From: Labrys wisconsinensis
GTDB lineage: Bacteria; Pseudomonadota; Alphaproteobacteria; Rhizobiales; Labraceae
Reading direction: 5' to 3'
Length of the DNA stretch: 64,000 nt
Assembly (NCBI RefSeq): GCF_030814995.1
Contig: NZ_JAUSVX010000005.1
Span: 1 to 64,000, forward strand
Notes under the pieces: model-generated
Databases searched by the model: none
Told to the model about the DNA's origin: nothing
The model's input: only the letters and a program-made list of their open reading frames with translations
Shown here: positions 1-64,000 of the stretch, one piece after another
Layout of the letters: every line of letters starts with the position of its first letter
Numbering within the stretch: position 1 is the first letter of the stretch
Position numbers and translations under genes: made by a program

Positions 1-294
1 GTGCACGAAGGCGCCGGGGCCGGAGATCGAGCGGTCGACATGGCTCTCGGCCGCCAGATGGGCGATCACATCCGGGCGGAACTCGGCCAGCACCGCCGCC
101 ACGTCACCCCCGTCGCAGATGTCGCCGCGCACGAAGCGGTAGCGCGGATCCTCCGCCACCGGCGCCACCGAGGACAAGAGCCCGGCATAGGTGAGCTTGT
201 CGAAGTTGAGGACCTCGTGGTCCGTGTCGGCGATCAGGGTGCGGATCAGAGCCGATCCGATGAACCCCGCGCCGCCGGTCACCATTACGCGCAT
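1..294 (-). CDS. rfbB: dTDP-glucose 4,6-dehydratase, N-terminal part (cut by window edge)
   Basis: Catalyses dTDP-glucose to dTDP-4-keto-6-deoxyglucose, the second step of dTDP-L-rhamnose synthesis, in the cytosol. The 98 visible residues begin MRVMVTGGAGFIGS, the NAD-binding glycine motif of extended SDR epimerases. They continue with the family words FDKLTYAG, RFVRGDICD and HLAAESHVDRSI. The start is the ATG at 292-294; an in-frame ATG at 283-285 is possible but would shorten the N-terminus before the Rossmann motif. The frame is open at the left edge, so the Tyr-x3-Lys catalytic pair is not seen. It lies downstream of rfbC on the same strand, supporting a rhamnose operon continuing to the left. 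Confidence 0.93.
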   Translation of the reverse strand, partial: MRVMVTGGAGFIGSALIRTLIADTDHEVLNFDKLTYAGLLSSVAPVAEDPRYRFVRGDICDGGDVAAVLAEFRPDVIAHLAAESHVDRSISGPGAFVH

Positions 295-410
295 CCGTCT
301 GTCTCCGCTTCGGTCGCCAAACTCTGTCAAACTCGTGGGAATCTGCCCGGAGCAAAGCCGGTGCCACTCGCCTTGCCCCAACTTGGGACAACGATCTCGG
401 GCCCTTCCCC

Positions 411-974
411 TCAGAGCGGCTCCAGGGGAGCCCCATCATAGTCGAAGGGGCTTTCGAACTGGGCGAGCGTCGGCAGCTGCGCGTCCTTGGCCGACAGGGT
501 CGGCCCGCCCGGCGGCAGCGGCCAGGCGATGCCGATCGCCGCATCGCTCCACAGCACGCCGCCGTCGCAGTCCGGCGCATAGACGTCCGAGACCTTGTAG
601 GCCACCTCCACGTCCGGCTCGAGCGTGACGAAGGCATGGCCGAAGCCGACCGGCACGTAGAGCTGGTCGCCATTCTCCGCGCTCAGCTCCGCCGCTACAT
701 GCCGCCCATAGGTCGGCGAGCCCCGCCTGAGGTCCACCGCATAGTCCAGGATCCGCCCCCGCACGCAGCGCACCAGCTTGGCCTGCGCATGCGGCGGGCG
801 CTGGAAATGGATGCCCCGGATCGTTCCGGCGAACTTGGAGAAGGACTGGTTGTCCTGCACGAAGCGATCCGTGATCCCGAGCCCGGTCAGCTTGGCCTCG
901 CTGTAGGTCTCCGAGAACCAACCCCGGTCGTCCCCGAAACGCTTCGTCCTGATCAGCTTCACCGGTGTCGTCAT
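411..974 (-). CDS. rfbC: dTDP-4-dehydrorhamnose 3,5-epimerase
   Basis: Epimerises dTDP-4-keto-6-deoxyglucose at C3 and C5 to the L-lyxo isomer, feeding dTDP-L-rhamnose formation. The 187-residue product has the usual length of the RmlC cupin family. It shows the RmlC words DDRGWFSETY (about 15-24), VQDNQSFS (about 39-46), the catalytic-His segment IRGIHFQ (His56) and LYVPVGFGHAF. The start ATG at 972-974 lies directly before the conserved N-terminus. It is followed about 115 bp downstream by rfbB on the same strand. Rhamnose supplied here would serve cell-surface polysaccharides such as those encoded further right, but that link is inference. Confidence 0.95.
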   Translation of the reverse strand: MTTPVKLIRTKRFGDDRGWFSETYSEAKLTGLGITDRFVQDNQSFSKFAGTIRGIHFQRPPHAQAKLVRCVRGRILDYAVDLRRGSPTYGRHVAAELSAENGDQLYVPVGFGHAFVTLEPDVEVAYKVSDVYAPDCDGGVLWSDAAIGIAWPLPPGGPTLSAKDAQLPTLAQFESPFDYDGAPLEPL

Positions 975-1064
975 CGCCGTCCCCTTCGCGCCGGAAGGCC
1001 CGCCGGGCAGGGGCGGGCGAGGGGGAGCATCTAACCACAGCCTGGGATGGCGGGCGAGGACGGC

Positions 1065-1844
1065 TCAGGTGATGAGATAGCCGCCGTCGATGACCAGCAC
1101 GGCGCCGGTGACGAAGCTCGCCAGCGGCGAGGACAGGAAGAGGGCCCCGCCGGCGAGCTCGGCTGGCTCGCCCCAGCGCTTCATCGCGGTTCGGCCGGTG
1201 ATCGCAGCATCGCGCGCCGGGTCCTCGCGCAGCGCCTTGGTCAGGGGCGTGGCGATCCAGCCCGGCGCGATGGCGTTCACCCGGATGCGCTCGCCGGCAT
1301 AGGCGATGGCCAGCGACTTGGTGAGCTGGGCGATACCGCCCTTGGAGGCGGAGTAGGCGGGGACCAGGCCGCCGCCGAAGAAGGCGAGCATGGAGGCGGT
1401 GTTGACGATGGTGCCGCCGCGCTCGGCCAGGCGCGGGCGCGCCGCGGCGCAGACCCGCATCGAGCCGTTGAGGTTGATGTCGACCACCTCGGCGAAGATG
1501 TCGGGCTCCAGCTCTTCGCCGCGGCGGATGACGCCGGCGCAGTTGACGACATGGTCGAGGCGCGGCAGGCCGGCGACGAGCGCGGCCACGGCGGCGCCGT
1601 CGCGCACGTCGAGCCGGGCGAACGCCGCTCCCGCCAGTCCCGGCACGGCGCGCGCGGCCGCGATCTCCGCCTCGCCGACGCCGGTCGCCAGCACCGCGGC
1701 GCCGAGCGAGAGGAAGGCCTCGGCGATGGCGGCGCCGATGCCCGACGTGCCGCCCGTCACCAGCACCTGCCGGCCCTCGAACAGGCCGGGCCTGAGACAG
1801 TCGGCGGCACGCGGGATGGCGTCAGCGGATGAACTGGTCGACAT
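1065..1844 (-). CDS. SDR-family NAD(P)-dependent dehydrogenase
   Basis: A classical short-chain dehydrogenase of 259 residues. It has TGGTSGIG (30-37) for cofactor binding, NCAG near 101-104, Ser151, and the catalytic YSASK with Tyr164 and Lys168, and it ends in a typical VIDGGYLIT tail. The frame is open further upstream to 1931, but the ATG at 1842-1844 gives the normal SDR N-terminus. It overlaps the end of the upstream cupin gene by 23 bp, so the two are translationally coupled. The overall look resembles 2-deoxy-D-gluconate/2-keto-3-deoxygluconate-type dehydrogenases. Substrate is not readable; a role in sugar-acid or aromatic side-chain catabolism is inferred from the neighbours. Confidence 0.9.
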   Translation of the reverse strand: MSTSSSADAIPRAADCLRPGLFEGRQVLVTGGTSGIGAAIAEAFLSLGAAVLATGVGEAEIAAARAVPGLAGAAFARLDVRDGAAVAALVAGLPRLDHVVNCAGVIRRGEELEPDIFAEVVDINLNGSMRVCAAARPRLAERGGTIVNTASMLAFFGGGLVPAYSASKGGIAQLTKSLAIAYAGERIRVNAIAPGWIATPLTKALREDPARDAAITGRTAMKRWGEPAELAGGALFLSSPLASFVTGAVLVIDGGYLIT

Positions 1845-2349
1845 AGTCCGCTCCCAGCCCGACCTTGGCATAGTGGTCGCGGCACATGTCGATCTTGGTG
1901 AACACGTCCTCGAAGCCGAGCGGCTCGCCATAGGCGTCGACGTAGACCATGATGCCGTTGACCTGAAAATAGGTGATCATCTCCTCGACGTCGTCGGGAA
2001 CGACCAGCGTGTGGGTCTCGCCCGGCGGCTCGAAGACATAGCCGCCTTCCTCGGCCACCCAGTCGTGCTCGAGATAGTACCAGCGACCCTTGAGCACGAA
2101 GCCGTGCACCGCCTGCGGGTGGCGGTGGCGGCTGAGCACGCCGGAGCGGCGCACCCTGAGCAGGTTCATCCAGTAGCCCTGCGAGCGGTTGAGGCAGAGC
2201 GGCCGGAACCACACGTTCTCGCCCTGCGGCACCCAGATGCGCTCGTCGCTCGGGATCGCCCGGGGAATGACGATGTCGGGCAGCGTCTCCTTCGGCATCG
2301 GGTGCTGGTAGGGCAGGCGCGGATCGGGATCGACCTTCATGGGCGGCAT
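1822..2349 (-). CDS. Cupin protein of the 2,4'-dihydroxyacetophenone dioxygenase type
   Basis: About 175 residues from the ATG at 2347-2349; the frame is open upstream to 2448, and an ATG at 2338-2340 is another candidate. It has a single cupin barrel with the metal-binding cluster SRHRHPQAVHGFVLKGRWYY near the middle, followed by EEGGYVFEPPGETHTL, which supplies the Glu and the last His. This pattern matches the ring/side-chain cleaving 2,4'-dihydroxyacetophenone dioxygenase family. Real substrates of most family members are unknown, so this should be read as a metal-dependent cupin oxygenase or isomerase. It is the first gene of a leftward pair with the overlapping SDR. A 19-bp palindrome at 2420-2438 lies upstream and may be its operator. 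Confidence 0.8.
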   Translation of the reverse strand: MPPMKVDPDPRLPYQHPMPKETLPDIVIPRAIPSDERIWVPQGENVWFRPLCLNRSQGYWMNLLRVRRSGVLSRHRHPQAVHGFVLKGRWYYLEHDWVAEEGGYVFEPPGETHTLVVPDDVEEMITYFQVNGIMVYVDAYGEPLGFEDVFTKIDMCRDHYAKVGLGADYVDQFIR

Positions 2350-2419
2350 GACGACATCCTCAGCGTGCAGGTCCGGGCGCGGTGTCACCGCCGCGCGGGG
2401 CGCCGGCCCCAGGGCTGTG

Positions 2420-2438
2420 TACCAAATCTGATATGGTA
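2420..2438. promoter_or_regulatory. Palindromic operator candidate A
   Basis: The sequence TACCAAATCTGATATGGTA reads as TACCA-N-ATC-N-GAT-N-TGGTA, a dyad with 8 matched positions per arm. It lies about 70 bp upstream of the cupin gene start and 80 bp upstream of vapB. Its words TACCAAAT and ATCTGATAT recur at 3307-3329 in front of the ABC importer genes. This suggests one regulator, possibly GntR-like, controls both arms; no regulator gene is in the window next to it. Confidence 0.6.
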
Positions 2439-2519
2439 GTCCAGCCAACTGGGCCGGATGCCACTTGCATATTGGCAGGTCCGATCTATCTTACTTCAGT
2501 CTTACCTGGGGGCCAGGCC

Positions 2520-2795
2520 ATGGCCGGCGCGGAAAAGCTCGTCACGACCGTCTCGACCAAGGGACAGGTCATCCTGCCCAAGGCCATCCGCCGGCGGCGG
2601 GAATGGGAGGCGGGGACACGGCTCCTGGTCGAGGAGATGCCGGAGGGCGTGCTGTTGAGGCGGGCGCCGGCCTTCGACGCGACGCGACCGGAGGACGTCT
2701 TCGCGTCGTTGCCATGGACAGGCGAGCCGAAGACCATCGAGGAGATGGAGGCCGGCGTGCTGGCCGAAGCCAGGCGTCGCCATGCTCGCGATTGA
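2520..2795 (+). CDS. vapB: AbrB/MazE-family antitoxin (VapB type)
   Basis: A 91-residue protein whose N-terminal half carries an AbrB/SpoVT swapped-hairpin DNA-binding domain (VTTVSTKGQVILPKAIRRR, roughly residues 7-25). The C-terminal half is the part expected to wrap the toxin. It should neutralise the adjacent PIN-domain toxin and autorepress the pair. The start ATG at 2520-2522 is chosen because the AbrB domain begins right after it; the frame is open upstream to 2382. Its stop lies 14 bp inside vapC, the usual antitoxin-toxin overlap. It sits within what looks like a divergent control region between two sugar-type operons. Confidence 0.9.
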   Translation: MAGAEKLVTTVSTKGQVILPKAIRRRREWEAGTRLLVEEMPEGVLLRRAPAFDATRPEDVFASLPWTGEPKTIEEMEAGVLAEARRRHARD

Positions 2796-3171
2796 TACCA
2801 ACGTCATCGTCCGGTATCTCACCGGTGATCATCCGGACCAGTCCCGCCGCGCCCGTGCCCTGATCGACGGACAGCCTGTCTTCGCCGCCGTCACGGTCAT
2901 TCTGGAGACCGAATGGGTGCTGCGCAGCGTCTATGGCCATCGTTCGGCGGATATCGCCCGCACCCTGAAGGCCTTTGCGGGGCTGCCCACGGTGACGGTG
3001 GCGAGCGAAACGATCGTTGCGGTGGCGCTCGATCTCGCCGAGCGGGGGATGGACTTCGCCGACGCCCTGCATCTCGGTCAGGCCCAGCATTGCGAAGGCT
3101 TTGCCACGTTCGACGCCCGGCTCGTCAAGGCGGCTGCGACCGCCGGTCACGAGACCGTGCGACTGGCCTGA
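2782..3171 (+). CDS. vapC: PIN-domain toxin ribonuclease (VapC type)
   Basis: A 129-residue PIN domain, the normal length for VapC. The metal-binding acidic residues are visible: Asp5 in AIDTN, Glu42 in ILETEWVL, Asp91/Asp94 in MDFADALHL and Asp111 in ATFDARL. VapC toxins are Mg-dependent endoribonucleases that cut tRNA or rRNA when freed from antitoxin; the target here is unknown. It starts inside vapB by 14 bp, so translation is coupled. All catalytic positions are intact, so the toxin is probably active. Confidence 0.92.
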   Translation: MLAIDTNVIVRYLTGDHPDQSRRARALIDGQPVFAAVTVILETEWVLRSVYGHRSADIARTLKAFAGLPTVTVASETIVAVALDLAERGMDFADALHLGQAQHCEGFATFDARLVKAAATAGHETVRLA

Positions 3172-3297
3172 ACGAAGCCACCTTGAGGTGCTGACGCTCG
3201 CGCGGCTGCGCCTGGCCGCCGCCCGAGACCATCTGCCCGTCGCATCGACAGCGTCCGGCCCGGCCCGGGCAGGAGAGGCATCCATCACGCCGTCGCC

Positions 3298-3333
3298 TTG
3301 ACTTCCATCTGATATTGCAGATACCAAATACCA
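3298..3333 (+). promoter_or_regulatory. Promoter and operator candidate B of the ABC importer operon
   Basis: A TTGACT -35-like element at 3298-3303 is followed 16 bp later by GATACC at 3320-3325. Between and over them lie ATCTGATAT (3307-3315) and TACCAAAT (3322-3329), the same two words that make the palindrome at 2420-2438. ATCTG at 3307-3311 and CAGAT at 3318-3322 also form a small dyad. A repressor bound here would cover the core promoter. The rest of 3172-3361 holds no gene that I recognise. Confidence 0.5.
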
Positions 3334-3361
3334 GTGAGCCGCCAGCCTTGGGAGGGGTGGG

Positions 3362-4900
3362 ATGCGCATGGTCGTTTCGCTCCGGGATATCCGGAAATCC
3401 TTCGGCGCGACCCGTGCCCTCGACGGCGTTTCCTTCGATCTCGCCGCGGGCGAGGTGCACGCCCTGGTCGGCGAGAACGGCGCCGGCAAGTCGACCCTGA
3501 TGAATGTCCTGGCCGGCGTGACCCGGCCGGATGACGGCGAGCTCGTCGTCGACGGCGTGGCGCGGGCGTTCCACCGGCCGCAGGACGCCAAGGCCGCCGG
3601 CATTGCCACGGTGTTCCAGGAGCTCAGCCTCGTGGAGGGCCTCGGTGTCGCCGAGAATATCTGCGGCAGCCGCGCCCCGGGCCGATTCGGCCTGATCGAT
3701 CGGGCCGGCCAGCGCGCCCGTGCGGCGGCCGCGATGACAATGCTCGGCGCCTACCTGCCGCCGGACGTGCCGGTCGGGCGGCTCACGGCCAGCGAGCGCC
3801 AGCTCGTCGAGGTGGCCAAGGCGCTGGACCAGCTCTTCGCCGCCGGCCGCGGCGACGGCGCGGCGCGGGTGCTGATCCTGGACGAGCCGACCTCGGCGCT
3901 CACGCCCGACGAGAAGGCGTCCCTCTTCGCCGCCGTTCGGACCCTGCGCGGCGAGGGTGTCGGCATCGTCTATATCAGCCACCATCTCGACGAGGTGCTG
4001 GCGCTCGCCGACCGCATCACCGTGCTGCGCGACGGGGCCACGGTGTGGACGCGGCCGGCGGCCGGGCTCGATGCCGACACGCTGGTCCGCGCCATGGTGG
4101 GGCGGGAGGTGCGGCGCGCCGATCGCTCGCGCGGGGCGATGGGGCACGGCGGGGATCGCGCCATGGTGGAGGCCGCCCGCTTCGAGGCGGTCGGCCGGCG
4201 CGGCCGGATCGAGGGCGTCTCGCTCAGCCTCCACCATGGCGAGATCCTCGCGGTGGCCGGCCTCGACGGATCGGGACGCGAGAGTCTCGCCCGGCTGCTC
4301 GCCGGCCTCGATCGTCCGGATGCGGGCCGGATCACCCTGGCCGGCCGGCGCCATCCCGGCACGCTGCGGGGTGCGATGGCAGTGGGCCTGGGCTATGTCC
4401 CCGACGACCGCAAGACGCTCGGCCTGTTCCTGGGCCTTTCCATCGCCGACAACGCCGTGGCGGCCGACCTGAACAGCGTGGCGCGCCGGGGCCTGATGCG
4501 GGCCGAGGCAGTGCGGGACGCCGGCGCGGACCTGATCCGCCGTCACGGCGTCAAGGCGGACGGGCCGGCCCGGACCGTCGGGTCGCTCTCGGGCGGCAAC
4601 CAGCAGAAGGTGCTGTTCGGCAAATGGCTGCGGCGCGAGCCGACGCTGCTCGTGGTCGAGGAGCCGACCAAGGGCGTCGACATCGGCGCCAAGCGCGACA
4701 TCCACGCGGCGCTGGTCGCCCATGCCAAGGCGGGCGCGGCGGTGCTGGTCGTGTCGTCGGACCTGCCGGAGATCCTCGAGCTGGCGGACCGGATCCTGGT
4801 GCTGCGCCGCGGCCGGGTCGCCGGGATCCTCGACGGCGCCACGGCGAGCGAGGAGGCGGTGATGGCGCTCGCCTCCGGCTCGGCCGCCGCGGCCGCATGA
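3362..4900 (+). CDS. Ribose-type sugar ABC importer, double ATPase
   Basis: 512 residues with two fused ABC domains, the RbsA/XylG/MglA architecture. The first has an intact Walker A GENGAGKST (38-46), signature region LTASERQLVEVAKAL and Walker B ILDEPTSAL. The second has the degenerate P-loop GLDGSGRES usual for this family, an intact LSGGNQQKVLFGKWL signature and VVEEPTKGVDIG. It powers the permease encoded 20 bp downstream. A strong purine-rich ribosome site (GGGAGGGG) precedes the ATG at 3362; a second ATG two codons later is equally placed. It is the first gene of an importer-dehydrogenase operon. Substrate is a sugar or sugar derivative, not further readable. Confidence 0.95.
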   Translation: MRMVVSLRDIRKSFGATRALDGVSFDLAAGEVHALVGENGAGKSTLMNVLAGVTRPDDGELVVDGVARAFHRPQDAKAAGIATVFQELSLVEGLGVAENICGSRAPGRFGLIDRAGQRARAAAAMTMLGAYLPPDVPVGRLTASERQLVEVAKALDQLFAAGRGDGAARVLILDEPTSALTPDEKASLFAAVRTLRGEGVGIVYISHHLDEVLALADRITVLRDGATVWTRPAAGLDADTLVRAMVGREVRRADRSRGAMGHGGDRAMVEAARFEAVGRRGRIEGVSLSLHHGEILAVAGLDGSGRESLARLLAGLDRPDAGRITLAGRRHPGTLRGAMAVGLGYVPDDRKTLGLFLGLSIADNAVAADLNSVARRGLMRAEAVRDAGADLIRRHGVKADGPARTVGSLSGGNQQKVLFGKWLRREPTLLVVEEPTKGVDIGAKRDIHAALVAHAKAGAAVLVVSSDLPEILELADRILVLRRGRVAGILDGATASEEAVMALASGSAAAAA

Positions 4901-4920
4901 ACCAAGGGAAGGAATGCCCC

Positions 4921-5895
4921 ATGAGCACCACCGCGGACCAGCCCGCGCCGATCGCCTGGACGGTCCGGCGCCTCGGCAATCTGCGCGAGCTGGCGCTGCT
5001 CGGCATGATCGCGGCCCTCGTCGCCGGGATGAGCGTGGCCTCGCCCTATTTCCTCACCCTCGCCAATGTCCAGGCGGTGGTGGTCGGGCTGGTGCCGACG
5101 GCGATCATCGTGGTCGGCATGACCATCCTGCTGGTCTCCGGCGCCTTCGACCTCTCGGTCGGCTCGGTGCTGGCGCTCGCCAGCACGGTGGTGGCGATCC
5201 TGCTGCTGGCCAAGGTGCCGATGCCGCTGGCGATATCAGCCGCCCTGCTGGTCGGGGCGGGCACGGGCCTTGCCAACGGCCTGATCGTCACCGTGCTCGG
5301 CGTCAACCCGCTGATCGCGACGCTCGGCACCATGTCGGTAGCGCGCGGGGCGGCGCTGGTCTTCACGGAAGGCTTCTCCCTGTCGGGCCTGCCCGCGGAT
5401 TTCGGCGTGTTCGGCAAGACGCAGCTCCTCGGCCTGCCCGTCATGGCCTGGATCATGCTCGCCATCGTCGTCGCCGGCGACGTCGCGCTCCGGCGCACGC
5501 GCTTCCTGCGCCAAGTCTACTTCATCGGCGGCAACGAGAAGGCGGCGGCGCTGTCGGGCATCCCGGTCAACCGGGTGCGCGTCGCCTGCTTCACGCTCTC
5601 CGGGCTGCTGGCCGCCGTGGCCGGGGTGCTGCTGGCCTCGCGCCTGATGAGCGGCACGCCGACCGCCGGCAACGCCCTGGAGCTGCAGGTGCTCGCCGCC
5701 GCGGTGATCGGCGGTGCCAGCCTGCGCGGCGGCGAGGGCACCATCTTCGGCGCCGTGCTTGGCGTCGTCTTCGTGGCGCTGATCTCCAACGCGATGACCA
5801 TGCTGGCCGTGTCGATCTACTGGCAGATGATCGTCACCGGCCTCGTCCTGGTGACCGCGGTGGCCGTCGACATGCTGGGCCGGCGCAAGACCTGA
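4921..5895 (+). CDS. Ribose-type sugar ABC importer, permease
   Basis: 324 residues with about eight to ten hydrophobic segments and the RbsC-family landmarks GAFDLSVGSVLALAS, GLIVTVLGVNPLIATLGTM and YFIGGNEKAAALSGI, the last being the cytoplasmic loop that contacts the ATPase. It forms the membrane channel of the importer. The ATG at 4921 follows the ATPase stop by 20 bp and is preceded by a GGGAAGGA ribosome site. A single permease gene is normal for ribose/xylose-type systems, where it homodimerises. Confidence 0.93.
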   Translation: MSTTADQPAPIAWTVRRLGNLRELALLGMIAALVAGMSVASPYFLTLANVQAVVVGLVPTAIIVVGMTILLVSGAFDLSVGSVLALASTVVAILLLAKVPMPLAISAALLVGAGTGLANGLIVTVLGVNPLIATLGTMSVARGAALVFTEGFSLSGLPADFGVFGKTQLLGLPVMAWIMLAIVVAGDVALRRTRFLRQVYFIGGNEKAAALSGIPVNRVRVACFTLSGLLAAVAGVLLASRLMSGTPTAGNALELQVLAAAVIGGASLRGGEGTIFGAVLGVVFVALISNAMTMLAVSIYWQMIVTGLVLVTAVAVDMLGRRKT

Positions 5896-5925
5896 CCAAT
5901 CACCAATCGAGGAGGAGGAAACCCG

Positions 5926-6924
5926 ATGACCGACAAGATCGAATGGAATCGCCGCGGCCTGCTGGCGGCGCTCGCCGCCGCGGGGGCCGGCGCCAGCCTG
6001 CTGCCCCTGGCCGCCGGCCCTGCCGCGGCCGAGGCGAGCGATGCCGACTATGTCTTCCTGTCGATCGTCACCCAGGTGCCGTTCTGGGTCGACCACCGCG
6101 CCGGGCTGGAGGCGGCCGCCGCCGCGCTCGGGGTCAAGACCAGCTTCACCGGGCCGCTCGACTTCGACACGGCCGGCCAGGCCCGCCAGCTCGACGAATT
6201 GATCGCGAGGAAGCCCGCCGGGCTGCTGATCTTCCCCGGCGACGCCGCGGCGCTCGCCCCCGGCATCGACCGGGCGGTCGAGGCGGGCATTCCGGTCGCC
6301 TGCATCATTGGCGACGTCGCGGGCACAAAGCGCGCCGCCTTTCTCGGCATCTCCAACTACGAGGCCGGCCGCATCGGCGGCGAGATGCTGGCCGAGGCGG
6401 TCGGCGGCAAGGGCAAGGTGCTGCTCGGCACCTTCCCGGCGCCCTCGACCCTGGAGCGGGTCAAGGGCTACAAGGACGTGCTCGCCGAGAAATTCCCCGA
6501 GATCCAGGTCGTCGACGTGGTCAACGACAAGGCGGACCCGTCCTATGCGCCGACGGCCTATGCCCAGGCGCTCCAGGCCCATCCCGACGTGGTCGGCATC
6601 GGCGGCACCGATGGCGACAGCGGCAAGGGCGCGGCGCTGGCGGTGGTCGAGCAGGGCAAGGTCGGCGCGGTGAAGATCGTCGCCATGGACCGCAACACCG
6701 ACATGCTGCCCTATATCGCCGACGGCACCATCCACGGCTCGGTGGCGCAGAAGAGCTGGCTGGAGAGCTACCTCGCCGTGCACCTCCTGCACTGGCTGAA
6801 CCAGAACAAGATCCACATCGTCGCCGACAGCGCCAAGGCCGGCATCAACCCGCTGCCGGACACGATCTCGACCGGGGTGATGCGGGTCACCAAGGACAAC
6901 GTCTCGGCCTTCATGCCGGCCTGA
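5926..6924 (+). CDS. Periplasmic sugar-binding protein (ribose/galactose type), Tat signal
   Basis: 332 residues of the type-I periplasmic binding fold (Peripla_BP_4). The N-terminus WNRRGLLAALAAAGAG with a following AAGPAAAEA cleavage region is a twin-arginine signal, so it is probably exported folded. The mature part starts YVFLSIVTQVPFWVDHRAGLEAAAAALG, the usual first strand and helix of this family, and contains GIGGTDGDSGKGAA and IVAMDRNTDML of the hinge and ligand side. It captures the ligand for the permease and ATPase just upstream. GGAGGAGG immediately precedes the ATG. Tat rather than Sec export is less common for this family. Confidence 0.93.
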   Translation: MTDKIEWNRRGLLAALAAAGAGASLLPLAAGPAAAEASDADYVFLSIVTQVPFWVDHRAGLEAAAAALGVKTSFTGPLDFDTAGQARQLDELIARKPAGLLIFPGDAAALAPGIDRAVEAGIPVACIIGDVAGTKRAAFLGISNYEAGRIGGEMLAEAVGGKGKVLLGTFPAPSTLERVKGYKDVLAEKFPEIQVVDVVNDKADPSYAPTAYAQALQAHPDVVGIGGTDGDSGKGAALAVVEQGKVGAVKIVAMDRNTDMLPYIADGTIHGSVAQKSWLESYLAVHLLHWLNQNKIHIVADSAKAGINPLPDTISTGVMRVTKDNVSAFMPA

Positions 6925-6984
6925 GCCGCAGGGCGTCCACCCCGCCGGCCGCGTCGGGCCGGTGGGCCAAGACAAGGAAGCAGC

Positions 6985-7770
6985 ATGGATCTGAACCTGA
7001 AGGGCAAGCGCGTCCTCGTCACCGGATCGGCCTCCGGCATCGGGCGCGCCACGGCGGCAGCCTTCCTGCGCGAAGGCGCCGAGGTGGTGATGAACGGCCT
7101 CACCGAGGCCGAGGTCGCCGCGGCGCTGGCGCAGCTGAGCCCGCTCGGCCCGGTCCGAGGCCTCGCCGCCGACATCGCCACGGCGGACGGAGCCGAGGCG
7201 CTGCTGGCCTTCGCCGGCGCCGGCGGGGTCGACGTGCTGGTCAACAATGTCGGGATCTTCTCGGTGAAGCCCTTTGCCGAGGTGACCGATGCGGAATGGC
7301 TGCATACTTTCAACGTCAACGTGCTCACCGCCGTGCGGATGAGCCGGGCGATCCTGCCTGACATGCTGGCGCGCGGCACCGGCGCAATCGTCAACCTCGC
7401 CTCGGAAGCCGGGGTGAAGCCTCTGCCGCAGATGGTGCATTATTCCGTCACCAAGACCGCGATGATCGGCCTCACCCGCGGCCTCGCCGAGCTGACCAAG
7501 GGCACGGCCGTCACCGTCAACGCCGTGCTGCCCGGCCCGACCTGGACCGAGGGGGTGGAGGCCTATTTCCGCGGCCTCGCCATGGCCAAGGCTGCGCCGA
7601 TCGACGGCATCATCGGCAACTATTTCCGCGAGGACGAGCCGACCTCGCTGATCCAGCGCTTCGTCCGGCCCGAGGAGGTGGCGCGCATGATCGCCTTCGT
7701 CGCCGCCTCGCCCGCCGCCAATGGCGGCGCCTACCGCATCGAAGGCGGCATCATCCGCAGCATCCTCTGA
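6985..7770 (+). CDS. SDR-family dehydrogenase of the importer operon
   Basis: 261 residues, classical SDR. Cofactor loop TGSASGIGRAT near the N-terminus, NNVG in the middle and the catalytic YSVTKTAMIG Tyr-x3-Lys pair. The C-terminal region FRGLAMAKAAPIDGIIGNYFREDEPTSLIQRF is longer than the minimal SDR and ends in the usual GGAYRIEGGIIRSIL. It presumably oxidises the substrate brought in by the importer encoded 60 bp upstream. Substrate unknown. It is followed by two strong hairpins (7777-7853) before the next gene. Confidence 0.9.
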   Translation: MDLNLKGKRVLVTGSASGIGRATAAAFLREGAEVVMNGLTEAEVAAALAQLSPLGPVRGLAADIATADGAEALLAFAGAGGVDVLVNNVGIFSVKPFAEVTDAEWLHTFNVNVLTAVRMSRAILPDMLARGTGAIVNLASEAGVKPLPQMVHYSVTKTAMIGLTRGLAELTKGTAVTVNAVLPGPTWTEGVEAYFRGLAMAKAAPIDGIIGNYFREDEPTSLIQRFVRPEEVARMIAFVAASPAANGGAYRIEGGIIRSIL

Positions 7771-7776
7771 CGGGCC

Positions 7777-7802
7777 TAAGCAGGTTCTCCCGAACCTGCT
7801 TA
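7777..7802. repeat. Perfect hairpin with GGTTC-tccc-GAACC core
   Basis: TAAGCAGGTTC at 7777-7787 pairs with GAACCTGCTTA at 7792-7802 around a TCCC loop, 11 bp without mismatch. It starts 7 bp after an SDR stop. There is no T run, so it is either a factor-independent hairpin without a U tract or a dispersed palindromic repeat; the core GGTTCTCCCGAACCTGC recurs at 43460-43476. Confidence 0.75.
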
Positions 7803-7822
7803 CATTCAAGACTCTGAGCAGC

Positions 7823-7853
7823 ATTGATTTTGCATTGGAAATGCAAAATCAAT
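7823..7853. repeat. Perfect 14-bp inverted repeat
   Basis: ATTGATTTTGCATT at 7823-7836 pairs with AATGCAAAATCAAT at 7840-7853 around a three-base GGA loop. It is strikingly AT-rich in a GC-rich genome and lies 21 bp after the hairpin at 7777-7802, in front of the epimerase gene. A terminator, mRNA-stabilising hairpin or palindromic mobile repeat are all possible. Confidence 0.75.
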
Positions 7854-7966
7854 CGTGGCGAAAGCCACGAGAAGCTGCGCCGGCGATCGCTGGACGTCGC
7901 ACGGCGTCCGTGCGAAGCCGACGGCCGCGCCCCGGACCCCGGGGACGAAGACTTCAGGGAAGACGC

Positions 7967-8848
7967 ATGCATTCCGTGCTGATCACCGGCGCCGGCGGCA
8001 ATCTCGGGGGCAAGCTGGTCGAGGCCTTCGCGGCGGCGCCGTGGTGCGAGCGCATCGTCGCCGTCGACCGTCCCGCGGCGCTGGCCGAGCGCCTCGCCGG
8101 CATGGCGAAGGTGCGCCCGGTCGCGCTCGACCTCGTCTCTGCCGATAATGCCGCGCTGGCGGCGGCGATCCGCGCGGCCGACACGCTCGTCCACTTCGCG
8201 GTGGTCAACCCGCTGCCGGATGCGAGCTGGGAGGAGGCGGCGCAGTCCTTCGCCATGACGGCGCGGCTCCTGATGCTGGCGCGCGATGCCGGCCTGCGCC
8301 GCTTCGTCTTCGCCTCGTCCAGCCACACGGTGGGCAAGCTCAAGGATCAGGCCGACGGCTTCGCACCCGGCAGCCTCGGCGTCGAGCGCGTCGCGCCCGG
8401 CACTCGCTGGGAGACGCTCCACGGCTTCGTCGACGGCCATGCCTATGGCGCGGCCAAGGCCTTCGGCGAGCGTGCCTGCGTGGCGGCGGCCCAGGTGGAG
8501 GGCCTCACCACCGTGTCGATCCGCATCGGCTGGTGCCAGTCGGGCGAGAACCGGCCGCAGACCCTCAATGCCGGCGGCAACCCGCAGCTCACCGCCGGCC
8601 ACGCGCCGTCGCGCTCCGGGGAGAGCGAGCTGCGCTGGTTCCGCAACATGTGGCTGTCGAACCGCGACTTCGTCGCCCTGTTCGAGCGCGCCGTGCTCGC
8701 CGATGCCGCCGCCTGGCCGCATCCCGGCATCGTCCTCAACGGCATGTCGGCGAATGCCGGCATGGCCTGGGACATCGAGCCGACCTGCCGGCTGATCGGC
8801 TACCGCCCGCAGGACGACGTCTGGGCCTCCCTGCGGGCCGGGCCCTGA
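7967..8848 (+). CDS. NAD-dependent epimerase/dehydratase, uronate-dehydrogenase-like
   Basis: 293 residues of the extended SDR fold. It starts MHSVLITGAGGNLGGKL, an intact TGxxGxxG cofactor motif, and later has VFASSSHTVG and AYGAAKAFGE with the Tyr-x3-Lys pair. The short length and this word order resemble uronate dehydrogenases and related enzymes that oxidise sugar acids to lactones rather than sugar-nucleotide epimerases. The ATG at 7967 is chosen over upstream in-frame codons because it directly precedes the Rossmann strand and a GGGAAG ribosome site. Two hairpins separate it from the SDR gene, so it may be partly independently expressed. Confidence 0.82.
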   Translation: MHSVLITGAGGNLGGKLVEAFAAAPWCERIVAVDRPAALAERLAGMAKVRPVALDLVSADNAALAAAIRAADTLVHFAVVNPLPDASWEEAAQSFAMTARLLMLARDAGLRRFVFASSSHTVGKLKDQADGFAPGSLGVERVAPGTRWETLHGFVDGHAYGAAKAFGERACVAAAQVEGLTTVSIRIGWCQSGENRPQTLNAGGNPQLTAGHAPSRSGESELRWFRNMWLSNRDFVALFERAVLADAAAWPHPGIVLNGMSANAGMAWDIEPTCRLIGYRPQDDVWASLRAGP

Positions 8849-8856
8849 CGCCTACG

Positions 8857-8978
8857 CTAGTGTTGTGCTTCCGACGCTTGGTCCCTGACCATTGTGTTGG
8901 AAGCACAACACAAAGCATTGAACCAACTAGGGTTCCGGGCTGACGGTTCGGAACGAACCGTTAGAGTCGGAACACTAG
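8857..8978. repeat. Nested inverted-repeat element
   Basis: Three dyads are nested here. CTAGTGTT (8857-8864) at the left end pairs with AACACTAG (8971-8978) at the right end. GTGTTGTGCTTCC (8860-8872) pairs perfectly with GGAAGCACAACAC (8899-8911). ACGGTTCG (8943-8950) pairs with CGAACCGT (8954-8961). TTCCGAC beside the left end also answers GTCGGAA at the right end. No coding frame is apparent. It resembles a palindromic intergenic repeat unit with terminal repeats and lies between the epimerase and aminotransferase genes. Confidence 0.65.
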
Positions 8979-9066
8979 GAGCCGCCGCCGATTGCGGCTT
9001 ATAGTCGCCCGGTCATCCCGCGGGCGCATGCCGGCAGGAGGTCGGGACGGTGGGAGGCCGCGCCGG

Positions 9067-10365
9067 ATGAAGGACGCAGGACGCGCCGACTGGGACGACG
9101 AGGTCCCGATTTCCGATCACGACCGGCTCGATGTCGTCTCCGGCGCCGGCTGCTGGATCGTCGACGGCGAGCAGCGCCGGCTCTTCGATGCCGGCTCGGG
9201 GCACAGCTGCGTCAATCTCGGCTATGCCAACGAGGCGCTGATCGAGGCTGCGGCGCGGAGCTATCGCCGGCTTGCCTATTGCTCGCCGGAGCACCGCTGC
9301 CGGCCGGTCCTGGATCTTTCCGCGCGATTGAGCCAGCTCCTGGGCGGGGGCTATCGCCTGCGCTATGCCGCGACCGGGGGCGGCGCCAACGAGCTGGCGA
9401 TCGAGATCGCCCGACGCTTCTGGCTGCATCACGGCCGGCCGGGCAAGCGCCTGATCCTGGCCCTCGACCGCGGCTATCACGGCTCGACCGGCTCGGCGAG
9501 CTTCGCCAGCGGCCCGGGCGTCCTGCAGTCGCCGCTGGTCGACCGCAGCCCCGAGGTCCAGCACGTGGCCGCGGCGCGCAACCCGGCGGACGGCACGGCG
9601 CGGAGCCTCGCGGCCCTGCAGGATGGGCTCGAGGCCCGGATCGCGGTGGCGGGGCCGGACCGGATCGCCGCCGTTCTGGTGGAGCCCGTCGCCTTCGCCG
9701 GCGGGGTGATCGTCCCGCCCGCGGGCTTCCTGGAGATGCTGGCCGGGCTCTGCCGCCGGCATGCGATCCTGCTCATCGTCGACGAGGTGATCACCGGCTT
9801 CGGGCGCAGCGGCCGCTGGTTCGCCTTCCAGCACGCCGAGGGCGTGCGTCCCGACATCGTCACCATGGGCAAGGGCATCACCTCGGCCTATTTCCCGCTT
9901 TCGGCGGCCGCGGTCTCCGAGCCCATCCACGAGACCTTTCGCACGCCCGGCAACGCCATGAGCAAGGTGATCACCATGGCGGGGCATCCGGTCGGCTGCG
10001 ACGTCGCGCTCGAGGTCATCGCGATCATGGAGCGCGACGGCCTGGTGGAACGGGTCGCCCGCAATGCCGAGCGGCATTTGTCGAAGCTCGCCGCGCTGCG
10101 GGACGTGCCGGCGCTGCGCGACGTGCGCGGGCTCGGCCACATGTGGGGCCTGGAATTCACCGGGCCCGGCGACGGCGCGGCGGCGGCACGCGCGATCGCC
10201 GAGCGCTGCTTCGCGGCCGGCGTCCTCGTGCTTCACGCCGACAACGTCATCCGGATCAATCCGCCGCTGGTCGCGACCGAGGGCGAGATCGCGTTCCTGG
10301 TCGAGACGCTGTCCGCGGCAGTGCGGGCGGAAGCGGGCGTGCGCCGAGGCGCCGCCCGAACCTGA
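9067..10365 (+). CDS. Class III PLP-dependent aminotransferase
   Basis: 432 residues from the ATG at 9067, which is preceded by GGGAGG. It has the class III landmarks: YAATGGGANELAIEIAR phosphate-binding turn, RGYHGSTGSA, VEPVAFAGGVIVPPAGFL, the cofactor Asp in LIVDEVITGFGRSG and the Schiff-base lysine in TMGKGITSAYFPLSA. It transfers an amino group between an omega-amino compound or amino sugar/acid and a keto acid; exact substrate unknown. It ends 7 bp before the convergent DUF2778 gene. The 120-bp nested repeat upstream may separate its expression from the importer operon. Confidence 0.92.
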   Translation: MKDAGRADWDDEVPISDHDRLDVVSGAGCWIVDGEQRRLFDAGSGHSCVNLGYANEALIEAAARSYRRLAYCSPEHRCRPVLDLSARLSQLLGGGYRLRYAATGGGANELAIEIARRFWLHHGRPGKRLILALDRGYHGSTGSASFASGPGVLQSPLVDRSPEVQHVAAARNPADGTARSLAALQDGLEARIAVAGPDRIAAVLVEPVAFAGGVIVPPAGFLEMLAGLCRRHAILLIVDEVITGFGRSGRWFAFQHAEGVRPDIVTMGKGITSAYFPLSAAAVSEPIHETFRTPGNAMSKVITMAGHPVGCDVALEVIAIMERDGLVERVARNAERHLSKLAALRDVPALRDVRGLGHMWGLEFTGPGDGAAAARAIAERCFAAGVLVLHADNVIRINPPLVATEGEIAFLVETLSAAVRAEAGVRRGAART

Positions 10366-10372
10366 CCCACCA

Positions 10373-11836
10373 TCACTGGCTGGCGACGACGACGAGGCGC
10401 TTGATCTCGCCGCGCTGATAGGCCTGCAGGAACTTGTTGTAGTCCCGGAAGGAGACGCAGCCGTTGGAATCGCCGCGCGGCCCGAGCATGTAGCTGTGCG
10501 CGAGCAGGCCGACCCGGCCGTGCACGGCGCCGATGCCGCCGACCGGGGTGAGACGCAGCGCTCGCACACCGTGGAACAGCGATTCGCGCTCGCTGAGCGC
10601 GTAGGTATGCGGCGGGGTGGCGCCGCGCATCTTGACGTTCACCTGGCGCGGATCGTCGCGCATGGTGCCCATGCCCGAATGAGCCTCCAGCCGCTCGCCA
10701 TTGGGCAGGTACACGGTGCGGGCGCTGATGTCGTAGACGGCGGTGCCGTCGCCGGCCGCCGGCGCGGAGCTCCGCCCTCCGAACAGCCTCTCGAAGAAGC
10801 TGCGATTGTCCGCCTGGACCGGCGGGGCCGGTTGCTGCACCGGCTGCACCGGTTGCGGGGCCGCCACCCGCATGCGGTGCCGCGGCTGCGGCCCGGCCAT
10901 GCGCGGGCGTTCCGGGACGACGGTCGAGGGCGCGTTCACGGGCCGCGGCGCCGGCAGGGGAATGGCTGGCGCCGGCGCCTCGAGAACCGGTCGCTCCACC
11001 GGCAGCGGCACGGACGGCGCGACGGTTTCGATCGTCGCATCGTCGGGTTCCGCGTCGGGCGCCGCCGGCTCTTCGGCTGGCACCCTGTCGGCGCTCTCCG
11101 GCGCCGGCACGGGGAAATCCGGGCTCTCGCGCTCGTTCGCCGGCGGGAAGGACAGGCTGGCGAGGATCAGCCGGCCGGGCTCGAGCGTCCGGCCCGGCTC
11201 GCGCCGGACTTCGGCGAGGGCAGCCTGCCAGGCCATGCCGGATGTCGGGCGCAGGCCGGCATAGAGCGGATGGCTGTGCGCCATCGAATGCCGCACGAAG
11301 CCGCCGAGCAGCCCGGGTTCCATCAGCGCATCGCGCCAGCGGCCGGCCACGAAGTCGACCCGCGCCACGGCGAAGGAGAAGCCGGGATCGAGGAGCCGGC
11401 CGTTCCCGCCCGCGAGCGGATCGGGCGCCAGCGCCGGACGTGGAGCCGGGGCGGTCGCGACGAGGCGCGCCAGCCTGTCGCCCTGGCTGGCGAGGCCGGC
11501 CGCGACCGCAAGGCCGAGGGCGACGATCGCCGCCGTCGTCCGCCAGGGAAAACGGCTCTGTGGCGTGTCGATCTCGGGAATCGAGGCGAGGACTCGCGGC
11601 TGTGGGGCCTCGGAGCGCGGCTGCGGCGTCCTCGGATAATCCACACGCCGGGTGCGTGCATATTGCAGGGGGCGCTCGGCGGGGCCGGCCGCGACCGGTC
11701 GGCCGCTCGGCCGAAGCGATCGTTGGTGCTGTGAAGCGCCGATGTCCGCCAGCGTCGACGAGGCACGCGCCCGGCCGATCACGACCGAAGCAACATCCTC
11801 ATTCCTGCTTGGCACGGTGCTGCGCGTGTCAGGCAA
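10373..11836 (-). CDS. Membrane-anchored DUF2778 (Tlde1-like) L,D-transpeptidase-type protein
   Basis: 487 residues. A basic cytoplasmic N-terminus (about 1-95) is followed by one membrane segment (TTAAIVALGLAVAAGLA, about 100-116). A long Pro/Ala/Glu-rich periplasmic stalk follows, and then a C-terminal domain of about 140 residues. That domain begins AVYDISARTVYLPNGERLEAHSG and ends with AHSYMLGPRGDSNGCVSF, the His and Ser-x-Gly-Cys active-site pattern of DUF2778, the fold used by type VI effector Tlde1 and by chromosomal homologues. It likely acts on peptidoglycan peptides in the periplasm. No type VI genes are nearby, so a housekeeping cell-wall role is more likely than toxin delivery. 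Confidence 0.85.
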   Translation of the reverse strand: MPDTRSTVPSRNEDVASVVIGRARASSTLADIGASQHQRSLRPSGRPVAAGPAERPLQYARTRRVDYPRTPQPRSEAPQPRVLASIPEIDTPQSRFPWRTTAAIVALGLAVAAGLASQGDRLARLVATAPAPRPALAPDPLAGGNGRLLDPGFSFAVARVDFVAGRWRDALMEPGLLGGFVRHSMAHSHPLYAGLRPTSGMAWQAALAEVRREPGRTLEPGRLILASLSFPPANERESPDFPVPAPESADRVPAEEPAAPDAEPDDATIETVAPSVPLPVERPVLEAPAPAIPLPAPRPVNAPSTVVPERPRMAGPQPRHRMRVAAPQPVQPVQQPAPPVQADNRSFFERLFGGRSSAPAAGDGTAVYDISARTVYLPNGERLEAHSGMGTMRDDPRQVNVKMRGATPPHTYALSERESLFHGVRALRLTPVGGIGAVHGRVGLLAHSYMLGPRGDSNGCVSFRDYNKFLQAYQRGEIKRLVVVASQ

Positions 11837-12284
11837 TGGCTCGTAGTCTCCGGCACCGATTTTTATGAGCGCCAGGCGCTCTTTGTCTCACCGGTTCCCT
11901 GCGGGGCCGAAACGCGGGGCGGTGACGCAGTCCGAAGCGTTTAAGGCTGGCAATTGCGACGCTATCGTGGCGCCACTGTCAAGTCGGCGCGCCCGTCGCC
12001 CACAGGAATTGGCGGAGATGTTGGAATCGGGCAACGCTGCCCGCATCGTGCCGGCGGCTGCGTCGATGGGCAGCGACGGTGGTCTGCGATCGTTCGTCGC
12101 GCCTCATGCCGAAGTCGCGGCACCCCTCCGGCGAGCGGCCAAGGCCTCCCGCCGGGGGCGCCGATCGAGGACGCCGGCGGCACCGCCCGGGGTTCGATCG
12201 AGAGGTTGGTCCATTAAGTCTTGGCGGTCGATGCATCGCCTCGGCGGCCCGGGTGCCGGGCCGTGTCTCGATCAGGTCAAGACG
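11837..12284. other. 448-bp intergenic stretch without recognisable gene
   Basis: Lies upstream of the DUF2778 gene and downstream of the KpsE-like gene, both leftward. Short open frames here have no recognisable family words or good ribosome sites. It should hold the DUF2778 promoter, but no clear -35/-10 pair was seen. Confidence 0.4.
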
Positions 12285-13568
12285 CTAACGGGCAAGCGCA
12301 TCTCGCGCCAGTCCGACCGTCAGAGAGCCGAGGAACAACAATGAGGCGCCGACCACCAGGGCTCCGGAAAAAAGAGCGAACGTATCGGGAAATGCCACCG
12401 ATTCCGATTGTGATGGCGAAGCGAAAACCTCGACATATTTTTGTTGACGCGCCGACTCGACCCGAGCGTCCTCGAGGGATGACCGAGCAGCATAAAGATT
12501 CTTCTCTGCAAAATCTGCATTCGCCTTGAGCTTTTCGAACTGCATCAATTGCCCAGCCTGCGAATTGTTCAAACCTGCGAGCCGGTCGCGGATGGATCGT
12601 TCCTGCTCCATCAGAGCCGCGATCTGACCCTGGATCGCCCGTTGCCGCGGGCTCGTGTCGCTGCCGAGGCCGACGAACTGGGCGAGGTTGACGCGAGCCG
12701 TGGCAATCGACGTCTCGATCTGTCCCAGAATCGTGTTCAGCATCTGTATGCTGGCGACCGGGTCGACGTTTCCGTTCTTCGTCTGCCAGTCGGCCAAAGC
12801 CGTCCGTGCATCTGAGAGCTGGTCTTCTGCCTGCTTGACTTCGTTTTCCATCAGGCGAAGCCAGTCCCGGCGAGATCTCACGTTCATCTTATCCAGGAAT
12901 GTCTCGGAAATACTCAAGAGATTTGATGCCATCGTCTGCGCGTCCGCCGGCGAGTAGGCGTAGACCCGCATGGCGACCGTCTGCTCCAACAGATTGAAGC
13001 GCACGTCGATAGCCGACTGATAGAGATCATATTCCTTGTCGCTCGGAGAGCGATTCAGCAGGCGGTCGAGCAGGCTGGGCCCGGGGTTTTTCATCCGCTC
13101 GCCGAAATCGATCTTCTGGTCGAGCTCCTTCATCGCGTCGCGCGACGAGAGAAAGTCTCGCACCGCATAGCCGTCGACGGCGCCGCCGAGCTGCGAGGCG
13201 ATCGACGACAGGGACGTGCCGCCGGACGAAGAAGAACTCGGATTCTGTGCAGCCGTTCCGCCACGGATCCCGAACCGAACTTCCGAAACGTACATCGGTA
13301 CGGAGATGGCGAATTTGTAGATGACGGTAACTGCCAGCGGAGCAAACAGGATCAGCAGGCTCAGAAGCCATTTTCTCAGCTTCGCCCGTCGACGACGAAT
13401 CCTGGAGTCATAGGCCAGTTCCGCATCCGAAGCCCGCCTGGCCGAGGTCGGCAGAGCGTTAAATAAAGTCGCCGTCGTCAGCCACAGGATCTTCCTCGTC
13501 CGCAACCACCCCCCCCGGAACTGGGGCTCGGAGCGGGTATCGGCCGAGGGCGGCATCAAGTCTGTCAT
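12285..13568 (-). CDS. kpsE: Capsule polysaccharide export inner-membrane protein (KpsE-like, PCP family)
   Basis: 427 residues from the ATG at 13566-13568; a TTG one codon earlier is also open. A membrane segment near residues 65-92 (KWLLSLLILFAPLAVTVIYKFAI) is followed by a periplasmic region opening with YVSEVRFGIRGG, typical of KpsE/BexC/CtrB. A long helical region (about 215-365) is followed by a second membrane segment at the C-terminus (FALFSGALVVGASLLFLG). It bridges the inner-membrane ABC exporter and the outer-membrane channel. Its 5' end overlaps the ATPase-like gene by 110 bp, which is unusually long and implies tight coupling. Base composition is somewhat AT-richer than the catabolic regions. 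Confidence 0.88.
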   Translation of the reverse strand: MTDLMPPSADTRSEPQFRGGWLRTRKILWLTTATLFNALPTSARRASDAELAYDSRIRRRRAKLRKWLLSLLILFAPLAVTVIYKFAISVPMYVSEVRFGIRGGTAAQNPSSSSSGGTSLSSIASQLGGAVDGYAVRDFLSSRDAMKELDQKIDFGERMKNPGPSLLDRLLNRSPSDKEYDLYQSAIDVRFNLLEQTVAMRVYAYSPADAQTMASNLLSISETFLDKMNVRSRRDWLRLMENEVKQAEDQLSDARTALADWQTKNGNVDPVASIQMLNTILGQIETSIATARVNLAQFVGLGSDTSPRQRAIQGQIAALMEQERSIRDRLAGLNNSQAGQLMQFEKLKANADFAEKNLYAARSSLEDARVESARQQKYVEVFASPSQSESVAFPDTFALFSGALVVGASLLFLGSLTVGLARDALAR

Positions 13569-14169
13569 CAATCGTCAGGCTCCCTCTGGCAACGCACAGC
13601 GCCTTGTCGCACATTCCTGTGACAACGGCGGAACTGTAGGACGAAACGACCAGCATGCGGTCCTTGACCCTATCTTCGAACAACAGCCGCCAAAGCTGGG
13701 CGAATTGATCGTTGGTAAAGCCCAAAGACCCTTCCAAGAAATAAATATCAAATTTCGGCAACAATGCGAGCGCATAGGTAAACTCCATTCTTTCGGTTGG
13801 CGTGAAGCGGCCGACGGGAGAACGGAGGCTTTCCACGTTCGGAATCAGGTCCGATATGAGATCTTCAGCTAGGGAATAATTTAAGTCGTAGATGCGGCAA
13901 ATCATTGCAACGACGTCCCAGCCCGTCAGGTGCCCGCGGATGAATCCGACCCGGCCAATGGGCCAGGACGCGCGTCCCGACCGTTCCACCCGCCCGATGC
14001 GGGGCGCTCGCGTGCCGCACAGGAGATCGATGACTGGATTGCGGGTTGCCGGATTTTCGACGAGCAGGGCGTAGCGCCCGGGCTCGATCCAGTTCGAGGC
14101 CTGCTCCAGCACGACCACGGGGGTCTTTCCCAAGGAGATTTCGAAGGTCACGTTGCGCAGACGGATCAT
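13459..14169 (-). CDS. KpsT-like ABC subunit with all nucleotide-binding motifs degraded
   Basis: 236 residues aligning along its length to KpsT-type capsule-export ATPases: MIRLRNVTF start, WPIGRVGFIRGHLTG at the Q-loop region, FDIYFLEGS at Walker B, VVSSYS at the switch. Yet the Walker A GxxGxGKST is replaced by VENPATRNP, the signature SSGM by FTPTERME, the Walker B Asp-Glu by Leu-Glu-Gly, and the switch His is missing. The frame is long and clean with no sign of frameshift, so this looks like a conserved non-hydrolysing subunit rather than a pseudogene. It lies upstream of and overlaps kpsE and is about 330 bp downstream of kpsC. The candidate permease is at 23129-24304. Confidence 0.8.
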   Translation of the reverse strand: MIRLRNVTFEISLGKTPVVVLEQASNWIEPGRYALLVENPATRNPVIDLLCGTRAPRIGRVERSGRASWPIGRVGFIRGHLTGWDVVAMICRIYDLNYSLAEDLISDLIPNVESLRSPVGRFTPTERMEFTYALALLPKFDIYFLEGSLGFTNDQFAQLWRLLFEDRVKDRMLVVSSYSSAVVTGMCDKALCVARGSLTIDDRLDAALGRYPLRAPVPGGVVADEEDPVADDGDFI

Positions 14170-14503
14170 GGCAGCGCTGCCCGTCGACGGTCGTGAAGAC
14201 TGGTGCTCCAGGGGGCGCCGGCGGCCGGCCGCAAGCTCGCCGGCATGAGGCGAGCGGCGCCTGAAGCGGCTACGGGCCGTCCCGCGGATGCGGATCGTGC
14301 CCCGACCGGCGCTGTCGGCGCGGCGTCGCGACCGGCTGCGACGAAAGCGCGCGCGCCGCCCGCGGATGGGGCCGCGTCCAGGCCCTCGGGCGGGCGGGCC
14401 ACAGGACAGGCTTCGCCGGGACGACTTGATCGGAACGTCATGGCTGCGCGTCGAATGCTCCGCCTCTCGTGATCCGCGGTTCGGCCGTGGGGCGCAGATC
14501 TGC
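14170..14503. other. 334-bp gap between kpsC and the ATPase-like gene
   Basis: GC-rich. No frame here carries recognisable family words and no clear promoter or terminator was seen. It could be a leader or processing region of a leftward kpsC-kpsT-kpsE transcript. Confidence 0.35.
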
Positions 14504-16639
14504 TCAGAACCGGGGCAGACGTATGCCGGTCATTCGAAGCGAATATTCGGCGCTGCGCACGAATTGCGCAATCGGCTGCGGGAATGCGCCGTACTTGACG
14601 GCCTGCTCGTCCTCGAAGGCGATGAGATCCTCCGGTTCGCACGGTAGCAGCGTACGAGGATAGATATAGTGGGGGTACAGGATCAAGGTTGCCCCGGTCA
14701 ACTCGTCAAGGGAGAGCCTGCGCCGCGGTCGAATCAGCCGGTCCTCCGTGACGCCCCAGCCGGCGAAGAAGGGCGTTCCCCAGGTGACCACCGGCTTGCC
14801 GTACAGGAGGGCCTGGAAGCCCGCGGGCGAGGACAGGACGTGAACTTCGTCGGCAAGATCGATCAATGGCAGGATCGGTCCATCGGCGATCGCGGCATCG
14901 GCAAGATCGCGCAATTCTTCCCATCCCCGCCCGGCGGCCCGGTTCCGGGTCGCCACATCGGCATGGGCCTTGTAGACGAGGAAATGATCCGGCCTGTCGG
15001 CACGCACCGCTTCCAGAAGGGCGGCGGTCGATCTTACGGCCGGAGATCCGCTGGCGGACGATGCGTCGACCTCCATGGGTTCGGGAACCAGGATGACCTT
15101 TTTCCCCTCCGCTCGTTGCCGCAGGTCGGCGAGGCGCTTGCGCAGATCCGGCGTCAGCAGCCTGCCGTTCGCGGTCGCGGCGCGGCGCATGATGGTTTCG
15201 CGCAGCGCCCGGGCCCGGGCGACGAGCGCCGGCGGCAGCTCCGTCGCGGCCAGAAGGCGCACGAGATCGCTGTCATCCTGCGCGGCCGCGAGGCTCGACT
15301 GGACGTTCACGCAGAACAGGGGCGGGATGGCGGCCTGCGGGTCGAACCCCGTCGCGCGCAGGAACCCCTCCTGCAGCCGCAACACCCGCGTGCCGGCCGC
15401 TCGCACCTCGACTTCGGCGGACTGGCCGGTCTCCGTCTCGTCTATGCAGACCGCCGCCTGCTTGGCCCGGGCGAGATCCAGGGCCGATCTCAGGCCGGCG
15501 AACATGATGCTCTTGCCGGGCCCACCCAGCAGCCTTCGGACGATCCGCCGTTTCAGAGGCGAGAAACCGGCGCAGACCGCGCGATCCGGCAGCGAAAGAT
15601 GCCGACGTCGTTCTGCGACGAGGCGGTCGGCCGCCTCGTCGAAGGTCGCGATGCGCTCACGGACCGGGTCGACATAGCGCGGGTAGCGCACCAGGGCCGC
15701 TCCCACCAGCGCATCGAGCGAGGGCCTCAGGGCAGCTCGCCGGGCCAGTGCGGCGCTCGCCGATGTATTGTCGGGACGATCATCGGTGAGACCGTATCCC
15801 GCATAGAAGGGGACACCGAACACGGTCACGGGGATGCCGCGCATCATGGCCTCGAAGCCGAGCTGGCTCGACACCGTCCAGACCTCGTCGACGACGTCCA
15901 GCACGGCGTGCGGCGACACCAGGTCGTCGAGCACCTCCAACCCGTCTTCCTGCGCCAAGGTGGTCAGCACGCCCGCCGCAAGGCCGGCGGTGACGTCGGG
16001 ATGAACGCGCACGATGAGGCGTGCTCCCGGCCGATCACGACGTGCCGTATCGATCATGCGCCGAAAGTCGTTCTGGCTTGCCAAGGCACCGGCGATCGAG
16101 CGATCGCCGGCCACCTGATCGACGAGCAGGATCCGGGCCTGTCCCCCGGCCGCCAGAGCCACGGGGCGGTCCGGCAGGTGATTGTACTTGGTCAGCCGGT
16201 CGGACACGACCCGTTCCCGCGCGGCGCGCCCCAGGGCCGCCAGCCAGGCCGAATCCTCGTTCGCAATGATGGCTTCCAGGCGCGAAGGGCAGGAGGCATC
16301 ATAATAGACGCCGAGGTCGTCGATGATCAGGGAAAAGGCGCGCGCCTGCTGCTTGCCGAGGCCGACGGAGCGAAGGAAGCCGTCCTCGAGCACCCAGAAG
16401 GGCAGCCTGGACTGGGCGGCAAAGGCCAGGCCGCGCAAGGCCGACATGCCCTGCCCCCAGCCGACGACGCCATCCAGCCGTGAGGTCAGGGTCGACCGCA
16501 CGTGGAGAGATTGCGTTTCCAGAAACAGCGCGAGATGCGGCACTGAACGGAGGACCGAGGCGGCCACTCCAATCTTGGCCCCTTGCAGGGGAAGCCACGA
16601 CGGACGAGAAATCCCGTCGGATCGATCGAGTTGATGCAT
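14504..16639 (-). CDS. kpsC: KpsC-like capsule polysaccharide beta-Kdo transferase, two modules
   Basis: 711 residues from the ATG at 16637-16639; the frame is open further upstream to 17389 but without family features. Two similar halves are visible. The first has WVLEDGFLRSVGLG (about 75-88) and VSSQLGFEAMMRGIPVTVFG. The second has LRLQEGFLRATGFDP (about 390) and LSSPAGFQALLYGKPVVTWG, each followed by a F-[YF]-A-G-[YW]-G turn and YPRYVDP / YPHYIYP. KpsC adds alternating beta-Kdo residues to the lipid anchor of group 2 type capsules. Presence of KpsC indicates a Kdo-linked phospholipid-anchored capsule. No kpsS partner lies in the window. Confidence 0.9.
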   Translation of the reverse strand: MHQLDRSDGISRPSWLPLQGAKIGVAASVLRSVPHLALFLETQSLHVRSTLTSRLDGVVGWGQGMSALRGLAFAAQSRLPFWVLEDGFLRSVGLGKQQARAFSLIIDDLGVYYDASCPSRLEAIIANEDSAWLAALGRAARERVVSDRLTKYNHLPDRPVALAAGGQARILLVDQVAGDRSIAGALASQNDFRRMIDTARRDRPGARLIVRVHPDVTAGLAAGVLTTLAQEDGLEVLDDLVSPHAVLDVVDEVWTVSSQLGFEAMMRGIPVTVFGVPFYAGYGLTDDRPDNTSASAALARRAALRPSLDALVGAALVRYPRYVDPVRERIATFDEAADRLVAERRRHLSLPDRAVCAGFSPLKRRIVRRLLGGPGKSIMFAGLRSALDLARAKQAAVCIDETETGQSAEVEVRAAGTRVLRLQEGFLRATGFDPQAAIPPLFCVNVQSSLAAAQDDSDLVRLLAATELPPALVARARALRETIMRRAATANGRLLTPDLRKRLADLRQRAEGKKVILVPEPMEVDASSASGSPAVRSTAALLEAVRADRPDHFLVYKAHADVATRNRAAGRGWEELRDLADAAIADGPILPLIDLADEVHVLSSPAGFQALLYGKPVVTWGTPFFAGWGVTEDRLIRPRRRLSLDELTGATLILYPHYIYPRTLLPCEPEDLIAFEDEQAVKYGAFPQPIAQFVRSAEYSLRMTGIRLPRF

Positions 16640-17382
16640 GGATTCGCGTCTCGGCTTTGCGCCGCTTCTGCGTCCCCCCGGCGCGATATGCACCACGAAC
16701 GCCCAGCCAATGCAATCGAAATGGATGGTGGACCCGGTCGCCGAGGTCGGGACCGTTGCCCGCGCGCCACGGGCGGGCCGTCCAGACCATGCAGGCCCGC
16801 GCCGACCGGCCCTTCGACCCGAAGGATCGAAGCGGCCTGCCGGGTCGAGCTCGAATCTCCCCCTTAGATTCGGCCGGCCGGCGGTGCCGTGCGCCGACGG
16901 CACGGCATTTGCTTTATCGATGGATGCGGCAGGACGACCGCAGCGCCGACCAGTTCGTCTATTGACGTCGACACGCATTTCAGAGGACCATTCGAGGCGG
17001 GGGCACTCGACGTCTGACGATAGCCTGGCGGGGCACGACGCCGGGCTGCGGGAGAATGCGCATGCCCCTGATTTCACCCCATGATGCACGCGAGCAGTGG
17101 GAATCGCGGTCCGGCGGCAGCCCATAGGGCCGATCGGCGTCGTCACGCGGACGGCACCGTTCGAGAATCCTAATCTGGAGTGCAGCATGCGAGAAGGTGC
17201 ACCGCAGCGGGCGCGAGACGGCTCGTCGAGTGCTCGCGAGCCGGCATCGTCGGCCGTGACCGTCCATGTGGTTCGGGCCGATTCGATCGCCGCTCGCGGT
17301 GGACAGGCTCGGCGTGCTGGCGGATCGGGCGGCCGCGGGATCGCGGCGCGGCCTCCTGATGCGCAACGCCGGGGCATTGCCG
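16640..17382. other. 743-bp divergent intergenic region
   Basis: Separates leftward kpsC from the rightward glycosyltransferase gene and presumably contains both promoters. Open frames on either strand run through it but show arginine/alanine-rich non-protein-like composition. No clear promoter or dyad was identified. Confidence 0.4.
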
Positions 17383-19446
17383 ATGTCAAGTGATCTCGAT
17401 GCCGGTGTGCGGCATTCCCAGACCATCATGCCGAAACGCCCGCCAGCATCGCCCGCCCATGAGGCCGCAGCCCGGCATCAGCTCAAGGTCCGACAGCTCG
17501 AGAGCATGATAACGACGCTGCGGGCGGAAATCGTCAGCCTGCAGAGCCAGACCAGCGAGATCCAGATCCTGCGGGATCAGGCGCATCAGATCCGTCTGTC
17601 GAAGAGAAGCACCGACCATCAGATCGCAAGCCTCCGCTCCCTGCTGAAGGAGAAGGACGAGCAGATCGCGTCGCTGTCGAACAGCGACGCTCTGAAAGTG
17701 GGGCGCGCCCTTCTCAAGATGCGGCGTCGTCGCTTCGGAATCGCGCGGCTCGCAGCCCATATGGTGGGTGTCTGGTGGCGGCTCTCGACGGTGCGGGAGA
17801 AGGCTTCGTCTCCGGTCAAGGAGGAAAAGACGGCGACGACCGTCTTCAACGAGGCCCGTTTCCGCCTCGAGCAGAACGGGCTGGCCGAGGCCTTGACCTG
17901 GGTCCGGGCGCAGGCGACCGGCGACGAACTTCTGGCGCGTATCCTGGTCGAGTTCGGCCGGACGGTGCGAAAGACCAACCTGCCTCAGTGCATCGAGCTG
18001 TTCCGCGAAGCCATCTCGCTCGACAGGAAAGCCTCGCATATCAAGCTCCTGGCGTTCGGCCTCTTCGATGACGGCCTGCTGGCCGAGCCGCGGCAATTGC
18101 TGGATGCCATCATCCAGGGTGGCGCCGTGCTGACCGCAGCGGAGCTTCGGCGGGGAGAGCAGATCATCGCTCTGGACCGGATCAGGACCAACGGCCTGCA
18201 TGTTCCGGCCCGATACGAGGGCGTCGAGAAGAAGGGCGGCCCCGCCCGCGCCTTGGTTCTGGCGAGTCAATCGCTGCCCTATCACAAGACCCCGGCCTCC
18301 CTCAGGGCCTATCGCACCGCACGGCGCCTGGCGGGTCTGAAGATCGAAACCGAGGTCGTGACCCCGCCGGGATATCCGAGCGAGGAGAAGGCGCAGGCAA
18401 CGAGGCGCCTGGTTGAGGACATCGGCGTGCGGCTGCTTCCTCCCGTCCAGGTCCCGGCGGAGCTCTTCGACCTCTATGCGGTCGAGGCGGCGAAGGAGCT
18501 CCAGGCCTTCGGAAAGCTGTTCGGACCGCAAGTGATCGTCGCGGAATGGTCGGAAGGGTTTGCCGCCGCCGGGCTCCTGACGGCCAGGGCCCTGTCCGTG
18601 CCCTATGTTCTGGACATCGCCGAGATCTGGAAGCCGGCTCTCCCGCACCATCCGGGCTGGGAAGCCACCGAGCGCTTTGCCGCGGAGACCAAGTTCTGTG
18701 CCCTGATCGCCGCGGAGGCCGATTGCGTTCTGTCGCGGAGCCGGAGGATAACCGACCTCCTGATCGAGCAGGGACTGCCGGCCGAGCGGGTGCGAACAAT
18801 ATCGGACGCCCCGGAGCCACCGAAGGATCTGGCGGCTGCGCGGGCCAGTCTGCGCAGCGAGCTCGGCTTGAACGCCGAGATCGTGCTGGGCTTCGTCGGC
18901 GGCCCATTTCCGTTCTGGGACCTGGAGGCGGTCGCAAGAGCGACCGTCGAGCTCGTGGCGAATGGGCGCGATGTGGCTCTGCTGGTCGTGGGGGTTGGGC
19001 GGCGTATCGAAATGCTGGCCGCATTGGCCCGCGATCTCGGCATCGCCGACCGCGTCGTGACCGTCCCCCGGCCTGCCGGCAGTGATCCGGCCCGCTATTT
19101 CGCGGCGATGGATGTGGCGATCTTCCCGTCGCGGCCGTCACATGTCGTCGCTCTGCGGGCTCCCATGGAAATCTGGCAGGCAGCGGCGTATGGTTGCGCC
19201 GTCGTCGCGGGCAGTTCCGTGGACGTGGGCGATCTGGCCGGCACGGGCGGTCGATCCGTCGGCTACGATTCCGAAGATCCCCAGGGCCTGACGCGTGCCC
19301 TTGCGTCCCTGCTGGACGACCGGGAACACCTCCGCCTCTACCGGTCCGACCTGCAACGCCGGGCAAACGAGGCTGCGATCCAGACCAAGGCCGCTTTCGA
19401 GGAGATGGTCAGGTCGCTCGTGCCGATGGAGGTGAAGTCGGGCTGA
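17383..19446 (+). CDS. Coiled-coil/helical module fused to GT4-type glycosyltransferase
   Basis: 687 residues from the ATG at 17383; the frame is open to 17266 and another ATG lies at 17428. Residues about 30-100 form a coiled coil (RQLESMITTLRAEIVSLQSQ and on). Then comes a short basic-hydrophobic segment, DALKVGRALLKMRRRRFG, and a helical region with EALTWVRAQATGDELLARILVEF. The last 380 residues form a GT-B glycosyltransferase: LVLASQSLPYHKTP, LDIAEIWKPALPHHPGW, GFVGGPFPFWDLEAV, and a donor-side region near PMEIWQAAAYGCAVVAG. It should add a sugar during capsule assembly. The N-terminal module recurs as a separate protein at 32957-33616. Confidence 0.8.
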   Translation: MSSDLDAGVRHSQTIMPKRPPASPAHEAAARHQLKVRQLESMITTLRAEIVSLQSQTSEIQILRDQAHQIRLSKRSTDHQIASLRSLLKEKDEQIASLSNSDALKVGRALLKMRRRRFGIARLAAHMVGVWWRLSTVREKASSPVKEEKTATTVFNEARFRLEQNGLAEALTWVRAQATGDELLARILVEFGRTVRKTNLPQCIELFREAISLDRKASHIKLLAFGLFDDGLLAEPRQLLDAIIQGGAVLTAAELRRGEQIIALDRIRTNGLHVPARYEGVEKKGGPARALVLASQSLPYHKTPASLRAYRTARRLAGLKIETEVVTPPGYPSEEKAQATRRLVEDIGVRLLPPVQVPAELFDLYAVEAAKELQAFGKLFGPQVIVAEWSEGFAAAGLLTARALSVPYVLDIAEIWKPALPHHPGWEATERFAAETKFCALIAAEADCVLSRSRRITDLLIEQGLPAERVRTISDAPEPPKDLAAARASLRSELGLNAEIVLGFVGGPFPFWDLEAVARATVELVANGRDVALLVVGVGRRIEMLAALARDLGIADRVVTVPRPAGSDPARYFAAMDVAIFPSRPSHVVALRAPMEIWQAAAYGCAVVAGSSVDVGDLAGTGGRSVGYDSEDPQGLTRALASLLDDREHLRLYRSDLQRRANEAAIQTKAAFEEMVRSLVPMEVKSG

Positions 19447-19511
19447 TCGTCACGCATTGATGATGTTCAAGTGCAAAAGCGGGAAGGGCGTATGAAGTCG
19501 GAGGGAGTGCG

Positions 19512-21020
19512 ATGAAGCGGACCATGAACATCCGAGAGGCCCAGCGACTTTTGTCGACCAATCCGATGGTCGCCCTCAAGGCTGCAGAGGTAAAGCTTTC
19601 ATCGTCGCCCGATGACTATGAGGGATTGCGTGTTGCCGGGCAGGCCGCGACCAAGCTGCGGCTTTTCGACAAGGCCGCGAATTATTGGGTGAGGGCCGCG
19701 GAGGCTCACGACGGCGACTTCGCATGTCTGGTCAGGGCCGCCGGCCTTTCGCTCCGCGGCGGCAAGCCGCGGAGCGCCTTTGAAATCGCCGGTCGCGCGC
19801 TGCTGTCGAAACCCGATGATCCCGCGGCGCTCAAGATCAAGGCCGAGGCATCCGATCTCCTGGTGCTGCCATCGGACTGCGTGGACGCGGCCATTCGACT
19901 GGCGAAGTCGGATCGGGAGGCGGCGGTGAAGTTCGCTGAGTCCGTCCTGGCCATGGGAGACCCGAAGGGGGCGGCGCGGATCCTGGCAGCGGTCGGCGAG
20001 GGTGGGACAGTCCCGGAGCGAGTGATCGGCCTGGTTGCCGCGGCTGTCACCGATCTGGCGCGGCGGGCCCAGAAGCTGGGAGACGAATTCAATGAGGCCG
20101 CTGCGTTGCGGGCTCTTATGCTCATCAGGCCTGGGGATGATCGCGGCGTGCGGCGCCTGAGACGGTTGGTCAAACCCCACCTGGACGATGCGCAAAAGTG
20201 CATGGCCGATGGTGACCTCCACGGTGCGCGGGCGGCCTACAGGCAGGTCCTGGAGATCGACCCGTTCCATGCGCCGGGACTGAAGAAGCTCGCAGAGCTC
20301 GAAAGCCGCCTGGAAAGCCATGCCGAAGCCTCCAGGCTCCTGGGGCGGCTCGTGGCGGTGACGCCGGCCGAGCCGTCCGCGCATTTTCTGCTCGCTCGCG
20401 AGCTCGAGGCCATCGGCAGCCATGAGAGCGCCGTCGATTCGGTCGTCCGTGCCCGCGAACTCGGCTATCCCGCCGAACGGTGCGACCGGGCCGTCGCGCG
20501 TCTCGCGCGAAAGCTCCGGGACTTCGCCAAGTCGCAGATCGACGCCAGTCCGGAAGCCGCACTGCATGCTGCCGAGGCAATTTTCAAGATCGACCATGAG
20601 AATCTGGCGGCGAAGCGCATCGTGCACAAAATATTGCCGAAGCTGCATCGCGGCCTTGCCCTTGCGCGGAAATCGCACGATTACGACGAGGCCTATCGCT
20701 TCTCGGGGCTGCTCTGCCGCATCATGGCGGACGACGACACGATGTGGCGGAGGAAGGCGAATGCCAGCCTTCGACTGAGACGATACGACGATGCCATAGA
20801 CGCACTCAAGCAAGCCCTGCGCATCGCCGGGGAGAATGAAGATGACCTCGTGCTGCTGGCCGAGAGCTACAGAAGGGCAAAGCGACATGCGGAAGGAGCC
20901 GAAGTCGCGGCCCGGGCTCGACAGCTTGCGCCGTTCAGCAGCGCTGTTCATGATCTACTCGAAAGGTTGGCCGCTCACGGGATAGGTGAGCGCAGCCCTG
21001 CAACGGAGCTTTCCCGGTAA
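19512..21020 (+). CDS. TPR-type repeat protein of the capsule locus
   Basis: 502 residues with no signal peptide or membrane segment, built of helical repeats. Repeat-like units include DDYEGLRVAGQAATKLRLFDKAANYWVRA, GDLHGARAAYRQVLEIDPFHAPGLKKLAEL and LRRYDDAIDALKQALRIAGENEDDL. A GGAGGG ribosome site precedes the ATG at 19512. Such proteins usually scaffold other proteins; partners here are probably the neighbouring glycosyltransferases. It is the second gene of a rightward set (17383-24304) and similar repeats occur in the gene at 22154. No enzymatic motif was seen. Confidence 0.75.
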   Translation: MKRTMNIREAQRLLSTNPMVALKAAEVKLSSSPDDYEGLRVAGQAATKLRLFDKAANYWVRAAEAHDGDFACLVRAAGLSLRGGKPRSAFEIAGRALLSKPDDPAALKIKAEASDLLVLPSDCVDAAIRLAKSDREAAVKFAESVLAMGDPKGAARILAAVGEGGTVPERVIGLVAAAVTDLARRAQKLGDEFNEAAALRALMLIRPGDDRGVRRLRRLVKPHLDDAQKCMADGDLHGARAAYRQVLEIDPFHAPGLKKLAELESRLESHAEASRLLGRLVAVTPAEPSAHFLLARELEAIGSHESAVDSVVRARELGYPAERCDRAVARLARKLRDFAKSQIDASPEAALHAAEAIFKIDHENLAAKRIVHKILPKLHRGLALARKSHDYDEAYRFSGLLCRIMADDDTMWRRKANASLRLRRYDDAIDALKQALRIAGENEDDLVLLAESYRRAKRHAEGAEVAARARQLAPFSSAVHDLLERLAAHGIGERSPATELSR

Positions 21021-21095
21021 GTCCGGAAGAGCGGTTCCTTCTGTCCAGGCCTTCTCGTTGTCGTGTTCCGGCCATATCTTTGGGATGACATCAAA

Positions 21096-22157
21096 ATGCG
21101 GATCTTGTTCTTGGTCGGCTCGACCGGCTGCGAGGTTCCAACGAGCGACTTGAGCCCGTTGACAATCCATTCGACAGCCACGGTGTACAATTATTTCCTG
21201 AGAAAGGAACTCGCCGGACATCCGAACATCGAGACGGCGACCTACTCGTTTCGGAAGGTTTCCGATCCGGCCAGGGCCGCGGCCTATGTCCGCACGCTGG
21301 ACGCCCCCCGCGCCGACCATGTCGTCTGTCTCGAGCAGCGTGGCTTCGCGGCGGCTCACGAGTCGGTGTTCGACTATTATCGCAATCGCACCCCTGGTGC
21401 GGTTTGCGCCATATGCGATCACGACAGAGTGCTGGGACCCGAGGATTACCTGTTCCACGCCCAGCCGAGCACTCGCATGCCGTCCTCGCCGAAGACGGTC
21501 CATCTCACGTGGGCTGCCTCTCCGACCTATTGCTATCCGGAAAAGGAGGACGGCGTCCTCAACATCATGGTGGACCACCACAACTACAGTGGTCCGGATA
21601 GGGTTCGTGAAATCCGCAGCAGTCTCGCCGAATTTGCTGGCGAGATATTTCCAAAGATCGGCCACAAATTCGGTTTCAACAAGCTGGTCGTGCGGCAGTT
21701 CGTGTCGCGGGGGTTGGTCGAGATCAACCCGCTGGAGCCTTACGAACCGCAATTGTACGATCGGAAGGGCATCCCTTTCCCAGAAGCGTGCCGAGAATAC
21801 AGGCGAAGCGACATCTTCATGGTCACGAAGCCTGAATCCATGGGGCTTTCGATGATCGAGTGCGCAATGTCGGGTGCTCTCATCGTAGCGCCCCGGCATT
21901 ATGCAAATCCTCATCTGCTGGAACCGCTCAATCATCTCTTCTGGGATGAGGACATTTCCTGGAACAAGATCCTCGGGCTTCTTGACGTCAAGGCCTCTGT
22001 CGAGGCTGCAGCCCAATTCAATTGGCAACGGCTTGCCCATCTCATGGTCTCTACCTTGCGCCAACACGGACCGAGGGCGCCGGACGAGGCGCAACCGCCG
22101 TCGCTGCAGGCGCCTGCGACGGAAAAAGCTGAACTCGAACTGGGGGTATCGTCGTGA
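21096..22157 (+). CDS. GT-B type glycosyltransferase-like protein
   Basis: 353 residues from the ATG at 21096 (MRILFLVGSTGCEVP), chosen over an upstream in-frame codon at 21063 because the Rossmann-like first strand begins there. The C-terminal half contains SDIFMVTKPESMGLSMIECAMSGALIVAP, in which ESMGLSMIE is an E-x7-E donor-binding motif typical of GT4 enzymes. The middle part (NIMVDHHNYSGPDRVREIRS) is not obviously like well-known families. A role as a capsule glycosyltransferase is inferred from this motif and from the locus. It ends in a GTGA overlap with the next gene. Confidence 0.7.
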   Translation: MRILFLVGSTGCEVPTSDLSPLTIHSTATVYNYFLRKELAGHPNIETATYSFRKVSDPARAAAYVRTLDAPRADHVVCLEQRGFAAAHESVFDYYRNRTPGAVCAICDHDRVLGPEDYLFHAQPSTRMPSSPKTVHLTWAASPTYCYPEKEDGVLNIMVDHHNYSGPDRVREIRSSLAEFAGEIFPKIGHKFGFNKLVVRQFVSRGLVEINPLEPYEPQLYDRKGIPFPEACREYRRSDIFMVTKPESMGLSMIECAMSGALIVAPRHYANPHLLEPLNHLFWDEDISWNKILGLLDVKASVEAAAQFNWQRLAHLMVSTLRQHGPRAPDEAQPPSLQAPATEKAELELGVSS

Positions 22158-22981
22158 CAGTCACCAATGGTGTGGCCCTTGTCGAAGCGGCAATGGGGAA
22201 GCCCTGGGAATCGGACGCGCTGCCCGCCATCGAGGCGGGCGTGGCGAGCCTCCCGCCCGAGGTTGCCTTCGCGTTCGGGGATCAGGCGCGTCGCAAGAAG
22301 TGGTTCAAGTGTGCCGAGAGGCTGCTGACGGCAGCGGCCGATGGGCTGGGCGACCAGACGGCGATCCATGTGGGCCTGGTGGAATGCAGGTCCAACCTGC
22401 AGATGTGGCAGGAAGCCGCCAAGGCGGCGGACAATGCCCTGGCGCGCGATCCGAAGAACCGGAGGGTGATACGCGCCAAGGCGCGCATCCTGTGGAAGCT
22501 CGGACGGAGCAAGGAGGCCATCGCGCTGTTGCGCAAATACTCCAGTCTCGCCAAGTCATGGTCGGAGCCCTGGCTGGACATGGCTCGAGTCCAGGCCTCG
22601 ATCGGCGACTGGAAAGGGGCGAGGCAGTCGGCCAACGAAGCGATCAAGCGCGGTGCGGAGGGCGAGGAGGTCAGGACGATCGCCGTCGACGCATGCGTCG
22701 CCCTCCAGGACCATGAGGGCGTGTTCGGTCACGCATCCGCCCTGGCCCGACAGCAACCCGCTTTGATCGCCCGCTGGGTTCGCATGTACCAGTCGCTCGA
22801 CGAGCCGATTGTTGCAGTGCATGTCGCCCGCGCTCTCGTCGCGGCCCGCGGGGTCGGCACCGACGTCGAGCGGAGCCTCTACCGGCTCGAGGGGCGCCTT
22901 CGGTCGGCCAACGAGCAGCTGTCTTCGCCGGCCGTTCGGGAGGCGCTCGGGGTTCTGGCGTCGCAGGACCTCTCGAAATAG
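22154..22981 (+). CDS. Small TPR-type repeat protein
   Basis: 275 residues starting at GTG 22154, overlapping the stop of the glycosyltransferase gene (GTGA). Helical repeats are visible: WFKCAERLLTAAADGLGDQTAIHVGLVECRS, WQEAAKAADNALARDPKNRRVIRAKARILWKLGRSKEAIALLRKYS and WLDMARVQASIGDWKGARQSANEAIKRG. There is no signal peptide, membrane segment or catalytic motif. Translational coupling argues that it works together with the product of the gene before it, perhaps as an adaptor. Confidence 0.72.
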   Translation: MTVTNGVALVEAAMGKPWESDALPAIEAGVASLPPEVAFAFGDQARRKKWFKCAERLLTAAADGLGDQTAIHVGLVECRSNLQMWQEAAKAADNALARDPKNRRVIRAKARILWKLGRSKEAIALLRKYSSLAKSWSEPWLDMARVQASIGDWKGARQSANEAIKRGAEGEEVRTIAVDACVALQDHEGVFGHASALARQQPALIARWVRMYQSLDEPIVAVHVARALVAARGVGTDVERSLYRLEGRLRSANEQLSSPAVREALGVLASQDLSK

Positions 22982-23128
22982 GGTTCGTGGGGCGTCGACC
23001 GGGTTTTCGCATCGAGCCGTCCATGGGTTCGGCGGACATGACATATGCCGAGCAGTCGCGTCCGCCGCGGGCGAATGATGAATGTCCAGGCCCTGTGAGA
23101 CAATCTCAGGCCGTGTGAGGCAAATCGC

Positions 23129-24304
23129 ATGATGTATTTGTCGATTCTACTGCGAGCTGTTCTCGGTTTGAATCCGAACAACTTGACGACTCGACGCTTG
23201 GCCTATGAGGAAACAGCGAGCGCCCTCAGCCGCGTGCTGGCGGATGGCGGGTTCGACGAGATCGAGGTCGCGCTGCAGGAGCAACTCCTGACTCTTGCGA
23301 TCCGGCAAGTCGAGGCGGATATCCGCAACGGTGTCGATATCACATCGCCGGACTACTACCCGACCGCATTGGCAGAGGCGGAGTATCGGGCCAAGGAGCG
23401 CGCGGCTCTTCTGCGCAAGAAAAGTGGCGCGGCCAATCTCGGCGGCGAGCCGGATCCGAGCATTGTGAAGCGCGCCGCCAGCGTGATGGAGCGACTCAAA
23501 GTTCTGGATCAGCTCAGCGCTTTTTCATGCGGCGCGGCGGACAGGCCATCGCGTATTTCTGTCATATACGCTTTGCTGATCCGATCAATTCATAATATTG
23601 CGGCCGACAGTAAGATTGCGATCGTCTGGGTTGTCCTTGAGCCGGCCTTTCTCATCGCGTTCATTGTCGCGATGTATTGGCTTGTCGGCTCACACCAGAT
23701 CATGAATATGGACATTGCGCCTTTCGCCGTAACCGGAAGCGTTTCATGGGGGCTGTTGCGCGCATCGAGCGTGCGAGTGGGGTCGGCCATGCTGCGCGCC
23801 CGCGACGTCCTGAACCTTCCCCCCGTCTCGCCATTCGATGTCGCGATGACGGAGGCTCTCGTCAGCCTGCTGATCTATAGCGGTGTATTCGTCGTCGCCA
23901 TCGGCTTCGTATTGGTGCTTGGACTTGGCGATCCGCCAGATGATCTTTTGAACGTCGTCAAATATTGGCTCGGCCTTTGGGTGGCGGCGACTGGCGTCGG
24001 GCTCATGTTCAGCTACTTCTTCTTGCACTGGTCTTACGGCAAACGAATTATTCCCGTTGCATGGAGAGGTGTCAGTCTGGTTTCCGGCGTGCTCTTCGTA
24101 TCGGAGCAGTTTCCGGAAGACGTGAAGGGTTACCTGCTGATGAACCCGATCCTGCACGGCATCCAGCTCATGCGCGACGCCTATTTCGCCGGTTACAAGA
24201 CGGTTGAGGCTAGTGCGCTGTACTTTTTCTGCTCGGCGGTGTTGATGCTGATGGTCGGCATGGCTTGCGAGCGTCGGAGCAGGCGCATGATCGCTCCGGG
24301 CTGA
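23129..24304 (+). CDS. ABC-2 polysaccharide exporter permease with extra N-terminal domain (KpsM-like)
   Basis: 391 residues. The C-terminal 250 residues are an ABC-2 permease with six membrane segments. It begins SVIYALLIRSIHNIAADSKIAIVWVVLEPAFLIAFIVAMYWLVG and ends near MNPILHGIQLMRDAYFAGY, the usual KpsM/RfbA words. About 130 residues precede it (NLTTRRLAYEETASALSRVL, DITSPDYYPTALAEAEYRAKERAALL), hydrophilic and helical, which ordinary KpsM lacks. It should form the inner-membrane channel for the capsule polymer. The only ATPase-like partner in the window is the motif-less one at 13459-14169, over 9 kb away on the other strand. AT-richer than neighbours. Confidence 0.83.
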   Translation: MMYLSILLRAVLGLNPNNLTTRRLAYEETASALSRVLADGGFDEIEVALQEQLLTLAIRQVEADIRNGVDITSPDYYPTALAEAEYRAKERAALLRKKSGAANLGGEPDPSIVKRAASVMERLKVLDQLSAFSCGAADRPSRISVIYALLIRSIHNIAADSKIAIVWVVLEPAFLIAFIVAMYWLVGSHQIMNMDIAPFAVTGSVSWGLLRASSVRVGSAMLRARDVLNLPPVSPFDVAMTEALVSLLIYSGVFVVAIGFVLVLGLGDPPDDLLNVVKYWLGLWVAATGVGLMFSYFFLHWSYGKRIIPVAWRGVSLVSGVLFVSEQFPEDVKGYLLMNPILHGIQLMRDAYFAGYKTVEASALYFFCSAVLMLMVGMACERRSRRMIAPG

Positions 24305-24482
24305 GAGAAGCTCTCCGCGTGCCGGCATGCCCGATGGGCCGACATGGCGCAGCCGGCACCGACCGTCCTCGTGGCGGGAGAGGCGAGCGGGAGACGGGGC
24401 CAGGGGCCGCACGCGCGACCCGTTCCCCGGCATGCGTGTGCGGTCGATCGGTTTCCGACTACCTGGCCCGTGATCGGATTCT

Positions 24483-25871
24483 CTAATCAGATTTCACGAT
24501 GACGATGGCATTGGCGCGGGCAACGGACGTGCTCGTATCCGATTGCAGCGTGTTGACGCCGTCATGCACCGGATTGCCGAACTGGTCGGCCCATTGCCCC
24601 CCCGGGGGGACCGTATAGGTGCATGATCCGGCGTCGGAGGGCCAGACGACCACCATGCCGCGCTCGAAGCTGCGCTGGTAGCAGCCGCCGGACGAGTTCG
24701 GCTTTCCCGCCGCCGGCGGAGGCTCCGTCGGACGGCCGAGATTCACCATCATGGAAGAGGGGTAGGTGATTCGCCTGCCGACGTCCTGCCTGCCGACGGA
24801 GCTGCCGTTCTGCATCTCGAAATAGGTGTGTTCGTCCCGTGTCAGGTAATAATTGGCGGTGGCATAGGCGATCTCGGCCGCGCTGGCCTCGGACACGGGG
24901 TGGCCGCAGAGATAATTGAACTGAACGACGACCTGCTTGCCGTAGACGGCGTTTGAAACCTGCAGGCGGCTATACCAGTCGCTTCCTTCGTCCATCCCGC
25001 TGACGAAGGTCGTGACGCCGGCACGGCAGGCGTGCAGAAATGCACTTTCGCTCAACGACGCATCGCCGATCGATGCCAGCGTCGCCGAATTGCGAACGTC
25101 CCGCTTGTTGACCTTGTTGTTGGTCCAGAGGCCGACGCCCTTGGCATTGAGTCCGGCCTTCAGGAAGCGGGTATAGCGAAAGATGTCGTCGGCATAGGCC
25201 TGATCGAGCTGCGAACCCGTGTAGCGCTGGACCCAGGTTCCCCCGCATGCCGGCTCGCCCGCCGGGCAGCCCGGCACGGCGCCGACAAAGTGGCCGCGGA
25301 TCTCGGCCGCGTTATAGGCTGCCAGGTTGTCGAGCGAGACGTAGGCGTGCCCCCCCCGCCGCCTCGCCAGCAGATCGGCCGGCAAGTCCGTCCGGCAGGT
25401 CGGATAGACATCGGCCGCCGGACATTGCCCGAGCGCATAGGCCAGCATGTATTGCTGGACGGTAGGATTGGCGATGTCGACCGCCCACAGGTTCCCGGCG
25501 CCCCCGCCGGTGGACGGCGTCGTGGCCGTGGGGGCGGAATAGACCAGCCAGTCCGGATGGTTTCTGATGAACCAGGCGCGGTCGTGGGGGATCCTGGCCG
25601 TGGCCGGGCCCGTGGTGCTCAAGGGGTCACGGCAGCAGGGAACATAGAAGCCGGTGCCCGGAGCGTGCCGGCCGGCTCCCCATACCAAGGGGCGGTCATT
25701 GACTTGAGGATCGAGCGAGGCGGCGCCCGCGAGGCCGTTCTGCGCAAACTGAATGGCCCAGCCGCTGGTGGCAGGCCGGTAGAGCGACGCGGAATTGCTG
25801 CTATCCCCCCATGCCTGCGGCAGACATGACAATGTTCCGATGAGAGCCAGTACGATTCTGTGTCCGAACAT
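24483..25871 (-). CDS. Secreted glycoside-hydrolase-like protein
   Basis: 462 residues with a Sec signal peptide (MFGHRIVLALIGTLSCLPQAWG). The mature part has features of a TIM-barrel hydrolase: WLVYSAPTATTPSTG, NLWAVDIANPTVQQYMLAYALG, HAYVSLDNLAAYN, GVGLWTNNKVNKRD and FNYLCGHPVSE. This order recalls the putative glycosidase families GHL15/GH114 rather than a characterised GH family, so the assignment is tentative. A good ribosome site (GAGGTGATCG) precedes the ATG. It sits inside the capsule locus and may trim or depolymerise the polysaccharide outside the cytoplasm. Several cysteines suggest disulphides. Confidence 0.6.
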   Translation of the reverse strand: MFGHRIVLALIGTLSCLPQAWGDSSNSASLYRPATSGWAIQFAQNGLAGAASLDPQVNDRPLVWGAGRHAPGTGFYVPCCRDPLSTTGPATARIPHDRAWFIRNHPDWLVYSAPTATTPSTGGGAGNLWAVDIANPTVQQYMLAYALGQCPAADVYPTCRTDLPADLLARRRGGHAYVSLDNLAAYNAAEIRGHFVGAVPGCPAGEPACGGTWVQRYTGSQLDQAYADDIFRYTRFLKAGLNAKGVGLWTNNKVNKRDVRNSATLASIGDASLSESAFLHACRAGVTTFVSGMDEGSDWYSRLQVSNAVYGKQVVVQFNYLCGHPVSEASAAEIAYATANYYLTRDEHTYFEMQNGSSVGRQDVGRRITYPSSMMVNLGRPTEPPPAAGKPNSSGGCYQRSFERGMVVVWPSDAGSCTYTVPPGGQWADQFGNPVHDGVNTLQSDTSTSVARANAIVIVKSD

Positions 25872-26186
25872 TCGATCACCTCATCCCGAAAGACATTGGC
25901 ATGCTCCGCGCCAAGCCGAGTATAAAAAACCGAGTTGTCGGGTATTTCTCTGCGTTCTGTCGGCGAGTTCCGTCGAATTCCCGCGAATGTCGGTCCCGAG
26001 AGGCCGTTCCAGCCGCCGCCGAGCTTCGAGCGCCTCGCGACACCCTTCAGCCGTCGAGCCGGAAGCCCATAGCGGCGTCCCTGAGCCTGATCCGCAACAC
26101 GGGCCTAATCTAGGCAAATCCACGGCTTTTGTCCGCTGTCGCCGCAAGGCCGCATGCGCGATGCCGTCGGCGGCGACCGTGCGGTC
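25872..26186. other. 315-bp intergenic region
   Basis: Upstream of the secreted hydrolase gene and downstream of the GT4 gene, both leftward. It contains an AT-rich patch near 25918-25950 that could hold a promoter, but I could not define -35/-10 boxes. No gene seen. Confidence 0.35.
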
Positions 26187-28250
26187 TCAGGTTCGGGGAC
26201 CACCGTCCGAGAGCAGCGACGCGGTGTTCGCGAGCATCGCCTCGATCGAGAAGGCACGGCCGGCCCAGGCCCTGGCCGCCTCTCCCATCCTTGCGCGTCG
26301 TTCGGGCGCGCGCGCCAGCCGGACGAGCTTTTCGACGATGGCCGTGTAGGGCAGGACGTCGACGTCGTCGATCAGCTCGCCCGTGACGCCGCGCTGGACC
26401 GCTTCCGCCGAGCCGCCGGCAGCGGTCGCCATGACGGGAATGCCGAGGACCTGCGCTTCGATGACGGAGTTCGGCAGCCCCTCATGACGGGACAGCTGCA
26501 TGAGCAGGTCGAAGCGCGTGTACCAGAAGCCGACATGCTGCGAGCGGCCGACGAACAGGATCCGGGGCCCCAGATCGATGCGCTCCGCATAGGCCTGCAT
26601 CGCGCCGAGCAGGGGCCCGTCACCGACGACGATGAAGCGGCTCGTCGGCTCGTGCTCCGCCAGGCCTGCGGCGATGCGAATCCAGTCCAGCGGGCGCTTG
26701 TTCTCGTCGACGCGCATCACGCAGCCGACGGTGAACCCATGCCCGGTCTGCCGGTCGAAAGCCTCGGCGAGGCCCCGCACATCGGCAGGCGCATCCCGGT
26801 CGACGAAGGAGATGCCGTTCCTCAGAACGCGGACGCGGCCGGCGGGCTGCGCGAGCCATTCTTCGTACCGCCGGGCCGTCGCCGCGGCGTTGGCGGCCAG
26901 GACGACGCCGGGAGCGGCCAGAAGCCTGCGGTAGAGCAGTTCGTACTCGGGCTTGAGGCGGTCGCGCCGATCGATCGGCGGCAATGTCCTGACCATCAGC
27001 ACGATGCGCGGCACCCTGGCGATCAGCGCCGCGAGCGCCGTCGCATAGATGGTGCCGTCCTGCCAGATCTGCACGACATCCGGCGACTGCCAGGCGAGCC
27101 AGTCGGCGAGCTTCGAGATCCCTTCCGCCATCTGACGCGGCAGAAAGCGCATGTGGTGCCCATACCTTGCCGTGATCGACAGGTCGCCATCGCCGCCCGC
27201 CGCCGGCCAGCGTCCGTATTCGAACACGCTCACGCCGGCCCGGGCCAGCGCGGAGAGATGGAAGTCGTTGTCCTGCTGCCCGCCGGTCTGCCTGACGCCG
27301 ACGACCAGCGGTCCGACCATCTGCAGGCCGCCGATGGTGCGACGCTCGGTCATGGCCGCGTGCAGCGCCAGGGCGGTGTTGACGAGCTGGCGTTCCGCTC
27401 CCCCCGGGCCCAGCGTCGAGGTTAGCAGGAGGCTGCGTCCGAGATAGGGCTTCGCCGGAGGGTCCGTCCGCTCGGCGATCAGATCATCCAGGATCCGCTG
27501 CAGGACGACGAGGGAGGCAGGTCGACCGGCCGTCAGCTCTCCCGGCGCGAGGGCTTCGACATCGTCGATGCTGCCGCGCACCGTCCCCAGCTTTCGGGAG
27601 AACCAATTGGCGGAGGGAAACCGCTCGATCGCCTCCTCGAGAGCCTGCACGGCGTCGACGAGCAGGCCCCGCGTCACCAGCAGCCTGCAATATTCCCGAT
27701 GCACGATCTCCACATCCGGGTGGAATGCGAGAAGGTCGCGGAAGCAGGCGTCGGCATGGTCCGCCTCCCCGAGCATCTCGTAGCCGACGCCTCGGCAGAG
27801 CAGGAGCTCCAGGGATCGCGAATCGTCGGAGCTGGCATGAAGCGCCTCCAAGGTCGCCTCGCGGCCGCGAATCGCCGTCTGCATCCGCAGCGTGCGGCGG
27901 TAGCCTTCCAGGGTTATCGAGATCCTTTCGAAGAACTTCTTCCAGACGCGCCGGGCGGCCTTCCGGTCGATGCGATCCAGGATTCGGGCCGCCGCAATGT
28001 AGAGCTGGTCGGATTCCGGATATTCTTCGATGAGGCGCAGCAGGGGGCCCATGGCCTCGGCCGGATCGAGCCGACCGGACTCGATGTCGAGGTCGATGCT
28101 GGGAGCGACGACATGCGCCGGCAGCTCGCCCGGCTTCCCGCCGTTCCTGCGGCCTCGCCGGATTGCCGCGGTGACCGGGTCGTCACGCTTCCATTCTCGC
28201 AGTCTGGCGGTGAAACCTCGAATGCTGTAGAGGCGTCGAGCACGTTGCAT
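26187..28250 (-). CDS. Helical-repeat plus GT4 glycosyltransferase
   Basis: 687 residues from the ATG at 28248-28250; the frame is open to 28433. The N-terminal 300 residues are helical repeats (MGPLLRLIEEYPESDQLYIAAARIL, VQALEEAIERFPSANWFSRKLG). The C-terminal part is a GT4 GT-B enzyme: SLLLTSTLGPGGAERQLVNTA, VVQIWQDGTIYATALAAL, IVLMVRTLPPIDRRDRLKPEYE, GCVMRVDENKRPLDWIRIA, FIVVGDGPLLGAMQ and the E-x7-E motif EGLPNSVIE. It is a paralogue of the gene at 34039, sharing architecture and many of these words. It likely adds a sugar to the capsule repeat unit. Confidence 0.85.
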   Translation of the reverse strand: MQRARRLYSIRGFTARLREWKRDDPVTAAIRRGRRNGGKPGELPAHVVAPSIDLDIESGRLDPAEAMGPLLRLIEEYPESDQLYIAAARILDRIDRKAARRVWKKFFERISITLEGYRRTLRMQTAIRGREATLEALHASSDDSRSLELLLCRGVGYEMLGEADHADACFRDLLAFHPDVEIVHREYCRLLVTRGLLVDAVQALEEAIERFPSANWFSRKLGTVRGSIDDVEALAPGELTAGRPASLVVLQRILDDLIAERTDPPAKPYLGRSLLLTSTLGPGGAERQLVNTALALHAAMTERRTIGGLQMVGPLVVGVRQTGGQQDNDFHLSALARAGVSVFEYGRWPAAGGDGDLSITARYGHHMRFLPRQMAEGISKLADWLAWQSPDVVQIWQDGTIYATALAALIARVPRIVLMVRTLPPIDRRDRLKPEYELLYRRLLAAPGVVLAANAAATARRYEEWLAQPAGRVRVLRNGISFVDRDAPADVRGLAEAFDRQTGHGFTVGCVMRVDENKRPLDWIRIAAGLAEHEPTSRFIVVGDGPLLGAMQAYAERIDLGPRILFVGRSQHVGFWYTRFDLLMQLSRHEGLPNSVIEAQVLGIPVMATAAGGSAEAVQRGVTGELIDDVDVLPYTAIVEKLVRLARAPERRARMGEAARAWAGRAFSIEAMLANTASLLSDGGPRT

Positions 28251-28621
28251 CTTGTCTTTCACGAGAGCGCAGACTTCCTCCAGATCGCCCCGTTGCAACG
28301 CGGTGGATGGCCATGAACGCGCTCGGCTCCATCTGCGGCGGTGGGGCGTCCGGCAGACATGCGACGCCCGCCAGGCGGCGGCAACTCCCGATTCGCCAGC
28401 GTCATTTTCGGGAAGGCCGCCCGAGGCGAGCAAGGCGCCTTGCTGTTGCCACAGCCCCTTCTGTTCGCTGCGGTGCCGGACACGACATCGACTTCATTCT
28501 CTGAAACGCCGGGTCCGTTGCAAGCTAGTCCGAATTCGGCCCTGCTGCAAACGCCGACGACCATGCCGATCCCGTCCGCGAGGACGCGTGCTCGCGCCGG
28601 CGGCGAGCCCCGTCGCGCGGC
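28251..28621. other. 371-bp intergenic region
   Basis: Lies between two leftward glycosyltransferase genes. It contains no frame with recognisable protein character. The promoter of the GT4 gene may lie here; no confident site. Confidence 0.35.
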
Positions 28622-29935
28622 CTAACGCCCCCATCGTGCGAGCGGCAGGAGGAGCGCTTCGGTCTGCTGCACCCGGCCGGCAAGTCCGGCCAGGGAGGAA
28701 GTGCCGGTTTCGGATCCGGTCGTCAGCGATCCGGCCCGATGGCTCGCAATCGTTGCGATGATCGGCAGCCGCCGAATGCCGCCATAGGCCGCGTGCAAGG
28801 TCCACAGCAGCGCCTGGTCGCCGCCGAAGGGCAGATCCGGGAAGCCGCCCACGGCTTCCAGCGTCGCTCTCGCCACCATGAGCGAACTCGTGTTCTGCCG
28901 GACGATCGGGTATATCCGCGGTGACATCGGCGCCCCTCGCCGGTCCATGCGGATGAGGCGGCTGACGGTCGCCGTTGCCCGACGGCTCCCGAGGGCATCC
29001 ACGTGCCGCTCCAGGCGTTCGGGATGGGCCCAGTCGTCGGCATCGAGCACGGTGACATAGTGTCCCGAAGCCGCGCGCAGCGCCGTGGCGCGTGCGGCAT
29101 AGGTCCCCCGGCGCACCGCGTGGCGGATGACGATGACGCGCGCGTCGTCCTCGGCCGCGCGCTCGATGGCCTCGCGGGTGCCGTCCTGGCTTGCGTCGTC
29201 GACGACCACGAGTTCCAGATCGGCCATCGTCTGCGCGCGCACCGAACGAATCGCGACCGCCACATAGGGTTCGACGTCGAAGGCCGGCATGAGGACGCTG
29301 ACCAGTGGCTGGCGCGAGCGAACCGTCGGCCGCGGCGCCGGTGGTCCTTCGGATGCCAGGCCGGCGAACGTCAAGATCGGTCCGTCATGCGCCAGCACGG
29401 GACGGAGGCCGCTCGCCGCGAACATCGCGTCGAGCGCCGCGCGCTGCCCGGCGCCGTCGGTCCGGCAGACCGCGGCGGCTGCACGCAGGGCGGCCTCGTC
29501 CACCCCGTCGGGGGCCGTTGCCAGCACGCGTTCCGCGTCGTGCAGAAAGGACGCGTGGTCGGCCATCGCCAGCGCGGCAGCTGCGGCCGCGGCGGGAAGC
29601 AGCCGGGCGAGGCGTTCGACGGCCTCTTCAGGGGTCCATCGTGCCCGGGCCAACTCGAACAGGCGCGCGTCGGCGGCCGACGCGCGCCGCAGCGCGTCGC
29701 CTGCGAGATTATCGGCGCTCGCGATATGGCCCAAGGCCGCGAACGCCGTCGCTCTGGCCAGGATGGCCCGGGACTGCCGATGGTCCCGCGCCTGCGACGC
29801 CCGAAGCCAGAGGCCGAGGCGATGCAGGACCAGCGGATCATCCGCGGCAAGGGCCAGGGCGCTGAGCGGACGGCCCCGGCGCAGGAGCAGACGTGCCACC
29901 GGCCATCGCACGTGATGTGATGAGGGCAGGACCAA
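28622..29935 (-). CDS. GT2-type glycosyltransferase with alanine-rich helical N-terminus
   Basis: 437 residues. Residues 1-200 are alanine-rich helices. The C-terminal part is a GT-A family 2 domain: PLVSVLMPAFDVEPYVAVAIRSVRAQTMADLELVVVDDASQDGT, the metal-binding DADDW and later FGGDQALLWTL. It transfers a sugar from a nucleotide donor, presumably to capsule precursor. The start is uncertain: the first in-frame codon is TTG at 29933-29935 with GGAGG too close; a GTG at 29909-29911 is an alternative. It is followed by the paralogous GT4 gene on the same strand. Confidence 0.83.
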   Translation of the reverse strand: MVLPSSHHVRWPVARLLLRRGRPLSALALAADDPLVLHRLGLWLRASQARDHRQSRAILARATAFAALGHIASADNLAGDALRRASAADARLFELARARWTPEEAVERLARLLPAAAAAAALAMADHASFLHDAERVLATAPDGVDEAALRAAAAVCRTDGAGQRAALDAMFAASGLRPVLAHDGPILTFAGLASEGPPAPRPTVRSRQPLVSVLMPAFDVEPYVAVAIRSVRAQTMADLELVVVDDASQDGTREAIERAAEDDARVIVIRHAVRRGTYAARATALRAASGHYVTVLDADDWAHPERLERHVDALGSRRATATVSRLIRMDRRGAPMSPRIYPIVRQNTSSLMVARATLEAVGGFPDLPFGGDQALLWTLHAAYGGIRRLPIIATIASHRAGSLTTGSETGTSSLAGLAGRVQQTEALLLPLARWGR

Positions 29936-29989
29936 TCCCTCCGGGCGCGCCGCAAGCCATCGACCCCTCCGCCGATGCGGAGGCCCCGT

Positions 29990-31273
<1,284 letters not shown>

Positions 31274-31829
31274 GTGAGACGCTCCATTCGGCTGCACAGT
31301 TCGCGTCCAGGATGACGCAAGAAGCAATTTTCGTCGGCGTCAAGGTTCCGCGAGATCCATGGCTCGGACGAGCTGGGTGGATGCCGCCGGCTTGCCGCGA
31401 GGACCTTGCCCCGTCCGGCCTCGAAGCCGGGCGGGGGCGTCATCTCGTACCGAGTGATCCATGCCGGGGAGCACGGCCGTTGATCATTGCCTTGGAGACC
31501 TTGAGTCTGAGTAAGGCCGCCCTAATCGTCGAATGAAGCCGTCACGCTCGCGGAACATCGCGCGTTGCCATGTAAGGACTTCCAACAATCCGATATGGCG
31601 GCCTCGGCGGCTGCTCATGTGTCGCAAGGTCGTTTTCCCGGTCCCCGTCGATCGCCACCAAATCGATGCAGTTCTTCAAGAAAGGTCGTCCTCCGCAACG
31701 GTCTCGCCGTGCGGGGGCTGTGCCGAATTGCGCCGGCGAGCGACGCCGGCGCTTCGTTCCATGTCGATTCCGGATTGCGCAGAGGGACGACCATTGCGGG
31801 ACGCATCCGAATGTCAGATGATCGCCAAT
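31274..31829. other. 556-bp intergenic region
   Basis: Between the dehydrogenase gene and the methyltransferase gene, both leftward. Composition becomes more AT-rich to the right. Open frames here carry no recognisable motif. It contains the ribosome site of the dehydrogenase gene (31281-31287) and probably its promoter. Confidence 0.35.
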
Positions 31830-32459
31830 CTACTTCTGAAGGTCGGCGAAGACATTGTATTCCTTCTGATCGTACTGCCCTCCCGGTCTGCGCTCACGGA
31901 AGACGACACCGGAGACCGTTTGGTTCTTGCCGTTGAAGTGAACTTGCCGATAACCGACGATTCGCGCCTGCTCTTCGAGCGAAATTTTTGTCGGAACGTT
32001 CTTGTGATGCCAGGCGGCCCATTCGTCGTGTATTCCGGCGGGACCTTTTTTGAAGTCCGACATGGTCCGCATGATATACTCAAGATTCGGACAATTGATC
32101 CGATGATATCTTCCGGGAATCAATATTCTGAGAATTTCGGTCAGAAGATAGTACTGTTCCTTCTGATCAAGATGCTCATACATGTCTTCGTGAAAAACGA
32201 AGTCTACCGTATTGTCTGGGATGGGAATTCCATTTGGCCAGTCAAAAATGAACGTCGTATCGTAAAATTCGTCGGACTCCTTATCTTCAAGAATTCTGTA
32301 TCGAAAATCCAGATTGAGGAAATCCTTCAACGGATGTCGTCCAAAGCCCAGCTGAAGGCGAAGGGGTTCTCCCGATGCTATGATGTCGGCAGCCTTTTTC
32401 TCGAAGCGGCCTCGTTCTGCGGCGTTGTTGCCAAACATGTCTTTGCGTAGGAAGGACAC
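31830..32459 (-). CDS. Class I SAM-dependent methyltransferase-like protein, AT-rich
   Basis: 209 residues beginning at GTG 32457-32459, preceded by GGGAG at proper spacing. It reads LRLQLGFGRHPLKDFLNLDFR, a degenerate motif I (usually E/D-x-G-x-G-x-G), then DNTVDFVFHEDMYEHLDQKE (post-motif I/II) and LTEILRILIPGRYHRINCPN, the arrangement of small methyltransferases found in polysaccharide loci. The gene is much AT-richer than the rest of the window, suggesting recent acquisition. It probably methylates a capsule sugar; substrate not readable. Confidence 0.75.
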   Translation of the reverse strand: MSFLRKDMFGNNAAERGRFEKKAADIIASGEPLRLQLGFGRHPLKDFLNLDFRYRILEDKESDEFYDTTFIFDWPNGIPIPDNTVDFVFHEDMYEHLDQKEQYYLLTEILRILIPGRYHRINCPNLEYIMRTMSDFKKGPAGIHDEWAAWHHKNVPTKISLEEQARIVGYRQVHFNGKNQTVSGVVFRERRPGGQYDQKEYNVFADLQK

Positions 32460-32956
32460 GGAAAGACTCCCTTGCGTGATGTCGTCTTGTGGCGGGATGC
32501 TGCGGAGATACCGGCCGGCCGATTATGGGCCATCACTTCGCTGAAGGTGAAGCGCGGTGATGTGGCGGATGAGGATGGACGCGATCATACAATGCCTCCA
32601 CGGGCCGACGTAGAAAGCCACGGGTTCAAGTCGGGCGGCGGCAGGTGCCAGTCTGACGTGCCGACGCATGTTCTTTTATCCGGGGCTTTGTGACTTTTAT
32701 CCGTCATTGCGAACTCCCGTCCGTTTTTTGTCAATGTGTGGCTTCGCGGTTCGCCGGGTGATCCGACGGCGCGGGGCACGCTCCCTTGGACTGCTGTGAG
32801 CCTGAGGGGTGGCGTAGATCCCTCTGCAACGCGGTGGCAGGACGTTCCGTGTCCGTCGAGACCGGGGCGCTCAGCCCGGTCGACGTCACCGCCCGGCCCG
32901 ACGGCGCCGGTCTTCCCGCTTCGCGGGCGACCCTCGGATCGGCCGGCGCGGCTTCG
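32460..32956. other. 497-bp intergenic region
   Basis: Upstream of the methyltransferase gene and downstream of the coiled-coil gene, both leftward. It has a mixed composition with an AT-rich patch at 32680-32730 that could contain the methyltransferase promoter. No gene, terminator or clear promoter boxes seen. Confidence 0.35.
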
Positions 32957-33616
32957 TCATTGCAGCAGGGATGCGAGCCGACGCCCCTCGTCGAGCGCGC
33001 CGCGGCTCTGGAACTCGGCGACGAGCGCCGGCAAATAATCGCACTGGTTGTGCAGCGTCCAGCATTCGACCGCCAGATCGAAGGCGGACTGCCTGTTCGT
33101 GTGGATCAGCTGCCGGGCGAATTCCGCCACCACGCGCGCCGTATCGGCGGCGTTGAGATTGTGGCCGCGAATCCATGCCATGGCCTCCTCGCTGCCCCGG
33201 CTGTCCAGGACGCGACGGGCTTCCTCCAGGATCGAGAAACGCCGGGCGGGAGGCGGGCCCAGGATGATCTTCGAGACGACGTTCTCTTCCCTGACGCGGC
33301 GCCTCGATCGGAAACGCCAGAGGATCCTGAAAAGGCGGTAGGGCAATACCAGGATAGTCTTGGGGCTCCGCGACTTGATGATGCAGCTTCCCAGCTGGTA
33401 GGAAAGAACATCCCGTTCGGCCGACGTCGACATGACCTTGGCGAGAAGTGCGTGCAGCTGCACGATCTCGGAATGTGCCGCCTTCAGCTTCGTCCGCTCC
33501 GACGCGAGCTCGTCCCTCAACTGCTTCAGGGTCTGGATTGAATGCTCGGCATTGGAATCGCCGTCCTCCCATGTCGCTTCGAAGGCCTGCCGCAACTCAG
33601 ATGAGCGATGTCGCAT
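32957..33616 (-). CDS. Coiled-coil/helical protein, stand-alone form of a glycosyltransferase N-terminal module
   Basis: 219 residues, no signal peptide. Residues about 1-65 form a coiled coil (IQTLKQLRDELASERTKLKAAHSEIVQLHALL). Next is YQLGSCIIKSRSPKTILVLPYRLFRILWR (about 73-101), a basic-amphipathic segment. Then comes a helical region with EEAMAWIRGHNLNAADTARVVAEFARQLI. The same three parts in the same order form the N-terminus of the glycosyltransferase at 17383 (LKVGRALLKMRRRRFG; EALTWVRAQATGDELLARILVEFGRTV). No catalytic domain is attached. A membrane-surface scaffold for capsule enzymes is a guess. Confidence 0.75.
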   Translation of the reverse strand: MRHRSSELRQAFEATWEDGDSNAEHSIQTLKQLRDELASERTKLKAAHSEIVQLHALLAKVMSTSAERDVLSYQLGSCIIKSRSPKTILVLPYRLFRILWRFRSRRRVREENVVSKIILGPPPARRFSILEEARRVLDSRGSEEAMAWIRGHNLNAADTARVVAEFARQLIHTNRQSAFDLAVECWTLHNQCDYLPALVAEFQSRGALDEGRRLASLLQ

Positions 33617-34038
33617 GGAATTCCCCGAGACTGAAACGACGTCAACTGTTCCGATTCCAGCGCCCGATCCGTCAGTATCCTAGGATACAAAGCTCCATTG
33701 AAGGCTCGAGAACGTCCGCTTCCACGGCAACGCCGTTCAGACAAGTGCCAGCCTGCGGAGCGAACCAAATTCCCACCGCGACCATGCTTGTTCCCGCGGA
33801 TTCGAATGGAGGCGACGTGCCCACACCTTTTGTATGGCATACCGGACTTGCGTTTGGAAGGCCATCACGGCATCCGCCGGAGCCCCGTGCCCGTTGCGCC
33901 GATCGGCGCGTCCGGAACCGCTCTCGCCGGCCCCTGCCGCGAGGCCGCGGTCGGCGAGGGCGGCCTTGACTCACCCGTCGAACGCATGAGAGATGCCGCG
34001 CCGGGAAGGGGACCATTGTCGACGTGGGCGTGCGAAGC
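33617..34038. other. 422-bp divergent intergenic region with 14-bp palindrome
   Basis: Separates the leftward coiled-coil gene from the rightward GT4 gene, so two promoters are expected. A perfect palindrome GTATCCTAGGATAC lies at 33675-33688 near the left gene start. No further features recognised. Confidence 0.45.
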
Positions 34039-36153
34039 ATGGCTGCAGGGCGTTTCCTGTCCATTTTCACAGGCCGCGGTGCGGGATCGCCCGGCGGGCG
34101 CGCCCTTGACTTTGAAACGATCCTCGAAACTCTGGAGCAGGCGCTTCCTGCCAAGGGAAACGGCTCGGGGCATCATGCGCCGGGCCGTCGTGACCTGACG
34201 GAGGCGACGGCTCTGATCCAGGTGCCGTCGGGCGATCCCAGCATCGACGGGCGGCTGCAGCGATTGTTGCAGATCGTCGGCGCCTTTCCGGACGACGAGC
34301 GCCTGTATCTCCTGTTCGGCCGTCTCGTCGAGCGCTCCCGCCACAAGAAGAGAAGCCACGAGATCTGGCGCGTGATTCACCGGCGCTTCCCGTCGTCGGA
34401 GTTCGCGTTCGCGCGGCTCATTCGATGGACGAGTCGCGATCTCGGCGTCGAGGCCGCGCATGCCGCCATCTCCGCGCAATTTCCGGCATTGCCCGACAGC
34501 CCGAGGGATCTTCGACTGTATGCGGCCGGCTTCATCGAGCTCAACGAGTACGATCTCGCCGACAGCGCCTGCGACTCGCTGCTGCAGAAGCGCCCCGACG
34601 ATGAGGCGAGCTATGTACAATATGCGCAATCGCTGGTGAAGCGAAGCGAATTCGAGCGGGCCGTCGAGGTTCTCCAGGCCGGAAAGCAGACCATCAGAGC
34701 TTCGACGCCGGCCATAAACAAAGACCTGCAGAAGATTCAAAAGAAAATCGATGACATATCCTTGCGCCTTCCGGAAATCATCGTCACCGGCCGGCGCACG
34801 ACCGACGTCGCCCTCAACAATCTGGTCGACGAGATCCTGACCGCGGGGCGCCCGGTCCGGCCGCCGTCGACATTCGTGGGCTCGGTTCTGCTCATGACCG
34901 GGTCCCTGGGGGCGGGCGGTGCCGAGCGCCAGCTCGTGGAGACCGCGACGGCCCTGCAGAACGCCCTGGTGTCCGGCGAGCCGGTCGGAGACAGCGCGGT
35001 CTTCGGGCCTCTGTCGGTGTTCTGCCGCTCGCTCAGCTCGCGCCCCGGCGCGAGCTTTTTCCTCAAGCCGCTGGTCGATCGCGGCATTTCCGTCTCGGAG
35101 TTTTCGAATTTCCTGCCCTATGGCGGGCAGGAGAGGCGCTCGCTGCTTCTGCCCTATGCCAGATACCTGGAATTTCTTTCGCCCCAGATCTCCGTCGGCA
35201 CGATCAAGCTGGTGGATGCGATCAATTTCCTGTCTCCGCAGATCGCGCATATCTGGCAGGACGGCATGGTCCTGGAAGCCACGATCGCCGCCTTGATCGC
35301 CGGCGTGCCGCGCATCATCCTGTCCACCCGCACCATGCCGCCGCCTGATCGCCTCGGCCGCAACAAGCCCGAATATGTCGATCTCTACAGAGCCGTCCTG
35401 CGTGCGCCCGGCGTGGTCCTGACGGCGAACTCGAGGCGCGCGGCGAACCGATATGCCGAATGGCTGAGCGTGGATCCTGCGTCCATCCACGTGATCAGCA
35501 ACGGCGTCACGCTGCCCTCGCCCGATCCTGCGCCGTCCTCGACCGAGATGTGGGAGCGATTCGCGGCGCAAACGGCCGGGGCCCGGTTCACGGTCGGAAC
35601 GGTGATCCGCTTCGACGAGAACAAGCGGCCGCTGGTGTGGCTCGACGCCGCGGCCCGTGTCGAAGGCGCCCGTTTCGTCCTCGTCGGAGACGGCCCGCTG
35701 CGCGACCGGACCATCGAGCGCGCCCGCGAGCTGGGCATCGCCGACCGGGTCCTCTTCCCCGGCCGGGTTTCCGACGTCGGCTTCTGGCTTTCGAAATTCG
35801 ACGCCTTCATGCTCCTCTCCCACGTGGAGGGGCTGCCCAATGTCCTGATCGAGGCGCAGCTCGCCGGTGTCCCGGTCATCACCACCCCGGCGGGCGGGTC
35901 GGTGGAGACCATGCTCCCGAACGAAACCGGCTTCGTCCTGCCAAGCGAGCGCGTGGTCGATCCGGCGGATGCCGCAGCGCTCCTGCAGCGCCTGTTCGCC
36001 GACGCGGACCGGTGGCGGATGATGTCGCAGCGGGCGCGGGAGTGGGGCTCGGCCACCTTCTCGGTGCGTCGCATGGCGGAGGCGACCGTCGAGCAATATC
36101 TCGGGATTCACGACGGGGCGAGCGCCGAGAAGCGCTTCATGGTTTCGGGGTAA
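34039..36153 (+). CDS. Helical-repeat plus GT4 glycosyltransferase (paralogue)
   Basis: 704 residues from the ATG at 34039; a GTG at 34024 is in frame. The N-terminal 270 residues are helical repeats (LQRLLQIVGAFPDDERLYLLFGRLVERS; YDLADSACDSLLQKRPDDEASYVQYAQ). The GT4 part has LLMTGSLGAGGAERQLVETATA, AHIWQDGMVLEATIAALIAGVPRI, STRTMPPPDRLGRNKPEY, GTVIRFDENKRPLVW, FVLVGDGPLRDR and EGLPNVLIE (E-x7-E). It matches the gene at 26187-28250 over both parts. It is expected to transfer a sugar onto the growing capsule unit. Confidence 0.87.
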   Translation: MAAGRFLSIFTGRGAGSPGGRALDFETILETLEQALPAKGNGSGHHAPGRRDLTEATALIQVPSGDPSIDGRLQRLLQIVGAFPDDERLYLLFGRLVERSRHKKRSHEIWRVIHRRFPSSEFAFARLIRWTSRDLGVEAAHAAISAQFPALPDSPRDLRLYAAGFIELNEYDLADSACDSLLQKRPDDEASYVQYAQSLVKRSEFERAVEVLQAGKQTIRASTPAINKDLQKIQKKIDDISLRLPEIIVTGRRTTDVALNNLVDEILTAGRPVRPPSTFVGSVLLMTGSLGAGGAERQLVETATALQNALVSGEPVGDSAVFGPLSVFCRSLSSRPGASFFLKPLVDRGISVSEFSNFLPYGGQERRSLLLPYARYLEFLSPQISVGTIKLVDAINFLSPQIAHIWQDGMVLEATIAALIAGVPRIILSTRTMPPPDRLGRNKPEYVDLYRAVLRAPGVVLTANSRRAANRYAEWLSVDPASIHVISNGVTLPSPDPAPSSTEMWERFAAQTAGARFTVGTVIRFDENKRPLVWLDAAARVEGARFVLVGDGPLRDRTIERARELGIADRVLFPGRVSDVGFWLSKFDAFMLLSHVEGLPNVLIEAQLAGVPVITTPAGGSVETMLPNETGFVLPSERVVDPADAAALLQRLFADADRWRMMSQRAREWGSATFSVRRMAEATVEQYLGIHDGASAEKRFMVSG

Positions 36154-36325
36154 GGCATGATGCTCGCGGACGCGCCGGGCGGTGGATGGCCGCCGTTTCC
36201 GCCTGCCGGGAGGCGGATGTCACCGTGCCGTGCGCGGCCGGAAGGGCGCCGGGAGCGAGTCTTGCACCGGACGGCAACATCGGGCACGTTAACCACCGGG
36301 GTGGCGCGTGTTGCGGGAGGACCGC

Positions 36326-36523
36326 ATGGCGAAAGGCAGCGTGGACGTGGCTGCGGCGATTCTGGCGGCCGCTATCATTCAGACCACCGACCGCGACAAG
36401 TTGCTGGATCCCGCGCGGGATGCGGTGAGGCTCTTTCGTCAGGTGCGCAAGCGGCTGCAGCGGGCGTTGGAGGACGAGGCGGAGAAGGACCGCGTCGAGA
36501 CGGTCTTCAAGGAAGCGATTTGA
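36326..36523 (+). CDS. Small hypothetical protein
   Basis: 65 residues from the ATG at 36326, preceded by a strong GGGAGGA ribosome site. It starts with a short hydrophobic stretch (VDVAAAILAAAIIQTTD) followed by a charged helix (RDAVRLFRQVRKRLQRALEDEAEKDRVETVF). Its protein-like composition and ribosome site support it as real, but no family is recognised. It stands between the GT4 gene and a long gene-poor stretch. Confidence 0.5.
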   Translation: MAKGSVDVAAAILAAAIIQTTDRDKLLDPARDAVRLFRQVRKRLQRALEDEAEKDRVETVFKEAI

Positions 36524-37240
36524 GTCGCTTGAAGATTCGATCTCCTGCCGTCGCCGCGACGGGTCGGTGTCAGCTGCTGGGTGACGATTGATCCTTTTGC
36601 TCTGCTTCCAGAGGCTGGCATGGACGATCGGCAACGCGAGATGCGGGCGGGCAACAGCCTTCGACTCGTTGAGGCCCCCGCCTGGAAGAGGGCTGCGCAT
36701 ATGGTACAAGCACTTACCCGGTCGAGCCGGGCGATGCTCCGGGCGGGACCGCCGCTCAGCTGGACGGGAAAACGCGGTGAGGCCGACAGCCGCCGATCGT
36801 CGACAAGCGACCCGGCGCTTGGCGCCGGCGCGGGAATGGCGGCGTCGATGCGGAGCTGAACAAGTAGACTCAAAGAGATGGGAGCGAATGAGGAGGTTGT
36901 GCATGCATAATTCTGTAAAGCTCCGGTGACACTATGCCGGACCCGTGATACCCAAGGGCCTATTCAGGATTTGTGTGTGCAGACTCGGTTGCAGATTCTA
37001 TCTGTGCATGGATTTGGAGCCTTGCCGAACATGCGTGAACTCTTCCTTCGGGGCGGGTGATATGTGGCGTTACTCCCGCAGGGCGCCCGTGAAGGAGGTC
37101 GTCAGGATCCGTCGCAAAGGGCCCGAGACGCATTCCCGCACCGAGGCGTTCCATTTCCGTTTCGCAGTACTCGCCGGTTCCGTGCTCACACGGCATCAAA
37201 GTTCATCGCCTCGATCGGAGGCGCAGCAGATGGCATCAGC
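36524..37240. other. 717-bp gene-poor stretch
   Basis: Composition is lower in GC than the flanking genes. No frame carries family motifs. A tiny frame at 36902-36928 with an upstream GAGGAGG encodes only eight residues. The region upstream of the FkbM gene probably holds its promoter, which I could not place. Confidence 0.35.
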
Positions 37241-38206
37241 ATGAAGACGATGACGCAAACCGACGACGTCGAGGTGGTGGCCGAGGGGCTCCACGTGACG
37301 CTTGCCGACCTTCAGGCCGGCTTGGGAAGCGACGTGATAACCGAGGAGGTGCTTGATCATCTCAAGGCTGGGCATCCCGGTGCATCGGTGGTGTTGCGCA
37401 ACGCCCGCGTGGCCTGGGATCGCGCGAACCGGACGCGCGTCTGGGGGGGAATCCAGGGGAAGTGGGTTCTTCTGGAGCACTCCGAGGGATTCAAGATGTG
37501 GATCAAGCTCGGGGATAGTGTATCGTCCGCCATCATTCGCGGTGTATACGATAGGGCGACAACAAACATCGTGCGAGAGCACCTGCGTCCCGGCGGAAAT
37601 TTTATCGACATTGGCGCCAACGTCGGATGGTTCAGCTTCGTCTCTGCGCATTACTATAATAATGCGAAGGGAGGTCACGTTTATACGTTTGAGCCTCAGA
37701 AGAATATTTTCGAACACATCGTCCGCAGCATTGCGTCCAACGGTTATGACAAGATCATCTCGGCGCATCGCATGGCCCTGGGGGATCGCAACGGCGAAAT
37801 CCAGATGATCGATGCCGGCCTCAACAGCGGCGGCAGTTCGATCGTGCGCTCGGAGATCACGCGCCCCGATTTCGAGACGGTCCCGATCCGGCGGTTCGAC
37901 GAGGTCGCTCCCAAGGTCGAGCGCGTCGATCTGATCAAGATCGACATCGAGGGGGCGGAGCCCCTCTTCCTCCAGGGCGCGCGCGAGTTCATCAGCCGCC
38001 ATCGGCCGCCGATCATCTCCGAGGTCAGCGTGCGCAAGCTGAGGCTGGTCTCCGGCAGCGACGCCGCATCCTATATCCGGTCGGTTGCCGAGTTCGGCTA
38101 CGTTCCCCTCAAGGTCGCAGGAAACGGTCGGCTGGTCGAGCTCGATTCAGGCGATCTCGTCGACGATCGGACGGTGATCAACGTCTACTTCAAGCCGGTC
38201 CCCTGA
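37241..38206 (+). CDS. FkbM-family SAM-dependent methyltransferase
   Basis: 321 residues from the ATG at 37241, chosen because residues before it in the open frame look non-conserved. Motif I is FIDIGANVGWFSF, followed by VYTFEPQKNIFEHI (acidic end of strand 2) and IKIDIEGAEPLFLQGA, the FkbM-family hallmark D-[IV]-E-G-x-E. The C-terminus ends with IISEVSVRKLR and related words. It likely O-methylates a sugar of the capsule. It is a paralogue of the C-terminal domain of the convergent gene at 38339-40285, sharing IDxGANxGWF and HRMALGD. Confidence 0.9.
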   Translation: MKTMTQTDDVEVVAEGLHVTLADLQAGLGSDVITEEVLDHLKAGHPGASVVLRNARVAWDRANRTRVWGGIQGKWVLLEHSEGFKMWIKLGDSVSSAIIRGVYDRATTNIVREHLRPGGNFIDIGANVGWFSFVSAHYYNNAKGGHVYTFEPQKNIFEHIVRSIASNGYDKIISAHRMALGDRNGEIQMIDAGLNSGGSSIVRSEITRPDFETVPIRRFDEVAPKVERVDLIKIDIEGAEPLFLQGAREFISRHRPPIISEVSVRKLRLVSGSDAASYIRSVAEFGYVPLKVAGNGRLVELDSGDLVDDRTVINVYFKPVP

Positions 38207-38222
38207 TCCCGGCGACGTCACG

Positions 38223-38293
38223 GCCACCCCGGCCTGGTCGGGGTGGCGGCCGCGGGTGCGACGATCGCAGGCCGGACGGCGTTGCGTCCGGCC
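38223..38293. terminator. Hairpin cluster between convergent genes
   Basis: GCCACCCCG (38223-38231) pairs with CGGGGTGGC (38239-38247). GGCCGGACG (38270-38278) pairs with CGTCCGGCC (38285-38293). Both are perfect 9-bp stems in the 132 bp separating the two convergent FkbM-type genes. There is no T run, so bidirectional hairpin termination is likely but unproven. Confidence 0.55.
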
Positions 38294-38338
38294 GGTCCTT
38301 CGGGCCGGGCGCGATGGCTTGCGCAACCCGGACGATCG

Positions 38339-40285
38339 TCAGAGCCGGGGCTCGAAGACCACGTCGATGACCCCTCTGGACGTCTCCAGGCTGGATCGTT
38401 CGAACGGCCGGAGCGCGGCATCCGATTTGAGAACGCAGGTCTTGTAGCCCATGTCCTCGATCAGGCGGATATAGTCTTCGCTCTTGTACCTGGAGACGTT
38501 TCGAAGCTTCTTGGTGTTGACCTCGGAAACGATGCTGGGGCGGTGCCGTCGAATGAAGTCGCGCGCTCCGGCGGCGAACAGGGGCTCGGCCCCCTCGATG
38601 TCGAGCTTCATGCAATCGACGCGAGACTTGACGGGTATCGGCAGGTCGTCCAGGCGGCGCATGGGCACGCTGCCCCGGCTGCCCGCCGGATCGTTCAGGA
38701 CGAAGCTTCCGCCGCTGTTCCTGCCTCCGTCGGACATCCTGACGGAGCGATCTTCGTCCCCGAGCGCCATCCGGTGGACTTCGACAAGGGCGCCGAAGCC
38801 GTTCGCCTCAACCGACTTCAAGAGGTGATCGTACAGCTGGAACTGAGGTTCGAAGGCGACCACCCGGCCCTCGCCGAGCTCCTTGTAGGCCTGCGCGGCC
38901 CTGAGGGTGAACCACCCGGCATTGGCTCCGGCGTCGATGAAGGTTCCGCCAGGCGTCAGCCGCGAAAGAATGAACTTGGTGATCCTGTCGTCGCGCTCCC
39001 GCCGGATGATGCCGTGCGATACGGTATCGCCGAGCCGCAGCCAGAGCATGGGCCCGGAGGGATGCGGGAAAAGCACCCATTTGTCGTAAAGGCCGTCCCA
39101 ATTCTTGGCTCGGTCACTGACGATCGCCTCGTAATAGGCGGTTCGCAGCACCTCAACCGTGCTTTCCGGGTGATGCCGGAGCTGGGAGAGTTGATCGATC
39201 GAGAAGAAGGTCGGGCCGAGGCCGGAAACCAGGTCGGAGATCGCGATGGATTTGTCGGAGTCCCTCTCGTCCCGCTCGATCACGGATATGGATGAAGCCT
39301 TCTTCCTTTGAGTTTCCTTGATGATGTCGATCAGCTTGGAATAGACGATTCTGCTTCGATTGTGTGTTCCCGACCCCGTCGTCGCCGCCAGGAAATCCTT
39401 TGCCTTCGCCCGGAACGGATCGTCCTTGAATTTCTTGAAGATGCTCAGCGAGCTCTCGGGGCTGAAATCGTCTGCGACGATTCCGGCCTGATCGTAAGCC
39501 TCGCCACGTTGAAACGGCAGGACGGCGACCGGCCTTCCGGCGGCCAGCGCCTCGAGGGTGATCGTGCCGCCCGCGGTGATCACGCCGTCCACGCCGCTCA
39601 AGGCTTCATTGAGATCGCTTCGCCTGTCGAACAGGACAAAGTCATATTGGGAGAGGCTCTCCTGCAGGTCCCGTGCGGCCGGGTGAAGGTGCACGACGAC
39701 GTCCAGGCCATGGCCCTCCTTCAGCCGCAGCACGAGCTCGACCAGCTTCGGGTTGAAATGCGTCCCGGGGGCTAGGAGCACGCGCCCGTGCGTTCGCGTC
39801 GGGGGGCGGTGGCGGATACGGTCGACCTTCGGGAGCGCCGCGGCGACGAAGCGCGGGTCATCCGCCACGGCGGCCTGGAAGAACGGACCGTAGGTGAGGA
39901 ACGCATCGAAGCCCGACAGCTGCTTGTAGCGGCCCCAGTCCTGGAAAAATCCGTGCTGCGCGCCGACGACGGCCGGCCGCTGCGGGACCTGGTGCATGGC
40001 CGCATGGAGACCGCCCTCCAGGCCCTGCAAGTCGGTCGCGAGCAGCACGGCATCCGGTCTTTCCAGCACGAGCGCGTCGGTGAGACCTTGCATCGCATCC
40101 TGGCGGCTGGGATCGACGATGTGCTTCCAGCGCGCACGGGCCGGCGCGGGCCATTCGACATCGTCGGCGGCGCCCGGATCCGTCAGGACGATGCCGGCCG
40201 AACCGCCCTTCGCCTCGACGAAATCGAGCAGGGGCTCCCAGCCCAATATTGCGCGACCCGTCGCGCCAGCTACAATGACATGCAT
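38339..40285 (-). CDS. Glycosyltransferase-FkbM methyltransferase fusion
   Basis: 648 residues. Residues 1-330 resemble GT-B/CDP-glycerol-glycerophosphotransferase-like enzymes: MHVIVAGATGRAILGWEPLLDF, VGAQHGFFQDWGRYKQL, VVVHLHPAARDLQESLSQYDFV and the donor-side loop GVITAGGTITLEALAAGRPVAVLP. A linker of about 60 charged residues follows. Residues 400-648 are an FkbM methyltransferase with FIDAGANAGWFTL, VVAFEPQFQLYDHLL and MKLDIEGAEPLFAAGA. One polypeptide would thus both transfer and methylate a residue, or methylate to terminate the chain. The ATG at 40283-40285 faces the divergent methyltransferase gene 26 bp away. Confidence 0.85.
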   Translation of the reverse strand: MHVIVAGATGRAILGWEPLLDFVEAKGGSAGIVLTDPGAADDVEWPAPARARWKHIVDPSRQDAMQGLTDALVLERPDAVLLATDLQGLEGGLHAAMHQVPQRPAVVGAQHGFFQDWGRYKQLSGFDAFLTYGPFFQAAVADDPRFVAAALPKVDRIRHRPPTRTHGRVLLAPGTHFNPKLVELVLRLKEGHGLDVVVHLHPAARDLQESLSQYDFVLFDRRSDLNEALSGVDGVITAGGTITLEALAAGRPVAVLPFQRGEAYDQAGIVADDFSPESSLSIFKKFKDDPFRAKAKDFLAATTGSGTHNRSRIVYSKLIDIIKETQRKKASSISVIERDERDSDKSIAISDLVSGLGPTFFSIDQLSQLRHHPESTVEVLRTAYYEAIVSDRAKNWDGLYDKWVLFPHPSGPMLWLRLGDTVSHGIIRRERDDRITKFILSRLTPGGTFIDAGANAGWFTLRAAQAYKELGEGRVVAFEPQFQLYDHLLKSVEANGFGALVEVHRMALGDEDRSVRMSDGGRNSGGSFVLNDPAGSRGSVPMRRLDDLPIPVKSRVDCMKLDIEGAEPLFAAGARDFIRRHRPSIVSEVNTKKLRNVSRYKSEDYIRLIEDMGYKTCVLKSDAALRPFERSSLETSRGVIDVVFEPRL

Positions 40286-40311
40286 TGGGATTCACAGCCT
40301 CTGCGAGCACG

Positions 40312-41070
40312 ATGCCAACTGGGCCGGAACCGCTCACGCCCCTGCCACAGCGCATCGCCGAGGTGCGTCCCCTGGTGAGGGGCATCCGGGAACTTGCTCT
40401 TTTTGACCTAACCATGGGGCGAGTCAATCCGGCGGTTCATGCCGCCATGCAGGAGCGCTATCGCGAAGCGATCCTCGTCAACACGGATCGCAGCCGGGAA
40501 TACAAATATCTCGACGTCGCATTCTGCGTATGGCGCAAGGTCGCAAAAATCGGATGGCTCGACCTGGTCCGCCCAAGGCTCCGGATGCTGGATATCGGTT
40601 CGGGCGGTGGGGACCTGTCGGCGGTCTGCAGCGGATTGGGGCACGAGGTTCTGGGAATGGACAGACCCGATCCGCCCTTGTTCCGCGAGCTGCACGACCT
40701 CTACGGGGTGAAGCGGGTCGACCACATCGTCTATCCCAAGAGCCCTTTTCCGGATGAAGTCGGAGAATACGATCTCATCACCTGCCTCGGCGTGGTGTTC
40801 GACATCTTCAGCAAGACGGAGGATGCCGTAACCACCTGGACGACGGAGGACTGGCTGCATTTCCTCCGAGCGCTGTCGGCTCGCCATGTGCGATTCCCGG
40901 GGCGAATCTATGTGGAGCTCAACCGGCGCGTCGAGCCGGACGGCAGCTCCGCCTATGACGATCTGCTCCGGGCCTGCCAGTCCATGGGCGCCCGGGTGGA
41001 CGCGGCGCGCGGCCGCATCATGTTTTCCCTCACCCGCCCGCTTGCGCTGGCGGAGGAGGCGGCGCATTGA
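40312..41070 (+). CDS. Class I SAM-dependent methyltransferase-like protein
   Basis: 252 residues from the ATG at 40312. Motif I is MLDIGSGGGDLSAVCSGLG, followed by VLGMDRPDP (end of strand 2) and YDLITCLGVVFDIFSKT (motif for strand 4). The N-terminal helix region MGRVNPAVHAAMQERYREAILVNTDRSREYKYLDVAF is not part of the core fold. Substrate unknown; position at the end of the polysaccharide locus next to the GT-FkbM fusion suggests a sugar or lipid-linked intermediate. It is transcribed away from the fusion gene from a very short shared start region. Confidence 0.78.
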   Translation: MPTGPEPLTPLPQRIAEVRPLVRGIRELALFDLTMGRVNPAVHAAMQERYREAILVNTDRSREYKYLDVAFCVWRKVAKIGWLDLVRPRLRMLDIGSGGGDLSAVCSGLGHEVLGMDRPDPPLFRELHDLYGVKRVDHIVYPKSPFPDEVGEYDLITCLGVVFDIFSKTEDAVTTWTTEDWLHFLRALSARHVRFPGRIYVELNRRVEPDGSSAYDDLLRACQSMGARVDAARGRIMFSLTRPLALAEEAAH

Positions 41071-41164
41071 CGGCCTGCCCCGGCCGGTCGGCGCCTCGCC
41101 CCTGGCGGATCGATCATCGATCGCAGCCCGGCCTCCACCCCCGCGCAGGGCGGCCTGAACGGCG

Positions 41165-42223
41165 ATGCCGGCCCGTGCCGTGAACAGCGAGACCCATGTT
41201 GTGAAGAAGATCGGCTTTCTATCGTTCGGGCACTGGGGACCCTCGGCCGGCTCGCGGACGCGGTCGGCGGCCGACGCGCTGCTGCAGTCCATCGACCTCG
41301 CCGTCGCCGCCGAGGCGCTGGGAGCGGACGGGGCGTATTTCCGGGTGCATCACTTCGCCCGCCAGCTCGGCTCGCCCTTCCCGCTGCTGGCCGCGGTCGG
41401 CGCGAAGACCAGCCGCATCGAGATCGGCACGGCGGTCATCGACATGCGCTACGAGAACCCGCTGTACATGGCCGAGGACGCCGGCGCCGCCGACCTCATC
41501 GCCGGCGGACGGCTGCAGCTCGGCATCAGCCGCGGCTCGCCCGAGCAGGTGATCGACGGCTGGCGCTATTTCGGCTACCGCCCGCCCGAAGGCCAGAGCG
41601 AGGCCGACATGGCCCGGCGCCATGCGGAGGCCTTCCTCGACGTGCTGCGCGGCGAGGGCTTCGCCCAGCCCAATCCGCGGCCGATGTTCCCGAACCCGCC
41701 GGGCCTGCTGCGCGTCGAGCCCTACTCGGAGGGGCTGCGCGAGCGTATCTGGTGGGGCGCGAGCTCGAACGCCACGGCGGTCTGGGCGGCCGGGCTGGGC
41801 ATGAACCTGCAGAGCTCCACGCTCAAGGACGACGAGACCGGGCTGGCCTTCCATGTCCAGCAGGCCGACCAGATCCGCGCCTATCGCGAGGCCTGGAAGG
41901 CGGCCGGCCACGGCCGGGAGCCGCGGATCTCGGTCAGCCGCAGCATCTTCGCGCTGGTCGACGACCGCGACCGCGCCTATTTCGGCCGGGGTGACGAGGA
42001 CGGGGACAAGATCGGCTTCATCGACGAGAAGACCCGGGCGATCTTCGGGCGCAGCTACGCCGCCGAGCCGGACGTGCTGATCGAGCAGCTGGCCGCGGAC
42101 GAGGCCGTCCGGGAGGCCGACACACTGCTCCTGACCGTCCCCAACCAGCTCGGCGTCGACTACAACGCCCATGTGATCGAGGCGATCCTGACCCATGTCG
42201 CCCCGGCGCTGGGATGGCGGTGA
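41165..42223 (+). CDS. Luciferase-like (LLM) flavin-dependent oxidoreductase
   Basis: 352 residues from the ATG at 41165 (a GTG at 41201 would start right at KKIGFLSFGHWG, the first strand). Family words: AEALGADGAYFRVHHFARQLGSPFPLLAAVGAKTSRIEIGTAVIDMRYENPLYMAEDAGAADLI and GRLQLGISRGSPEQV, which follow the TIM-barrel LLM order. These enzymes use FMNH2 or F420 supplied by a separate reductase. It precedes the BMP-importer operon by 212 bp containing a promoter, so it is probably a separate but related transcript. Confidence 0.87.
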   Translation: MPARAVNSETHVVKKIGFLSFGHWGPSAGSRTRSAADALLQSIDLAVAAEALGADGAYFRVHHFARQLGSPFPLLAAVGAKTSRIEIGTAVIDMRYENPLYMAEDAGAADLIAGGRLQLGISRGSPEQVIDGWRYFGYRPPEGQSEADMARRHAEAFLDVLRGEGFAQPNPRPMFPNPPGLLRVEPYSEGLRERIWWGASSNATAVWAAGLGMNLQSSTLKDDETGLAFHVQQADQIRAYREAWKAAGHGREPRISVSRSIFALVDDRDRAYFGRGDEDGDKIGFIDEKTRAIFGRSYAAEPDVLIEQLAADEAVREADTLLLTVPNQLGVDYNAHVIEAILTHVAPALGWR

Positions 42224-42341
42224 CGTCCGGGGTCCTCTCGCTTCCAGTGGCCGCCTGCGACGGGTGCAGGGCCCCGCCACCGTTCGGATCGGTCGGCGCC
42301 GCGGTCGAATTCCACAGGCGCCGCCATCGTTCCCAGAGCAG

Positions 42342-42370
42342 TTGACAATTAGTCCATAAAGTTTATGGAT
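42342..42370 (+). promoter_or_regulatory. Sigma70-like promoter with embedded palindromic operator
   Basis: TTGACA at 42342-42347 is a consensus -35 box. A 17-bp spacer leads to ATGGAT at 42365-42370. The spacer and -10 contain TCCATAAAGTTTATGGA (42353-42369), two perfect 8-bp arms around one central base. A repressor bound there would block the promoter. It lies 66 bp upstream of the BMP-family binding-protein gene. The patch is strongly AT-rich against its surroundings. Confidence 0.7.
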
Positions 42371-42435
42371 TTTGACAACATCTCCGGGCGACCGAGACCG
42401 GCGCTCGACCTCGTCGTGCTTGTGGAGCCGAGTGC

Positions 42436-43440
42436 ATGCGCCGCCTTGCCAGTCGATATCTCAGTCTCATGGCGGCTGCGACGGCAGCCGTGCTGGCGGG
42501 CGGGGCCGGCGTCGCCGAGGCCGCCAAGCTGAAGGCGGTGCTGCTGGTCGAGTCGATCGCCAATGACGGCTCCTTCAACCAGCCCGCGGTCGCGGCGCTG
42601 AAAAAGCTGGCCGCGAGCGGCGACGTCGAGTTCGAGATCCGCGAGAAGCTCGCCGATCCCACCGCGGCGGAGCCGGTCATCCGCCTCTATGCCAGCCGCG
42701 GCTATGATCTCGTCATCGGCCACGGCATCGGCCTGTCGGCGCCGATCCTGAAGGTGGCGAAGGACTTTCCCAAGACGCATTTCACCGCGTCGGCCGGGCC
42801 GGACCTCGCCGGCCGCCTGCTGCCCAATGTCGACGGCTGGACCTATGACTTCGGCCAGTACGGCTATCTCGGCGGCTGGCTCGCCGGCCGGATCGCCGGC
42901 GTGAGCACGGTGGGCATCGTCGGGGGGCCGCAGCTGCCCTTCATCCTCGCCACCCATGCCGGCTTCAAGGCGGGCCTTGCCTCGGTCCGTCCCGACGCCA
43001 GGACGATCGAGGTGTTCACCGGCTCCTTCGACGATGCGCAGAAGGGCCTGGAGGCGACGCGCTCGGTCGCGGCCCAGGGCGCCCAGCTCGTCTGGACCTC
43101 GGGCGACGGCATCGGCAACGGCGTCGCCGCCGGCGCCGGTGCCGTAGGCCTGCGCACGATCGGCGTGTCCGGCGATGCGGGCGGCCTGGCGTCCAAGGTC
43201 AATATCGCCAGCGTCGAGCTCAACCTGCTGCCGCTCTATACCTCCTGGGTGGAGCAGATCCGGGCCGGCACGTTCGGCAGGCAGTTCACCACCGTGCAGC
43301 TCGCCAACAACGGCCTGGTGCTCACGCCGCTCAACCGCCTGGGGGAGGGCATTCCGGGCGATCTCGACACGGCGCAGGCCAAGCTCATCGAGGACCTGAA
43401 GTCGGGCGCGCTCAAGCTGCCGGACTTCTTCTCCAACTGA
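42436..43440 (+). CDS. BMP-family ABC importer substrate-binding protein
   Basis: 334 residues with a Sec signal peptide (MRRLASRYLSLMAAATAAVLAGGAGVAEA, no lipobox cysteine at the cleavage site). The mature part reads AVLLVESIANDGSFNQPAVAALKKL, then HFTASAGPDLAGRLLPNVDGWTYDFGQYGYLGGWLAGRI and VWTSGDGIGNGVAAGAGAVG, the basic-membrane-protein (PnrA/Med/BmpA) order. Family members bind nucleosides, purines or riboflavin, but many are uncharacterised. It is the first gene of the operon that includes the ATPase at 45461 and permeases at 48270 and 49316. Confidence 0.9.
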   Translation: MRRLASRYLSLMAAATAAVLAGGAGVAEAAKLKAVLLVESIANDGSFNQPAVAALKKLAASGDVEFEIREKLADPTAAEPVIRLYASRGYDLVIGHGIGLSAPILKVAKDFPKTHFTASAGPDLAGRLLPNVDGWTYDFGQYGYLGGWLAGRIAGVSTVGIVGGPQLPFILATHAGFKAGLASVRPDARTIEVFTGSFDDAQKGLEATRSVAAQGAQLVWTSGDGIGNGVAAGAGAVGLRTIGVSGDAGGLASKVNIASVELNLLPLYTSWVEQIRAGTFGRQFTTVQLANNGLVLTPLNRLGEGIPGDLDTAQAKLIEDLKSGALKLPDFFSN

Positions 43441-43455
43441 GACGCGGCCGCCTCA

Positions 43456-43476
43456 AGGCGGTTCTCCCGAACCTGC
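43456..43476. repeat. Second copy of the GGTTCTCCCGAACC hairpin
   Basis: The core GGTTC-TCCC-GAACC with the following TGC repeats the hairpin of 7777-7802, one base of the outer stem being changed. It lies 15 bp after the BMP-protein stop, just as the first copy follows an SDR stop by 7 bp. This supports a dispersed post-gene repeat. Confidence 0.55.
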
Positions 43477-43518
43477 GCGCAGGCGGTCGCCGCCCGATCC
43501 GCATGTCACGACCGGCTC

Positions 43519-44889
43519 ATGAAGCAGATCATCCTCAACCAGTTCGACATGAACACGCCCGGCCATATCTGGCCGGGCTTCTGGCGCCATCCGCGCGACC
43601 GGATGGATTATCTCGACCTCGCCTATTGGCAGTCGGTGGCTGGGATCGCCGAGCGCGGCCTGATCGATTCCATCTTCTTCGCCGACGTGTTCGGTGTCTA
43701 CGACGTCTACGGCCAGTCGCCGGAGGCGGCGCTGCGCGCCGGCACGCAGGTGCCGATCAACGATCCCACCCTGATCATTCCGTCCATGGCGGCGGCGACC
43801 AGGCATCTGGGCTTCGGGGTCACCTCCAACCTCTCGCTCGAGCCGCCCTATCTTCTGGCCCGGCGGCTCTCGACCCTCGATCACCTGACCAAGGGCCGCA
43901 TCGCCTGGAACATCGTCACCGGCTTCCTGGCCAGCGCCGCGCGCGGCGTCGGGCTCGAGACGATCCAGCGGCATGACGATCGCTACGAGGTCGCCGAGGA
44001 ATATATGGACGTCCTCTACCAGCTCTGGGAAGGCAGCTGGGAGGACGATGCCGTGGTCAAGGACGTCGCGACGGGCCTCTACACCCGGCCCGACCGGGTG
44101 CATCGCGTCGACCACCGCGGCAGGCATTTCCGCGTCGATGCCATCGCCCTGACCGAGCCCTCGCCGCAGCGCACCCCGACCCTCTACCAGGCCGGCGCGT
44201 CGACCCGCGGGCGCGCCTTCTCGGCCCGGCACGCCGAGACCATCCTGATCTCCGGCCACACCAAGGCCATCGTCGCCGAGACCGTGCGGGACATCCGCCG
44301 CCAGGCGCAGGCCTTCGGCCGCGATCCCCGCGACCCGAAGATCGTGCTCGGCGCCACCATCATCGCGGCGCCGACCACGGCCGAGGCCCGGGACCTCTAC
44401 GAGGACTATCGCGGCCATGTCGACGCGCGCGGCGCGCTGACCATCCTCGCCGGCTGGACCGGCGTCGATTTCTCGCGCTACGGGCTCGACGAGCCGATCC
44501 GGCATATCGACAGCCCGGCGGCGCAGTCGACGCTGGAGCTCCTGACCATCCGCAGCCCCGACCGCGTCTGGACCGTCCGCGACCTCGTCGCGTTCGAGCC
44601 GATCGCCGGCCACGGCCCCTTCATCGTCGGCTCCGGCGCGGCGGTGGCAGAGGAGCTGATCGACTGGGCGGCGGCGACCGACATCGACGGCTTCAACTTC
44701 ACCCGGCTGGTGATGCCCGAGAGCCTCACGGCGATCGTCGACCTGGTCGTGCCGGAGCTGCAATCGCGCGGCGCCTTCAAGCGCGCCTATGCCGAAGGCA
44801 CGCTCCGCCGCAAGCTGCAGGGCCATGATCGCCTGCCGTCCAGCCATCCCGCCGGGCGGTTCCAGCGCCGCCGGGCGGGTGCGGCGTGA
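43519..44889 (+). CDS. NtaA/SnaA/DszA-family FMNH2-dependent monooxygenase
   Basis: 456 residues, the normal length for this branch of the LLM superfamily. It begins MKQIILNQFDMNTPGHIWPGFWRHP and has YLDLAYWQSVAGIAERGLIDSIFFADVFG, INDPTLIIPSMAAATRHLGFGVTSNLSLEPPYLLARRLSTLDHLTKGRIAWNIVTGFL and QRHDDRYEVAEEYMDVLYQLWEGSW, all signature regions. Characterised relatives cleave C-N bonds in nitrilotriacetate or C-S bonds in sulfones. It follows the BMP binding-protein gene and overlaps the next gene by GTGA, so it is part of the importer operon. Confidence 0.92.
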   Translation: MKQIILNQFDMNTPGHIWPGFWRHPRDRMDYLDLAYWQSVAGIAERGLIDSIFFADVFGVYDVYGQSPEAALRAGTQVPINDPTLIIPSMAAATRHLGFGVTSNLSLEPPYLLARRLSTLDHLTKGRIAWNIVTGFLASAARGVGLETIQRHDDRYEVAEEYMDVLYQLWEGSWEDDAVVKDVATGLYTRPDRVHRVDHRGRHFRVDAIALTEPSPQRTPTLYQAGASTRGRAFSARHAETILISGHTKAIVAETVRDIRRQAQAFGRDPRDPKIVLGATIIAAPTTAEARDLYEDYRGHVDARGALTILAGWTGVDFSRYGLDEPIRHIDSPAAQSTLELLTIRSPDRVWTVRDLVAFEPIAGHGPFIVGSGAAVAEELIDWAAATDIDGFNFTRLVMPESLTAIVDLVVPELQSRGAFKRAYAEGTLRRKLQGHDRLPSSHPAGRFQRRRAGAA

Positions 44890-45464
44890 GGCCGCGCCGC
44901 GCCCTGCTCGCGGCGGCGATGCTGCCGGCGTTCGGGCCAGCCGCGACGGCGGCGCCGATCGACATCGCAGCCTGGGCGTCGAGCCGGCCATGGAGCTATC
45001 ACGTGTCCGGCGACAAGAACGAGCCGGCCTACCTCGCCGCCATCGACATCGAGCGCAAGGACGATCTCTTCATCATCGAGGGTGGAGCGCCGGCCTGGGC
45101 CGAGCGGTCGGTCGAGGCCATCGAGGTCCTGGCCGACGGCACGCTGCGCCACCGGGTCTGCCCCAAGGCCATGCGCTGCGACGACGGCTCGGTGCCGAGC
45201 GGCTTCCTGGCTTCCGCCGCGCTGCTCGCCGCCCTGCGCGAAGGCCGGCCACTCGGCAAGGCCGAGCCGGTTCCCTATGGCGAGCGATGGGTCGTCTGCA
45301 TCCCGGCCGAGCGGATCGGCATCGCCGAGCCGATCCTCGACCCCTGCTTCGACACGCTCACCGGCGCGGTGCTGGCGCAGCGGCATCGGGCGAGTGGCCG
45401 GTTCGACGGGCCTTCGCTCGATCCCTGGTCGGTCCGCGTCCGGCAGCCGGCGGCCGAGCCATGA
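44886..45464 (+). CDS. Periplasmic protein of unknown function within the importer operon
   Basis: 192 residues from GTG 44886 (GTGA overlap with the monooxygenase stop), ending in an ATGA overlap with the ATPase gene. A signal peptide is clear (RALLAAAMLPAFGPAATAAP). The mature part has about 165 residues with four cysteines (VCPKAMRCDDG, VVCIP, DPCFDT), suggesting two disulphides, and words such as WSYHVSGDKNEPAYLAAIDIERKDDLFIIEGG. No family is recognised. Overlaps on both sides make it an integral operon member, perhaps an accessory binding or redox protein. Confidence 0.72.
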   Translation: MRPRRALLAAAMLPAFGPAATAAPIDIAAWASSRPWSYHVSGDKNEPAYLAAIDIERKDDLFIIEGGAPAWAERSVEAIEVLADGTLRHRVCPKAMRCDDGSVPSGFLASAALLAALREGRPLGKAEPVPYGERWVVCIPAERIGIAEPILDPCFDTLTGAVLAQRHRASGRFDGPSLDPWSVRVRQPAAEP

Positions 45465-47014
45465 GCGTTCCGATCCTGGCGGGCGACGCCTTGACGAAGG
45501 CCTTCGGCGGGACGCTTGCGCTGCAAGGCGCCGGCCTTTCGCTCCATTCGGGAGAGGTTTGCGCCATCGTCGGCGAGAACGGCGCCGGCAAGTCGACGCT
45601 GGCCAGGATCCTCGCCGGGATTCTCGCTCCCGACGCGGGCACGATCGCCGTGGACGGCATGCCGGTTCGCTGGCGCGGCCGGCGCGACGCTGCCGCTGCC
45701 GGCATCGGCTTCGTCCCCCAGTCGCTCTCCTTCGTCACGACCCTGTCCCTGGTGGAAAACCATCTCATCGGCGGCGCGGGGTGGCGGGCCGACCGCCGGA
45801 AGGGGGCGCGGACGCTGCAGGAGTCCTGCGGCCGGCTCGGGGTGGCGCTTCCTCTCGACGTGCCGCTCGGCAGGCTCAGCCTGCCGCAGCGCCAGCTCGC
45901 CGAGATCGCCTCCGCCGTCGCGGTCGGGGCCCGGGTCCTGCTCCTCGACGAGCCGACATCCGCGCTCGGGCCTGCCGAGGTCGACGGCCTCGTCGCCGCG
46001 CTCCGCCGGCTGGCCGCGTCCGGCACCGCGATCGGGCTCGTCACCCATCGCATCACCGAGGTCCTGAACGGGGCCGATCGGGTCAGCGTGCTGCGCGGCG
46101 GCCGGCCGGTCTTCGACGGGCCGGCCGCCGGCCTGATCGCCGACCGGGTCGCCCATCTCATGGTCGGCGCGGCCGTGCCGCCGGGGAGGCGGCCGGCGGC
46201 GCCGCGCCGGGAGGTGCGGCTCCAGGCCGAGCGCATCGTCCTGGAGGAGGGCGGCACTCCGGTCCTGCAGGACGTGTCCCTCGCCGTGCAGGCCGGCGAG
46301 ATCGTCGGCGTCGCGGGCGTCGCGAGCGCCAGCCAGGCCGCCCTGGCGGATGTCCTCGCCGGTCTCAGGCAGCCCCGTGCCGGCCGCGTCCTCCTTGGGG
46401 CGCGCAACATCACCGGCGATCCCGTCGCGGCGCTGCGGGGCGGCGTCGCCCATGTTCCCGAGGAGCGCGCCGCCGGCGTGGTGCCCGACCTTTCGCTGGC
46501 CGAGAACGCCAGCCTGCTGCGAACCGGTGAGCCGGCATTCGCCCGCTTCGGCCTCAGGCGGGTGCGAGCCGAGCATCGGCAGGGGGACCGCATCGCCCGT
46601 GAATGGGACGTCCGGCCGAACCGGTCCGGCCTTGCCGCCGGCGCCCTCTCGGGCGGGAACCAGCAGAAGCTCCTGCTCGGCCGCGAGCTCGACCGCAAGC
46701 CGGCGGTGATCGTGGTGCACGGCCCGACGCAGGGGCTCGATATCGCGGCCGCCGCCGCGATCCGCGAGCGGCTGGTCGAGGCCGCATCGGAGGGCGCCGC
46801 GGTGGTCGTCATCTCCGCCGATCTCGACGAGATTCTTGCCATCAGCCATCGCGTCGTCGTGCTTGCAGCCGGCCGCATCGCCGACATCGTGCCCTTGCTG
46901 GACGGGGCGCCCGACATGGTCCGGCTCGGCCGGGCCATCGGCGGTGCCCGGTCCGGTCCACGGGCCGGTACCGAACCGCCGGCAGCGCCGGTCGCCGCCG
47001 AGGAGGCCGTGTGA
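45461..47014 (+). CDS. BMP-type ABC importer, double ATPase
   Basis: 517 residues from the ATG at 45461 (ATGA overlap). First ABC domain intact: GENGAGKST (about 40-48), LSLPQRQLAEIASAVAVGARVLLLDEPTSAL. Second domain has the degenerate P-loop GVAGVASASQAAL, an intact LSGGNQQKLLLGREL signature and a weakened Walker B region VIVVHGPTQGLDI with no Asp-Glu. This one-good-one-poor arrangement is typical for nucleoside/BMP-type importers (NupO/YufO). It energises the two permeases downstream. Confidence 0.92.
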   Translation: MSVPILAGDALTKAFGGTLALQGAGLSLHSGEVCAIVGENGAGKSTLARILAGILAPDAGTIAVDGMPVRWRGRRDAAAAGIGFVPQSLSFVTTLSLVENHLIGGAGWRADRRKGARTLQESCGRLGVALPLDVPLGRLSLPQRQLAEIASAVAVGARVLLLDEPTSALGPAEVDGLVAALRRLAASGTAIGLVTHRITEVLNGADRVSVLRGGRPVFDGPAAGLIADRVAHLMVGAAVPPGRRPAAPRREVRLQAERIVLEEGGTPVLQDVSLAVQAGEIVGVAGVASASQAALADVLAGLRQPRAGRVLLGARNITGDPVAALRGGVAHVPEERAAGVVPDLSLAENASLLRTGEPAFARFGLRRVRAEHRQGDRIAREWDVRPNRSGLAAGALSGGNQQKLLLGRELDRKPAVIVVHGPTQGLDIAAAAAIRERLVEAASEGAAVVVISADLDEILAISHRVVVLAAGRIADIVPLLDGAPDMVRLGRAIGGARSGPRAGTEPPAAPVAAEEAV

Positions 47015-48273
47015 CCGCGCACGCCGAACCCCTCGAACTGCCGCCGCTTCTCGGCCAGGCCCTGCCGCCGCACGGGCTCGGGCCCGACGAGGTGCAGGCC
47101 CTCGCGTGCCTGCAGCAGGTGCTCGATGCGCAGATCGCGCCGCGCGCCGCCGAGACCGACACCGGGGGCCGCTATCCCGCCGCCTCCATCGCGGCGCTGA
47201 AGGCCACCGGCCTGCTGGCCGGCGGCATTCCGCAGGCGCTCGGCGGCCTCGGCTTGTCGCACCGCGCCGCCATGGAGGCCCAGATCCGCATCGCCGCGGC
47301 CGACTCGGCCGTCGCCCAGATCTTCAAGGTCCATGACGAGGTCGTCCGCGACGTCCTCGCCTTCATCCCGGACGGGAACCGTCCGGCCTTCCTGCAGGCG
47401 GTGGTCGAGGAGCACCGGATCTTCGGGCTCGCCGTGGCCGAGAACGGCCGCACCGTGGGCGAGGCGATGACGACGCTGTTCACGCCCTCGGCCGACGGCG
47501 GCGCGATCGTCAACGGCCGCAAGATCTACACGACCGGGGCCGCGGGCGCCGACGTCATCGTCCTCTGGTCCTTCGATCCGACCGATCCCGGCATCGTCGA
47601 GGACCCGGGATATGGGCTTCGGGTCAGCCTTGTACCCGCCTCGGCCCCGGGCATCGCCATCCATCGCGACTGGGATGCGCTGGGACAGAGGGCCACCGAG
47701 TCCGGCACGATCACCTTCATCGACCTGCGGATCGATCCGTCCTGGAACGGACGGGCCCGCGAGCGCCTGCCGCCCCCGCACGCGCCGCTGCGCTGGCAGC
47801 TCGGCTTCGCGGCGATCCTGATCGGCAACGCCGTCGGCGCACTCGCGGCGGCCGTGCCCTTCGTCAACGGGCGCAGCCGCCCGTGGCTTTCGGCGGGCGT
47901 CGACAATGCCGCCGACGATCCCTATGTCCGGCGCCTGGCCGGCGAACTGGCGGCCGACATTGCCGCCGCCTATGCGCTGACCCTGTCGAGCGCCGACCTG
48001 CTCGACCGCTTCGAGCGCGGCGAGGTGGAGCGCACGGCGGTCGCCATCCCGGTCTATGCCGCCAAGAGCGCTGCCTCGCGCGCCGCGCTGCGCGCAACGT
48101 CCGAGATCTTCACCCTGATGGGCACACGCTCGGTGGCCGCCGGCAACGGCTTCGACCGCTATTGGCGCAATGTCAGGACGCTGTCCCTGCACGATCCGGT
48201 CGAATGGAAGAACGGAGAGATCGGCCGGCATGTGCTGACCGGCTGGTCGCCGCCATGGGGCATCTATCAATGA
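47011..48273 (+). CDS. Acyl-CoA-dehydrogenase-fold flavoprotein of the DszC/SfnB type
   Basis: 420 residues starting at GTG 47011, with AGGAGG 4 bp upstream and a 4-bp overlap with the ATPase stop. It has the acyl-CoA dehydrogenase plan: helical N-terminal third, a beta domain with FGLAVAENG and GAIVNGRKIYTTGAAGADVIVLW, and a C-terminal helical bundle (LGFAAILIGNAVGALAAAVPFV). The usual catalytic Glu context of true CoA dehydrogenases is not evident, and the association with an LLM enzyme suggests a flavin monooxygenase like DszC or the sulfur-acquisition protein SfnB. The end is coupled to the permease by ATGA. Confidence 0.83.
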   Translation: MTAHAEPLELPPLLGQALPPHGLGPDEVQALACLQQVLDAQIAPRAAETDTGGRYPAASIAALKATGLLAGGIPQALGGLGLSHRAAMEAQIRIAAADSAVAQIFKVHDEVVRDVLAFIPDGNRPAFLQAVVEEHRIFGLAVAENGRTVGEAMTTLFTPSADGGAIVNGRKIYTTGAAGADVIVLWSFDPTDPGIVEDPGYGLRVSLVPASAPGIAIHRDWDALGQRATESGTITFIDLRIDPSWNGRARERLPPPHAPLRWQLGFAAILIGNAVGALAAAVPFVNGRSRPWLSAGVDNAADDPYVRRLAGELAADIAAAYALTLSSADLLDRFERGEVERTAVAIPVYAAKSAASRAALRATSEIFTLMGTRSVAAGNGFDRYWRNVRTLSLHDPVEWKNGEIGRHVLTGWSPPWGIYQ

Positions 48274-49319
48274 GCGCGGCCGTTCGCCTGGGCGTCGGCG
48301 CCCTCGCCGTCGCCGGACTCGGCTCGGCCCTGGTCGGCGTCACCGGCGCCGATCCGCTTTCGGCCCTCGCCGGGCTCGTCGAAGGGGCGGTCGGCGAGCG
48401 CTATACGCTCTCCGAGACCGTCGTCTCCGCGATCCCGATGGCCCTTGTCGCGCTCGGCATGGTTCCGGCCCTGCGCAGCGGCGTCTTCACCATCGGTTCG
48501 GAAGGCCAGCTCGCCATCGGTGCCCTCGCCGCCACGGCGGCGATCCAGGCGCTGCCGGCCGGTGCGCCGCCGCCGTCCCTCATCGCCGCCGGTGCCGTCG
48601 CCGGCCTCCTCGGCGGCGTCGCCTGGGCTGCCGCGCCGGCCCTGCTGCGCGCCTACGGCCGGGTCAACGAGATCCTGTCGACGCTGCTCCTGAACTATGT
48701 CGCCGGCTTCCTCCTGCTGTGGTCGCTCCGGACCTGGCTGGCGACGGCCGAGATCGTGCCGATCCCGCAGAGCGCGGCCCTGCCGGACGCGGCGCTGGTG
48801 CCCAAGCTCATCGAGGGCACGCGGCTGCATTGGGGGCTGGCGGCGGTTCCCGTGCTGGCCCTGGGCATCGCCTGGTGGCTGCGCTCGCCGGCCGGGCTGC
48901 GCTACCGCCTGATCGCGACGCATCCGCCGCTGGCGGCGCGGCTCGGCCTCGCCGGCCCGCGCGCCGTCCTCGCCACCATGCTGCTTGCCGGCGCCACCGC
49001 CGGCCTGGCGGGCTGGCTCCAGGTCGCCGGCGTCGCCGGCACGCTCTATCCCGGGGTTGCCGGCGGCCTCGGCTTCACCGGCATCCTCGTGGCCCTGCTC
49101 GGCGCCCTCAGGCCGGCCGGCATCCTGGCTGCCGCCTTCTTTCTCGCGGCGCTCAGGACCGGGGCGGACGGCCTGCAGGCCGGCACCGGCATCCCCTCGG
49201 CGATCGCCATCGTCATCCAGGGGCTGGTGCTGCTGGTCGCGGCGCTCGCCGCCGCCACGCCGTCCCTGCGCAGCGCGGCCGGTGCGCGGGGAAGGCCGGG
49301 GGAAGGGACCGCACGATGA
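48270..49319 (+). CDS. BMP-type ABC importer, permease 1
   Basis: 349 residues with eight to ten hydrophobic segments. Landmarks of the BPD_transp_2/NupP branch: MALVALGMVPALRSGVFTIGSEGQLAIGALAATAA, ILSTLLLNYVAGFLLLW, LGLAGPRAVLATMLLAGATAGLAGWLQVAGVAGTLYPGVAGGLGFTGILVALLG. Starts at ATG 48270 overlapping the preceding stop by ATGA and ends overlapping the next permease by ATGA. It pairs with the second permease as a heterodimeric channel. Confidence 0.9.
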   Translation: MSAAVRLGVGALAVAGLGSALVGVTGADPLSALAGLVEGAVGERYTLSETVVSAIPMALVALGMVPALRSGVFTIGSEGQLAIGALAATAAIQALPAGAPPPSLIAAGAVAGLLGGVAWAAAPALLRAYGRVNEILSTLLLNYVAGFLLLWSLRTWLATAEIVPIPQSAALPDAALVPKLIEGTRLHWGLAAVPVLALGIAWWLRSPAGLRYRLIATHPPLAARLGLAGPRAVLATMLLAGATAGLAGWLQVAGVAGTLYPGVAGGLGFTGILVALLGALRPAGILAAAFFLAALRTGADGLQAGTGIPSAIAIVIQGLVLLVAALAAATPSLRSAAGARGRPGEGTAR

Positions 49320-50248
49320 TCTTCGAGGACATCGTCTTCTGGCAGGCCGTTCTCGCCGGCGCCATCCGTCTTGCCACGCCGGTGGCGCTGGCCGCCCTCG
49401 GAGAAACGATCGTCGAGCGCAGCGGCACCATCAATCTCGGCATCGACGGGATCATGATCGGCGGCGCCTTCACCGCCATCCTGGTCGCCGGCTTCGCCGG
49501 ATGGGGCGTGGCCCTGCTGGCCGCCGCCGGCGTGGGGGCGCTGTTCGGCCTGGTCATCGCCCTCGCCGTGCTCCGGGGCGGCGCCAACCAGATCGTGGTC
49601 GGCATCGGCGTGTCGCTGCTCGCGGGCGGCCTCGCCACCTATGGCTACCAGCTCTGGGACGGGCTCGGCCTCTCCCGGGCCGCCGTGGCGCTCGTCCCGG
49701 TGCTGGACCTGCCGGCGCTTGGCGGCATCCCGGTCCTCGGGCCCGTCCTCTCCGGCCAGAGCCTGCTGACCTGGGCGACGCTCGTGCTGGTCATCGTCGC
49801 CGCGCCGCTCCTGCGCCGCAGCAGGCCGGGGCTGATCCTGAAGGCGGTGGGCGACGAGCCCGCGGCCGTCGCCCAGCGCGGCATCGACGTCGTGCGCGTG
49901 CGCAGCGTCGCGCTCATGATCGGCGGCGGCCTGGCCGGCCTCGGCGGCGCGGCGATCACCGTTGGCTATCTCGGCGCCTACACCGACGGCCTCGTGGCCG
50001 GGCGCGGCTACGTCGCCCTGGCCGTGGTGATCATCGGCCGCTGGACGCCCTCCGGCGCCATTGCCGGGGCCTTGATCTTCGCCGTCTTCGACAGCCTCGC
50101 CCTGCAGGCCCAGGGCGGCCGGGCGCCGCTTCCGGTCGAGGCCTACATGGCCTTGCCCTATCTGGTGACCCTGGCCGTGCTGGTCGTGACCGCCCGCGGC
50201 ACCGTGGCGCCACGGGCGCTCGGCGCGCCCTACCGGCCCGAACGCTGA
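49316..50248 (+). CDS. BMP-type ABC importer, permease 2
   Basis: 310 residues with multiple membrane spans. Family words: LATPVALAALGETIVERSGTINLGIDGIMIGGAFTAILV, GGANQIVVGIGVSLLAGGLATYGY, LKAVGDEPAAVAQRGIDVVRVRSVALMIGGGLAGLGGAAITVGYLGAYTDGLVAGRGYVALAVVIIGRWTP. These match the second permease of nucleoside-type importers (NupQ). It is the last gene of the operon; a 9-bp-stem hairpin follows at 50344-50366. Confidence 0.92.
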   Translation: MIFEDIVFWQAVLAGAIRLATPVALAALGETIVERSGTINLGIDGIMIGGAFTAILVAGFAGWGVALLAAAGVGALFGLVIALAVLRGGANQIVVGIGVSLLAGGLATYGYQLWDGLGLSRAAVALVPVLDLPALGGIPVLGPVLSGQSLLTWATLVLVIVAAPLLRRSRPGLILKAVGDEPAAVAQRGIDVVRVRSVALMIGGGLAGLGGAAITVGYLGAYTDGLVAGRGYVALAVVIIGRWTPSGAIAGALIFAVFDSLALQAQGGRAPLPVEAYMALPYLVTLAVLVVTARGTVAPRALGAPYRPER

Positions 50249-50343
50249 ACCGACACCCGGCCGCAGCCATGCCGGAGCCATCCGCGAGCCCGGCCCGGCG
50301 CATCCGCGGCGATGCCGAGGTGCTCGCGGCCGCCCGTGCCGTC

Positions 50344-50366
50344 GGTGCCGGCGGCCTGCCGGCACC
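50344..50366. terminator. Strong hairpin between convergent genes
   Basis: GGTGCCGGC (50344-50352) and GCCGGCACC (50358-50366) form a perfect 9-bp GC-rich stem with a five-base loop. It lies in the gap between the importer operon (ends 50248) and the leftward phosphopantetheinyl transferase gene (ends 50393). No T run is present. Confidence 0.5.
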
Positions 50367-50392
50367 TGCCGGCGTCTCGGTGGCGCGGCCCC

Positions 50393-51187
50393 TCACGCGT
50401 CGTCCGGACGGTTGATCGCGCGCGTCGCCTTCATCCTGATGTCGAGGCCGCGATCCGGCGCCGCGGCGACCGCCAGGGCGAGCGCATGCTCGGCCGTGGG
50501 CGCGAGCATGCGGAAGGTCCAGCGGCCGGGATCATCGGCGATCCCTGCGGCGAAGTGGACCTTGGGATCACCGGCGTCGATATCGAACCGGAGCCCGTGC
50601 AGCGGCAGGGCGAGGCCCATGCCACGCGCCTTCACATAGGCCTCCTTCAGCGTCCAGGCCGTGAGGAAGAGCCTTGCGCGCTCCTCCGGCCGGGCCTCGA
50701 TGAGCCGGGTGGTCTCCTCGGGGGCGAGCACGCTCGGTGCCAGGGCCAGCGGATCCGCGGCCCGGTCCCAGCGCTCGACGTCGACCCCGATCTCGGGCGT
50801 CGCGGCGACGGCGCAGACCGCCAGCCCGCCCGTGTGCGACAGGCTGAAGAACAGGCGGCCGTCGCACTGGCCGGCTTCGATCAGGGGGCGCCCGAACGGG
50901 TTCGTGTCGAAGCGCCAGTCCCGCGGCGGCCGGGGGGCATAGCGGGACAGCGTGGTGCGGACGAGGCCGCGGGTTGCCAGGTATTGCAGCCGCGCTGGCT
51001 CCACCGCGAAGCGGCGATGCCGCGCCTGCTCCGTCTCGCTCAGCAGCGCGAGGCACGCAGCCTGCTCGTCCGCGCCGAAACCGGCGAGGGGCACGCACCA
51101 CAGATCGATCCGCCCGGGCGGCAGCGCGATGTGAGTCGAAGCGCCGCCGGAGGCGGCCGCTTGCGGCGGGGAGGGCGGACGATGCAT
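50393..51187 (-). CDS. Sfp-type 4'-phosphopantetheinyl transferase
   Basis: 264 residues from the ATG at 51185-51187 (an upstream in-frame ATG at 51217 would add ten residues). It shows the Sfp/PPTase core: FFSLSHTGGLAVCAVAATPEIGVDVERW (magnesium Asp and Glu) and FLTAWTLKEAYVKARGMGLALPL, the W-x2-KEA motif. It loads the phosphopantetheine arm of CoA onto carrier proteins of fatty-acid, polyketide or peptide synthases. No carrier protein or synthase is encoded in the window, so its targets lie elsewhere. Confidence 0.93.
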   Translation of the reverse strand: MHRPPSPPQAAASGGASTHIALPPGRIDLWCVPLAGFGADEQAACLALLSETEQARHRRFAVEPARLQYLATRGLVRTTLSRYAPRPPRDWRFDTNPFGRPLIEAGQCDGRLFFSLSHTGGLAVCAVAATPEIGVDVERWDRAADPLALAPSVLAPEETTRLIEARPEERARLFLTAWTLKEAYVKARGMGLALPLHGLRFDIDAGDPKVHFAAGIADDPGRWTFRMLAPTAEHALALAVAAAPDRGLDIRMKATRAINRPDDA

Positions 51188-51452
51188 CTGCTGAAACTCG
51201 ACGACATCGCATAGCACATCAATCCGGCGTCACCGCGTGCACCGTCCCGACGCTGCCCACGGTCCGGACCAGCATCCAGCCCTGCACCGCGCTCCGGAAG
51301 GCCGCCGGCAGCGCGGCGAGTGCATCGCGCCGTCGCCATGTCGGGCTCCTGCCCGTCGACGCTCTGCGGGAGAACGGGTCCCTCGGCCATGGCCTGGCGC
51401 AATGCGCTTGAGGCGATGCTGGAGCGGGGGCGCCGTGCCCGACCCCTCCGCC

Positions 51453-52370
51453 TCAGTAGCGCTGGGGCACGTAGAGCTCGGCCGGCAGCGTGCGGCGCTC
51501 GTAGTGCGGGTCGAACACCCGCTCCGGCAGCGTGATCTCCTCGTGCGGCACCTCCTCGTAGGGGACGACCGAGAGCAGATGCGCGATGCAGTTCAGGCGC
51601 GCCCGCTTCTTGTCGTTGCCTTCCACGATGTGCCAGGGCGCTTCGGCAATGCTGGTGCGCTCGAACATGGCCTCCTTGGCCCTAGTGTACTGCTCCCAGC
51701 GCACGCGGGACTGCAGGTCCATCGGCGAGAGCTTCCATTGCTTGATGGGGTCGTGGATGCGCATGAGGAAGCGCAGCTGCTGCTCCTCGTCGGTGATGGA
51801 GAACCAGTATTTCACCAGGATGATGCCGGAGCGCACCAGCATGCGCTCGAATTCCGGCACGTCGCGGAAGAAGTCTTCCACCTGGTCTTCATTGGCGAAG
51901 CCCATGACGCGCTCGACGCCGGCGCGGTTGTACCAGCTGCGGTCGAACAGCACGATCTCGCCCGCCGCCGGCAGGTGCGGCACGTAGCGCTGGAAATACC
52001 ACTGGGTCTTCTCGCGGTCGGTGGGGGCGGGCAGCGCCACCACCCGGCAGTTGCGCGGATTGACGCGCTGGGTGATGCGCTTGATGGCGCCACCCTTGCC
52101 GGCGCTGTCGCGGCCCTCGCACAGGACCACCATCTTGAGGCCCTTGTAGCGCACCCAGTCCTGCAGCTTCACGAGCTCGCCCTGGAGGCGCATCAACTCG
52201 TTGAAATAGGTGTGGCGGTCGAGGGTGCTCTTCTTGCGCGTCTCGAGCAGGGCGCGCAGCTCGGGCGGGATGCGGGCGTCGTCGATCGCCTGCTCCAGCT
52301 CCTCGTCCATGTCGTCCTCGAGCTCGATCTCCAGCCAGCTGCGGGTCTCGGTGTCTTTCAGCTCAGTCAT
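51453..52370 (-). CDS. ppk2: Polyphosphate kinase 2
   Basis: 305 residues, the length of class I PPK2 enzymes. Walker A CEGRDSAGKGGAIKRI (about 84-99), Walker B/lid region EIVLFDRSWYNRAGVERVMGF, and later EEQQLRFLMRIHDPIKQWKLSPMDLQSR and WHIVEGNDKKRARLNCI. It interconverts polyphosphate and nucleoside di/triphosphates in the cytosol. The start ATG at 52368-52370 gives MTELKDTETRSWLEIELED. It has no obvious functional link to neighbours. Confidence 0.95.
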   Translation of the reverse strand: MTELKDTETRSWLEIELEDDMDEELEQAIDDARIPPELRALLETRKKSTLDRHTYFNELMRLQGELVKLQDWVRYKGLKMVVLCEGRDSAGKGGAIKRITQRVNPRNCRVVALPAPTDREKTQWYFQRYVPHLPAAGEIVLFDRSWYNRAGVERVMGFANEDQVEDFFRDVPEFERMLVRSGIILVKYWFSITDEEQQLRFLMRIHDPIKQWKLSPMDLQSRVRWEQYTRAKEAMFERTSIAEAPWHIVEGNDKKRARLNCIAHLLSVVPYEEVPHEEITLPERVFDPHYERRTLPAELYVPQRY

Positions 52371-52737
52371 GTGCCTGCCTCCTGCTCTTCAATCGGTACC
52401 CGGAAGCTTATGCGATTTGGTGACAGCCGTCGGCAGCCCGCCAGGTCCGGTCGTTCTTGCCCGAAATCGCCTTCGACATCGGCGCGGCCGGGGCGATGGC
52501 CGCGACTCCGGCCGGCTGCGCCATGCGGCTGGCCACGGTGCGTTCCGGATCCGGCGCAGGGGCGTTTCGCCCCAGCGAGCCCCGCCGAGGCGGCTTCCGA
52601 TTCGCGGTGCTTCGTGCGACCTTCCTCGACGGGCCGGGGAAGGAGCCCATCGCCGTTGGCGCGATGGCCTTTGTGATCGCTGGATTGCGGCGCTGCCGCG
52701 CGCAATCGCAAGATGCTTCGACAGGAGACTCGGTCCG
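52371..52737. other. 367-bp divergent intergenic region
   Basis: Between leftward ppk2 and the rightward transpeptidase-like gene. Open frames here are arginine-rich and not protein-like. A GGAG ribosome site at 52723-52726 serves the gene at 52738. No clear promoter found. Confidence 0.35.
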
Positions 52738-53724
52738 GTGCGGCTCAGATCTGTCCTTCTGAAGATCGTCCCTCTCTTCGGCCTCGCCGTCATCGCCTCA
52801 TCGATGTCGCCGCGATCCCTGGCCGCGGAGCAATCGTCGGGCGTTCCGGCCTGGCTGGCCGCCCATGTCGGCGAAGGCGAGGGGCAGATCGCATCGCCGG
52901 TGCTTCAGAAAGCACGCGCCCTCTACCTGCGAAAGTTGAGCGAAGGTGCGGTTCGAAATCCCTGCTACTTCGCGATGGACGCCACGCGTCCCAACGATTC
53001 GGCGGGGCGATTTTACATCATCTGCGAGGCCGACCATTCGTTTCGGGTGATCGCGGCTGGCCATGGCAGCGGCCGCGACTTGAGCGGCGTGGCGGATTTC
53101 TCGAACGGACGAGACTGCGCCAGGAACTTCAGCAATGCGAACGATTCGGACCTGACCGCCGGCGGCCCCTATGTGACCGGTGAGACGAAGACATCCTTCA
53201 AGGGCTATTACCGCGTCGCGGCGAACCAGGACGCGGTCCTGATGCGCTCGTTCATTCAGTTCGACGGCGAAGGCGAGACCGCGAATGCCAGGCAGCGCGC
53301 GATCGGCGGGCACGCCGCCGTTGCGTTGAAGGGCGTCTGTCTTCGAAAGGAGCCGGGCAGTCCCTATGCCAATCAGGACGGCTACGTTCCGTCCGGGCAC
53401 CTGGTGGATTACACGGGCGGCCGCAGCGACGGCTGCACCAGCTGGTCGCCCTCGGACATCCGGCGGATCATCGCGATGGTGAGGAGCGATCCGACGACGC
53501 TGTACATCTATCCCGACGCCGCCGTCGTCAACGCCGTCGCGCGCACCGTGGCGGCCGGCCAGTCGCCGCCGCGCGCGGGATTGTACTGGAATGCGTCCTG
53601 CCTGAGAAAAATCCACGCTCCGAGGTTCTGGGCCAGGGAATCCCTCGAGCCGATCCTCGCGCAATACAGGCTGGATCATCCGGCGCCGCCGCCACGGCCG
53701 ACGCCGATCTGCGCGGGGCCGTGA
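52738..53724 (+). CDS. Secreted murein L,D-transpeptidase-like protein
   Basis: 328 residues starting at GTG 52738, preceded by GGAG. A signal peptide is visible (VLLKIVPLFGLAVIASSMSPRSLAAEQ). The mature protein contains GHGSGRDLSGVADFSNG and, near the middle, GHLVDYTGGRSDGCTSWS, an Asp-Gly-Cys-Thr-Ser variant of the S-x-G-C active site used by YkuD_2-type L,D-transpeptidases. It probably acts on peptidoglycan in the periplasm. The C-terminus (RPTPICAGP) is proline-rich. It is unrelated in sequence to the DUF2778 protein at 10373 but shares the cysteine-based chemistry. Confidence 0.72.
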   Translation: MRLRSVLLKIVPLFGLAVIASSMSPRSLAAEQSSGVPAWLAAHVGEGEGQIASPVLQKARALYLRKLSEGAVRNPCYFAMDATRPNDSAGRFYIICEADHSFRVIAAGHGSGRDLSGVADFSNGRDCARNFSNANDSDLTAGGPYVTGETKTSFKGYYRVAANQDAVLMRSFIQFDGEGETANARQRAIGGHAAVALKGVCLRKEPGSPYANQDGYVPSGHLVDYTGGRSDGCTSWSPSDIRRIIAMVRSDPTTLYIYPDAAVVNAVARTVAAGQSPPRAGLYWNASCLRKIHAPRFWARESLEPILAQYRLDHPAPPPRPTPICAGP

Positions 53725-53760
53725 GGTCTGGATGAGCTCCATGCGTAAGCAGGAAACGCT

Positions 53761-55056
53761 TCAGAGGCCGAGCCGGTCCATGATGCGGCCGTGCAGCACT
53801 GCGGCACGCACGCCGAGCGGCCAGAAGGGATGGAAGGCGATCGGCTTCGGCCGGGTGATCGGCAGATCGAGCTGGAAGGCGGAGCCGTGCACGAGCCGGC
53901 CCGCAAGCTGCTGGGCGAGGGCGGTGCCGAGCGCCACGCCGCGGCCGTTGCAGCCGAGATAGATCAGGGCGTCCGCGGCAGGCTCGTGGATGTGCGGCCA
54001 GTGATCCTCGGTCATGGCCAGCCGGCTGTTCCAGCCATGGCTCCAGCGAACGCCCTCGAGCTGCGGCCAGAGGCGGAGCGCGTGGCCGGTCAGATAGGAT
54101 ATGGCGTCGGGCGTCGCGATCGGCTGCATCGGCCCGCGGCCGCCCATTAGCAGGCGGCCTTGCGCGTCGATGCGGTAATAGACCGTGATCCGGCCGCTTT
54201 CGTAGACCGACGGGCGGTTCGGCGTGATCGCCGCACGCTGCGCCGGGCTCAGCGGCTCGGTGGCGGCGATGGCGCTGTAGACCGGCACGATGGTCTGGCG
54301 CAGGCCCGTCCAGAGGTCGCCGGTGAAGCCGTTGGTGGCGATGAGGATCTTATCGGCCTCGACGGTGCCGGTCGGCGTCGCCACTGACCAGCCGGACGCG
54401 CCGCGGCGCAGGGATGTCGCCGGCGTGCCGCCATGGATGCGGGCGCCGGCGGCGAGCGCGGCACGGGCGAGGCCGCGCGAATAGGCGAGCGGATTGAGGT
54501 TGCCGCCCCGGGTGTCGAGCATCGCGCCGTGATAGGCCGGCGTGCCGATGGCCGCCGCCGTCTCCGTGCGGTCGAGCCAGGACACCGGCATGCCGCGCGC
54601 CATGCACTGGCGGGCGGAAGCCTCCACCGCCTCGCGCGCCCTGGGGCCGCGGGCGGCGCGCAGGGTGCCGCCCTTGTGGGCGTCGCAGGCGATGCCGAGC
54701 CGCTCGATCAGCTCAAACGCGCGGGTCGGCGTGTCCCAGGCGAAGCGCACCATGCGCCGGCCGAGATCGGGGCCCCAGGTCCGCTCGATCGCGTCGGGAT
54801 CGAATTTGAGGCCCGGATTGAGCTGGCCGCCATTGTTGCCGGAAGCGCCCCAGCCCGGCTCGTTGGCTTCCAGCACCACGACATCGGTGCCGGCCTCGGC
54901 AAGATGCAGCGCGGTGGTCAGCCCGACGATGCCGCCGCCGATGATCGCCACCGAGGCGCGGCGCGTGCCGTCGAGGGGCGGGACATCCGGCGCCGGCGGG
55001 GCGTCGAGCCGGTAGACGTTCGGCGGCAGGGGCTTGGGAACGGTCGCAGGACGCAT
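53761..55056 (-). CDS. DAO-type FAD-dependent oxidoreductase (PuuB/OrdL-like)
   Basis: 431 residues from the ATG at 55054-55056. FAD-binding GGGIVGLTTALHLAEAG near residue 38 and VLEANEPGWGASGNNGGQLNPGL (the E at the end of strand 2 and the GASGxNGG turn) match gamma-glutamylputrescine oxidase and related amine or D-amino-acid oxidases. The C-terminal FAD site reads GCNGRGVALGTALAQQLAG. It should oxidise an amine or amino acid, transferring electrons to oxygen or the respiratory chain. It is the last gene of a polyamine-type importer operon, 5 bp after the LldD-like gene. Confidence 0.9.
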   Translation of the reverse strand: MRPATVPKPLPPNVYRLDAPPAPDVPPLDGTRRASVAIIGGGIVGLTTALHLAEAGTDVVVLEANEPGWGASGNNGGQLNPGLKFDPDAIERTWGPDLGRRMVRFAWDTPTRAFELIERLGIACDAHKGGTLRAARGPRAREAVEASARQCMARGMPVSWLDRTETAAAIGTPAYHGAMLDTRGGNLNPLAYSRGLARAALAAGARIHGGTPATSLRRGASGWSVATPTGTVEADKILIATNGFTGDLWTGLRQTIVPVYSAIAATEPLSPAQRAAITPNRPSVYESGRITVYYRIDAQGRLLMGGRGPMQPIATPDAISYLTGHALRLWPQLEGVRWSHGWNSRLAMTEDHWPHIHEPAADALIYLGCNGRGVALGTALAQQLAGRLVHGSAFQLDLPITRPKPIAFHPFWPLGVRAAVLHGRIMDRLGL

Positions 55057-55061
55057 GTCGT

Positions 55062-56246
55062 TCACACTCCCGTGGAGGGGCGGTCCGGCCGGTCGCCCGC
55101 GTGCGAGACGAAGGAGCGGTCGAGCGCCTTCAGGCTCGCGCAACCGAGGAATCCCAGCACCGCCTGCATCTCCTGCCGCAGCAGGTGCAGCACATGGCTG
55201 GCGCCGGCCTCGCCGCCGATGGCGGTGCCATAGAGGGGGGCGCGGCCGATGAGCACGGCGTCGGCTCCGAGCGCGATCAGCTTCAGGATGTCGGCGCCGC
55301 GCCGCACGCCGCTGTCCGCCAGCACCGCGGCGCGCCCGCGCACGGCATCCACGATGGCGGGCAGAGCATGAACCGGCGGCACGGCGGCATCGAGGTTGCG
55401 CGCGCCATGACTGGAGACGACGATGCCGTCCGCGCCGGCCTCGACCGCGCGCACCGCATCGTCCGCCCGCAAGATGCCCTTGAGGATCAACCGGCCGCGC
55501 CAGCGACGGCGCAAGGCAGCCAGGTCGTCCCAGCCCATCGCGTCGGTGAGGCGGACCTGTTCCCAGGTCGCCTTGCGGGTGATGCTGGAGCGGAAGCTGT
55601 CGGGATAGTGCCGATAGGTCGGGATGCCCTCGTCGACGAGGTAGCGCAGCAGCACCCCGGTCACCCAGCGCGGATGCCGGAGCATGTCGAGGCCGCCGCG
55701 CAGGCTGGCCTTGATCGGCACGCTGTAGCCGTTGCGGGTGTTGTACTCGCGGATCGGGTCGGCGACCGTGTCGACGGTCAGCACCAGCGTCTCGATGCCG
55801 TTGGCCCAGGCGCGATCGATCAGCGCGTGAGAGAGCTCGCGCGCGTGCCACATGTAAAGCTGGAACCACAATTCGCCGCCGGCCTCCGCGGCGATGCGCT
55901 CCATCTCGGTCATCGAGCCGGTGGCGATGGTGAAGGGGATGCCGGCCCGGGCGGCGGCCCGGGCGAGCGCGATCTCGCCCTGGTGCCAGACGAGGCCGGC
56001 CGCCGCCGTCGGGGCGATGACGAGCGGCAGCGGCCGGTCGCGGTCGAACAGCCGGGTGGAGAGGTCGCGTCGGGAGACGTCGACGAGGACACGCGGGTGG
56101 AACAGCAGGTCGTCGAAGCTGCGCCGCAGCCGGCGCAGGCCGACCTCGTCCTCGGCGCCGCGGTCGATATAGTCGAAGACGCCGCGCGGAAGGCGCCGCC
56201 GCGCCGATGCGCGGACGTCCTCGACATTGAGCGCGGCCGACGCCAT
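55062..56246 (-). CDS. FMN-dependent L-2-hydroxyacid dehydrogenase/oxidase (LldD family)
   Basis: 394 residues from the ATG at 56244-56246. It shows LPRGVFDYIDRGAEDEVGLRRL (start of the TIM barrel), PLVIAPTAAAGLVWHQGEIALARAAARAGIPF, WFQLYMW, LILKGILRADDAVRAVEAGADGIVVSSHGARNLD (catalytic Lys and His-Gly-Ala-Arg) and ADSGVRRGADILKLIALGADAVLIGRAPLYG. It oxidises an L-2-hydroxy acid such as lactate, glycolate or mandelate to the 2-keto acid. It lies between the GlcD-like and DAO-like genes, with spacings of 17 and 5 bp. Confidence 0.93.
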   Translation of the reverse strand: MASAALNVEDVRASARRRLPRGVFDYIDRGAEDEVGLRRLRRSFDDLLFHPRVLVDVSRRDLSTRLFDRDRPLPLVIAPTAAAGLVWHQGEIALARAAARAGIPFTIATGSMTEMERIAAEAGGELWFQLYMWHARELSHALIDRAWANGIETLVLTVDTVADPIREYNTRNGYSVPIKASLRGGLDMLRHPRWVTGVLLRYLVDEGIPTYRHYPDSFRSSITRKATWEQVRLTDAMGWDDLAALRRRWRGRLILKGILRADDAVRAVEAGADGIVVSSHGARNLDAAVPPVHALPAIVDAVRGRAAVLADSGVRRGADILKLIALGADAVLIGRAPLYGTAIGGEAGASHVLHLLRQEMQAVLGFLGCASLKALDRSFVSHAGDRPDRPSTGV

Positions 56247-56263
56247 GGTGAACTCCTCGCGTG

Positions 56264-57712
56264 TCAGGCGGCGCCGGGCAGGAAGAGCTTGCCAGGGTTC
56301 ATCCGGTTCTCCGGGTCGAGCAGGGCCTTGATCTGGCGCATCAACGCCAGCTCGGCCGGGTTCTTGGTGCGGGCGAGGCGCTTGCGATAGGTGGTGCCGA
56401 CGCCATGCTCGGCGGTGATCGAGCCGCCGAGCTCCATCGCCACGTCGTCGATGATGACGTCGATGGCATCGGAGGCGGCCTCGAAATCGTCGGAGCCGGC
56501 GAAGCGCTCGTGCGGGAACAGCACCACGACGTGGATGTTGCCGTCGCCGATATGACCGACCATCATCACGTCGGCGTCGGGATAGGCGGCGAGCACGCCC
56601 TCTTCGACGCGCCTGACGAAGGCCGGCTGCTCGGCGACCGGCACGGAGGTGTCGTGCGACATGGTCTTGCCGGCGAGCTTGAACTCGCCGGTGACACCGT
56701 GGCGCAGCTTCCAGATCGCCTCTTCCTGCGCGAGGCTGGAGGCGATGGTGGCGTCGCTGATCAGGCCGGCTTCGAAGGCGCCGGCGAGGAAGCCCTCCAT
56801 TGCGGCGGCGAGCGGGGCGTCGGGCTGGGAGTCGCCGGCCTCGATGAGCAGGTACCAGGGGGATGTCTGCGCGAAGGGCATCACCGTGCCCGGCACGTAG
56901 CGCAGCACGAAGTCCATATAGGACGAGCCGATGATCTCGAAGCTGGAGATCCGCTCGCCGAACGTGGCGCGGGCGCGGGCGAACAGGGCGAGCGCGTCCT
57001 CGACGCTGGAGAGCTGCATCATGGCGACGGAGCGCGAGCGGATGGCGGGGAACAGCTTCAGCACCGCCGCGGTGACGATGCCGAGCGTGCCCTCCGCCCC
57101 GATGAACAGCTGCTTCAGGTCGTAGCCGGCATTGTCCTTGCGCAGGCGCCTGAGCCCGTCGAGCACGGTGCCGTCGGCCAGCACCACTTCGAGGCCGAGC
57201 ACGAGCTGGCGCATGGCGCCGTAGCGTAGCACGGCGATGCCGCCGGCATTGGTGGAGATGTTGCCGCCGATCTGACAGCTGCCCTCGGCGCCGAGGCTGA
57301 GCGGGAACAGCAGGCCTTGCCTTGCCGCCGCCGCCTGAATGTCGGCGAGGATGCAGCCGGCCTCCACGGTCACCGTCTCCTCCGCCGGCGAGAGCGCGCG
57401 GATGCGGTTCATGCGATCGAGCCTCAGCACCACGGCCGGGCGGGGCTCGAGCGGGGTGGCGCCGCCGCACAGGCCGGTATTGCCGCCCTGCGGCACGATC
57501 GCCACGCCGGCGTCGGCGCAGGCCCGCACCACCTTCGCGACCTCCGCGGTCGAGGACGGCCGCACCACGGCCAGCGCCTTGCCGTGGTAGCGGGCGCGAT
57601 GGTCGGTGAGGAAGAGCTCGGTGTCGACGGCGTCGGTGAGGACATGGCGCTCACCGACGATCGCCTTCAGCGCGGCGAGGCAGGCGTCGTTGGAGCTGGC
57701 GTCAGGGGGCAT
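56264..57712 (-). CDS. FAD-linked D-2-hydroxyacid dehydrogenase (GlcD/D-LDH family)
   Basis: 482 residues. PCMH-type FAD domain with VVRPSSTAEVAKVVRACADAGVAIVPQGGNTGLCGGATPL and LGAEGSCQIGGNISTNAGGIAVLRYG; the C-terminal cap ends HGVGTTYRKRLARTKNPAELALMRQIKALLDPENRMNPGKL, the family hallmark. It oxidises D-lactate, D-2-hydroxyglutarate, glycolate or similar D-hydroxy acids and passes electrons on. It is the first of three consecutive flavin oxidoreductase genes behind the importer, 90 bp after the binding-protein gene. Confidence 0.93.
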   Translation of the reverse strand: MPPDASSNDACLAALKAIVGERHVLTDAVDTELFLTDHRARYHGKALAVVRPSSTAEVAKVVRACADAGVAIVPQGGNTGLCGGATPLEPRPAVVLRLDRMNRIRALSPAEETVTVEAGCILADIQAAAARQGLLFPLSLGAEGSCQIGGNISTNAGGIAVLRYGAMRQLVLGLEVVLADGTVLDGLRRLRKDNAGYDLKQLFIGAEGTLGIVTAAVLKLFPAIRSRSVAMMQLSSVEDALALFARARATFGERISSFEIIGSSYMDFVLRYVPGTVMPFAQTSPWYLLIEAGDSQPDAPLAAAMEGFLAGAFEAGLISDATIASSLAQEEAIWKLRHGVTGEFKLAGKTMSHDTSVPVAEQPAFVRRVEEGVLAAYPDADVMMVGHIGDGNIHVVVLFPHERFAGSDDFEAASDAIDVIIDDVAMELGGSITAEHGVGTTYRKRLARTKNPAELALMRQIKALLDPENRMNPGKLFLPGAA

Positions 57713-57802
57713 GGCGTTCGTACCGGATCGGCGGCAGGGCGAAGGCGCGGCGAGGAACGGGCCCCGCCCCGGCGGCCGGGGCGAGGCGTAGCGGGCGCGC
57801 GC

Positions 57803-58867
57803 TCAGATGAGCATCCATTCGGCATAGCGCTTCTGCACCGCCGTATAGTTCTCGCCCCACCACTGGGAATTGACGATGACGTTCTTGCCGTTGGTGAGGT
57901 CGGGCAGGAAATCGCCGGAGGGCGACTTCCGCACCTCGTCCATCGCGGGGACGCTGTTGGGCAGGTAATAGCCGCGCACCGACCAGGCGACCTGGCGTTC
58001 CGGCTTCAGGCAGAAGTCGATGAAGCGCATCGCCGCTTCCTTGTTCTTCGTGCCGCGGGGGACGGCGAAATAATCCAGCGAGTTGACGGTCTGCTGGAAG
58101 GAGAAGGCGAGCGGGGCGCCGGCCTTCTGCGCCGACTTCACGCGGTTGAAATAGCTGTAGGAGAAGTCGCCCTCGTTCTGCACGACGGCGTTCACCTGGT
58201 CCGGCGTCGTCGCCGCCCATTTGGAGACATGCGGCTTGATCCGGTCGAGCGCCGCGAAGGCCCGGTCGAGGTCGAGGGGGTAGAGGTCCTTCGGCGCCAC
58301 GCCGTCGGCGACGAGCGCCACCTCGAGCGTTTCGGAGGCGAGCGAGCGCATGACGCGCCGGCCGGGGAACTTGTCGACATCATAGAAGCCGGCGAAGTCC
58401 ACCGGATGCTTGCCGTCCGGCATGCGCTTGTCGTCCCACAGCAGGCCGCCGGAGTAGAGATACATCGGCATGTAGTCCGGCGCCGCCTTGGCGACGACCT
58501 CGCCCGGCTTGACGATCGACATGTCGAGCTCTTCCCAGAGCTTGTCGCGCGCGCCCGACGTGGCGAAGGCCGCGGGAGCGTCGATCACGTCCCACTGGAC
58601 GTTGTTGCCCTGCACCTGCGCCTTGACCTTGGCCATGTCGCCATTGTCGACCAGCGTCACCTTGATGCCGGTCTCGGCGGTGAAGGGGTCGGCGAACACC
58701 TCGCGCACCGACTTGTTGTAGTCGCCGCCCCAGGAGGTGACGGTGAGCGTCGCGTCGGCGGCGGCCGCACGGCCGGTGAACACCGCCGGAGCCGCCATCA
58801 GGCCGAGCAGGCCGGCGCCGCCGCGCAGGACGCCGCGGCGCGACGTCGTGAGATTCATCTTGGTCAT
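57803..58867 (-). CDS. Spermidine/putrescine-type ABC binding protein, Tat signal
   Basis: 354 residues from the ATG at 58865-58867, with AGAGGGGA upstream. The leader LTTSRRGVLRGGAGLLGLMAAPAVFTGRAAAAD is a twin-arginine signal. The mature part starts LTVTSWGGDYNKSVREVFADPFTAETGIKVTLVDNGDMAKVKAQ and has YLYSGGLLWDDKRMPDG, FQQTVNSLDYFAVPRGTKNKEAAMRFIDFCL, all PotD/PotF-family regions. It binds a polyamine or another small organic ligand in the periplasm for the importer encoded just upstream. Confidence 0.9.
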   Translation of the reverse strand: MTKMNLTTSRRGVLRGGAGLLGLMAAPAVFTGRAAAADATLTVTSWGGDYNKSVREVFADPFTAETGIKVTLVDNGDMAKVKAQVQGNNVQWDVIDAPAAFATSGARDKLWEELDMSIVKPGEVVAKAAPDYMPMYLYSGGLLWDDKRMPDGKHPVDFAGFYDVDKFPGRRVMRSLASETLEVALVADGVAPKDLYPLDLDRAFAALDRIKPHVSKWAATTPDQVNAVVQNEGDFSYSYFNRVKSAQKAGAPLAFSFQQTVNSLDYFAVPRGTKNKEAAMRFIDFCLKPERQVAWSVRGYYLPNSVPAMDEVRKSPSGDFLPDLTNGKNVIVNSQWWGENYTAVQKRYAEWMLI

Positions 58868-58907
58868 GGACACGTCCCCTCTTCTTCTCGCGATGGTGGT
58901 TCGTCGA

Positions 58908-60005
58908 TCAGCCCGCCGGCGCCGGCGGGAGAAGGCGGCCGTGCCCGGGGTCCCAGGCGGCGCGGACCGCGTCCCCGCGACGCGCGCCGGGGCGGCCGGG
59001 CTGGTTGAGCTCCTGGATGATCAGGTTCGAGCCGTCGCCGCAGCGCACGAAATGGCGCACCACGCCGCCGAGCAGGATGGAATCCTCGACGCGGCCGGCG
59101 ACGCTGGTCGGCGTCGGCGCGTCGGCGAGCGCCATGTTCTCCGGCCGGATCAGCAGCACGGCAGGCTCCCCCGCCTGCATCCTGCGCTCGGGCGCCGGCG
59201 CGGCGAAGCTGCCGAGCGCGGTCTTCAGCGCATAGGCGCCGTCGGCGCCGATCTCGACCGTGCCGCGGATCAGGTTGGACGAGCCGATGAACTCGGCCGA
59301 GAATACCGTCTCCGGCCGGAAATACAGCGCGTCGGGCGCGCCCTGCTGCTCGATGCGTCCGCCATTCATCAGCACGATGCGATCGGACATGGTCAGCGCC
59401 TCGTCCTGATCGTGGGTGACGTAGAGCATGGTGATGCCGAGATCGGCGTGCAGGCGCTTGATCTCCAGCTGCATCTGCTCGCGCAGCTTCTTGTCGAGCG
59501 CGCCCAGCGGCTCGTCCATGAGAATGAGCGCCGGATTGTAGACGATGCAGCGCGCCAGCGAGATGCGCTGCTGCTGGCCGCCGGAGAGCTCGCGCGGCTT
59601 GCGGTTCGCCACATGGCCGAGCTGGATCAGCGCCAGCGCCTCGCCGACCTTGCGCTTGATCTCAGCCTTGGGCAGCCGCCGGACCTCCAGCGGGAAGGCG
59701 ATGTTCTCGAAGACCGTCATGTGCGGCATCAGCGCGTAGTTCTGGAACACCATGCCGAGGCCGCGCTGGTTGGTCGGCAGCGTGGTGGCGTCGCGGCCTT
59801 CGATGACGATGCGCCCCGATGTCGGCGCGACCATGCCGGCGATCAGGTTGAGCAGCGTGGTCTTGCCGGAGCCGGAGGGGCCGAGCAGGGTGACGAACTC
59901 CCCCTTGGCGATGGCGAGGTCGACGCGGTGCAGGGCGTCGACCTCGCCATAGCGCTTGGCGACGCCCTGGAGTTCGACCATCGCGGGCAGGGGGGCGGAC
60001 GTCAT
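58908..60005 (-). CDS. Spermidine/putrescine-type ABC importer ATPase (PotA-like)
   Basis: 365 residues from the ATG at 60003-60005. Walker A GPSGSGKTT (about 41-49), MVFQNYALMPHMTVFENIAFPL Q-loop region, LSGGQQQRISLAR signature, LILMDEPLGALDKKLREQMQLE Walker B and D-loop, VTHDQDEALTMSD with the switch His. A C-terminal TOBE-type domain follows (LIRPENMALADAPTPTSVAGRVEDSILLGG). It overlaps the permease gene at 60002 by ATGA. Fully intact ATPase. Confidence 0.95.
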   Translation of the reverse strand: MTSAPLPAMVELQGVAKRYGEVDALHRVDLAIAKGEFVTLLGPSGSGKTTLLNLIAGMVAPTSGRIVIEGRDATTLPTNQRGLGMVFQNYALMPHMTVFENIAFPLEVRRLPKAEIKRKVGEALALIQLGHVANRKPRELSGGQQQRISLARCIVYNPALILMDEPLGALDKKLREQMQLEIKRLHADLGITMLYVTHDQDEALTMSDRIVLMNGGRIEQQGAPDALYFRPETVFSAEFIGSSNLIRGTVEIGADGAYALKTALGSFAAPAPERRMQAGEPAVLLIRPENMALADAPTPTSVAGRVEDSILLGGVVRHFVRCGDGSNLIIQELNQPGRPGARRGDAVRAAWDPGHGRLLPPAPAG

Positions 60006-60808
60006 GACGAGGCCTCGGTCTTGCCCTGCATCGCGATGATGCCGAGGGCGATCACGAGCGAGAGCACGGTGAGCAGCGTGGAGACCGCCGCGAGCACCGG
60101 CGTCAGCTCCCAGCGGATGGACGAATACATCTTGACCGGCAGCGTCATGCTCGCCGTGCCGGTGAGGAAATAGGCGACCACGACCTCGTCGAGCGACATC
60201 AGGAAGGCGAACAGCGCTCCCACCGCGATGGCAGCCTTCAGCTGCGGCAGCACCACGCGGAAGAAGATCCGCACCCGCGAGGCGCCCATGATCGAGGCGA
60301 CCGTCTCCAGCGCGACGTCGGCATGATGCAGGCCCGACATGACAGACACCATGATGTAGGGCGTCGTCAGCGTGACATGGGCGAGCACGAGGCCGGCGGT
60401 GGTGTCGAGCAGGCCCCAGCTCGAATATTGCAGATAGAGCCCGAGTCCGAGCACGATCACCGGCACCAGCATCGGCATCATGAAGAGGCCGCGCAGGATG
60501 CCGCGTGCCGGCAGGCGCGAGCGGGCGAGCGCATAGGCGGCCGGCACGGCGAGGACGAGCGCGGCGAGCGTGGTCAGGCTGGCGACGAGGAGGCTCTGCA
60601 CCGTCGAGCCCCACCAGGCGGGATCGGCGAAGAACTGCCGGTAGAGCTCCAGCGAGACCTGCCGGGGCGGGAACTCGATCTGACCCGGATTGCCGAAGGA
60701 GATCGGGATGACGATCAGGCTCGGCACCAGCAGGAAGACGTAGCAGAGCCACGCCATCGAGGCGACGAGGCCGCGCGCCAGGCGGCTCGAACCGAACAGC
60801 TGGTTCAT
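60002..60808 (-). CDS. ABC importer permease (PotC-like)
   Basis: 268 residues with six membrane segments. It starts MASMAWLCYVFLLVPSLIVIPISFG after a short N-terminus, and carries the EAA-type loop near VALETVASIMGASRVRIFFRVVLPQLKAAIAVGALFAFLMSLDEVVVAYFLTG. It overlaps the first permease gene by ATGA at 60805-60808 and the ATPase gene by ATGA at 60002-60005. It forms the channel with the PotB-like subunit. Confidence 0.92.
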   Translation of the reverse strand: MNQLFGSSRLARGLVASMAWLCYVFLLVPSLIVIPISFGNPGQIEFPPRQVSLELYRQFFADPAWWGSTVQSLLVASLTTLAALVLAVPAAYALARSRLPARGILRGLFMMPMLVPVIVLGLGLYLQYSSWGLLDTTAGLVLAHVTLTTPYIMVSVMSGLHHADVALETVASIMGASRVRIFFRVVLPQLKAAIAVGALFAFLMSLDEVVVAYFLTGTASMTLPVKMYSSIRWELTPVLAAVSTLLTVLSLVIALGIIAMQGKTEASS

Positions 60809-61662
60809 GCGCCGGCTCCCGCGAGGCCGGCCGAGCCACGCACCTTGCCGAGCATGGCGACGAGGAGGCCGGACAGGATCAGCAGCACCACGGCGGTGGC
60901 GGAGGCGGCGGTCCAGTCCAGCGTCTGGCGCGTGTAGAAGTCGACGAGGTTGGCGACCATCATGTCCTGCCGGCCGCCGAGCAGGGCCGGGGTGATGTAC
61001 ATGCCGATGGACAGCGTGACGTTGATCAGCACCCCCGCGATCACGCCCGGCATGCTGAGCGGCAGGGTGATCCTCCAGAAGATGCGCAGCGGGCCGGCGC
61101 CCATGGTCTCGGCGGCGAGGACGAGGCGGCGGTCGAGGGACAGCAGGCTGCCGAGAATCGTCAGGATCATGAAGGGCAGCAGGAAGTTGATCATGCCGAT
61201 GATCACGCCGACGCGGTTGAACATCATCGGCAGGCTGACCGTCCCGCCGCTGACGAAGCCGAGGAGCTGGTTGATCAGGCCCTGGTTGCCGAACACGGCC
61301 ACCAGCGCGAAGCTCTTCACCAGGATGCTGGTCCAGAACGGCAGCATGACCATGATGAGATAGGCGGTGCGCCGGCGCGGCGGCTGCGCGGCGAGGTGCA
61401 GGGCGACGGGGTAGCCGACGACGAGGCTGACCAGCGTGCCGGCGATGGCGATCTCGAACGTGTTGCGCAGCACCCGCAGGAACAGCGTGCTGGAGGCGAG
61501 CTCCGCGTAGGCGTCCAGGGAGAACCGTCCGTTGAAGAGGCTGGTCCAGACGGTGAGGCCCAGCGGGTAGATGAGGATGAGCAGCATCACCGCCGTCAGC
61601 GGAGCCAGCAGCAGGATGGCCGTCCAGGGGCTGAGGTCCGATACGGGGGATGATTGGGCCAA
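60805..61662 (-). CDS. ABC importer permease (PotB-like)
   Basis: 285 residues with six membrane segments, beginning DLSPWTAILLLAPLTAVMLLILIYPLGLTVWTSLFNG. The EAA loop is AAETMGAGPLRIFWRITLPLSMPGVIAGVLINVTLSIG. It is the first gene of the leftward operon running to 53761. A 14-bp hairpin (61689-61727) and a run of TGAAA-type dyads (61746-61787) lie just upstream, between it and the regulator gene. Confidence 0.92.
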   Translation of the reverse strand: MAQSSPVSDLSPWTAILLLAPLTAVMLLILIYPLGLTVWTSLFNGRFSLDAYAELASSTLFLRVLRNTFEIAIAGTLVSLVVGYPVALHLAAQPPRRRTAYLIMVMLPFWTSILVKSFALVAVFGNQGLINQLLGFVSGGTVSLPMMFNRVGVIIGMINFLLPFMILTILGSLLSLDRRLVLAAETMGAGPLRIFWRITLPLSMPGVIAGVLINVTLSIGMYITPALLGGRQDMMVANLVDFYTRQTLDWTAASATAVVLLILSGLLVAMLGKVRGSAGLAGAGA

Positions 61663-61688
61663 GGGTGGCGCGTCCTTCGGTTGCCGGG

Positions 61689-61727
61689 CAGCCCCGCGGG
61701 GCGGCTCGCCGTCGCCCCGCGGGGCTG
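61689..61727. terminator. Very strong GC hairpin between regulator and importer operon
   Basis: CAGCCCCGCGGGGC (61689-61702) pairs perfectly with GCCCCGCGGGGCTG (61714-61727) around an 11-base loop. Each arm is itself partly self-complementary. It lies 26 bp upstream of the PotB-like start, so it may end or attenuate transcripts coming from the regulator gene, or shape the operon leader. No T run. Confidence 0.55.
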
Positions 61728-61745
61728 GGCGGACTATGGCAGCCG

Positions 61746-61787
61746 GTTTTCAGGACTGCAATGTGAAAATTTCAAAATTCTGAAAAC
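61746..61787. promoter_or_regulatory. Operator candidate upstream of the importer operon
   Basis: GTTTTCAG (61746-61753) and CTGAAAAC (61780-61787) are exact inverted copies 26 bp apart. Inside is the dyad TGAAAATTTCA starting at 61764. The words TTTTCAG/CTGAAAA recur upstream of the lyase gene at 62511-62523. The region is AT-rich and lies between the XRE-cupin regulator and the importer operon, so the regulator is the natural candidate to bind both. Confidence 0.5.
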
Positions 61788-61796
61788 TGAAGGGAC

Positions 61797-62417
61797 CTAA
61801 ATATCGGCGTTCACCCAGAACACCGAGGCCGGGCGCGAGCCGGGATTGGCAAAATGGTGCGGCTTGTTGCTGGAGAAGGCGAAGCAGTCGCCCTCGTTGA
61901 GGCTGAAGGTCTCGCCGTCGATCTGCAGCTCGAGCGAGCCGGACAGGAGGAAGCCGATCTCCTCGCCCTTGTGCGAATAGGGCTGCGCGCCCGAATTGCA
62001 GCCGGGCTGAATGACCATGAAGAAGCCGCGCAGCCGCTCGCTCGCCGCCGGCGAGGCGATGTCCTTGCGGATGCCGTCGATGTCGAGCAGGCGGGAACGC
62101 TGGCCCGCCCTGACGATATAGCGGGTTTCTGCGGTCTGGATCGGGCTCTGCGAGGGGTCGATCAGCCAGGCCGGCATGACGCCGAGGGCGTTGGCGACGG
62201 TGTAGACCGTGCGCACCGTCGGCGAGACGAGGCCGCGCTCCAGCTGGGACAGCGTGCCGATCGACACGCCGGTGGCCTTGGAGAGGTCGGACAGCGTCAT
62301 GCCCGCCTTGAGCCTGAGGTCGCGGATGCGCTGGCCGAGCTTCTGGTTCTCCTGGTCGGGATAGCTCATGGCGGTCGGCGTGCGTGCGGCTTCGTCAGCG
62401 ATCTTCATGGGCGACAT
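61797..62417 (-). CDS. XRE-family regulator with C-terminal cupin domain (PuuR-like)
   Basis: 206 residues. The N-terminal half has a helix-turn-helix of the Cro/C1 type (LGQRIRDLRLKAGMTLSDLSKATGVSIGTLSQLERGLVSPTVRTVYTVANALGV, about 27-80). The C-terminal half is a small cupin (YSHKGEEIGFLLSGSLELQIDGETFSLNEGDCFAFSSNKPHHFANPG). This is the layout of PuuR and other ligand-sensing repressors. It lies between the divergent lyase gene and the importer operon and probably controls both. Start ATG at 62415-62417; an ATG at 62408 is also possible. Confidence 0.9.
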   Translation of the reverse strand: MSPMKIADEAARTPTAMSYPDQENQKLGQRIRDLRLKAGMTLSDLSKATGVSIGTLSQLERGLVSPTVRTVYTVANALGVMPAWLIDPSQSPIQTAETRYIVRAGQRSRLLDIDGIRKDIASPAASERLRGFFMVIQPGCNSGAQPYSHKGEEIGFLLSGSLELQIDGETFSLNEGDCFAFSSNKPHHFANPGSRPASVFWVNADI

Positions 62418-62510
62418 GGAGGGGAAAAATCCGTTTTCATCCGACCCCGCCGGACGGGCAGGCTCCCACAGCCTGTAGCGATAGCTCCATATGGCGAAGA
62501 AGCCAATTCA

Positions 62511-62523
62511 TTTTTCAGAAAAC
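62511..62523. promoter_or_regulatory. Operator candidate upstream of the lyase gene
   Basis: TTTTTCAGAAAAC contains the near-palindrome TTTTC-A-GAAAA (62512-62522). It sits about 90 bp before the DapA-family gene start and 95 bp before the divergent regulator start. The same word occurs in the AT-rich patch at 61746-61787. Confidence 0.45.
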
Positions 62524-62613
62524 CAAAAAAGGCGTGGAGAGTCGTGAAAGCGCACCCTATCATGGGCGCCATCACCGGACGGCCATCATCAATCTGTGCT
62601 GAGGAGACGGCTC

Positions 62614-63519
62614 GTGGCAGAGCGCATGTTCCGCGGGCTGATCCCCGCCTTCCCGACCCCGCTGCAGCAGGACGGCTCGCTGGACGAGGCCGGGCTCGCG
62701 CGCATCGTCGAGTACCAGATCGGCCGCGGGGCTTCCGGCCTGGTGCCGCTCGGCGGCACGGGCGAAGCCAATTCGTTCGGCCTCGCCACCCGCCGCCGCA
62801 TCGTCGAGATCACGGCGTCGGTCGCCGCCCGCCGGGTGCCTGTCATCGCCGGCGTGCTGGATCCCGGTCTCGGCGGCGCGCTGGAAAGCGGGCGTGCCTA
62901 TCGCGAGGCAGGGGCCGACGGGCTGATGGTGATCCCGCCCTACTATGCCCGGCCGGACCAGGACGGCGTGCTGCGCTATTTCCGGGCGCTGGCACCGGCG
63001 CTGAAGCTGCCGATCGTCTACTACGACAACCCCTATCGCAGCGCCATCGTCACCACGCCGGCGACGATCGCCCGGCTGGAGGAGGAAGGCCTGATCGTCG
63101 GCATGAAGGCCTCCAGCACCGACCTCTACCATTTCGACCAGGTGGCGCGGCTGGTCAGCGACCGCTTCAGCCTGCTCTCCGGACAGGACACGCTGTTCGT
63201 CGAGCAGGTGATGCTCGGCGCCTGCGGCGGCGTCCTCACCTCCGCCGCCCTGCTGCCCGGCGCTTGGGCGCGGGTGCAGATGCGGGCGGAGGAGGGGCAC
63301 GTCAAGGAAGCGCTCGAGCTCCAGGGCCGGCTCCATCCGCTGATGGACGCCCTGTTCGCCGAGCAGTTCCCGGAGGCGGTGCGGCGCGCCTTCGCCCTGA
63401 TCGGCCTGCCGATCGGCCATTCGCTGCCGCCGGTCGGTGCGCTTTCAGCCGCGGCCGAGACGCGTCTCGCCGCGGCCGTGAACGCGCTGGTCGCCGACGG
63501 CGTGCTCGCGGCCGCCTGA
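62614..63519 (+). CDS. DapA/NanA-family Schiff-base lyase or synthase
   Basis: 301 residues from GTG 62614, which has GAGGAG at good spacing; an ATG at 62626 is the alternative. The TIM-barrel family words are PAFPTPLQQDGSLDEAGLARIVEYQIGRGASGLVPLGGTGEAN, VIAGVLDPG, LPIVYYDNPYRS (catalytic Tyr) and LIVGMKASSTDL (Schiff-base Lys). Members include dihydrodipicolinate synthase, N-acetylneuraminate lyase, keto-deoxy-sugar-acid aldolases and the hydroxyproline-pathway deaminase. True DapA in a catabolic cluster is unlikely; a pyruvate-releasing lyase or deaminase is more plausible. It is divergent from the XRE-cupin regulator. Confidence 0.88.
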   Translation: MAERMFRGLIPAFPTPLQQDGSLDEAGLARIVEYQIGRGASGLVPLGGTGEANSFGLATRRRIVEITASVAARRVPVIAGVLDPGLGGALESGRAYREAGADGLMVIPPYYARPDQDGVLRYFRALAPALKLPIVYYDNPYRSAIVTTPATIARLEEEGLIVGMKASSTDLYHFDQVARLVSDRFSLLSGQDTLFVEQVMLGACGGVLTSAALLPGAWARVQMRAEEGHVKEALELQGRLHPLMDALFAEQFPEAVRRAFALIGLPIGHSLPPVGALSAAAETRLAAAVNALVADGVLAAA

Positions 63520-64000
63520 CGGCGGCGGCCCACGGCCCCCGCCGGCATTCGCAAACAGATCCGCAGGGCTCCCCGGCTGGTCGAGGCTCCAGATCCGGGA
63601 CATGCAGGCGCGCATCTCCTCTGCCGTCGCGGCGCCCCCGAATTCGGCGAGGCGCACGGCCTTGGCTTCCAGCTCCTGCCTGGCCAGCGTGTTGCCGGGG
63701 TCGCCCTTGGGCTCGTCGACGCGGGCTTCGAGCTGGCGGCCGTCGACGGTGGTGATGCTCACCTTGCCGACCCATCGCCTGGGATAGAGGGCGTCGACCT
63801 CGGCGTCGAGCGCCATGCGCACCTTCGAGCGGAAGCGCGCGACGCCGGCGTCGGCCAGCGCGTGGCGCTCGAACGCGTCGAGGTCGGCGACGCCGTGGAC
63901 GGCGATGAGCCCCAGCACCGTGCCCATGGAGAACTTCGCCTGGTGGACGGTTTGAGGGATGTCCACCGCGCCGAGGACGTCGATGGCTCCCTGGTGGACA
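63445..64000 (-). CDS. MmgE/PrpD-family protein, C-terminal part (cut by window edge)
   Basis: About 184 residues are visible, open at the right edge. The frame reads PQTVHQAKFSMGTVLGLIAVHGVADLDAFERHALADAGV, RFRSKVRMALDAEVDALYPRRWVGKVSITTVDGRQLEARVDEPKGDPGNTLARQELEAK, the C-terminal region of MmgE/PrpD (2-methylcitrate dehydratase-like) proteins. The last 35 or so residues are glycine/arginine-rich, not family-like, and overlap the convergent lyase gene by 75 bp. Family members dehydrate or isomerise acids; its role here is open. Confidence 0.8.
   Translation of the reverse strand, partial: VHQGAIDVLGAVDIPQTVHQAKFSMGTVLGLIAVHGVADLDAFERHALADAGVARFRSKVRMALDAEVDALYPRRWVGKVSITTVDGRQLEARVDEPKGDPGNTLARQELEAKAVRLAEFGGAATAEEMRACMSRIWSLDQPGSPADLFANAGGGRGPPPSGGREHAVGDQRVHGRGETRLGRG

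Follow-up and report, generated by a model that had tools for sequence, protein, structure and literature searches.

The genome analysed here (Labrys wisconsinensis, designated G000, 8.93 Mb) encodes a KpsT-family NBD homologue that lacks the ATP motifs of its family and belongs to a conserved group of proteins with the same losses. We refer to this product, encoded by the ORF at 13459..14169 on the minus strand, as pKpsT (pseudo-KpsT); coordinates are those of the window, the whole stretch of 64,000 nucleotides that was analysed. With moderate confidence we interpret pKpsT as a conserved, KpsT-derived pseudo-NBD that would have a structural or gating function within an ABC-2-type polysaccharide exporter. 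The cluster around it includes the following genes:

12285..13571, minus strand: KpsE-type polysaccharide co-polymerase (NCBIfam BexC/CtrB/KpsE, E 8.5e-57)
13459..14169, minus strand: pKpsT, KpsT-family NBD homologue lacking Walker A, the signature, the catalytic Glu, the D-loop and the switch His
14504..17389, minus strand: KpsC-type capsule synthesis protein (PF05159, E 1.2e-56)
17266..19446, plus strand: glycosyltransferase of the polysaccharide cluster with GT4 type domains (Pfam)
23129..24304, plus strand: KpsM-ext, KpsM-type ABC-2 permease (KpsM model, E 2.6e-18) with an N-terminal extension of about 135 residues
26187..28433, minus strand: TPR-glycosyltransferase with relatives in Labrys and Caballeronia cassettes
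29990..31327, minus strand: nucleotide-sugar (UDP-glucose/GDP-mannose) dehydrogenase, a recurrent cassette member

A KpsM permease and a KpsE co-polymerase in one cluster mark a capsule system, and the window holds both; the permease proposed in the initial annotation is verified by its match to the KpsM model. The pKpsT gene adjoins kpsE, and KpsM-ext lies 9 kb off on the opposite strand. PF05159 (KpsC/KpsS-type) is present in this genome, and the OPX genes (PF02563) lie on contigs C3 and C29, with none on the window's own contig. A Tlde1-domain protein (10373-11836, minus strand; PF10908, E 4.1e-30) is encoded beside the capsule cluster. The overlap of about 110 bp between pKpsT and kpsE, initially offered as a sign of selection, is present only with the upstream kpsE start, and because similarity to other KpsEs begins well within that ORF, the overlap on its own is a weak sign.

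The minus strand of 13459-14169 is a single open frame of 236 amino acids, as first described, and the plus strand of the same span is interrupted by stops. Homology to KpsT is real and extends across most of the domain: phmmer matches pKpsT to Schlegelella thermodepolymerans KpsT (PDB 8tsi_A) at E 2e-15 over residues 34-212, and NCBIfam VexC matches residues 12-204 at E 8.9e-6, with a score far under the model cut-off. A Pfam scan of pKpsT at E 1 reported no family. The AlphaFold model of pKpsT (5-row alignment, mean pLDDT 48.6) is too poor for use, and a Foldseek search with it, which placed KpsT at the top but with a TM-score of about 0.39 and an rmsd of 10 A, was set aside.

All of the motif losses initially listed were confirmed: Walker A reads VENPATRNP and the signature FTPTERME, FLEG stands in place of an Asp-Glu Walker B, and SSY occupies the switch His position. 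The loss is concentrated in the ATP motifs, since pKpsT keeps 4/27 conserved KpsT columns (those shared by at least 70% of 84 intact KpsTs) within these motifs and 26/54 outside them (Fisher one-sided p 0.0028). Over six rows of the family described below, which we call window-type, 2/48 conserved cells are retained in Walker A (GxxGxGK(S/T)) and 1/48 in the signature (YSSGM); the catalytic Glu after Walker B and the switch His are found in none of its 14 rows. A KpsT dimer has two ATP sites, each formed by the Walker A of one subunit and the signature of the other, so pKpsT, with neither, is predicted to form no complete ATP site, either alone or with an intact partner. We place it in a putative variant form of ABC-dependent capsule export, outside the ATP-hydrolysing KpsT family.

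The window-type family has 14 members: four from Labrys, one from Pinisolibacter, four from Mesorhizobium plasmids and three from Caballeronia plasmids, and those of genomes G138 and G1033. The rows are not independent, with the four Mesorhizobium, the three Caballeronia and three of the Labrys rows being near copies within their genus. Among 59 relatives searched besides the source genome, orthologues occur in three of the four other Labrys and in Pinisolibacter (36-41% identity), and a contig scan with the first five members matched Labrys okinawensis, Labrys sp. KNU-23, Labrys sp. WJW and Pinisolibacter aquiterrae; the remaining Labrys (G004) has a weak pKpsT match only and no PF05159. The plasmid members are 38-42% identical and the G138 member 30%. 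Among 385 genomes of the class the window alone exceeded 100 bits, and 398 genomes of the phylum yielded one extra member (312 bits; next match 142 bits), that of G1033, which belongs to another class and has a cassette sharing 52-66% identity with the Caballeronia one. All seven plasmid records label the protein just 'ATPase' or 'hypothetical protein', and ABC_tran (Pfam, E 1) matches 0/13 members scanned; annotation should be read with this in mind, as these proteins go unseen as ABC proteins.

Motif loss is common to all 14 members, in both alpha- and beta-proteobacteria, and alignment of the homologues, proposed initially as a check, shows the loss to be conserved; the counter-evidence named at the outset, intact motifs in the homologues of close relatives, was not seen among these members. 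At the Walker A Lys position the residue is Arg or His, with Lys in Mesorhizobium; the preceding Gly is absent from 14/14, and every row has Pro at the position of an invariant KpsT Gly. Eighteen residues (e.g. P40 and R73) are near-invariant in the family (13 or 14 of 14) but seldom found in canonical KpsT, one of them falling at a gap of the canonical KpsTs, and 15 residues found in at least 90% of canonical KpsTs are retained by no window-type row. The window copy itself has F and T in place of the family's W122 and P123. Reading frames are open in all 14, and dN/dS for pKpsT is 0.103-0.107 in 3/3 Labrys pairs, the window's own copy being too distant for the test; in the same three Labrys, values are 0.061-0.153 for canonical KpsT, 0.061-0.111 for KpsM-ext and 0.072-0.092 for KpsE. 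These ratios indicate purifying selection on pKpsT in Labrys, and for these genomes the earlier statement that the gene is maintained by selection holds. Loss of every ATP motif and a window gene order rearranged relative to relatives might suggest that the gene is drifting as a pseudogene or that a formerly normal capsule locus has decayed locally, but we regard this as extremely improbable: the value near 1 that drift would give was not seen, the dN/dS of about 0.10 already contradicts it, and so do the equal loss in alpha- and beta-proteobacteria, the family-specific invariant residues and the open frames.

The gene neighborhood is conserved together with the protein. An N-terminally extended KpsM shares a cluster with pKpsT in 14/14, and the order KpsM-ext, pKpsT, KpsE is found in 12/14 (three Labrys, G138, three Caballeronia, four Mesorhizobium and G1033). 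No KpsE was found within 20 kb in Pinisolibacter; the linear record of Caballeronia SL2Y3 stops inside kpsE; and the KpsE of Mesorhizobium, annotated as hypothetical, scores E 1e-101 or better against the KpsE profile. The complete order, seen in Caballeronia Sq4a and G1033, runs nucleotide-sugar dehydrogenase, TPR, glycosyltransferase, OPX, KpsM-ext, pKpsT, KpsE, TPR and SDR, and Caballeronia SL2Y3 and M1242 have the same order as Sq4a as far as their stretches reach. The OPX gene of Caballeronia sp. SL2Y3 (L271 9538-10672) is annotated as two overlapping pieces and is a single piece in Sq4a and M1242. The KpsM extension (23129-23530 in the window, about 135 aa) is present in 13/13 aligned KpsM-ext proteins and in that of G1033; a Pfam scan of four members at E 0.01 matched nothing in it, and the model predicts most of it to be helical, with confidence ranging from moderate to low.

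The predicted model of KpsM-ext (mean pLDDT 62.6) matches KpsM 8tsi_C with a target TM-score of 0.84 over 249 columns, and by this model the permease fold is retained. In S. thermodepolymerans KpsM, replacement of R35, R89 or R94 (by Lys or Ala) or of W45 (by Phe or Leu) is reported to lead to loss of export (PMC11041684). In that numbering, the window KpsM-ext retains W45, R89 and R94 and has Ile at R35, and the window-type set alone has a clear pattern, with three residues retained and R35 lost (W45 14/14, R89 14/14, R94 13/14, R35 0/14). Among KpsMs beside an intact KpsT the counts are W45 38/52, R89 27/52, R94 8/52 and R35 35/52. A test over all degenerate KpsTs, with dead-KpsT permeases expected to lose these four canyon residues, was non-discriminating, because KpsMs beside an intact KpsT vary too (all four, RWRR, in 1/52; gaps at R35 and W45 in 7/52). 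An Asp between TM2 and TM3, in a segment that we take from the ABC-2 fold to be the coupling helix, is present in 51/52 KpsMs beside an intact KpsT and in 2/14 window-type KpsMs (the window and G138). Of ten KpsMs encoded next to other degenerate KpsTs, nine keep it and one is truncated at the site, so that, with the window also keeping it, decoupling is not general.

Degenerate KpsTs extend past this one capsule locus. A search with the first five members matched 107/397 Hyphomicrobiales genomes at E 1e-12, and motif scoring of 117 loci and the window, with three duplicates removed, covered 115 KpsT-like proteins, nearly all from Hyphomicrobiales. Thirty-one are degenerate, a proportion that is not an unbiased frequency as the query was a pseudo-KpsT profile. 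All 31 are without both the signature and the switch His; 20 are also without Walker A and 11 retain it. The other 84 scored as intact, five of them deviating at one signature residue (YSNG, YSPG, YSAG, YSDG, YSAG). In the 27 genomes from which the degenerate proteins are drawn, KpsM (two being contig-end fragments), PF05159 and OPX are each present in 27/27, and OPX is also present in G1033 (28/28); the remaining pathway thus appears to be in place where KpsT is predicted to be dead. In the genus coded g35, 11/11 KpsT-matching genomes have degenerate KpsTs only (G038, G079, G113, G170, G193, G214, G234, G251, G268, G325, G362), and in several of these KpsM is unlinked from the degenerate KpsT.

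In a quick tree of the 115 KpsTs there are two label changes between intact and degenerate, and a careful tree of 75 rows also has two (bootstrap range 2-4). The latter includes L263, mis-scored because its His is shifted and canonical in all else; once it is left out, a single branch (support 74/93, not starred) sets apart the 31 degenerate rows in this tree (28 of the 31 above and three added). Long branches are a known danger in such trees, which neither establish nor refute a single origin of the degenerate KpsTs. In the careful tree, the window-type rows group with two G261 proteins (10 rows, support 100/95), as do the seven window-type rows without G138 and G261 (98/86).

The initial annotation suggested looking for an intact KpsT paralogue, with the possibility that a second, active ATPase makes the exporter asymmetric. 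With at most 114 candidates per genome scored against a profile of 12 intact KpsTs, an intact KpsT (>300 bits) was found in 3/27 genomes among the matches listed, all Labrys (G001-G003), and the next score among those matches, 185 bits, is that of a degenerate KpsT. The matches listed for the other 24 genomes include no intact KpsT, and neither, judged by sequence, do those for the window's genome. The next KpsT-like protein of the window's genome (L002, G000:C12:3681-4307) has its own KpsM-KpsT-KpsE-KpsC cluster and retains Walker A (GPRGCGKST) and the Asp-Glu, with the signature and switch His lost; it might be able to bind but not to hydrolyse ATP. The canonical KpsT-KpsE pairs of G001-G003 (L041, L042, L043) have no KpsM within their 20-kb stretches, and the KpsMs L051, L055 and L056 of these genomes lie elsewhere, none having an NBD closer than about 1.5 kb.

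Heterodimeric ABC transporters with one degenerate site, such as TAP1/2, ABCG5/G8 and BmrCD, show that evolution can keep an NBD with degenerate motifs, as with pKpsT, and known examples retain one complete composite site. In these the partner supplies the complete site, whereas pKpsT has lost both halves and an intact partner is mostly not found. Pairing of pKpsT with an intact KpsT encoded elsewhere would account for the canonical KpsTs of G001-G003 with no KpsM near them, but those KpsTs could be served by L051, L055 and L056, each composite site would still miss one half, L002 is also without a signature, and 24/27 degenerate-KpsT genomes have no intact KpsT among the matches listed, with G1033 having only a Wzt-level match besides pKpsT. 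An asymmetric exporter of this kind, poorly supported by these results, is highly doubtful in our estimate, and no partner NBD predicted to complete a composite site was found for pKpsT.

Another ABC ATPase, such as a Wzt-type or shared NBD, might instead drive KpsM-ext, with pKpsT as an assembly factor or regulator, and we consider this unlikely. Matches of about 155-169 bits in the intact-KpsT search start at profile position 15-19, and the solved Wzt and TagH/TarH proteins score 141-172 bits; such Wzt-level matches occur in several genomes, and the one inspected, L003 of the window's genome, has intact motifs. NBD sharing is known in other ABC systems. Wzt-level ATPases of some of these genomes could in principle serve KpsM. 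Against this, L003 has its own adjoining permease, and the 30 KpsM loci examined (of 42 matches listed) revealed no intact NBD at a distance of up to about 1.5 kb, 13 having an NBD-like match in that range, degenerate in every case, and 17 having none. The loss of the TM2-TM3 Asp in 12/14 window-type KpsMs also argues against coupling to a canonical NBD, with the window retaining it.

A third alternative is that export has been lost and that KpsM-ext, pKpsT and KpsE form a scaffold, sensor or glycosyltransferase platform, for which the abundance of TPR proteins in the cassettes would provide a rationale. The sole precedent seen for a role of such machinery beyond ATP-driven export is in Bordetella pertussis, where the whole capsule transport machinery, and not the capsule, is reported to affect BvgS signalling (PMC4264864). 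An OPX export gene is close to the permease in the Caballeronia, Mesorhizobium and G1033 cassettes, and three canyon residues out of the four reported as essential are retained, and we think loss of export distinctly unlikely.

A structural or gating pseudo-NBD is the simplest reading of the conserved neighborhood, selection and retained permease. It is supported at the sequence level by conserved motif loss, purifying selection in Labrys, co-occurrence with KpsM-ext and mostly with KpsE, the absence of an intact KpsT from the matches listed for most of these genomes, and a permease that keeps its fold in the model and most canyon residues; of the two roles first proposed the structural one fares better, as something that we infer. 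In this mechanism pKpsT would dock on the KpsM-type permease beneath the KpsE cage and have a structural or gating role in a polysaccharide exporter that spans the envelope, and the KpsM-ext/pKpsT pair would form an ABC-2-type conduit working without ATP hydrolysis by its own NBD. Polymer might be moved by chain growth at the cytoplasmic glycosyltransferase and TPR cassette proteins, or by an unrelated motor. We infer the binding of pKpsT to KpsM, the occurrence of export and the source of energy. Counting against the same interpretation, the window KpsM retains the TM2-TM3 Asp, three Labrys genomes hold an intact KpsT, and R35, reported to be essential in S. thermodepolymerans (PMC11041684), is replaced in 14/14 window-type KpsMs. 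One Walker B mutation in that organism abolished export, with hyaluronan undetected at the surface, and this single tested case (PMC11041684) speaks against export without an ATPase.

Among the closest described systems, KpsMT-KpsE of S. thermodepolymerans (PDB 8tsh, 8tsi; PMC11041684) shares with the window the KpsM fold and most canyon residues. Also alike are the KpsE-type co-polymerase, the same-genome OPX and KpsC/S-type genes, and the homology of pKpsT to KpsT across residues 34-212; the window-type KpsM, unlike that of S. thermodepolymerans, carries the N-terminal extension. The S. thermodepolymerans KpsT hydrolyses ATP and export requires its Walker B Glu (PMC11041684), whereas pKpsT is without the ATP motifs. 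The Wzm/Wzt O-antigen exporter likewise has a permease and NBD related to KpsM-ext and pKpsT, but solved Wzts are ATPases, unlike pKpsT, and L003, the Wzt-like protein inspected, keeps its motifs intact beside a permease of its own. A search of the open-licence PMC literature found no description of such a pseudo-KpsT exporter.

More broadly, and tentatively, at less than even confidence, these proteins may represent an ancient KpsT-derived pseudo-ATPase lineage that forms a class of exporters built on an ABC-2 permease without ATP hydrolysis by the NBD, with one branch being a cassette that travels between alpha- and beta-proteobacteria, and with this being the only KpsT-type system in many Hyphomicrobiales. 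KpsMT capsule export is held to be driven by ATP hydrolysis by KpsT. Conserved clusters for which the sole KpsT found is predicted to be incapable of hydrolysis would provide a test of whether an ABC-2 permease passes polysaccharide without a motor of its own, and would make an alternative energy source for its passage testable.
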